Positions 1 to 27,086 of a stretch of 27,086 nt of DNA are shown here, piece after piece. Origin of the DNA: a virus; IMG/VR virus record IMGVR_UViG_3300027573_000098, positions 1 through 27,086 of that record; one strand, 5' to 3'. Numbering within the stretch: the first letter of the stretch is position 1; the number at the start of each line of letters is the position of its first letter. The position numbers and the translations under genes are program-made. Under the pieces are notes generated by a model. The model worked only from the letters and a program-made list of their open reading frames with translations. It did no database searches and had not been told where the DNA came from.

Positions 1-132
1 TTACGATTAGATGAAAACGGGGAACCTAACCATGTAAAAGCCAGTAAAAAAGCCATTTTAATTTATGCTGATGAAATAGAAAAATACGCCCCTGATTTAG
101 CGGCAAATTTGCGTGAACGTTATAAAATTTAA
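1..132 (+). CDS. C-terminal end of an unidentified protein (5' partial)
   Basis: The first 43 codons are open in frame 1 and end with TAA at 130-132. The visible tail is hydrophilic and probably helical and ends in LRERYKI. It shares the direction and leader style of the next gene, which starts 21 bases later behind an AAAACACATAAAAAAACACG-type stretch. Nothing in the visible part identifies a family, and the start lies outside the window. Confidence 0.6.
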   Translation, partial: LRLDENGEPNHVKASKKAILIYADEIEKYAPDLAANLRERYKI

Positions 133-153
133 AACACATAAAAAAACACGACA

Positions 154-564
154 ATGAAAAAAGGATTTTGGAACTACACCCAGCCGATTAATTACACCGT
201 TTGCCTGGTGAAAATTTTACCAGTGGAAAACCCAGTGGGCCATTGGCAGAATGCTTTTATAGGGGAGGAAAGGCAGGCCGTTTTAATTTACCACCAGGAT
301 TATGAATTTTTAATTGATAATTCCGATGGGTACGGATTAAAAAAAATTTATGCTGGTGGGGGCCCCGATAGTTACAGCGCCCACCTGAGTAATTATGAAA
401 TACTGGGGCCAATACCGGAAAGCGAATGGAACCAGCCCGATGAAAAACGCCACCGGGAAAACCAAAAAAAAGTTGATGCCTGGTTAGAGCAACAGAACGG
501 TGAAGAGTTTAAAAAAATAAAGGCATTAAGGGAGGCCGCAAAACATTTAAAATTTGATATATGA
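154..564 (+). CDS. Hypothetical protein, 136 aa
   Basis: I do not recognise this protein. The N-terminal two thirds are rich in aromatic residues and glycine (an AGGGPDSY stretch near residues 67-74), which suggests a beta-rich fold. The last 45 residues are highly charged and probably helical. The ATG follows an A-rich leader with two ACACxA stretches and no Shine-Dalgarno site. The end overlaps the next start by four bases (ATGA), the usual sign of translational coupling. It opens a run of five closely packed genes up to 1673. Confidence 0.75.
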   Translation: MKKGFWNYTQPINYTVCLVKILPVENPVGHWQNAFIGEERQAVLIYHQDYEFLIDNSDGYGLKKIYAGGGPDSYSAHLSNYEILGPIPESEWNQPDEKRHRENQKKVDAWLEQQNGEEFKKIKALREAAKHLKFDI

Positions 565-752
565 AACCACATAAAAGCTGGGATGATGCATGGCAACTAT
601 ATAAACAAACCAACGAATTTAAAAACGGTACCCCATTCGGTTTTTACGTTTGGGTACAAAAAAAATATTCCCTAACGCCATTAATTAAGCCAGCCCCAGG
701 AAGCCCGGAAGCAATGGAAGAGGCAGTTAATACATTAAACATTGATTTATGA
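561..752 (+). CDS. Hypothetical protein, 63 aa
   Basis: This small, soluble, Trp- and Lys-rich protein starts inside the stop of the previous gene (ATGA overlap) and ends in the same way with the next one (ATGA at 749-752). The two four-base overlaps in the main argument that it is real and made by coupled translation. No domain is recognised. The middle part (GTPFGFYVWVQKKYSL, about residues 23-38) may form a short hairpin. Confidence 0.65.
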   Translation: MKPHKSWDDAWQLYKQTNEFKNGTPFGFYVWVQKKYSLTPLIKPAPGSPEAMEEAVNTLNIDL

Positions 753-1078
753 TAACCAGCCCGTTTAAATTGACACCATTAAGCCCCTGGGAACTATTAC
801 AGCGGCAATTAATGGCACTGAGGTTAGAAGTACCAGGGGTAATTGTGGATGAAATACAGGCCACAATAGGAATAGTATTATTTCATGAAAGAAGAAACGC
901 ATTTGAGGCAGCCAGGGAAACACACGAAAAGGCCACCGGGTACCTGGAATATTTTAACGGGGATAATGGATATTTTAACCCCCCTAAATTTAAAACATAC
1001 GATGATTATTTAAACCATATAAAAACAAAACAAAATGAAAGCAGCACCGGAAAAACACAGATTGACCCAGGCCCATAA
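749..1078 (+). CDS. Hypothetical protein, 109 aa
   Basis: The start overlaps the preceding stop by four bases. Residues 10-65 look helical and amphipathic, and the C-terminal 25 residues are polar and rich in Lys, Thr and Ser, probably disordered. It has no Cys pairs, membrane segment or recognised domain. The next gene starts one base after this stop (TAAAATG), so the run 154-1475 is probably one transcript. The function is unknown. Confidence 0.65.
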   Translation: MITSPFKLTPLSPWELLQRQLMALRLEVPGVIVDEIQATIGIVLFHERRNAFEAARETHEKATGYLEYFNGDNGYFNPPKFKTYDDYLNHIKTKQNESSTGKTQIDPGP

Positions 1079-1079
1079 A

Positions 1080-1475
1080 ATGGCCAGGAAAGTAAGCCCC
1101 AGTTTATTAACCACCAGGGCTGATGGAAACAATGGATTTTTTTTAATCCCACATTACAAAATTGATGATTACATTTTGGCCTGCATGTGCAGTGATGGCA
1201 AAGGCATGGATGAAGTTTGGGAGCATGTGAGTGTAACCCTACAGGATGGAAAAAAGATGGTTAAAAGGTGCCCCACCTGGGAGGAAATGGTATTTGTAAA
1301 AAACCAGTTTTGGAACGAAAACGAAACCGTTATGCAGCTGCACCCGGCCCAGGCTGATTATGTAAATAACCATGATTACTGTTTGCATTTATGGCGGCCA
1401 GTTTTCCGGGAAATACCCACCCCCCCAGCTGAATATGTAGGGATAAAAAAAATGGTGCCCAAAGATTTTGCATAA
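1080..1475 (+). CDS. Conserved phage protein of unknown function, 131 aa
   Basis: The order of motifs, WEHVSV (residues about 46-51), PTWEEM (about 66-71), a VMQLHP stretch and YVNNHDYCLHLWRP near the C-terminus, matches a small protein family I know from many phage genomes with no assigned role. Identification is from memory of this motif order. I chose ATG 1080 because it lies one base after the upstream stop and gives 131 residues beginning MARKVSP. An in-frame ATG at 1035 would add 15 residues and overlap the previous gene by 44 bases. The next gene begins directly after its stop (TAAATG). Confidence 0.75.
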   Translation: MARKVSPSLLTTRADGNNGFFLIPHYKIDDYILACMCSDGKGMDEVWEHVSVTLQDGKKMVKRCPTWEEMVFVKNQFWNENETVMQLHPAQADYVNNHDYCLHLWRPVFREIPTPPAEYVGIKKMVPKDFA

Positions 1476-1673
1476 ATGGGCAGGCCCCCGAAAATTGAAA
1501 ATTTGAACCAGGGAAAAATTGCCCTGGTGTACCAGGATGAAATTTTTGAATACTGGGAACAGTACCAAACAAAGGAACAGCGCCGGCAAATTATGGTTAA
1601 CTGGATTATGAAGTACCACCTTTTTTGCCGGCATGACCTTTGCCATTTTTATTTTTTGGTAAAGCCCGGATAA
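1476..1673 (+). CDS. Hypothetical small basic protein, 65 aa
   Basis: The gene begins at the base after the previous stop, as expected for coupled translation. The N-terminus is GRPPK, which resembles an AT-hook core (GRP flanked by basic residues), but one short match is weak evidence for DNA binding. The middle is charged and aromatic. The C-terminus is rich in His, Cys and Phe (HLFCRHDLCHF), which could bind a metal. The function is unknown. Confidence 0.55.
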   Translation: MGRPPKIENLNQGKIALVYQDEIFEYWEQYQTKEQRRQIMVNWIMKYHLFCRHDLCHFYFLVKPG

Positions 1674-1684
1674 AAAACGCGAAC

Positions 1685-2794
1685 ATGCAAACAATAAACA
1701 ATTTTACCAATACCATTGGAATAAATAAAAGTATTGTTATCAATTATGATGATGTAAGCAGGATGATTGATTTTTGTAATGATGAAAACAAAGCCACCAG
1801 TAAAGATTTTTATGATTGGTATTTAAAAGAAAAACCTGATTTATTTACAAAAACAGGCCTGTTAATAGTTGATAATATTTTAGGCAAAGAGCAGCGCAGT
1901 GTAATAACGTTTGATTTAACCGACCCTGATAAGGCAATATTTACCACATTTGTTTATGACGACCAAAGTGTAATTTGTAACTGGATATTTAAAAGAATGG
2001 ATAATTTAACCCTGGAAAGCCCAACCTATGAAATAAAATATTTGTCATTAAATAACCTAAAAAAAAACGACATACTATGCCCACCGGATATAAAAGATTT
2101 AATAAAGGAAGCCGTTAATTTAGAGCATACTTTTTATAACAGGCCTGGATTTAGAAGAGAAAGCGCAAAAGGCATGTTGCAACACAGTTTAAACAAAGCC
2201 CTAAAAGATGTTAATAAAATTAATTGCAAAGCCTTTATTTATACTGTTTACGCATTGTTGTATTATGTAAGTAAACAGGAACCGGAAGAAATAACAACAG
2301 CATTTAATAAAGAAATTGAAACCCAGCTGGGTAAGTTTAAAACGATTTATAGATATACTGGGTACGTTGATTTACGGCAATGTAAAACATATAAACCAAT
2401 TATTAAAAAGGAACCTGGGGAGCCCGTTAGAGAATACCAGCGACACATACAAAAATGGATAGTAAGGGGCCATTATAGAAAAAGCAAAACCGGGTTAATT
2501 TGGATTGATGAACATACAAAAGGAAAGGGGGAAATTGAAAACCGGGTTTATTCCACCGAAGATGAAAAAGCCCTGGATTTAACGCCAAAAATTTTTGAAG
2601 TTGAAAGGAATATAAAAAATGAAAGTGATATAAAAGAGGTAATAAAACAAAATGAAGTTTACCAGCCAGCACCACCGCCCCAGCCCCAGCCCCAGCCCCA
2701 GCCAATACCCACACCCCCACAGATTATAAAACAAAACAAACCTGGGATAATAAAAAAAATAATTGCATTGTTTTTAAAATGGTTTAAAGTGTAA
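1685..2794 (+). CDS. Hypothetical protein with proline-rich linker, 369 aa
   Basis: This is the largest gene before the packaging module. Residues 1-290 look like a folded alpha/beta protein. A segment around WIVRGHYRKSKTGLIWI (near residues 259-275) resembles a VRGHYR-type motif I have seen in unassigned phage proteins. A disordered stretch follows with a PQPQPQPQP repeat, then a basic amphipathic end (GIIKKIIALFLKWFKV) that could sit on a membrane. ATG 1685 lies 12 bases after the previous stop. An in-frame ATG at 1640 would overlap that gene and add 15 residues. A terminator-like hairpin follows at 2845. Confidence 0.75.
   Translation: MQTINNFTNTIGINKSIVINYDDVSRMIDFCNDENKATSKDFYDWYLKEKPDLFTKTGLLIVDNILGKEQRSVITFDLTDPDKAIFTTFVYDDQSVICNWIFKRMDNLTLESPTYEIKYLSLNNLKKNDILCPPDIKDLIKEAVNLEHTFYNRPGFRRESAKGMLQHSLNKALKDVNKINCKAFIYTVYALLYYVSKQEPEEITTAFNKEIETQLGKFKTIYRYTGYVDLRQCKTYKPIIKKEPGEPVREYQRHIQKWIVRGHYRKSKTGLIWIDEHTKGKGEIENRVYSTEDEKALDLTPKIFEVERNIKNESDIKEVIKQNEVYQPAPPPQPQPQPQPIPTPPQIIKQNKPGIIKKIIALFLKWFKV
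2681..2704 (+). repeat. Tandem 6-bp coding repeat (CAGCCC)n
   Basis: Four tandem copies of CAGCCC, the last ending in A, encode the PQPQPQPQ linker of the 369-residue protein. The repeat keeps the frame, so copy-number changes would only alter linker length. Confidence 0.85.
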
Positions 2795-2844
2795 TTATTT
2801 TTTTACATTTAGTTTCCTTTTACTGTATTTTTTTATTGGTTAAC

Positions 2845-2876
2845 GGGGCAGGGTTTTAACCCAGCCCCCATTTTTT
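2845..2876 (+). terminator. Rho-independent terminator
   Basis: GGGGC-A-GGGTT pairs with AACCC-A-GCCCC around a tiny TT loop, with one A/A mismatch, and six T follow after CA. It lies 50 bases after the stop at 2794 and only 14 bases before the next ATG. No promoter fits in that gap, so partial read-through must feed 2891-3839. Confidence 0.7.
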
Positions 2877-2890
2877 AAACTATTAACCCC

Positions 2891-3253
2891 ATGAGTGTAC
2901 TGTATTTAACCCTGGATAAAAAATGGTTTGACCTGGTGGCCAGTGGCCATAAGGTGGAAGAGTACCGGGTATTAAAACCCCACTGGATAAGCCGGTTAGT
3001 GTGGCCTGAATACCGACACCTGGAAAAAGAACAGTTAAAGGAACTGATTGAAAAAGGGGTGGAAGTTTTAAAATACCCATATTACAACGCTATTTTATTT
3101 ATTAACGGTTATGATGCCAACAGGCCCAGGGTAATGGTGGAACTGAAAAAAATAACCATAGGCCCGGCAAAGGAAACCTGGCACCCTGATTATTTAGATG
3201 ATGTTTTTATTTTACACCTGGGAAAAATTTTAAAACCTAAATACTACATTTAA
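2891..3253 (+). CDS. ASCH-domain protein, 120 aa
   Basis: The N-terminus reads LTLDKKWFDLVASGHK followed by VEEYR (residues 6-26). This matches the opening of phage ASCH (ASC-1 homology) proteins, with a beta strand, then the K-WFDxIxSGxK-EYR signature. The rest alternates strands and helices and ends HLGKILKPKYYI, within the usual domain length. ASCH domains form a PUA-like fold and are thought to bind RNA or modified nucleosides; the role in phages is not settled. The gene follows a terminator-like hairpin and is followed after five bases by the next gene. Confidence 0.8.
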   Translation: MSVLYLTLDKKWFDLVASGHKVEEYRVLKPHWISRLVWPEYRHLEKEQLKELIEKGVEVLKYPYYNAILFINGYDANRPRVMVELKKITIGPAKETWHPDYLDDVFILHLGKILKPKYYI

Positions 3254-3258
3254 CAGCT

Positions 3259-3516
3259 ATGAAAAGCAGAGCCGATTTTTTAGAACATGACGAGGCAGAA
3301 TGGGAAAACTATTTACTGTTTTACTACAGCCCCCAAATACTGGCAGGAATACTGGCAAACCCATTGTACGCCCAAATAATGGGCAATAGTGTTAATGCTG
3401 ATGAAATAGCCAGGGTTACCAGCGTAGTGGCCACACAGCAGGCCCAGGCCCTAATTGATGTGATAAAAGAAACCATGCAGGCCAATTACCAAACACGATT
3501 AAAAAAAGCAGAATGA
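3259..3516 (+). CDS. Hypothetical helical protein, 85 aa
   Basis: The start is five bases after the ASCH gene and the end overlaps the next gene by four bases (ATGA), so it is part of the same coupled set. The sequence is nearly all predicted helix, acidic at the N-terminus (FLEHDEAEWENYL) and Ala/Gln-rich later (VVATQQAQALIDVIKETMQ). I do not recognise a family. A small helical scaffold or inhibitor would fit its composition, but that is speculation. Confidence 0.65.
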   Translation: MKSRADFLEHDEAEWENYLLFYYSPQILAGILANPLYAQIMGNSVNADEIARVTSVVATQQAQALIDVIKETMQANYQTRLKKAE

Positions 3517-3839
3517 AACCAGGAAATTTTACCATTAACCTAATGCCCCATGATAATTTAGTATGCCCCCACTGCAGGGAAAAAGCCGATGGCGCAGCCA
3601 GCGGGGCAGGGGGGCCCCCCAGGCCTGGTGATTTAAGTTTGTGCGGTTTTTGCCTAAACGTTAGCTTATTTGAGCCCAACGGGAACAGGTTAACACTAAG
3701 GGCACCCACCACAGCAGAAATGGAAGATATTGAAGCCAATGAGCCGGAAATGATGGCAGAAATTAAAAGTATGAAAGCAGATAATTTTCCACTATGGAAA
3801 TATTATTGTATCAACATTGACACCGGCCCGACTAATTAA
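3513..3839 (+). CDS. Zinc-ribbon-like protein, 108 aa
   Basis: Two Cys pairs are visible, CPHC at residues 18-21 and CGFC at 44-47. They are separated by a Gly/Pro/Ala-rich loop, the layout of a zinc ribbon. The remaining 60 residues are acidic and helical (TTAEMEDIEANEPEMMAEIK). The gene starts by ATGA overlap and is the last one before the first of the promoter-operator cassettes. The function is unknown; nucleic-acid or protein binding through the ribbon is a reasonable guess. Confidence 0.65.
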   Translation: MKPGNFTINLMPHDNLVCPHCREKADGAASGAGGPPRPGDLSLCGFCLNVSLFEPNGNRLTLRAPTTAEMEDIEANEPEMMAEIKSMKADNFPLWKYYCINIDTGPTN

Positions 3840-3849
3840 AAAAAAATAA

Positions 3850-3883
3850 TTTGGGTGGAATAAAAAGGTTACACATATATTTG
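3850..3883 (+). promoter_or_regulatory. Promoter P1 with internal dyad
   Basis: TTTG at 3850-3853 and TATATTTG at 3876-3883 fit the Bacteroidota -33/-7 pattern with a 22-base spacer. The spacer holds an imperfect dyad, GTGGAA (3855-3860) against TTACAC (3869-3874). The ATG of the small gene at 3904 follows 20 bases after the -7 box. Confidence 0.75.
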
Positions 3884-3903
3884 TAACACAAAACAAAAAA
3901 GAA

Positions 3904-4104
3904 ATGAAAACAGTAACCGACATTAAAAATTTTATCAACTCATTTAATAACGCATGTTTCAAACGTTATGAGTACAACGAAATAGACGGCCAGGAATATG
4001 TATTTTTTCAGGCCAGCACCTTTGCAAAAAATGGCATAGAGAAAGCATTAAACAGAACTGCAGAAAATAAGGGGGGAAATAACTACAAAGTTTGCCTAAG
4101 CTAA
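3904..4104 (+). CDS. Hypothetical protein, 66 aa
   Basis: This is a single-gene unit between promoter P1 and a terminator. The protein is small and polar with aromatic residues in the middle (YVFFQASTFAKNGIEKAL). It may be distantly related to the product of 4879-5067. Both begin MKxVxD, have an FA-x-x-x-A stretch near the C-terminus, and are followed by nearly identical downstream DNA (4091-4145 and 5059-5109). The function is unknown. Confidence 0.7.
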   Translation: MKTVTDIKNFINSFNNACFKRYEYNEIDGQEYVFFQASTFAKNGIEKALNRTAENKGGNNYKVCLS

Positions 4105-4110
4105 AAAATG

Positions 4111-4132
4111 ACCCGGATAACACCGGGTTTTT
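4111..4132 (+). terminator. Rho-independent terminator
   Basis: ACCCGG (4111-4116) pairs with CCGGGT (4123-4128) around ATAACA, followed by a run of T to 4132. It closes the P1 cassette seven bases after the stop at 4104. Confidence 0.8.
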
Positions 4133-4140
4133 GCAGTAAA

Positions 4141-4176
4141 AAACAAATGTGGAGGCACCACATAAAAAACTGGCCC
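4141..4176 (+). repeat. 36-bp direct repeat, copy 1
   Basis: This stretch beginning AAACAAATGTGGAGGCACCA is repeated at 4493-4528 with one substitution in 36 bases. It holds the start codon and first ten codons of the MWRHHIKNWP reading frame. Confidence 0.9.
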
Positions 4177-4197
4177 TGGTTATGCATACTAACCTAA
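4147..4197 (+). CDS. Possible 16-aa leader peptide (MWRHHIKNWPW...)
   Basis: ATG 4147 follows GCAGTAAAAAACA, the same leader that precedes the gene at 5115, and opens a 16-codon frame ending at TAA 4195-4197. Its first ten residues, MWRHHIKNWP, are also encoded at 4499 in a near-identical 36-base repeat whose only difference (ATA/ATT) is synonymous for Ile. That favours translation of this frame. It overlaps the start of the next gene in a different frame. It could be a coupling or attenuation peptide, or just the remnant of a duplication. Confidence 0.3.
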   Translation: MWRHHIKNWPWLCILT

Positions 4198-4403
4198 CAG
4201 CAGAGGATAAAATTTTTTTAGCAATTGAAAGATTGCTTTGCACCAGTGGCCACCAGGCCTGGCATTTAACCAGTGTGGTGGATGAAGCCAGTAACTATTG
4301 TTATAAAACCATTACTGGTACCATTGGCACCGTAAACAAAAAGTTTATTCAGGAACGAATAAGCGCCGGGTTATACTGGCCCCACCCTGGATATGTAAAA
4401 TAG
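4182..4403 (+). CDS. Hypothetical protein, 73 aa
   Basis: ATG 4182 (MHTNLTAEDKIFLAIERLL) gives a compact helical protein. A GTG at 4149 in the same frame would give 84 residues. I prefer 4182 because the upstream part coincides with the repeated MWRHHIKNWP coding stretch in another frame, and the short frame's stop at 4197 would allow coupled restart. The body alternates helices with KTITGTIGTVNKKFI and ends HPGYVK. No family is recognised. It stops directly at the next terminator. Confidence 0.6.
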   Translation: MHTNLTAEDKIFLAIERLLCTSGHQAWHLTSVVDEASNYCYKTITGTIGTVNKKFIQERISAGLYWPHPGYVK

Positions 4404-4404
4404 C

Positions 4405-4429
4405 ACCCGGTTAACCACCGGGTTTTTTT
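4405..4429 (+). terminator. Rho-independent terminator
   Basis: ACCCGG (4405-4410) pairs with CCGGGT (4418-4423) around TTAACCA and runs into seven T. It begins right after the TAG stop of the 73-residue gene. Confidence 0.85.
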
Positions 4430-4457
4430 ATGCCTGGAAAAATAAATTAAAAATATA

Positions 4458-4490
4458 TTTGTGTGTAATAAATAAATTACACTATGTTTG
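4458..4490 (+). promoter_or_regulatory. Promoter P2 with internal dyad
   Basis: TTTG 4458-4461 and TATGTTTG 4483-4490 are separated by 21 bases. The spacer contains a perfect 7-bp dyad, GTGTAAT (4463-4469) and ATTACAC (4476-4482), with a six-base centre. The dyad ends exactly at the -7 box, so a bound protein should block RNA polymerase. Confidence 0.85.
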
Positions 4491-4492
4491 TG

Positions 4493-4528
4493 AAACAAAT
4501 GTGGAGGCACCACATTAAAAACTGGCCC
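4493..4528 (+). repeat. 36-bp direct repeat, copy 2
   Basis: Second copy of the 4141-4176 sequence, with ATT in place of ATA. Here the MWRHHIKNWP frame stays open and continues into the 88-residue gene. Confidence 0.9.
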
Positions 4529-4765
4529 TTTTTTATGGTTTTATTACCTGTAGTTATTACCCGCAGCATTATGGTTATGGAAACCAAAAAAACCAGGGAA
4601 AATGTTTCCTGCAGTTTTATTGCCAGGTTTGCCGATGGTAGCGAAAAGGTAATAAATACCAAAGCCTGGCAGCCCATTGGATTACTGAAAAAATCCGACA
4701 TTGGCGAAATGGTTTTAAGTAACCAGGTTTGTTGCCTTTATTATAAAGATTGGGCCCAGGTTTAA
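4499..4765 (+). CDS. Hypothetical protein with hydrophobic N-terminus, 88 aa
   Basis: ATG 4499 opens MWRHHIKNWPFFMVLLPVVI, a basic start followed by a hydrophobic run that could be a membrane anchor or signal. A soluble domain follows (ENVSCSFIARFADGSEKVIN) and the end is YYKDWAQV. The start is uncertain. ATG 4499 is only eight bases after the -7 box, nearly leaderless, whereas other P-family genes start 19-30 bases after it. In-frame ATGs at 4535, 4571 and 4577 are alternatives. An ATG at 4484 lies inside the -7 box and is rejected. The stop lies in the loop of the terminator. Confidence 0.6.
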   Translation: MWRHHIKNWPFFMVLLPVVITRSIMVMETKKTRENVSCSFIARFADGSEKVINTKAWQPIGLLKKSDIGEMVLSNQVCCLYYKDWAQV

Positions 4766-4778
4766 CCTGGGTTTTTTT
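4755..4778 (+). terminator. Rho-independent terminator overlapping the gene end
   Basis: CCCAGG (4755-4760) pairs with CCTGGG (4766-4771) around TTTAA, followed by seven T. The TAA stop of the upstream gene is the last three bases of the loop, so a terminating ribosome covers the hairpin. Confidence 0.85.
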
Positions 4779-4815
4779 ATGCCCTAAAAAATATTTTTAG
4801 AAATTAAAAAATAAA

Positions 4816-4848
4816 TTTGGTGGATAATATTAGTTACACCTATCTTTG
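4816..4848 (+). promoter_or_regulatory. Promoter P3 with degenerate dyad
   Basis: TTTG 4816-4819 and TATCTTTG 4841-4848 have a 21-base spacer. The dyad survives only at its ends (GGTG at 4819-4822, CACC at 4837-4840), the weakest of the full-spacing members. Confidence 0.75.
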
Positions 4849-4878
4849 TGGAAACAAAACAGAAAAACACCCCCGATT

Positions 4879-5067
4879 ATGAAAAACGTTAAAGATTTTT
4901 ACAGCACAGAAACTAAGTTAGTAACCGTTTTATTTGAGGTTAAAACGACCGAAAATTTTACAAACATTGCCTGGGTAACGGTACCAGCCTTTGCCGAAAG
5001 GCAGGCAGCAAACCAGGCAGGAATGAAATTAAACGGCCCTGGAAAAATAAAAGCCTTTTTTGCCTAA
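4879..5067 (+). CDS. Hypothetical protein, 62 aa
   Basis: ATG 4879 follows AAAAACACCCCCGATT, the recurrent leader, 30 bases after the -7 box of P3. An upstream in-frame ATG at 4846 lies in the promoter and is rejected. The protein begins MKNVKDFYSTETKLVTVLFEV and ends with a basic, Ala/Gly-rich helix. It resembles the product of 3904-4104 in size and layout and is followed by the same downstream block, so the two units are probably an old duplication. The function is unknown. Confidence 0.65.
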   Translation: MKNVKDFYSTETKLVTVLFEVKTTENFTNIAWVTVPAFAERQAANQAGMKLNGPGKIKAFFA

Positions 5068-5075
5068 GCAAATAA

Positions 5076-5096
5076 CCCGGATAAAACCGGGATTTT
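5076..5096 (+). terminator. Weak terminator-like hairpin
   Basis: CCCGG (5076-5080) pairs with CCGGG (5087-5091) around ATAAAA, followed by ATTTT. It is the duplicated counterpart of the 4111-4132 terminator with a shorter T run, so read-through into 5115 is likely. Confidence 0.5.
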
Positions 5097-5114
5097 GCAG
5101 TAAAAAACATTACC

Positions 5115-5423
5115 ATGAAACTGATTATTACCACCTGCACAGGTACCAAAGAATTTACAGAGATAGAAAGTTTTTTGACCTGGGATGAAACAAACCCCAA
5201 TTTAATAACGGCCTACAGGTTAACCCTGGATAATGGCAACCAGGCAGGAAATACCGGCCTGAATGCTGGGGCCTATTTGTACACGATTTTGGAGGAAATA
5301 GAAGAGGAAAGGGAGGCAGCCGAAAAAGCCGAAATGGAAGCCCAGTTTAAAATTTATAAAAACTACCCTGGTATAAATAACACCAGCCAGGAAGAGCGCA
5401 AACAACAGCAAAAATTAAAATAA
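5115..5423 (+). CDS. Hypothetical protein, 102 aa
   Basis: The first 60 residues look like a small beta-rich domain (KLIITTCTGTKEFTEI). A long acidic helix follows (EEIEEEREAAEKAEMEAQF, about residues 59-78), then a polar Gln/Lys tail. The start lies behind AAAAAACATTACC. The gene is separated from P3 and the 62-residue gene only by a weak hairpin, so it is probably co-transcribed with it. No known family is recognised. Confidence 0.7.
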   Translation: MKLIITTCTGTKEFTEIESFLTWDETNPNLITAYRLTLDNGNQAGNTGLNAGAYLYTILEEIEEEREAAEKAEMEAQFKIYKNYPGINNTSQEERKQQQKLK

Positions 5424-5438
5424 AAAAACACCCCAGTT

Positions 5439-5717
5439 ATGAAAACATTTGCAGCCGTTCACCCATGTTTAGATTTAGGATTTTTAAAAGAAGATTTTAA
5501 ACCCATTTTCCCTGATTTGTACCAGCCAGGGGTAGTGGGAGTGGTATTTGAAAACAACACCGTTAAGTTTAGCCCACTAACCAGGCAAACGGTAATTATT
5601 ACTGGCCCCAAACCACATGCATTTTTGTGTGAAATTTGCGACCAAAAAGGCATTGACCCGGAAACCCTGGAAACCCGGAAAAATACTGATGGCAGTATTA
5701 GCACCTGGTTTAAATAA
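5439..5717 (+). CDS. Hypothetical protein, 92 aa
   Basis: This gene follows the previous one after 15 bases, behind AAAAAAACACCCCAGTT. The middle (GVVGVVFENNTVKFSPLTRQTVIIT) looks beta-rich. Near the end, CEICDQKG carries a Cys pair, but no second pair is present, so a complete zinc knuckle is not supported. It is the last gene before the strong terminator that precedes the packaging module. The function is unknown. Confidence 0.7.
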   Translation: MKTFAAVHPCLDLGFLKEDFKPIFPDLYQPGVVGVVFENNTVKFSPLTRQTVIITGPKPHAFLCEICDQKGIDPETLETRKNTDGSISTWFK

Positions 5718-5741
5718 CCCAGCCCCAGCACCAGCAACACC

Positions 5742-5773
5742 CCCCCCAGTTGAAAAATTGGGGGTTTTTTTTT
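5742..5773 (+). terminator. Rho-independent terminator
   Basis: CCCCCA-GTT pairs with AATTGGGGG around a short A-rich loop and runs into nine T at 5765-5773. It separates the small-gene cassettes from the packaging module, yet lies only 22 bases before the ParB-like start. No promoter is visible between them, so packaging genes may rely on read-through or antitermination. Confidence 0.8.
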
Positions 5774-5795
5774 GCCCCATACCTTTACACCCACT

Positions 5796-6365
5796 ATGGT
5801 TAAACTATCCACCTATTTCATTAACGGGGAAAACCCCCGACAGATAAAAGATGAAAAATTCAGGCAATTAATGGGCAGCCTGCACAATTTTCCCCAAATG
5901 ATGGAACTTAGGCCCATTGTAGTGGATGAAAATAATATGGTACTGGGGGGAAATATGAGGTACAGGGCCCTGGTGGAAATGGGAGTGGTGGAAGTACCCG
6001 ACAGCTGGATAAAACGAACCAGTGAACTAACAGCCGACCAAAAAAGGGAGTTTATTATAAAAGATAACGCCACATTTGGGGCCTGGGATTGGGATATATT
6101 GGCAGATACCTGGGAGGCAGAGCAGCTGGAAGCCTGGGGCCTGGATATACCCGATTTAACCGGCAAAAAGAAAGTAGAATTTAATGCCAGCACCACCCCG
6201 GATTTTACCATTAACCTGGTGTACAATAGTGAGGAAAATTATAACCTGGTAAAAAACAAACTGGCCAAAATAGCCGCCACCCCGGAAGAGGCAATATGGA
6301 AACTATTAACCCACTGGGATAACTTAAAACTGATTGATAACGGTAAAGCCATTTTAAAACAATAA
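5796..6365 (+). CDS. ParB/sulfiredoxin-like nuclease-domain protein, 189 aa
   Basis: The N-terminal domain has the ParB-N layout: NPRQIKDEKFRQLMGSL (residues 13-29), then LRPIVVD (38-44), then GGNMRYRA (51-58), the phage version of the GGERRxRA box. After it comes an acidic helical part rich in Trp (AWDWDILADTWEAEQLEAW). The C-terminal 60 residues are unassigned. Such proteins are often found next to small and large terminase genes, as here, with a proposed ATPase/CTPase or nuclease role. ATG 5796 is chosen; a TTG at 5772 lies in the terminator T run. Confidence 0.85.
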   Translation: MVKLSTYFINGENPRQIKDEKFRQLMGSLHNFPQMMELRPIVVDENNMVLGGNMRYRALVEMGVVEVPDSWIKRTSELTADQKREFIIKDNATFGAWDWDILADTWEAEQLEAWGLDIPDLTGKKKVEFNASTTPDFTINLVYNSEENYNLVKNKLAKIAATPEEAIWKLLTHWDNLKLIDNGKAILKQ

Positions 6366-6375
6366 ACCTTTTTTT

Positions 6376-6729
6376 ATGCCTGGGGGTTACCAAAAAATAA
6401 GGCCTGCAGATGGCAGAGCCCCATTTACAAAAGAAAACCAGCCACCAAACAGGGGGAGGAAGAGCACAAAAATTTTAACCGATTTACTAACAAAACAATT
6501 GAAGAGTAAAAAGGATATTATGGTAACTGGTATTGACCCCCTAACAGATAAACAAATTACCATACGGGTACCCATGCCCACCAGGGAGGTTATTATAGGG
6601 GCCCTATTGAGGCAGGCCGCAAAGGGTAACCTGATGGCCATAAAGGAAATTTTTGATAGGACAGAGGGCAAAGCCATGCAACCAGTGGAAATTGAGGATG
6701 GGTTACACATTCATGTAACCAGGATATAA
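6376..6729 (+). CDS. Probable terminase small subunit, 117 aa
   Basis: The N-terminus is basic and polar (FTKENQPPNRGRKS, residues 18-31), as in phage proteins of the DUF5681 type. The C-terminal helix AAKGNLMAIKEIFDRTEGKA (about 81-100) is the other hallmark of that group. These proteins sit just before large terminases and are taken to be DNA-recognition small subunits; the assignment rests on this pattern and position. It starts 10 bases after the ParB-like gene and ends 13 bases before the large terminase. Confidence 0.7.
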   Translation: MPGGYQKIRPADGRAPFTKENQPPNRGRKSTKILTDLLTKQLKSKKDIMVTGIDPLTDKQITIRVPMPTREVIIGALLRQAAKGNLMAIKEIFDRTEGKAMQPVEIEDGLHIHVTRI

Positions 6730-6742
6730 AAGCCCCCCAGGG

Positions 6743-8422
6743 ATGAAAGAAAAAAGCGTTTATGTAACAATTGATAGGGATGTTTATTTACCCTGTTTTC
6801 AGCACCTTTTAGATGAAAATGATATTGATATTGAGTTAATATGGGGAGGACGCGACAGTGGCAAAAGTAAATTTTTGGCCCAGCTGATGGTTGAAAGGGC
6901 CATGAAACCAAATTACTTTAGATGCCTATTGATTAAGGAAACCCACGAAAGTATTAGGGATGCCCAATGGCAAATGATTAAAGACACTGCAGAGCAGTGG
7001 AACGTTGAAAGGTTTTTTAAATTCACCACCGGCCTGTTAGGGATAACCTGTATTGCTGGGGGAACATTCCACCCCAGGGGGATGGATAACCCGGCCAAAA
7101 TTCGTTCATTTACAAACCCCAGTGATGCCTGGGTGGAAGAGGGCAGCCAAATAAGTGAAGAGGCATTTATTACCCTTATTACCGGGTTACGTTCAGATTA
7201 TGGCCCAGTTAAACTATGGATAACATTTAACCCGGAAGCCACCACCCCGGATTATAAAGATTTTTGGATTTATAAAATGTTTTTTGCCAAATACCCTGGC
7301 CAGGTAAATTTTACCGGAACCATTGAGTTAAAAATACCCACCCCAAATGGTGAAAAACTGATAAGGTTAAAATATAGGAGTACCCATGTAACATACCATG
7401 ATAACCCCTATGTGAGCCCCCAGCGTGTGGCATTTCACGAAAGTTTAAAAGATACAAACTTTTACTGGTACCAGGTTTTTACCCTGGGTAAATGGGGTAA
7501 CATTGAAAATGGGAGCCCCTGGGCATACTCATTTAACAGGGCCCGGCACGTTAGCAATGGCGTAACAATACCCCACCCTATTTTAAACAAAAACGAGCCT
7601 GTTTATTTATCATGGGATTTTAACCGAAACCCAATGACCTGCACAGTAATACAACATTACCGGCAAAAGATTAGAGTATTAAGAACCATACGCATACCTA
7701 AAAGCGGGGTTGATGGCATGTGCAAACACATACTGGAATTATACCCAGGGGCCCTGTTTATTGTAACCGGGGATTATAACGGGAATGCAGAAAGCAGCCT
7801 ATTTGCAGAACAGGTTACCCACTACCTTTTAATAAAACAATACCTGGGCCTATCAGATAACCAGCTACAAACAAAACCAAACCCCAGGCAGGCCAAAAAT
7901 TCCACCCACGTTAATACATGCCTGGCCTATTATGACATTGTAATACATGGCATTGATGCTGCAGCCCTGGTTTTTGACCTGGTGAATGTAAAAAGGAGGG
8001 CTGATGGTACCATTTTAAAACTGGATAGGGATGACCCCGCCCAGCAGGCTGATGCATTAGATACGTTAAGGTATTTTTTAAATACGTTTTTAGCCTGGTT
8101 TAAACCCGATGCAGGCAATTTAAAGGGAGTGCAGGTAAATGTATTGCCAGGGCCCGATTGGGAGCCCCTACAGCCCCAATGGCCTGCAGCTGGCAGTATG
8201 CAGCACTATGTACCCGACCCGGAGGGGGCCAATGTTATACATGATGCCATTTATGCCATTAAAAATGGCCACCAGGTATTTTGCAGCAAATACGAATATT
8301 ACGAAATGGTAAGGCCTGCACTTTTAAGCCATGCAGGGGAGTGGGCAGAGGATGGCCTATTAACCCAGGCCAGCCAGGCAGTAACAGAGGTTAAAAGATT
8401 AGACAACCATTTTACCAGCTGA
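6743..8422 (+). CDS. terL: Terminase large subunit, 559 aa
   Basis: This is the motor ATPase and nuclease that packs DNA into the procapsid. The ATPase part shows a Walker A-like GGRDSGKS (residues 35-42), a Walker B-like AWVEE (129-133) and the coupling motif TFNPEA (161-166). The RNase H-like nuclease part shows acidic residues in the expected order, SWDFN (D292), TGDYNG (D344) and ADALDTLRY (D437/D440). About 100 residues follow the last nuclease motif with no recognised domain. The gene ends in TGA and is followed by promoter P4 rather than a portal gene. Confidence 0.95.
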   Translation: MKEKSVYVTIDRDVYLPCFQHLLDENDIDIELIWGGRDSGKSKFLAQLMVERAMKPNYFRCLLIKETHESIRDAQWQMIKDTAEQWNVERFFKFTTGLLGITCIAGGTFHPRGMDNPAKIRSFTNPSDAWVEEGSQISEEAFITLITGLRSDYGPVKLWITFNPEATTPDYKDFWIYKMFFAKYPGQVNFTGTIELKIPTPNGEKLIRLKYRSTHVTYHDNPYVSPQRVAFHESLKDTNFYWYQVFTLGKWGNIENGSPWAYSFNRARHVSNGVTIPHPILNKNEPVYLSWDFNRNPMTCTVIQHYRQKIRVLRTIRIPKSGVDGMCKHILELYPGALFIVTGDYNGNAESSLFAEQVTHYLLIKQYLGLSDNQLQTKPNPRQAKNSTHVNTCLAYYDIVIHGIDAAALVFDLVNVKRRADGTILKLDRDDPAQQADALDTLRYFLNTFLAWFKPDAGNLKGVQVNVLPGPDWEPLQPQWPAAGSMQHYVPDPEGANVIHDAIYAIKNGHQVFCSKYEYYEMVRPALLSHAGEWAEDGLLTQASQAVTEVKRLDNHFTS

Positions 8423-8442
8423 AAAAAATAATTTATATTTTA

Positions 8443-8474
8443 TTTGGTGTAATGATTTGTTTACACTTACTTTG
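8443..8474 (+). promoter_or_regulatory. Promoter P4 with internal dyad
   Basis: TTTG 8443-8446 is followed by GTGTAAT (8447-8453), GATTTG and TTTACAC (8460-8466), then TTACTTTG at 8467-8474. The -7 box has one change from TAnnTTTG or is one base shorter. The dyad matches at six of seven positions. Confidence 0.75.
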
Positions 8475-8501
8475 TGGAAACAAATAAAAAAACCACCAGT
8501 T

Positions 8502-8744
8502 ATGAATTACAAATTAATCGTAAAAGAAACCGGAAACAAAGCAGCCAAATTTAGTTACACCGTTATAGATGAAACCGGCAAAGTAATCAGCACCAGGAAC
8601 AGCAACCGCGAATATGTGGCCTGCACTATTGGAGGCAGTTATTATTTTGGCAGGTTAGATTTAATCGGTAAAGGCGACCATGCCAGGCACGTTAAACACT
8701 GCATTGCAGCTGGAAAAGAACCGGCCCCGATAGCCTACAAATAA
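8502..8744 (+). CDS. Hypothetical protein, 80 aa
   Basis: ATG 8502 follows AAAAAAACCACCAGTT, 27 bases after the P4 -7 box. An in-frame ATG at 8457 lies inside the promoter. The protein begins with a beta hairpin-like segment (YKLIVKETGNKAAKFSYTVID), followed by TGKVISTRNS, YVACTIGGSYYFGR and a basic His-containing end. This layout suggests a small beta-sheet protein. It is a single-gene cassette between P4 and a terminator. The function is unknown. Confidence 0.7.
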   Translation: MNYKLIVKETGNKAAKFSYTVIDETGKVISTRNSNREYVACTIGGSYYFGRLDLIGKGDHARHVKHCIAAGKEPAPIAYK

Positions 8745-8753
8745 ACAAACACC

Positions 8754-8780
8754 ACCTGGGGCCCCGGCCCTGGGTTTTTT
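8754..8780 (+). terminator. Rho-independent terminator with G-U pairs
   Basis: ACCTGGGGCC (8754-8763) can pair with GGCCCTGGGT (8766-8775) in RNA through eight Watson-Crick and two G-U pairs, with the centre opened as a loop, followed by six T. Confidence 0.7.
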
Positions 8781-8802
8781 AAAACCAATAAAAAACAGCA
8801 CC

Positions 8803-9027
8803 ATGCCAAAGACAATTAATGTAAAAGTGAAAACAACAGAAATTTTTTTGATTGAAAAAAAAGATGATGAAGGGAAAAAAACCTATCAGATAACCGTAAA
8901 TGGTGAAAATGCCTATTATGCCCCGTTTACTGATGAAACAAAGGCAAAGGCCGCCACGTTAGATGAAATATTATTGGCCCAAAAAGATAGCCGGGTTTAT
9001 GTGGCCTGGCATTCAATAAAAGTTTAA
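8803..9027 (+). CDS. Hypothetical protein, 74 aa
   Basis: The start follows AAAAAACAGCACC, the recurrent leader. The protein is very rich in Lys and Thr and probably forms a small beta sheet (INVKVKTTEIFLIEKK, KKTYQITVNG), then a helix (TKAKAATLDEILLAQK) and a final strand. It sits between two terminators with no visible promoter of its own, so it depends on read-through from P4. No family is recognised. Confidence 0.7.
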   Translation: MPKTINVKVKTTEIFLIEKKDDEGKKTYQITVNGENAYYAPFTDETKAKAATLDEILLAQKDSRVYVAWHSIKV

Positions 9028-9031
9028 CCAC

Positions 9032-9053
9032 AGGGCCCCAGGCCCTTTTTTTT
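9032..9053 (+). terminator. Rho-independent terminator
   Basis: AGGGCC (9032-9037) pairs with GGCCCT (9041-9046) around CCA and runs into eight T. It begins five bases after the stop at 9027. Confidence 0.85.
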
Positions 9054-9076
9054 ATTACACCTATAAAAACACCACC

Positions 9077-9325
9077 ATGAAAAAACCAACATTTAGAAAC
9101 TGGCACCGGCCAGCCTATTGGTACAGAGCAAAGCCACAGGATTTAAATTTTGTTATGCCCCGTAAAGATGGCAATTGCCTGGAAATTAAAGCCACCAGCA
9201 AAGATGGCCAGGAAATAATTTTTAACCTGGATGAAGAGTTAACCAAATTGTTTTTATTACACCTGGATAAAAGTTATTTTGGTAAGAAAGTAACCAGGGA
9301 AATGTACGGATTACCTAAAGTTTAA
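9077..9325 (+). CDS. Hypothetical protein, 82 aa
   Basis: ATG 9077 follows AAAAACACCACC. The N-terminus is basic and aromatic (FRNWHRPAYWYRAK). A strand-rich part follows (NCLEIKATSKDGQEIIFNLDEE), then a helix (LTKLFLLHLDKSYF). The next gene starts ten bases after this stop, so the two form a pair. I do not recognise the family. Confidence 0.7.
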   Translation: MKKPTFRNWHRPAYWYRAKPQDLNFVMPRKDGNCLEIKATSKDGQEIIFNLDEELTKLFLLHLDKSYFGKKVTREMYGLPKV

Positions 9326-9335
9326 AAACACCATT

Positions 9336-9575
9336 ATGAAAACACTGATTTTTGAATTTCCCAAAATTTATGGCCTGGAATACCTGGAAAAAAAAGCCTA
9401 CCAGGAAAAGGTTGAAAAAATTATACGCATAGAGGCCCCCAAATGTGGCCTGGAATGGAAAGCAGCATTTATTAATATTACCTGCAGCCAGGATGAAGGG
9501 AACGCCATACAGGCCACCCTATTTATGTTTTACCGGGTAAAGCCCTGGCATGATTTAATAGGAGCCGAAAAATAA
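9336..9575 (+). CDS. Hypothetical protein, 79 aa
   Basis: The gene lies behind TTTAAAAACACCATT and is paired with the one before it. The product looks like a small alpha/beta protein: strand KTLIFEFPKI, a Lys/Glu helix (LEKKAYQEKVEKIIRI), strand WKAAFINITCS, and strand IQATLFMFYRV. This resembles a single ferredoxin-like unit, but no known family is recognised. The end is followed directly by promoter P5. Confidence 0.7.
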   Translation: MKTLIFEFPKIYGLEYLEKKAYQEKVEKIIRIEAPKCGLEWKAAFINITCSQDEGNAIQATLFMFYRVKPWHDLIGAEK

Positions 9576-9586
9576 AATAAAATTTA

Positions 9587-9619
9587 TTTGGTGTAATGAA
9601 TTGTTTACACTTAAATTTG
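9587..9619 (+). promoter_or_regulatory. Promoter P5 with internal dyad
   Basis: TTTG 9587-9590 and TAAATTTG 9612-9619 have a 21-base spacer. The dyad GTGTAAT (9591-9597), GAATTG, TTTACAC (9604-9610) is nearly identical to that in P4. Confidence 0.85.
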
Positions 9620-9638
9620 TGTAACAAAAGCAAAAAAC

Positions 9639-9902
9639 ATGATACAGGAAATTAAAAAAGGGGATAGCGTTAGGTTTTCAGAACACCCTTTTAATTTAGA
9701 AATTAAAGGAGTAAGTGAAAAAGCCTTTTTAGTTGTTATTACTAATAACAGCTGGTTACACGAAAGTGCTAAAAGCGTTTGGGTGCCAAAAAGTTTATGT
9801 ACTGTTTATGAAGTAAAAGCAGCTGGCACCGGGTTTACCCAATTTGGCAGCCTGTTTATGGTTAAAGATTTACCCACCTGGTTTGCAAAAAAAACTTTTT
9901 AA
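9639..9902 (+). CDS. Hypothetical beta-rich protein, 87 aa
   Basis: The start lies 19 bases after the P5 -7 box, behind CAAAAGCAAAAAAC. The N-terminal IQEIKKGDSVRFSEH looks like the first strand of an SH3-like barrel. Alternating strands follow (KAFLVVITNNSWL, KSVWVPKSLCTVYEV, FGSLFMVKDLPTWF). This part of the window uses fewer CCTGG-containing codons than its neighbours. No specific family or partner is recognised. Confidence 0.7.
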   Translation: MIQEIKKGDSVRFSEHPFNLEIKGVSEKAFLVVITNNSWLHESAKSVWVPKSLCTVYEVKAAGTGFTQFGSLFMVKDLPTWFAKKTF

Positions 9903-9911
9903 TAAAACACC

Positions 9912-9929
9912 GGGGGCCTACCAGCCCCC
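9912..9929 (+). other. Intercistronic hairpin GGGGGC/GCCCCC
   Basis: GGGGGC (9912-9917) pairs with GCCCCC (9924-9929) around CTACCA. No T run follows (ATTTAAAACACC), so it is not a standard terminator. A near-identical hairpin occurs at 10588-10606. Both are preceded by AAAACACC. Confidence 0.7.
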
Positions 9930-9946
9930 ATTTAAAACACCCCGTT

Positions 9947-10237
9947 ATGGAACAAAAAACCGACCGCGAAAAAATTGCAGACATTTACAATGAGTTTCCA
10001 TTTGAAAAAGTGCTGGCCTATATGGTATTAACAGGCTGGAAATGGAGGGATAAAACCCCCGACCTGGAAGAGATTAAAACAACGGCCTACAGTTGCCTGG
10101 ATAGGGCATTAACTGAGGGAAAGCCGGAGGAAAGTTATAGTGGTGGCACTGGTGGGTTTTATGCCTATAGATTTAAATGGAGTGGTAAACTATTTTTTAA
10201 ATTGGCCTTTGAACCCTGGCACAAAAGCAGTTATTAA
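9947..10237 (+). CDS. Hypothetical protein, 96 aa
   Basis: The start lies behind TTAAAACACCCCGTT. The N-terminal half is helical (EKIADIYNEFPFEKVLAYM). A TGWKWRDKTPDLEEIKTTAYSCL stretch, a Gly-rich turn (SYSGGTGGFYAYRF) and an aromatic end (KLFFKLAFEPWHKS) follow. I recall small phage proteins with this YMxxTxWxW...P...E...A layout but none with a known role. It is second in the P5 transcript and is followed by a strong terminator. Confidence 0.72.
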   Translation: MEQKTDREKIADIYNEFPFEKVLAYMVLTGWKWRDKTPDLEEIKTTAYSCLDRALTEGKPEESYSGGTGGFYAYRFKWSGKLFFKLAFEPWHKSSY

Positions 10238-10248
10238 TTGCGTATTAC

Positions 10249-10274
10249 AGGCCCCCCACCAGGGGCCTTTTTTT
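10249..10274 (+). terminator. Rho-independent terminator
   Basis: AGGCCCC (10249-10255) pairs with GGGGCCT (10262-10268) around CCACCA and runs into seven T. It closes the P5 unit 12 bases after the stop. Confidence 0.88.
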
Positions 10275-10302
10275 ATGCGTAAAAAAATATTTTTAAAATT
10301 TA

Positions 10303-10335
10303 TTTGGTGTAATTAAATTATTACACCTATATTTG
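10303..10335 (+). promoter_or_regulatory. Promoter P6 with perfect 8-bp dyad
   Basis: This is the clearest family member. TTTG 10303-10306 and TATATTTG 10328-10335 are 21 bases apart. GGTGTAAT (10306-10313) and ATTACACC (10320-10327) form a perfect dyad around TAAATT, ending exactly at the -7 box. Confidence 0.9.
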
Positions 10336-10354
10336 TGTAACAAAACAAAAAGAT

Positions 10355-10579
10355 ATGAAAAACACGAAAAACACCCCAGCAGAAAACGCAGCAATTGAAA
10401 TTTTAAAAAGTGAAAAAGAAACTTTGCCTAACAGGTTACGGCAATCATATAGAAATTTAATTGAAAAGGGAATAATTGAGCCAGTTTATAGAGATTTTGA
10501 ATTTAAAGGAACGATTTTAAAAAATTTCCTGGTAGCCTACAAAATAGATGGCAAAGAATATAAAAACGCGAATTTATAA
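10355..10579 (+). CDS. Hypothetical protein, 74 aa
   Basis: The start is 19 bases after the P6 -7 box. The protein is basic and mostly helical at the N-terminus (AENAAIEILKSEKETLPNRL, RQSYRNLIEKGII). It ends with strands (FEFKGTILKNFLVAYKIDG). The LPNRLRQSYRNLIEKGII part could be a small helix-turn-helix-like unit, but I cannot support that further. It precedes the PAPS-reductase-like gene in the same transcript, separated by a hairpin. Confidence 0.68.
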   Translation: MKNTKNTPAENAAIEILKSEKETLPNRLRQSYRNLIEKGIIEPVYRDFEFKGTILKNFLVAYKIDGKEYKNANL

Positions 10580-10587
10580 AAAACACC

Positions 10588-10606
10588 GGGGGCCTAACCA
10601 GCCCCC
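10588..10606 (+). other. Intercistronic hairpin GGGGGC/GCCCCC
   Basis: GGGGGC (10588-10593) pairs with GCCCCC (10601-10606) around CTAACCA, with no T run after it. It differs from the hairpin at 9912 by one extra loop base. It sits 15 bases before the PAPS-reductase-like start and could slow mRNA decay or modulate translation. Confidence 0.7.
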
Positions 10607-10620
10607 ACAAATTACACCCC

Positions 10621-11409
10621 ATGAATTTACACGAATACACTTTGATTATTATTAACAGCAGCGCCGGTAAAGATAGCCTGGCCAGTATGTGGGAAATTAA
10701 CAGGATGGCCCAGGAACAAAATTTTCCTGCAGATAAAATTTTTGTGAGCCACCAATGTTTAGGTAAAATGGAATGGCCAGGCACCAGGGAACTGGCAGAA
10801 AGGCAGGCCAGGAAATTTGGATGGGGTTTTGAAGTTTCTAAATACAGGGATGCAGCCGGCCAGGAAATTAGTTTACTGGAATATGCAGAGAAAAGGGGCA
10901 AATGGCCAGCTAAAAAACAAAGGTGGTGTACCAGTGAATTTAAAAGGGGTGCAGGGGCCAGGGTAGTAACCAAATTAACCAAAGGCCTGGGGGATTGTAA
11001 AGTATTGCACGTTTTCGGTTTTAGGGCCCAGGAAAGTGCAGATAGGGCCAAAAAGCAAACCCTGGTTTTAAATACCAGGATAAGCAGCAAAAAAAGAAAG
11101 GTTTATGATTATTTGCCGATACACAATTGGAGCAGTTTTGAAGTTTGGGCCACCATTAAAGGGGCAGGCCTGGAATACCACCCGGCCTATGATTTAGGTA
11201 TGCCCCGGCTAAGTTGCGTATTTTGCATTTTTAGCCCATTTCAGGCCCTGGTAATTGCCGGCAAACATAACCCCCAGCTGTTAGATGAATATGTAAAGGT
11301 GGAGGCCAAAATTGGCCATACGTTTACAGCTGCACACAGCCTGGCAGAAGTAAAAGCAGTGGTGGAAGCCGGGGCCATTGTTGAAAGTGTGGAAGATTGG
11401 GTTATGTAA
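10621..11409 (+). CDS. PAPS-reductase-family (PP-loop) protein, 262 aa
   Basis: The N-terminus carries the PP-loop NSSAGKDS (residues 12-19), which binds the phosphates of ATP or PAPS in adenine nucleotide alpha hydrolases. WCTSEFKR (102-109), GFRAQESADRAK (133-144) and SCVFC (198-202) follow in the order typical of this family; the Cys residues may bind a metal or Fe-S cluster. Phage members are not assimilatory sulfate reductases in any shown way. Relatives include IbrA and DndC-like proteins. It is the largest gene of the accessory block. The substrate is unknown. Confidence 0.85.
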   Translation: MNLHEYTLIIINSSAGKDSLASMWEINRMAQEQNFPADKIFVSHQCLGKMEWPGTRELAERQARKFGWGFEVSKYRDAAGQEISLLEYAEKRGKWPAKKQRWCTSEFKRGAGARVVTKLTKGLGDCKVLHVFGFRAQESADRAKKQTLVLNTRISSKKRKVYDYLPIHNWSSFEVWATIKGAGLEYHPAYDLGMPRLSCVFCIFSPFQALVIAGKHNPQLLDEYVKVEAKIGHTFTAAHSLAEVKAVVEAGAIVESVEDWVM

Positions 11410-11422
11410 AAAATATTTTAAA

Positions 11423-11459
11423 AAAAGTAAGTGTATAAAATATGATACACTTACTTTTG
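11423..11459 (+). promoter_or_regulatory. Promoter P7 variant with 14-bp dyad
   Basis: TACTTTTG (11452-11459) fits the -7 box. A perfect 14-bp dyad, AAAAGTAAGTGTAT (11423-11436) and ATACACTTACTTTT (11445-11458), surrounds it, much longer than in the other promoters and overlapping the -7 box itself. No TTTG is present at the -33 position. The next ATG is 27 bases after the -7 box. Confidence 0.65.
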
Positions 11460-11486
11460 CATTCAATAAAAAACAAAACAAACACT

Positions 11487-11684
11487 ATGGATTTATTTGA
11501 GCAGCCGGAATTATTGCCAGCGGAAGTGCAGGCCATTTTAAATGGGTATGATTGCGACAGCGACCCATACCACGAATGTAACCGGGTTAATAATGCCCTG
11601 GCCCCCCTGGGGTATTCGTTCAGCTGGGGCCTGGATGGCCAGCCCTATGATTTAACCTTTAACCCAGCCACATGCAGGAACTAA
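11487..11684 (+). CDS. Conserved small phage protein, 65 aa
   Basis: ATG 11487 follows AAAACAAACACT. An in-frame ATG at 11442 lies inside the promoter dyad and is rejected. The layout ELLPAEVQAIL (residues 8-18), YHECNRVNNALAPLGYSFSWGLDGQPYDL resembles small phage proteins of unknown role that share LPxEVQxIL, a spaced Cys, and GYxFxxGLDxxPYxL. Identification is from memory of that pattern. Its end overlaps the next gene by 13 bases. Confidence 0.75.
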   Translation: MDLFEQPELLPAEVQAILNGYDCDSDPYHECNRVNNALAPLGYSFSWGLDGQPYDLTFNPATCRN

Positions 11685-11938
11685 AATTTAAACTGGAAAC
11701 CATAAATTTTTATTTTAAACTAAACGGGGTAAGTGTTTTTATAAACTGGCAACCCCTGGGGCCAGGTTTGATAAATAACCATTTTCACGAAAACGTTTAC
11801 AGGGTAAGGGTAGGTTATAAAGGAAAGGAAATGTATTTTGATACAGGTTTTACCCCCAAAGTTGCCACCAGCCAGCATTTAATTAAAACAGCTATAAAAA
11901 CAAATGATTTAACAACAACTAAAAAACAAACAACATGA
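11672..11938 (+). CDS. Hypothetical protein, 88 aa
   Basis: It begins inside the last codons of the previous gene and ends with an ATGA-type overlap into the next, so three genes are translationally linked. The sequence is beta-rich (KLETINFYFKLNGVSVFINW, VYRVRVGYKGKEMYFDTGF) with a Thr/Lys tail. The function is unknown. Confidence 0.65.
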   Translation: MQELKFKLETINFYFKLNGVSVFINWQPLGPGLINNHFHENVYRVRVGYKGKEMYFDTGFTPKVATSQHLIKTAIKTNDLTTTKKQTT

Positions 11939-12129
11939 ACGATGTTTTTAAATTTATAAAAGCAGATAAATTTTTTCCAATTTACTGCCCTGATATTAGG
12001 AGTTACAACCATAAAATGAGGGGGAAAAATGGAAGGGGTAACCCCGTTACCTTTACACTGGAAGAGGAAAGAGCCATTAAAAAAGGCATTAGGGAAATGC
12101 TGAAAGAGTTAACAGCAAAACAACAATAA
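11935..12129 (+). CDS. Small GKNGRGNP-motif protein, 64 aa (paralog A)
   Basis: The protein shares its whole core with the product of 15258-15545: F-x-x-V/I-K-A, FFPxYCPxI near residues 13-20, KMxGKNGRGNPxxFT near 27-41, and a basic helix with KKGIREMLKEL. A conserved basic Gly-rich loop followed by a helix suggests nucleic-acid binding, but this is inference. The gene overlaps the previous stop by four bases and is followed one base later by a 48-codon gene. I do not know a named family for it. Confidence 0.72.
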   Translation: MNDVFKFIKADKFFPIYCPDIRSYNHKMRGKNGRGNPVTFTLEEERAIKKGIREMLKELTAKQQ

Positions 12130-12130
12130 T

Positions 12131-12277
12131 ATGTACCAGGTATTGTATTATTTAAAGGGCCAGCCATGCGATATAAAAAAAGGGTTTTTAACCAGGCAGC
12201 TGGCATGGGCATGGGTAGAAAGCCAGCTGGAAAATATTGATTGGTACCGGATAGAAAAGCAGCAATGCAATAATTAA
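12131..12277 (+). CDS. Small hypothetical protein, 48 aa
   Basis: ATG 12131 is one base after the previous stop (TAATATG), typical of the tight coupling here. The 48-codon frame gives MYQVLYYLKGQPCDIKKGF and then a Trp-rich helix (LTRQLAWAWVESQLENIDWY). It looks like a real folded mini-protein rather than random translation. It fills what would otherwise be a 170-base gap. No family is recognised. Confidence 0.6.
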   Translation: MYQVLYYLKGQPCDIKKGFLTRQLAWAWVESQLENIDWYRIEKQQCNN

Positions 12278-12302
12278 CCTATAAAAAACACCACCACCGC
12301 GA

Positions 12303-12527
12303 ATGGAACAAACATTTTTTAGTTTTCCCAAAGTTGCCCCTGGTACCTGTATTTTCACCTTTACAAAGAACGTAGAAAACGCCCTTTACAGCCGTACCCA
12401 GGGCACCTACACAGGATGGCGTTATGTAGCCGGCCAATTGAGTGCAACCATTCACCATTTGCCTGGGGATAGCACCAAAATACAGCACCTTTTAGCGCAA
12501 AAATTCGGGGCAATACCTGGGGAATAA
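12303..12527 (+). CDS. Hypothetical protein, 74 aa
   Basis: The start lies behind AAAAAACACCACCACCGCGA. The protein is rich in aromatic residues, Gly and Thr (FFSFPKVAPGTCIFTFTKN, GTYTGWRYVAGQLSATIHH), which points to a beta-rich fold. The last helix reads TKIQHLLAQKFG. Its TAA stop (12525-12527) lies in the loop of the following terminator. The function is unknown. Confidence 0.68.
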   Translation: MEQTFFSFPKVAPGTCIFTFTKNVENALYSRTQGTYTGWRYVAGQLSATIHHLPGDSTKIQHLLAQKFGAIPGE

Positions 12528-12545
12528 TACCCCCAGGTATTTTAT
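12512..12545 (+). terminator. Strong hairpin overlapping a gene end
   Basis: AATACCTGGGG (12512-12522) pairs perfectly with CCCCAGGTATT (12531-12541) around an eight-base loop that contains the stop codon of the upstream gene. TTTATT follows, so the T run is modest. Confidence 0.7.
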
Positions 12546-12556
12546 TTATTAACCAG

Positions 12557-12572
12557 CCTGCAGGCCTGCAGG
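12557..12572 (+). repeat. 16-bp perfect palindrome CCTGCAGGCCTGCAGG
   Basis: Two abutting CCTGCAGG units form one 16-bp palindrome in the 60-base gap between genes, 15 bases before the next ATG. It may be a protein-binding site; an RNA hairpin is less likely because the palindrome has no loop. Confidence 0.85.
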
Positions 12573-12587
12573 TTTAACACCACTTAC

Positions 12588-12785
12588 ATGGACATTTTAA
12601 AATGCACTTTTAATGAGTTTAGGGAGTTACGACAGTTATATAATTATGCAGCAAAGCAGGGTAAAACCAGTTTTGTTTTTAAGGGTAATACTTTTGTAAC
12701 TGGTTATGCAAAATATGTTATAGAATACCTGGATAGCCGTTTTAAGGGGCCAGGAAAAATAAGCCAGCCACATGAACGAAAATAA
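12588..12785 (+). CDS. Hypothetical protein, 65 aa
   Basis: The start lies behind TTTAACACCACTTAC. The protein is a small basic alpha/beta unit: CTFNEFRELRQLYNYAAKQG (helix), TSFVFKGNTFVTGYAKYVIEYLDSRF, then a basic tail. The order (helix, strand KTSFVFKGNTF, helix) resembles many small phage proteins of unknown function. It overlaps the next gene by 14 bases. Confidence 0.68.
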   Translation: MDILKCTFNEFRELRQLYNYAAKQGKTSFVFKGNTFVTGYAKYVIEYLDSRFKGPGKISQPHERK

Positions 12786-12984
12786 AATTGAATGGAGCCC
12801 ATTAAAAGCCATTGATTGTGTGGAAAATTTTGATGGGTTTAATTACAGCGGTGATGAAATAATACAGGCCTGGGCCTATTTGATTAAAACAAAACTTTGC
12901 TGGCAATTACAGGGCTGGTATGGCAGACAGGCATACGATTTAATAAACAATAATGTTATTTCATTAGAGGGGGAAATACTTTAA
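12772..12984 (+). CDS. Conserved small phage protein, 70 aa
   Basis: The C-terminal half, IQAWAYLIKTKLCWQLQGWYGRQAYDLINNNVIS (about residues 31-64), matches a pattern I recall in many phage small proteins, AWxYLxxTxLxWxLQGxxGRxAxxLIxxxxI. It probably folds into two helices around a QGWYGR turn. No function is known to me. The start overlaps the previous gene, so it is likely translated by coupling. Confidence 0.72.
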   Translation: MNENKIEWSPLKAIDCVENFDGFNYSGDEIIQAWAYLIKTKLCWQLQGWYGRQAYDLINNNVISLEGEIL

Positions 12985-13011
12985 TAACAAACCAATAAAA
13001 ACAAAGTAAAC

Positions 13012-13446
13012 ATGGAACCACAAAAGAGCCCGGAAGCCCAGGCAAAAAGAAAATTATTACATGATATTTTAGGCGAATTTAAAACCAGGATGAACAAAGC
13101 CGGGTTTATTGGATTAATGGTTTTAGCTGATGCCCTGGAAGTTGCCCAGGATGATGCAGGAACCATGAAAGGGGTTTTGCAGATAGTAACAGCGAAAACA
13201 TTAGTGGCAGATTACACCATTTTTAATAATGATGTGCCAGGCAAAAGCATGGTGGAAAAAGAAAACTACACAGAATACCAGCTGGCCACCACCATTAAAT
13301 TATTAGAAACCTTTATTGAATTATTGCAGCATGAAATTGCAGCCCATAAAAACCTTTTATCGGGGGTGCAATTACTGGATATGATTGATAACCCAAACGG
13401 TATTATTTATGAACTAATGAACCGCGACAAAGGTTTTAAAAACTAA
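13012..13446 (+). CDS. Hypothetical helical protein, 144 aa
   Basis: The product is almost entirely helical: EAQAKRKLLHDILGEFKTRMN, IGLMVLADALEVAQDD, YQLATTIKLLETFIELLQHEIAAHKNL. The spacing of hydrophobic residues suggests a helical bundle or coiled coil. It starts behind AATAAAAACAAAGTAAAC and ends before a terminator. I recognise no family. Confidence 0.72.
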   Translation: MEPQKSPEAQAKRKLLHDILGEFKTRMNKAGFIGLMVLADALEVAQDDAGTMKGVLQIVTAKTLVADYTIFNNDVPGKSMVEKENYTEYQLATTIKLLETFIELLQHEIAAHKNLLSGVQLLDMIDNPNGIIYELMNRDKGFKN

Positions 13447-13475
13447 TTAAAGTTTGTTTTCTATTCAATTGTTAC

Positions 13476-13503
13476 AGCCGGGGTTTTTACCCTGGCTTTT
13501 TTT
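13476..13503 (+). terminator. Rho-independent terminator
   Basis: AGCCGGGGT (13476-13484) pairs with ACCCTGGCT (13489-13497), including one G-U pair, around TTTT, and runs into seven T. Confidence 0.82.
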
Positions 13504-13512
13504 ATTTTTTTA

Positions 13513-13543
13513 TTTGTGTGAAATAAAACGTACACTATATTTG
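13513..13543 (+). promoter_or_regulatory. Promoter P8 with degenerate dyad
   Basis: TTTG 13513-13516 and TATATTTG 13536-13543 are separated by 19 bases, two fewer than in most family members. Only GTGT (13516-13519) and ACAC (13532-13535) remain of the dyad. The next ATG is 21 bases downstream. Confidence 0.75.
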
Positions 13544-13564
13544 TATAAATAAAAAATTACACCA

Positions 13565-13738
13565 ATGGAAAAAAAGTATTTGCATTTAACCGTTTTAACG
13601 CATGGGGGCACAACGTTTACAAACCCACTGCAGCTGGGTGAGGCCTACATTATAAGCCAAATAGCCCAGGAACATAAACAAATAATAGTTAAGCTGGAAA
13701 AGTGCAGCAAAGCCCAGTACAAAGCAATTTTTGGTTAA
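13565..13738 (+). CDS. Small hypothetical protein, 57 aa
   Basis: ATG 13565 lies 21 bases after the P8 -7 box, behind AAAAAATTACACCA. The frame gives MEKKYLHLTVLTHGGTTFTN, then LQLGEAYIISQIAQEHKQII and VKLEKCSKAQYKAIFG, a plausible small alpha/beta protein. It is first in the P8 operon that runs to 15545. Confidence 0.7.
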   Translation: MEKKYLHLTVLTHGGTTFTNPLQLGEAYIISQIAQEHKQIIVKLEKCSKAQYKAIFG

Positions 13739-13757
13739 CCTTTAAAACAAAACACCA

Positions 13758-13988
13758 ATGGATTTACAGAAATTAGATTTTATTGAACTTACCCGGATTA
13801 CCGCGAAAACAAACCTTTACAACCGGGGCAAATGTTTTACTAAAGGCAAAACCTATATAGTGGAAAAAAAGATTGATACCCCTGCAGGCCTGAGCAGTTG
13901 CCAAACAGTTAACGACCTGGGGCAGCCCCACATAATTGGCATTTGGTGGAGGCATTTTTTTATATTACCACCAAATTTTATTTATTAA
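13758..13988 (+). CDS. Hypothetical protein, 76 aa
   Basis: The start follows TTTAAAACAAAACACCA. The sequence IELTRITAKTNLYNRGKCFTKGKTYIVEKK, then CQTVNDLGQPHIIGIWWRHFF, looks like a small SH3-like barrel: a Cys-F-x-x-GKxY strand, a VNDxG turn, and an aromatic last strand. I have seen this pattern in small phage proteins without a known role. A GTG at 13943 near its end opens an upstream extension of the next frame, which I reject. Confidence 0.7.
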   Translation: MDLQKLDFIELTRITAKTNLYNRGKCFTKGKTYIVEKKIDTPAGLSSCQTVNDLGQPHIIGIWWRHFFILPPNFIY

Positions 13989-14008
13989 CGATTAAAACCC
14001 CATTACCA

Positions 14009-14290
14009 ATGGAAAACAACGAACATTTAATTAAAGCATTAAACAGCCTGAGAAACGGCCTATCAACAGCAGGGTACCACATACCCAGCCCAACGGATAA
14101 AGAAAGCGTTATGAACAGCCTGGATGATTTTGACGTACACATGGTAAAGTTTAGACAGGAAACCCCAGCATTATTGGGTTTAACCAGGCGGGGAAAACTG
14201 GCCCTGGTGATTGCTAAGTTTATCGAAACGGAAAAGCCGGGATGGAGCCCAAACCAGCTGGCTGATGCTATTTTAAAAGCAGGATTTTAA
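14009..14290 (+). CDS. Hypothetical protein, 93 aa
   Basis: ATG 14009 follows AAAACCCCATTACCA. A longer in-frame start at 13943 would overlap the previous gene by 46 bases and add a hydrophobic piece, so I reject it. The protein is helical: HLIKALNSLRNGLSTAGY, SVMNSLDDFDVHMVKFRQE, GKLALVIAKFIETEKPGWSPNQLADAILKAGF. The last part resembles a small helix-turn-helix-like bundle. The function is unknown. Confidence 0.7.
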   Translation: MENNEHLIKALNSLRNGLSTAGYHIPSPTDKESVMNSLDDFDVHMVKFRQETPALLGLTRRGKLALVIAKFIETEKPGWSPNQLADAILKAGF

Positions 14291-14309
14291 ACCATTTAAA
14301 ACACTACCA

Positions 14310-14405
14310 ATGGCGCGAAGAGCAAACAGCACTAACCCTGAATTAGTGATAGTATTAGCAGTAATAATTTTATTTATTAAAGGTTGTTTAGAACTAACCA
14401 AATAA
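14310..14405 (+). CDS. Small single-pass membrane protein, 31 aa
   Basis: ATG 14310 follows TTTAAAACACTACCA, the recurrent leader, 19 bases after the previous stop; the next gene starts 11 bases after its TAA. The product starts with basic MARRANS and has one hydrophobic stretch, LVIVLAVIILFIKGCL, then ELTK. Size and topology fit a tiny inner-membrane peptide. Roles in lysis or superinfection exclusion are possible, but nothing in the sequence decides. It is very short, so conservation would be the test. Confidence 0.6.
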   Translation: MARRANSTNPELVIVLAVIILFIKGCLELTK

Positions 14406-14416
14406 AAAACACCACT

Positions 14417-14701
14417 ATGAAAAAAACCGCGACAGTGCAAAAAGGTTACAGCTGGAAAAAAGAATGGTTTGCCCACCCAACGTGTGGGGCCCAGTATTTT
14501 TTATTATTAGATGGAAAAGATTTACCTGGGTGGGGGGTGCAGCATTGTGGCCACCCTACAGCAAACTGGCCATATTCAATTTTTTACGGGGATTACATAA
14601 AACATGGGTTAACAGATTTACGCGAACTAAAAGCCCAGGTGATTGAACTACACAAACAATTTTTAGAAACCGGAAAGCAACCCAATTTAAACACCAATTA
14701 A
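14417..14701 (+). CDS. Hypothetical protein, 94 aa
   Basis: ATG 14417 follows AAAAAACACCACT. An in-frame ATG at 14384 lies in the preceding mini-gene. The N-terminal half is rich in Trp, Cys, His and Gly (YSWKKEWFAHPTCGAQYFLL, WGVQHCGHPTANWPYSIF), so a metal-binding fold using Cys and His is possible. The C-terminus is one helix (TDLRELKAQVIELHKQFLE). The pattern resembles small phage proteins containing CGHPTANWPY, whose role is unknown. Confidence 0.72.
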   Translation: MKKTATVQKGYSWKKEWFAHPTCGAQYFLLLDGKDLPGWGVQHCGHPTANWPYSIFYGDYIKHGLTDLRELKAQVIELHKQFLETGKQPNLNTN

Positions 14702-14711
14702 AAACACGATT

Positions 14712-15029
14712 ATGGAAATTGAAGGAACGTTAATTAAAGACAGCGAAATAATAGGGGTGGGGCCATTAATGGCCACCAGCGGCACCGGCCAAATTGATGC
14801 CACTATTTACAACAGCAAAAAATTTTCTTACCTGGTACATTTAAAACAGCATTCCATAAACATTGAAACCAACTTTTTAAAAATCGGTTTTAAAGGGGAT
14901 GAAATAAGGGATGAAGTAAAGGAGGCCAGGGAAACCTATAAAAAATTTGTTGAGAATTACCAGGAAGTAAAAAAGCAAATTGCCGCCATGATTGATGAAA
15001 CTACAAACCCCATTTATAAAGATTTTTAA
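14712..15029 (+). CDS. Hypothetical protein, 105 aa
   Basis: The start lies 11 bases after the previous stop behind AAAAACACGATT. Residues 1-60 look beta-rich (IEGTLIKDSEIIGVG, GQIDATIYNSKKFSYLVHLK). Residues 65-98 form a long charged helix, possibly a coiled coil (DEVKEARETYKKFVENYQ). I recognise no family. It is part of the P8 operon. Confidence 0.7.
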   Translation: MEIEGTLIKDSEIIGVGPLMATSGTGQIDATIYNSKKFSYLVHLKQHSINIETNFLKIGFKGDEIRDEVKEARETYKKFVENYQEVKKQIAAMIDETTNPIYKDF

Positions 15030-15046
15030 AAACACCACCACCAATT

Positions 15047-15247
15047 ATGGAAAACCACCACAGAGAAAGCAGCCGGGTATTTATTGAAATGAGCCATGAT
15101 GTATTATTACCTGGTACCGTAACAGGCACCAGCCCGGCAAAAGATAGGCCCTACAGGGTAAGCGTAAAATTTGACAATGGCATGGAACTGGAAGCAATGG
15201 CCCCGGAATGTATAACCCCCCAGGAACCCGTATTTATTAACCTGTAA
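15047..15247 (+). CDS. Hypothetical protein, 66 aa
   Basis: The start lies behind AAAAACACCACCACCAATT. The product looks like a small beta barrel: FIEMSHDVLLPGTVTGTSP, YRVSVKFDNGMELEAMAPE, then CITPQEPVFINL. The PGTVTG and VKFDNGxE segments recall KOW- or Tudor-like folds, but this is a shape impression only. The next gene starts ten bases after its stop. Confidence 0.68.
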   Translation: MENHHRESSRVFIEMSHDVLLPGTVTGTSPAKDRPYRVSVKFDNGMELEAMAPECITPQEPVFINL

Positions 15248-15257
15248 AAGTACCTTT

Positions 15258-15545
15258 ATGGTTTACCAAACTGATAGGGTTTTAAAGGCCTTTGAATATG
15301 TAAAGGCCTATTTATTTTTCCCGAAATATTGCCCAGGTATAACAAACTGGAAAAATAAAATGGCTGGTAAGAATGGAAGAGGTAACCCCCTGGGGTTTAC
15401 TGATGCTGAAAAGGGAAAAATAAGGAGGGGATTAAAACAGCTGGCAAAAGATACCCAAACAAAGCCCCGGTTAACTTATTACCGGGGCAGATTAGACGCC
15501 ACCAGGGGCATAAATGCTGGGGTTATAGTTATGAAATTTAAATAG
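15258..15545 (+). CDS. GKNGRGNP-motif protein, 95 aa (paralog B)
   Basis: Residues 8-68 match the 64-residue product of 11935-12129: FEYVKAYLFFPKYCPGI, then KMAGKNGRGNPLGFT, then a basic helix GKIRRGLKQLAKD. The N-terminus has six extra residues and the C-terminus an extra basic segment (RLTYYRGRLDATRGINAGV). Conservation is strongest in the Cys-Pro stretch and the GKNGRGNP loop. It is the last gene of the accessory block, before the C-rich gap. The function is unknown; nucleic-acid binding is a guess from charge. Confidence 0.75.
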   Translation: MVYQTDRVLKAFEYVKAYLFFPKYCPGITNWKNKMAGKNGRGNPLGFTDAEKGKIRRGLKQLAKDTQTKPRLTYYRGRLDATRGINAGVIVMKFK

Positions 15546-15591
15546 CTTTTCTGAGAGGCCACCCATTTTAATGGGGGCAACTATCGTTAAC

Positions 15592-15619
15592 ACCAGCCCT
15601 TTTTAGGGCTGGTTTTTTT
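15592..15619 (+). terminator. Strong rho-independent terminator
   Basis: ACCAGCCCT (15592-15600) pairs perfectly with AGGGCTGGT (15605-15613) around TTTT, with seven T at 15613-15619. It ends the accessory block. A smaller hairpin, CCCATT/AATGGG, lies just upstream near 15562-15575. Confidence 0.92.
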
Positions 15620-15637
15620 GTGCCCCACAGGGGGTTA

Positions 15638-15720
15638 TTTTGCGACCCCACCCCGCGACCCCCGGAAACCTTACCAGGAAGCATTTATAGCGGTTTTGCG
15701 ACCCCCCCCGCGACCCCACC
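15638..15720 (+). repeat. Paired GCGACCCC repeats in C-rich gap
   Basis: GCGACCCC occurs at 15642, 15655, 15698 and 15710, as two pairs with 13- and 12-base internal spacing. Each pair is introduced by TTTT, and the pairs lie 56 bases apart. All copies are in the same direction. The whole 15546-15789 gap holds no convincing gene: a 62-codon frame at 15620 is low-complexity Pro/Thr. Confidence 0.85.
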
Positions 15721-15745
15721 AGGGAGCGCAATTTTTATTTTGATA

Positions 15746-15784
15746 CTTACCCCCACCTTACCCCTAACTTACCCCCCAGGGGGT
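15746..15784 (+). repeat. Three 11-bp-phased CTTACCCC repeats and a dyad
   Basis: CTTACCCC starts at 15746, 15757 and 15768, exactly 11 bases apart, about one helical turn. The last copy runs into the dyad ACCCCC-CA-GGGGGT (15771-15784), which ends six bases before the ATG of the first tail-module gene. Placement suggests a binding site for a regulator of the late operon. Confidence 0.85.
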
Positions 15785-15789
15785 GGAAA

Positions 15790-16203
15790 ATGGCCCAGGG
15801 GCCAATAGTTTGTACATTTAACCCCAGCATGGAATTTAGTTTGGAACTTACGTTATTAACCAGCCTGAAAATTATTTTCATGTACGGGGCCATGAAACCT
15901 GGGATGGTATTCGATTTTTTGCCCAGGGTATTTGATTGGGTTTTGCACTGGTTACCAATGGAAGCCCAACTATATTTAAAAAAGCCCCTGTATGATTGTG
16001 TATTTTGTATGGCCAGTGTTTGGGGTTTACTGTTCACCTACCAGTATTTTGAAATTACAGTGGATTATGTTTTTTTGATTTTGCAGGTGGGTGGGGTTAA
16101 TTACCTGGTAGCAACTATTATAGGCTGGTACCACGACCAGGAAGAAAAAAACGAAAGGTTACATGAGCAGGCACTATTTAAAGAAAAAGAAGCAACGAAA
16201 TGA
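15790..16203 (+). CDS. Membrane protein preceding the tail genes, 137 aa
   Basis: The C-terminal half has two likely membrane segments, around residues 72-90 (DCVFCMASVWGLLFTYQYF) and 93-115 (VDYVFLILQVGGVNYLVAT). They are followed by a charged cytoplasmic-type tail rich in Glu and Lys. The CVFCMASVWG segment resembles Cys-x-x-Cys membrane proteins I recall near tape measure genes in Bacteroidota phages. ATG 15790 is the first start; ATG 15829 (MEFSLELT) is a good alternative and would free the dyad upstream. It overlaps the next gene by four bases. Confidence 0.72.
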   Translation: MAQGPIVCTFNPSMEFSLELTLLTSLKIIFMYGAMKPGMVFDFLPRVFDWVLHWLPMEAQLYLKKPLYDCVFCMASVWGLLFTYQYFEITVDYVFLILQVGGVNYLVATIIGWYHDQEEKNERLHEQALFKEKEATK

Positions 16204-16415
16204 ACGAACAGGCAAACAGGCTGAGGGCAGCGGGATGGGTTTGCAGCGTTTGTGGGTGCCCAGGTAAAAAAGGTTTTGATTGTTACACTACAAAAAACAG
16301 GTGGGTAAGGATAAGAATAAACCCGGCCAATTTTAGGATAATAAAATTTAATCAGATTATTGAAGCCGGCCATTTATACCAGCTGGAAGAAAAAATGAAA
16401 CTGCATGATATTTAA
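16200..16415 (+). CDS. Small Cys-rich protein, 71 aa
   Basis: Cys residues at 15, 18, 20 and 28 (WVCSVCGC...DC) could bind zinc. The rest is a short beta-rich unit (RWVRIRINPANFRII) ending in a helix YQLEEKMKL. This layout, a Gly/Cys-containing opening, then a basic strand pair and YQLEEKL, recurs in small proteins near tail genes in Bacteroidota phages, from memory. It overlaps both neighbours (ATGA at the start, 11 bases at the end). Confidence 0.72.
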   Translation: MNEQANRLRAAGWVCSVCGCPGKKGFDCYTTKNRWVRIRINPANFRIIKFNQIIEAGHLYQLEEKMKLHDI

Positions 16416-17013
16416 AAAACTGATTAACTGGATATTTAAAAAAAACGTTTTCCCCGTTACCAGCTACGAAACAAAACTGGCCTTTACATGCGGGGGTATT
16501 GATTATTACCAGCTGATTGATTTTAATAACACCCCTGCACTGAGGGGATTAAAAACAATGGTTTTCTATGAGGAAATGAAAATGAAATGCAGCGTAGAAT
16601 ATTTGAAATTGCATGTGGATGCAGTGGATAACATTTTACTGAAACGAAACATAAACATTTTTGAAATTAAAAAGCTAAACGACCAATTAAAGCAGCGGTT
16701 AAACATTGCCCTGGAAATGGAACTGGTTTATAAAATTGCCAGTGTAGTTTTTTTTCCTGCAAATGAAAAAATTGATGATTACGATTATGGTTTTAATGCC
16801 AGGAAGGTGGCCCACTGGAAAAAACATGGCGGGGCAGATTTTTTTTTGCAACGGCCCTTAATAGAGTTACTACCAGTTTTAAGCAATTTGAAAGGGAATT
16901 TAGAGAATTATATTCAGGTACAGGAAAAGCTAAACAAAATACATTTGGAAAATTTATTACGAATGTTGCCGGCCACACAGATACAGAAATTGAGAGGCAA
17001 ATTTACTTTTTAG
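16405..17013 (+). CDS. Tail assembly chaperone, short form (202 aa)
   Basis: The gene lies directly upstream of the tape measure gene, where G/GT-type tail chaperones are found. The zero-frame product of 202 residues is mostly helical, and its last 18 residues come after a slippery site at 16950-16956. Frame -1 is open and protein-like beyond the site and ends at 17168, inside the tape measure gene. This short/long arrangement is the hallmark of lambda-type tail chaperones. Sequence similarity to a named chaperone family was not recognised; the call rests on position and the frameshift. Confidence 0.75.
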   Translation: MIFKKLINWIFKKNVFPVTSYETKLAFTCGGIDYYQLIDFNNTPALRGLKTMVFYEEMKMKCSVEYLKLHVDAVDNILLKRNINIFEIKKLNDQLKQRLNIALEMELVYKIASVVFFPANEKIDDYDYGFNARKVAHWKKHGGADFFLQRPLIELLPVLSNLKGNLENYIQVQEKLNKIHLENLLRMLPATQIQKLRGKFTF

Positions 17014-17168
17014 CAGGTAACGACCCTGCAAAATTAGAGGCCATACGAGGCCTAACAATTTGGAGGTATTTATTTTTTTTAAACGAAAAAATGAGAACCC
17101 CCGCCCCCCGCCAGTTAAAACCCGTTACGGGAAATGATACAAAACATTTTAGTGCAGATGGGCATTGA
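16405..17168 (+). CDS. Tail assembly chaperone, predicted -1 frameshift product (254 aa)
   Basis: Reading 184 codons in frame 0 through 16956, then slipping back one base, gives 70 more codons starting at 16956 and ending at TGA 17166-17168. The added part begins ITNVAGHTDTEIERQIYFLA and continues GNDPAKLEAIRGLTIWRYLF. It is ordinary, well-composed protein sequence that no annotated frame would explain. The long form would be the minor species that links chaperone to tape measure protein. It overlaps the tape measure start by 35 bases. Confidence 0.7.
16950..16956 (+). promoter_or_regulatory. Slippery heptamer A_AAT_TTA for -1 frameshifting
   Basis: The zero-frame codons are GAA AAT TTA. The heptamer A-AAT-TTA follows the X_XXY_YYZ rule, so Asn and Leu tRNAs can re-pair on AAA and TTT one base back. 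The same heptamer is used by Rous sarcoma virus. It is the only good heptamer I found in the stretch where both frames are open. No clear stimulatory stem is visible downstream apart from the GCCGGC palindrome near 16968. Confidence 0.7.
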
Positions 17169-19872
17169 TGGCGCCCAGGAAGTTGCAAAAGGTATTGACC
17201 AGGTAACAGCAGCCGACAAAGCCAGCGAAGAGCAGGCCAAAAAAACTAATGAGGAAATGAAAGCCAGGGAAAAATTACTGGCTGATGCCAGTACCGGCCT
17301 GGGGCAATACATTGAGAAATTAAACCAAACCAAAAAAGCTGCAGCCGGGGCATTTGGCGGCAAAGCATTAAAGGATTTTGAAACCCAGGCCCTAAAATCA
17401 TTTAAAAGCCTGATAGCAGGGGCAAAGGATGGGAGCAAAAGCATTCAGGGTTTTAACGCCCAGGTGAAGTTATTAACCACCGGGGCCCTGGCTGATGCTG
17501 GAATTAGTATGAATGAATTTGCCACCGCCCTGCAGGAAGCCGGCACCAGTTACGATGAGTTTACAAATAGCCTGGCAGCCGGGGTTATGGATGAACTACC
17601 GGAAAAATTTGAACAGGTAGAGAATAAAACAGTAAGCCTGAAAACCCAGCTAAAACTTTTAAAGGATGAACTGGCAGCAATGGAGCAGCAGGGTTTAGAT
17701 GGTACGGAAAAATTTGACCAAATGGCCATTGCTGCAGGCAAATTGGAGGACCAAATAGGCGACACAGCCGAAAGGGTAAGGGTTTTAAGTAGCGATACAG
17801 CTAACCTGGATGCAGCGGTGGAAGGGGTGCAACTATTGGCAACAGGTTTTCAGATTGCCAGCGGGGCAGCTGCATTATTAGGAGTGGAGGAAGAGGAACT
17901 ACAGGAAGTTTTAGTTAAACTAAATGCAGTGATGGCCATTACCCAGGGATTACAACAGGTGGGTAATTTTTTAACCGGGCAATCAGCATTTAAACTAAAG
18001 GCTGCAGCCATAGCCCATGAAATTTACACAGTAGCAGTGGGCACCAGTACGGGGGCATTAAGGGCCCTAAGAGTGGCACTATTAGCCACTGGTATTGGGG
18101 CATTTATAGCCATTGTTTACCTGGCCATTGAAGCATTTAATATGTGGGGGAAATCTATAAACGAAACTGCAGAAAGTGCAGAACAGTTTACAGCTAAACT
18201 GGATAATCAGAAAAAAGCCCTACAGGATTATAATGATGAATTAGACCGGGGGGCAAAATTGGAGGCCGCTATTTTAAGTGCCCGGAAAGCCAGCAACAAA
18301 GAAATTTTAGAGGCCCAGCAGCGGGTAGTAAAATTGAAAGGTGAAAAAGCCAGGGAACTGAGTGCAAAGCTAAAAGATGATTTTGCTGAGATTCAGTCAA
18401 TTGATGGGGTTAAAACGTCATACAAAGATTTAGCCGCCACCATTGAAACCGGGGCAGACCTAAGCGACACATTTAAACCTGAAACAATAGAAAAGGCAAA
18501 GGCCCTGGCAGCTGCAGTGGATGAAACAGATACAGCGGTTAAAAACCTGCAAACAGATTACGAGGTTTTGACCTTTCAAATAGTAGAAACGGAAAGGGAT
18601 GCAGCCGACAAAATTTTAAATGATACAGCTGAGAATAATAAAAAAAGGTTAGATGAATTGAATAAATTAATGGCCAGGGAAAGGGCTGCAGTGGAGGGCC
18701 TGGAAACATTTAAAAGTCAACAAAGAATTAAAGAGAATTTAGAGGTAGCCGATAACGCCACCCTAAATGAAGAGGTAAGAACCAATGCAGCAAAAGACGC
18801 CACCAGCGAACAATTAGCCCTGGCAAAGTATGAAGCCGAAACCATTTTATTAAATGATGAATTAACAGCCACAGAAAGGGTTTTAATTGAAACACAATTA
18901 CACCAAAAAATTATAGACATTAATGCAGAGGCCGCCAAACGTTTGTACAAAATATGGCGGGATAATAACCAGCAAATAGTTGATTTAAAAAAGGCCCCTG
19001 ATGTACCCGATGCCACCGAAGAGCAGGCCAATGAACTTTTAAAAATAACGGTGGATAAATTAGCCCCGGAAGTAAAAGCAGTAGAGGAAACCGAAAAGAA
19101 AAAGGAGGAAATAAGAAAGCAGGCCACAGCTGCAGCATTTCAGGCAGCCCAGCAAACCACAGATATGTTTTTTGAGATGGCCAATGCCAGCCGACAGGCT
19201 GATTTAGATAAGCAGCTGGAAGCTATAAACATTGCCAAAGATTCAGAACTGGAAAATAAAAATCTAACAGAACAGCAAAAGGATGATATCAATAAAAAAT
19301 ATGCTGCAAAGGAACGGCAGGCCAAATTAAAGGGGTTTGAAGAGGAAAAGAAAATGAAAAGGAGCCAGGCCCTAATTAATGGCCTATTGGGAGTAACCCA
19401 GGCATTTGCAACAGCCCCCTGGCCAGCGTCAATAATATTTGCAGCTGCAGTGGCAGCCACCACCGCCCTGGCAGTGGCCAAAATAAGTGCCCAGCAGCCT
19501 GGATTTAAAAAGGGTGGGTACACAGGAAATAAAAGGCAGGATGAAATTGCGGGGTTTGTACATGGCCAGGAATATGTTGCTACAGCTGAGGCCACCAGGA
19601 AATATAAACCAGCCCTGGAAGCCATGAACGCATTAAAATTTGATGAATACCTGGCAAAGATTGCATACACCCCGCGAAGTATGACACCAGTGCCAGGATG
19701 GGCCAGCGGCCATGCAGGTGGAGCCATTGATTATGACAGGCTGGGGCAAAGTGTGGCCCAGCATTCCAAAAGCCCCAGCATGATAATGAATTTTGACGAA
19801 GATGGAGCCAGCGCCTATTTAATGGAAAAAAACAGGCAGGTTAAAATAAAAAATACCCGATACAAATTGTAA
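17134..19872 (+). CDS. Tail tape measure protein, 912 aa
   Basis: This is the longest gene. It has extended Lys/Glu/Ala coiled-coil stretches, a hydrophobic pair around residues 312-333 (RVALLATGIGAFIAIVYLAI) and another near 770-790 (SIIFAAAVAATTALAVAKI). The C-terminal segment GFKKGGYTGNKRQDEIAGFV followed by HGQEYVATAEA is typical of tape measure ends in Bacteroidota phages. It sets tail length and is passed through the tail during DNA entry. At about 0.15 nm per residue the tail would be roughly 135 nm, so a long-tailed phage is expected. It starts within the -1 chaperone frame. Confidence 0.93.
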   Translation: MIQNILVQMGIDGAQEVAKGIDQVTAADKASEEQAKKTNEEMKAREKLLADASTGLGQYIEKLNQTKKAAAGAFGGKALKDFETQALKSFKSLIAGAKDGSKSIQGFNAQVKLLTTGALADAGISMNEFATALQEAGTSYDEFTNSLAAGVMDELPEKFEQVENKTVSLKTQLKLLKDELAAMEQQGLDGTEKFDQMAIAAGKLEDQIGDTAERVRVLSSDTANLDAAVEGVQLLATGFQIASGAAALLGVEEEELQEVLVKLNAVMAITQGLQQVGNFLTGQSAFKLKAAAIAHEIYTVAVGTSTGALRALRVALLATGIGAFIAIVYLAIEAFNMWGKSINETAESAEQFTAKLDNQKKALQDYNDELDRGAKLEAAILSARKASNKEILEAQQRVVKLKGEKARELSAKLKDDFAEIQSIDGVKTSYKDLAATIETGADLSDTFKPETIEKAKALAAAVDETDTAVKNLQTDYEVLTFQIVETERDAADKILNDTAENNKKRLDELNKLMARERAAVEGLETFKSQQRIKENLEVADNATLNEEVRTNAAKDATSEQLALAKYEAETILLNDELTATERVLIETQLHQKIIDINAEAAKRLYKIWRDNNQQIVDLKKAPDVPDATEEQANELLKITVDKLAPEVKAVEETEKKKEEIRKQATAAAFQAAQQTTDMFFEMANASRQADLDKQLEAINIAKDSELENKNLTEQQKDDINKKYAAKERQAKLKGFEEEKKMKRSQALINGLLGVTQAFATAPWPASIIFAAAVAATTALAVAKISAQQPGFKKGGYTGNKRQDEIAGFVHGQEYVATAEATRKYKPALEAMNALKFDEYLAKIAYTPRSMTPVPGWASGHAGGAIDYDRLGQSVAQHSKSPSMIMNFDEDGASAYLMEKNRQVKIKNTRYKL

Positions 19873-19899
19873 TTTATTGCCCCCAAAAAAATACCAGGT

Positions 19900-22479
19900 A
19901 TGGAATGGGAATTTAAATTGATTGACCGGGATAATGTAGAAACCGACATTGACGAGCCGATAGGTTTTGATGCCTGCACCATAGTGATTAACCGGGATAA
20001 TGATAAACATGGAATAATTTTTGACTACCAGGGAAACGATTTTAGTTTTTATGGCAAAGCCCTGGAAATGATACAAACGGAATATGAAACCTATGGGGTG
20101 GAGGGGGTAATGTCAATGGTTATTTTACAGGCATGTGATGGCGGCCCGGCTGAATTGTACCGGGGCCAGCTGGTATTTACCCAATACAAATTTTTTTGCG
20201 GGGATGAGTGTTATGCAAAAATTCCCCTGGAAATGACCGGGGATATAATGACCTTTTCTAATAGGTTTGACCAAAAGGTGAATTTACAAACCCTGCAGGC
20301 CTTTGATGAAATAACCCCCCTGGTACCCTACGATTTTTTGCCCCTAACAATAAGTTTACCCAGCAAAGGCATTTTATTAAAAGATAAAAGCCTGAATGAA
20401 ACACTAATAAAGGAGGAAATTTTAGGGGCAACGGTATTCAGTACCACCCCCGATGAGTACGGGGAAATTGGCATGATAGAAATGGCAAATAGTAAAATAA
20501 TTGCCAGTGAGGTGGGAGGGTTTGGGATGAAAACCAGCCCGGAATACCGAATGATAAAAGATGGCCCTGGATTTAATAACCCACCATTTGGGGCCACCAC
20601 TGATGTTTATGAGTTACCGTTACCACCAGGGAGCAGCCAGGCCATACACATACACCCCAGGGGCACTGATACCCTGGTTAACTGGGCTGATACCCTGGCC
20701 AATTTTGTGGAGGAAGAGATAACCACAGAACTGCATTTTAGAATAAAGGGCACCCTTACAAAATTGAATGTGGTAAAAATTAGCGGTTTTGCATTTACCC
20801 TGGTAAGGTTGAATAAAACAGCCGCCCCGGATTACATTTATATTAACCACCTTTTTTTAGCCTGGGGCACCAGTGCCACCAGTATGCCCGGCACCAGTTT
20901 TGATTTTGATATAACGTTTGATGATGCAGCGTTTGTTTTAAACCCTGATGATGAAATTTATGGGTTTTTTACAATACTGCACACAAAGAACGGGGCCCAG
21001 GCCAGCGACCCCGACCTAAAAGCCTTTCGCATACAGTATGACCAGGAAAGTTTTTTTGATTTATCATGGTTGAGCCATAGCGCCCCAACACCGGCCAAAG
21101 TGTTTATGGTTAATGAAGCATTAAGCCGGATAACCGAAGCCATTACCGATGATAAAATAAAGGCCTACAGTGAATATTTTGGCAGGACTGATAGCCAGCC
21201 CTATAACCACGCCGGGGATGGATGCGGGGCCCTGGAAGTGATTACAAAGGGCCTTTTTATAAGACAGCAGGAAAACCGATTACCCCCAGCCCAAGCCGTA
21301 CAAATGGCCATTAGCATGAAAGATATGTGGGAGGGTTTAGAACCCCTGCACCATATTGGTTTTGGTTTTGAAGATGATACAAACAGGGCCCCAGGTTTTA
21401 AACGGTTACGGGTAGAGCACTGGAAATTTTTTTACCAGGATGAAATTTTAATGGAATGTAACCAGGTTAACCAGGTGGAACGGCAAACCATTGCAAACGA
21501 ACATTATTCAAAGGCCAAAATAGGGTATGAAAAATGGGAGGCCGAAGAGTTTAACGGCCTGGATGAATTATTAACCAATAGAGAATACAGAACCGATTTA
21601 GCCCAGGTTAAAAATGAACTATCCAAACTTTCAAAATTTATTGCCAGCGGTTATGCCTGGGAGGTTACCAGGCGAAAAAATACTGATTCCAAAGATTGGA
21701 GGTTAGATAATGATATTTTTTTAGTTTGCGTTACCCGGTTAATAAAAGAAATTTATACAGAAACATTAGAGGGCAATTTTGGAATTTCCGGGTTTGTTAC
21801 CGAAACGGAACCAGTAAATATTACAGCCGGGGATTTAGTAGAAATAACAGGTACCACCAGCAATAATGGCATTTACACCATTATAGAAGTGGGGGAAATT
21901 AGTGCGCCCATTGTTGGTTCAATTTGGGTGATAGCATTAAGCCCAGGCACCACCCCCGAAGCAGCCACCGCAACTTTTACACTAACAAACCCAGGGTTTA
22001 TAGTTGAATTGGGGAACGTTTTAACCCCTGAAAACATTATAGACCCCGCCACCCTTTACAATTACAGATTAAGCCCGGCCAGGGTGGCCCTAAGATGGCT
22101 GGATAAAATTTTTGCCAGCTACAGGGTTTACAGCACCAGCCTGAAATTGATTTTTGTGGATGGTACCGGCAATTATATTGCCAGGGGTGAAATGGAAAGT
22201 GATGTGTGCAAATGGGAGGTGGGTTTGATGGGTGAAAATGACTATTTATATGGGGCCATAGTAGTTAACCAGGATAATGTTGCACCCATATTAAGGCCCG
22301 AAAGGGTAGATTTTGAATACCCCATGAGTATGGCAGATTTTAAAAAAATACTGGCTGCACCCTATGGTATAATTACCTGGTTTAACAGTTGCGAAAGTGG
22401 CCAGGGCTGGATTGATAAAGTAAGCTATAAGCCGGAAACAGGCCTGGCAAAATTTACATTAATTCCGAAGTATGAATAA
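19900..22479 (+). CDS. Large tail/baseplate structural protein, 859 aa
   Basis: It starts 27 bases after the tape measure gene, the place of distal tail and baseplate proteins. The first 130 residues (WEFKLIDRDNVETDIDEPIG, then an alternating strand pattern) look like a tail-hub domain. The C-terminal half contains EVTRRKNTDSKDWRLDNDIF (near 587-606), a pattern I recall in large tail proteins of Bacteroidota phages, where an R-K-x5-D-W-x-x-DNDIF stretch recurs. It probably forms the tail tip and carries the downstream fibre. No enzyme domain was recognised. Confidence 0.78.
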   Translation: MEWEFKLIDRDNVETDIDEPIGFDACTIVINRDNDKHGIIFDYQGNDFSFYGKALEMIQTEYETYGVEGVMSMVILQACDGGPAELYRGQLVFTQYKFFCGDECYAKIPLEMTGDIMTFSNRFDQKVNLQTLQAFDEITPLVPYDFLPLTISLPSKGILLKDKSLNETLIKEEILGATVFSTTPDEYGEIGMIEMANSKIIASEVGGFGMKTSPEYRMIKDGPGFNNPPFGATTDVYELPLPPGSSQAIHIHPRGTDTLVNWADTLANFVEEEITTELHFRIKGTLTKLNVVKISGFAFTLVRLNKTAAPDYIYINHLFLAWGTSATSMPGTSFDFDITFDDAAFVLNPDDEIYGFFTILHTKNGAQASDPDLKAFRIQYDQESFFDLSWLSHSAPTPAKVFMVNEALSRITEAITDDKIKAYSEYFGRTDSQPYNHAGDGCGALEVITKGLFIRQQENRLPPAQAVQMAISMKDMWEGLEPLHHIGFGFEDDTNRAPGFKRLRVEHWKFFYQDEILMECNQVNQVERQTIANEHYSKAKIGYEKWEAEEFNGLDELLTNREYRTDLAQVKNELSKLSKFIASGYAWEVTRRKNTDSKDWRLDNDIFLVCVTRLIKEIYTETLEGNFGISGFVTETEPVNITAGDLVEITGTTSNNGIYTIIEVGEISAPIVGSIWVIALSPGTTPEAATATFTLTNPGFIVELGNVLTPENIIDPATLYNYRLSPARVALRWLDKIFASYRVYSTSLKLIFVDGTGNYIARGEMESDVCKWEVGLMGENDYLYGAIVVNQDNVAPILRPERVDFEYPMSMADFKKILAAPYGIITWFNSCESGQGWIDKVSYKPETGLAKFTLIPKYE

Positions 22480-23074
22480 AAAAATGTACCACCGGATTAA
22501 CATAGAGCCCACGATAATTTTTAAATGTGGGGAATATGTAAGGGCCCACCCTATGGGGCAAAGGAGCCATTTTAATGGAACGTTTGAACAGCAAAGGGCT
22601 GGGTTAATTTGCCAGGTTGAAAACTACAGGTATTATAAAGGCAATTACCCGATTTTATACCCTGGTAATGATGGGGGTATTGATTTTCCTTTAAATGGTT
22701 ATGTGATAGACACAAAAGGAATGTTAAGCAAAGGATTTTACCAGCCTGGTTATAGGTGCAATATGTTAGCATGTCAAAAAGATTATAAAGCCGACACAAT
22801 ATTTTTTTGTGGGTACAACACAGATAAAAACATAGTTGAATTATTAGGCTGGGTACCTAAAAAAAAACTTTGCACCCCTGAAAATTTTAGGAAAAAAAAC
22901 ACAAAGTTGCCCATGATAAATGGCGATTTATTCACAGTGAAAGCAGATAGTTATTTTATAGAAACCAGGGAACTAAACACCCCTGAAAGTTTAATTGAAC
23001 CAGTAAAAATAATAGAACCAGTGAAAATTATAAATAATGATTACCGCAACTACAGCCAGGGCAAACTTTTTTAA
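22472..23074 (+). CDS. PD-(D/E)XK nuclease-like protein, 200 aa
   Basis: The pattern MGQRSHFNGTFEQQRAGLIC (residues 28-47), NDGGIDFPLNGYVIDTKGM (66-84) and the later KADTIFFCGYNTDKNIVELL followed by GWVPKK fits phage proteins of the PD-(D/E)XK superfamily. The active-site candidates are D71, then D80-x-K82. The final GWxP segment is the common end of this group. It overlaps both neighbours (8 bases upstream, 38 downstream) and uses more A/T-rich codons than the tail genes, so it may be an inserted gene. Its role, defence, homing or DNA processing, is open. Confidence 0.65.
   Translation: MNKKMYHRINIEPTIIFKCGEYVRAHPMGQRSHFNGTFEQQRAGLICQVENYRYYKGNYPILYPGNDGGIDFPLNGYVIDTKGMLSKGFYQPGYRCNMLACQKDYKADTIFFCGYNTDKNIVELLGWVPKKKLCTPENFRKKNTKLPMINGDLFTVKADSYFIETRELNTPESLIEPVKIIEPVKIINNDYRNYSQGKLF
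22997..23032 (+). repeat. 18-bp tandem duplication at a gene end
   Basis: Two 18-base units, GAACCAGTAAAAATAATA and GAACCAGTGAAAATTATA, encode EPVKII twice near the end of the PD-(D/E)XK-like gene. They lie just before the start of the next gene at 23037. Confidence 0.85.
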
Positions 23075-24785
23075 TTTTTCATCTACAGAGCCCCCAAATA
23101 ATACACCGTTACCAGTGGCCACCCCCACTGATATTGCATTTCAGATTTTATTAACAGCGGAAAGCGAAGCGGAGGCCGACAGCATAGGCACCGGGGCCAT
23201 TATACTTTATGTAATGAGCCAGGATGGCACCACCCAGCTGCATGATTACCATTTGGATGGTTATTTATTCCAACAATACAGAACTGGCCCCCATACTGTT
23301 TTAATTTTTTGGCCACATGGTTTACCAAATATTGCCAGTTATGTGGACGCAAACACCTGTTTTAGATTGGCCATTGAAATTGTGCCCGATGTTGTTACAC
23401 ATTACATGGCAGCCGGCCCGGTTTTAAAACTGATTACTGAGCCAAAATATACCAGCGTTTTAGAGTATTCATGTGAGGAAAACAGTTATGGGTTTACCTA
23501 TTGTTACGCATACACCCCCAACAGGGTAAGGTTACCCCTGTATTTGTACCGGCCCCAGTTTAATGATGAAGAAAGTATTTACACCAGGCATGATGGGAGT
23601 TTATTTATTACAAAATCAGTAACAAAAAAGGAATACCTGGGAACAGTTGATTATATTAATGAAGCATACCACGAAAAAATTAAAATAGCCCTTTCGCATG
23701 ACACCGTTTTAATTTATAGTGATGTTTATAACGGGGGCCTGAGAAAAAACGGAGGGTATGAGATAGAATGGCAGGAATTACCAGGTTACAGTACGGAAGC
23801 CCCGGCAAAATTTAAAGGGTTTGCCACACCTTACCTGGTACGAAATGACAATTGTGCAGTATGCAATAATTTTTGTTATCCACCAGTAGGGGTTACCAGT
23901 ACCCCGGTTTTACCTGATGCAGTTATAGGGGTGGCCTATTCATTTTCATTTACCGTTAATGGTATGGCCCCATTTGTTTTAAATGTGGGGGCCCGGCCCA
24001 GCTGGATGGAAATAACAATGGTGGGGGATGAAATATTTTTTGCCGGCACCCCTGATGAGGAAATAGCTGAGGCCCCGGTTAGTTTAACCGTTTTTAATTG
24101 TGAACTGGTAAATTTTTATGATTTTTCAGATTCCATTGACGTTTTAGCAGAGGGCACATGCATAGGGGTGGCAGTTATAACCCCGCCCCCTATGCCTAAC
24201 GCAGTAGTGGGTACCGGTTACTTTTTTATGTTTCCGTTTACTGGCACCCCGCCAATGGCCCTGGGCAGCATAGTAAAACCAGCCTGGATGAACATAAACA
24301 TTTCAGGTAGTACGGTTGAATTTACCGGAATACCTGATGTAGCCGGCACCGGGTTAAATGTGCAGGTACAGGTAACAAATTGTGATGATGATTTTTATGA
24401 TTTTGCTGATACAATGGATGTGGCAGAGGCACCACCACCACCGGAGGATATTATTTTAACCATTACAGCCCTGTATTTTGATACCAGTTTTAGTGCCAGT
24501 TTAAATTTTGCAATTAGCGAAACGCTAACCATTGCCAATACTTTTTCAGATAGCTTTAATACATGCGGGGCCAGTGCAGTGGGTAGTATGCAACATGTAC
24601 CAGGCGCGATTTTAACTGCAGGTATGACCGGCATAACATACGACAGCCTGAGCAATACCGGAACCCAAACCCCACACAATACAGTTTTAAACCCGGTAAA
24701 CGTCAATGGTACCCCGTACAGTCATAATGATGTAATGACCATTGGGGCCTATTCAATCATTTTACATTTACAACAATGTTCGTAA
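23037..24785 (+). CDS. Tail-tip/fibre protein with two Ig-like repeats, 582 aa
   Basis: The first 280 residues are a tail-type domain ending in a Cys pair region (NDNCAVCNNFCYPP). Two repeats of about 85-95 residues follow: LPDAVIGVAYSFSFTVNG...RPSWMEI...GTPDE and MPNAVVGTGYFFMFPFTGT...KPAWMNI...GIPDVAG. They match the Ig-like pattern LPxAxxGxxYxFxFxxxG...W...GxP of He_PIG-type domains. The end is Ser/Thr/Ala-rich and ends in Cys. This domain set fits host-surface recognition. It overlaps the previous gene by 38 bases. Confidence 0.72.
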   Translation: MITATTARANFFNFSSTEPPNNTPLPVATPTDIAFQILLTAESEAEADSIGTGAIILYVMSQDGTTQLHDYHLDGYLFQQYRTGPHTVLIFWPHGLPNIASYVDANTCFRLAIEIVPDVVTHYMAAGPVLKLITEPKYTSVLEYSCEENSYGFTYCYAYTPNRVRLPLYLYRPQFNDEESIYTRHDGSLFITKSVTKKEYLGTVDYINEAYHEKIKIALSHDTVLIYSDVYNGGLRKNGGYEIEWQELPGYSTEAPAKFKGFATPYLVRNDNCAVCNNFCYPPVGVTSTPVLPDAVIGVAYSFSFTVNGMAPFVLNVGARPSWMEITMVGDEIFFAGTPDEEIAEAPVSLTVFNCELVNFYDFSDSIDVLAEGTCIGVAVITPPPMPNAVVGTGYFFMFPFTGTPPMALGSIVKPAWMNINISGSTVEFTGIPDVAGTGLNVQVQVTNCDDDFYDFADTMDVAEAPPPPEDIILTITALYFDTSFSASLNFAISETLTIANTFSDSFNTCGASAVGSMQHVPGAILTAGMTGITYDSLSNTGTQTPHNTVLNPVNVNGTPYSHNDVMTIGAYSIILHLQQCS

Positions 24786-24787
24786 AC

Positions 24788-25522
24788 ATGAAAGGTATTA
24801 AAAATAAATTTTGCACCTACATGCATATAAACCCAGTTAAAAATGAAGTTTTTTATATTGGTATTGGAACAATAAACAGGCCATACCAAATAATAAGACG
24901 TTCACTTTTTTGGAATAACACAGCTAAAAAATATGGTTTTAAAGTGCAGATTTTACATGAAGGGCAAACATGGGAACAGGCCAGCGAAAAAGAAAGGGAA
25001 TATATTAAAAAGTATGGCAGGCAGGATAAAGGAACCGGCACCCTGGTTAACATGACTGATGGCGGGGATGGTACCAGGGGTTATGCAGGATTTTGGAAGG
25101 GGAAAAAGCGGGGGGCACCAACAGAGGAAACCAGGCAAAAAAATATTTTAAATAGTTCAAAACATTTTACTGGTAAAACCCACACAGAGGAAACAAAACA
25201 AAAAATTAGGGAAAAAAGAAAATTGCAGATACACCCAATGTTAGGAAAAAAATTTACAGAGGAAAGAAAAAAACAAATGAGTGAAACGGCTAAAAAAATA
25301 TGGCAGGATAAAATACACCCCAGGCCCATGCTGGGTAAAAAATTTACAGAGGAACAAAAACAAAAACATTCAAATGCATTAAAAAAATGGCATAGTGAAA
25401 ACCCAATGAGTGAAGAAACAAAACAAAAAATCGGTTTAGGAAATAAAGGCAAAATTATAACAGCCGAAATGAGGGAAAAAATAAGTAAAACTTTAACTGG
25501 TAAAAAATATAAAAATGGATAA
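24788..25522 (+). CDS. GIY-YIG endonuclease with NUMOD3-like repeats, 244 aa
   Basis: The N-terminal domain reads CTYMHINPVKNEVFYIGIG (residues 9-27), the GIY-YIG signature region, with R31, E71 in SEKEREYIKKYG and N88 in LVNMTDGG as active-site candidates. At least five short repeats follow, such as GKTHTEETKQKI, GKKFTEERKKQM, GKKFTEEQKQKH and MSEETKQKI. These match NUMOD3 DNA-binding helices of homing endonucleases. ATG 24788 is two bases after the previous stop; ATG 24776 is an alternative. No intron is seen around it, so it is probably free-standing. Confidence 0.85.
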   Translation: MKGIKNKFCTYMHINPVKNEVFYIGIGTINRPYQIIRRSLFWNNTAKKYGFKVQILHEGQTWEQASEKEREYIKKYGRQDKGTGTLVNMTDGGDGTRGYAGFWKGKKRGAPTEETRQKNILNSSKHFTGKTHTEETKQKIREKRKLQIHPMLGKKFTEERKKQMSETAKKIWQDKIHPRPMLGKKFTEEQKQKHSNALKKWHSENPMSEETKQKIGLGNKGKIITAEMREKISKTLTGKKYKNG

Positions 25523-26363
25523 TAATAAACGCGGGGTTTTGTGTATTGCAGCCGGCCACCCGTACTATGGTAAGATGGCAGCGGCCCTGGCAGCCACCAT
25601 AAGGGCAGCGGATAAAGATTTAAATATTCACCTGGCCTGGGCAGATATGGCACTGGCCCACATGGAGCCGGCAGAAAAAAAGCTATTCACCAGCATGGCA
25701 GAAATGCCCCCGGAATGTTACCAAAATAAGGAGGGGGAAAACGAATGGATAAAAGCAAAAATGCACATTTACCAGTTAAGCCCTTACCAGGAAACCCTTT
25801 TTTTGGATTGTGATGTATTATGGCTGAGGGGCAGCCCGGCCCAGTATATGGAAGAGGTAAAAGCCCATGATATAACTTTTCCTAATCATGGCACTGAGGA
25901 AACCATGTGGGCTAAACGGGATGAAATAATAAAAAATTATGGCCCTGGTAAGTATTACAGCATTCACAGCGAATTGATATATTTTAAGAAAGGGGAAAAG
26001 GCGAAATTATGGTTTACCACCGCCCTGGATATTTACGAAAATTTGAAAGTAAAACACACAGTATTCGCCGGGGCCATACCTGATGAATTACCTTTTAGTA
26101 TTGCCGGGGCATTAACCCAAACTTACCCCCACCAGGAAAAGTACAGGCCCATATTTTGGGGCAAAGTTGATAAGGGTTTTAAACAGATTTATGAGATAGC
26201 CCAAAAATATTGGGCAGTAAGTATGGGAGGAAATAACAGCAGCAATTTTGAAATTTTGATTTATAATATTTTGAGTAAAGCAGCATACTATAAATTAAAC
26301 ATTGACAAACCCTATTTATGGAAACAAAAAAGAACTTTTTTACCTGAGCGCAAAAAAATATAA
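25515..26363 (+). CDS. GT-A-like glycosyltransferase, 282 aa
   Basis: The N-terminus RGVLCIAAGHPYYGKMAAAL is an alpha/beta nucleotide-sugar-binding start. TLFLDCDVLWLRG (about 94-106) contains the DxD motif (D98-C-D100) that holds the metal and sugar nucleotide in GT-A enzymes. Length and layout fit GT8-like or related small transferases. In a phage it could modify virion proteins, host polysaccharide or DNA; none can be chosen from sequence. It overlaps the endonuclease gene by eight bases, so the two are coupled. Confidence 0.72.
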   Translation: MDNNKRGVLCIAAGHPYYGKMAAALAATIRAADKDLNIHLAWADMALAHMEPAEKKLFTSMAEMPPECYQNKEGENEWIKAKMHIYQLSPYQETLFLDCDVLWLRGSPAQYMEEVKAHDITFPNHGTEETMWAKRDEIIKNYGPGKYYSIHSELIYFKKGEKAKLWFTTALDIYENLKVKHTVFAGAIPDELPFSIAGALTQTYPHQEKYRPIFWGKVDKGFKQIYEIAQKYWAVSMGGNNSSNFEILIYNILSKAAYYKLNIDKPYLWKQKRTFLPERKKI

Positions 26364-26366
26364 ATA

Positions 26367-27086
26367 ATGGCAACAGTATTTACCCCGGCAGAATTGAGGG
26401 CCCGTTTTATTGGACAAAAGAGGGGGTTAATTTATGACGAGGCCCTGGATATTTATAACAAATTACGCATACATGCTGATGGCGAAACACCGATTTTATT
26501 AATAAAAAAGGCCAGGCCAAATGAAAGCGAAGAGGTTAGAATATACCGGAATGATATTTATGAGAGCGAAACACAAAACCCAGTTGAAAGGGTTTTGGGG
26601 GTATTGGAAAAGATACGCCGTTCACCTGATTGGATGATGAGGTTTGATGAAGAGATACCAGCCATTATTAATAAGGAGGAAACCCCCAAAAAATATTTGA
26701 CTGAAAATTACCCGGTTTATGGGGATATTGAATATTGGATTTTTGAAGAGTTACTGAGGGCATTAAGCCTGGATGGTAACGCCATTATTTGTGTAATGCC
26801 TAAAACCTTTGCCCAGCCGGAGGGTAACGAATATTTAGAGCCCATAGCAAAAATTTTTAACTGCAAAAATGTGGTGGATTTTGTACCCGATGATTATTGT
26901 ATTTTAAAAAGTGATGAACTAAGCAGCCTATTAAACCCTGATGAACAGCAGTTACGGTTAACCAATGGTAAAGCCACTATTTTTTTAACTGAGGGCAGGG
27001 AAATTTTTGTACCTGGCCAGGTTTATTATTTAATAACTAATAGCAGCTACCAAAAATGGGAGGAAACCCAGGATGGGAAATATAAT
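26367..27086 (+). CDS. Possible portal protein (3' partial), 240 codons seen
   Basis: ATG 26367 lies three bases after the previous stop and the frame is open to the window edge. The visible part begins MATVFTPAELRARFIGQKRG, then has IRRSPDWMMRFDEEIPAI and YWIFEELLRALSLDGNAIIC. The helix-strand LRALSLDGNAIICVMP resembles the core LLxxGNAYxxxx of portal proteins, and SPDWMMRF resembles Bacteroidota phage portal openings, from memory. The position after the tail module would be unusual for a portal. A tail connector or another structural protein is the main alternative. Confidence 0.45.
   Translation, partial: MATVFTPAELRARFIGQKRGLIYDEALDIYNKLRIHADGETPILLIKKARPNESEEVRIYRNDIYESETQNPVERVLGVLEKIRRSPDWMMRFDEEIPAIINKEETPKKYLTENYPVYGDIEYWIFEELLRALSLDGNAIICVMPKTFAQPEGNEYLEPIAKIFNCKNVVDFVPDDYCILKSDELSSLLNPDEQQLRLTNGKATIFLTEGREIFVPGQVYYLITNSSYQKWEETQDGKYN

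Follow-up and report, generated by a model that had tools for sequence, protein, structure and literature searches.

The gene at 16405–17013 of the window (the whole 27,086-nt stretch of IMG/VR virus record IMGVR_UViG_3300027573_000098 analyzed here) very probably encodes a G/GT-type tail assembly chaperone that would be made in two forms, of 202 and 254 amino acids, by a −1 slip on a run of U residues (Table 1). Most ribosomes would stay in frame 0 and produce the 202-aa protein. Some would slip back by one nucleotide on the U-run as the tRNA-Phe molecules of the P and A sites re-pair with U_UUU_UUU (16839–16845) or, alternatively, one codon later with U_UUU_UUG. After the slip, the −1 frame would be read to 17165, giving a 254-aa protein with a different, longer C-terminal domain. 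The final ~55 codons for the short protein would then also serve, in the other frame, for the first half of the C-terminal domain of the long one. Both the ribosomal nature of the slippage and its frequency are inferred here.

Table 1. Coordinates of the chaperone gene, its candidate slip sites and the following gene in the window.
Feature	Coordinates	Strand	Remarks
0-frame ORF, short product (gpG-like), 202 aa	16405–17013	+	Stop codon 17011–17013; 60-member family alignment; AlphaFold2 pLDDT 84
T9 run, slip site region	16839–16847	+	Frame 0 reads GCA GAT TTT TTT TTG
Heptamer T_TTT_TTT, likeliest slip site	16839–16845	+	Sole heptamer common to T6C, T7 and T8 relatives
Heptamer T_TTT_TTG, overlapping, possible additional slip site	16842–16848	+	Missing from T6C, T7 and T8 relatives
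−1 frame extension; predicted long fusion product (gpGT-like), total 254 aa	16845–17168	+	64-member alignment; AlphaFold2 mean pLDDT 69
Dual-coded overlap, both frames read	16849–17010	+	Suppressed change at third positions and synonymous sites (p~5e-24; 15/16 pairs)
A_AAT_TTA, heptamer of the original prediction	16950–16956	+	Present, not conserved; probably not the slip site
Tape measure protein, 912 aa	17134–19872	+	PHROG tape measure matches, E 5.7e-14 and 2.3e-13

The reading frames described in the original prediction were recovered from the sequence: a zero-frame ORF that stops at 17013, a −1 frame that stays open to its stop codon at 17166–17168, and a tape measure ORF whose start lies 34 nt before the end of that stop codon, giving the expected overlap of 35 bases. 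The heptamer A_AAT_TTA is likewise present in the right phase (GAA AAT TTA). Missed at that stage were the opening of the −1 frame at 16797, upstream of both the T9 run and A_AAT_TTA, and the T9 run itself with its own in-phase heptamers. The 0 and −1 frames share 217 nt in the window. The two products would have ~147 N-terminal residues in common and would differ in their C-terminal regions, which comprise ~55 residues in the short form and ~107 in the long form.

Direct tblastn searches with the 0-frame and −1 proteins against 50,697 phage records gave no match, initial protein-based scans of viral contigs returned only contigs identical to the window, and a first scan of genome contigs found no relative. 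A hand-made degenerate DNA pattern for the 0-frame protein motif FYxE[ML]xM.C yielded two divergent relatives, and alignments built from these enlarged the set stepwise to 8, 22 and finally 80 viral loci plus one contig titled Bacteroidota bacterium (L039). One alignment, A7, which combined the natural fusion at L074 with fragments, was misaligned and was set aside. Removal of duplicates left 71 distinct overlap sequences, the window and 70 relatives, with 0-frame identity to the window ranging from about 71% down to 31%. When 395 genomes were searched at the level of the phylum, the genome containing L039 was the sole match. A search of 395 genomes from the class of that genome revealed homologs (E 1e-12 to 1e-42) in six, of which five were new. 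Seven loci from the five new bacterial genomes served as a held-out test set, which was read after the pattern had been fixed. The L039 contig and the six genomes of its class support the earlier view that this is a Bacteroidota-type phage, the host assignment being taken from MAG and genome records.

Alignment of these relatives reveals a slip site that is never lost. An in-phase T_TTT_TTY follows a conserved W-K...F-F motif in 71/71 distinct loci, at homologous codons in 66 and one codon later in the remaining five, and this heptamer allows re-pairing of both tRNAs in all of them. Since T_TTT_TTR is missing from the loci with T6C, T7 or T8, T_TTT_TTT is the likelier of the two overlapping candidates in the window. 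Beyond the slip site, the −1 frame is open for 88–115 codons (median 99) in every locus. The 0 frame ends after 41–74 codons (median 57; 55 in the window), and the +1 frame closes after 2–28 codons (median 9). Given the 0-frame protein and the codon usage of each locus, the probability of a stop-free −1 overlap arising by chance is 0.06 for the window and has a median of 0.0065 over the 71 loci. The log10 values sum to about −164, a total that is uncorrected for relatedness and overstates independence because the loci belong to one family. The openness of the −1 frame is thus more than chance. No ATG occurs in the −1 frame within the overlap at any of the 71 loci (ATG alone was counted, not GTG or TTG), so no ATG is available there for separate initiation.

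The held-out homologs follow the same pattern. T_TTT_TTY is found at the homologous place in 7/7, GC-rich loci included, and a long 0 frame is combined with a long −1 frame in 6/7; the exception, L150, has just 20 further 0-frame codons. The +1 frame is also long in L146 and L150, and the frame control is therefore less informative at these two loci. A genome that contributes to this set, G550, contains a tandem of chaperone homologs (L151 and L153; contig C78, about 7007–8116), in which a 200-aa copy with T9 precedes a 199-aa diverged copy that lacks the FFL site. The same genome carries two further copies, L146 and L152.

The original prediction had placed a programmed −1 frameshift ahead of the tape measure gene, with A_AAT_TTA as the slip site. 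Comparison with relatives upholds the gene and the −1 shift and places the site 111 nt further upstream, in the U-run: relatives conserve the −1 frame, and the U-run is kept throughout the family and the held-out set. Slippage at A_AAT_TTA would be compatible with the window taken by itself, where the −1 frame continues beyond the in-phase heptamer, but the heptamer is missing at that position in all 70 other distinct loci. An in-phase AAATTTA does occur in 7/71 overlaps, the window included, each time at a different, non-homologous place, and its occurrence in the overlaps is no more than background. Moreover, the −1 product can be aligned in full, starting at the U-run. Its segment encoded between the U-run and A_AAT_TTA is conserved as protein and would go untranslated if ribosomes slipped at A_AAT_TTA; the third-position constraint described below also spans the whole overlap. 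We therefore regard ribosomal slippage at this heptamer as highly improbable. Because A_AAT_TTA fails the conservation comparison and the U-run passes it, the Asn-Leu-Ile-Thr-Asn junction peptide proposed earlier is probably wrong. The long-form junction expected from the U-run is HGGADFF(F or L)ATALNR, with HGGADFFFATALNR or HGGADFFLATALNR as the predicted junction peptides, one for each candidate heptamer, and HGGADFFLQR as the short-form counterpart.

We also examined substitution rates in 16 pairs of loci, each locus being used once, with the qualification that the pairs may have common ancestry. Upstream of the slip site, the rates at codon positions 1, 2 and 3 are 0.164, 0.095 and 0.428. 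Within the overlap, read in the 0 phase, they are 0.139, 0.162 and 0.233, with the second position raised and the third lowered. The part read only in the −1 frame returns to a normal pattern in the −1 phase (0.186, 0.129 and 0.385). Third-position suppression in the overlap was found in 15/16 pairs (Fisher p~5e-24). Codons for conserved residues tell the same story, with synonymous changes in 661 of 1689 upstream versus 110 of 626 in the overlap (p~4e-24). For the nearest relatives of the window, the third-position rate falls from 0.52 to 0.31 (L097) and from 0.63 to 0.37 (L103). In AlphaFold2 models, the 0-frame product is predicted with pLDDT 74–90 through its dual-coded end, save for the last few residues. 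The −1 domain is modeled as helices at lower confidence, with values of 80–88 in the main helices. Given the constraint on the overlap, the stop-free −1 frame and these predicted folds, both protein ends appear to be real and under selection.

Two other explanations for the U-run have to be weighed against ribosomal slippage. Both frames are conserved in nine distinct loci with T6C and in two with T7, and RNA polymerase is not known to slip appreciably on runs as short as these. Run length varies across the family (three loci have T8), and the in-phase T_TTT_TTY is kept throughout. The constant heptamer in the T6C, T7 and T8 loci therefore favors tandem tRNA-Phe slippage over an RNA polymerase that stutters on T9 and adds one U, so that the long product would be read straight from the altered transcript. 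We consider such transcriptional slippage unlikely, even though T9, present in 56/71 distinct loci, is long enough for it, and L074, where a T10 places the long product in frame and leaves the short-product frame intact, fits a mechanism that depends on run length. The T9 run itself would be forced anyway by the two proteins if FFL and FFF are both to be kept. An indel error of sequencing or assembly in the U-run, hiding a gene that is truly one uninterrupted frame, is extremely improbable. Homopolymers are error-prone, and the T10 of L074 reads through as one frame, but loci at 31–71% identity agree in phase, and the overlap is constrained in both frames, which would not be expected of a single-frame gene. 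In addition, two further contigs match the window at 100% over the regions retrieved, making three identical contigs in all, and an assembly error in T9 is therefore unlikely.

L074 (4001–4705 of IMGVR_UViG_2881677958_000001, a prophage record) is an observation of its own: a single frame encodes the long form, and the short form is found intact in +1, an arrangement opposite to that at every other locus. A sequencing error, a recent mutation or slippage dependent on run length would each fit its T10.

Slippage by ribosomes on the U-run accords with the position of the gene. It lies directly upstream of the tape measure gene in the window and in 68/68 loci with enough sequence, where the −1 stop is accompanied, at −61 to +111 nt, by the start of an ORF of tape measure size; 52 of these 68 ORFs are detectably similar to the tape measure of the window. 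Also as expected of a tail chaperone gene, a conserved in-phase slippery site is followed by a shifted frame that is open and joined to the first ORF in 71/71 loci. Most likely, the short product is the G form and the long one the GT form. In lambda, the tape measure is bound by gpG as well as by frameshifted gpGT, whose T part brings in the tail tube protein (PMC5009743); by analogy, we infer chaperone roles for both products of the window. The chaperone family has no convincing match in PHROGs or Pfam, nor among solved structures (Foldseek against the PDB). A Foldseek search of BFVD gave no match at E<=0.001, with several TACs found just among the weak viral matches. These results point to an undescribed chaperone family of Bacteroidota phages that is absent from PHROGs and Pfam. 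Recognizable genes upstream of the chaperone gene in relatives encode terminase subunits and endolysin, and no tail tube gene was recognized there. In L064, L103 and L110, the terminase subunits lie a few small genes upstream of the chaperone gene, so the tail module here follows the terminase and not a head module.

Profile comparisons were extended to the single-frame genes that precede the tape measure in LS06, Tenacibaculum JQ and Alistipes AS73P1. The best result was a weak similarity between the C-terminus of the 256-aa AS73P1 gene product and the −1 domain (hhalign E 0.012), and we do not claim these genes as in-frame fusions of the chaperone family. The tape measure match that follows the AS73P1 gene, at the end of the record (L012, 4300–6694 of OP172640), falls where no gene is annotated.

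Several known systems resemble the arrangement proposed here. Phage SPP1 encodes gp17.5 (173 aa) and gp17.5* (297 aa), which share their first 112 residues and are attributed to a slip on UUUUUUC (PMC6316719). As in the window, the gene precedes that for the tape measure and contains a U heptamer, UUUUUUC corresponding to the T6C class of relatives, and its overlap of ~61 codons falls within the 41–74 codons of the present family. SPP1 infects Bacillus, and its putative frameshift was predicted by bioinformatics. Lambda gpG/gpGT also lies directly before the tape measure gene, uses a −1 heptamer slip and makes a long product that has no start of its own. However, lambda slips on GGGAAAG, and only 6 codons of G, counting the stop, remain after the slip, compared with ~55 in the window. 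Thus, gpGT is an extension of gpG, whereas the predicted products of the window differ at their C-termini. P2 E/E+E' likewise combines a gene before the tape measure with a −1 frameshift, annotated 20 nt ahead of the last base of the E stop codon as opposed to about 165 nt in the window. The P2 site is T_TTT_TTG as well. In phage chaperone genes, the distance from slip to 0-frame stop averages 26–36 nt, and the published predictor PRFect found a distance above 51 nt in just two of 43 viral genomes (PMC10885494). The geometry of the window is therefore unusual and, given the U heptamer and long overlap of SPP1 17.5, its closest precedent, not unprecedented.

Phages of Bacteroidota hosts can also be arranged differently. 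In a Porphyromonas phage (L011) and an uncultured gut phage (L014), the 0 and −1 frames before the tape measure are both protein-like, and a slip-like A_AAG_GGG is located shortly before the 0 frame ends, unlike the U-run of the window, which is far upstream of the stop. The −1 extension after this heptamer (L011, 3975–4600 of PP754930, and L014) is unannotated, with the 0 frame ending ...HEAKGS* and the −1 frame reading ...SSHSPFGVVWQIATATGWSVHYI..., an apparent classical tail chaperone frameshift.

In a search for pseudoknot-free RNA structures, folding downstream of the U-run was no stronger than at control positions (mean z −0.2 to −0.3), and no stimulatory structure emerged. Such structures accompany many, but not all, −1 slip sites. 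We tentatively suggest, as a possibility that we hold with some doubt, that the frameshift exchanges two separately folded, selected C-terminal regions encoded by the same DNA and does so without a stimulatory structure. The C-terminal region of the short isoform (41–74 residues) would then have a job in tail assembly that is absent from the lambda model.

Replacement of A_AAT_TTA by the U-run corrects the slip site of this gene. With ~55 codons that appear to be selected in two frames across dozens of divergent lineages, the overlap would rank among the clearer natural cases of dual coding in phages. Since the overlap contains no ATG in the −1 frame, the −1 half will escape gene callers. The natural series of T6C, T7, T8, T9 and T10 runs is well suited to testing ribosomal against transcriptional slippage on U-runs.

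Two other ORFs of the window stood out by eye. A 262-aa ORF at 10621–11409 has the look of a phosphoadenosine phosphosulfate reductase-type protein, with an INSSAGKDS motif. Among the structural genes, a 248-aa ORF at 24776–25522 resembles a GIY-YIG homing endonuclease and contains repeated ETKQKI-type motifs.
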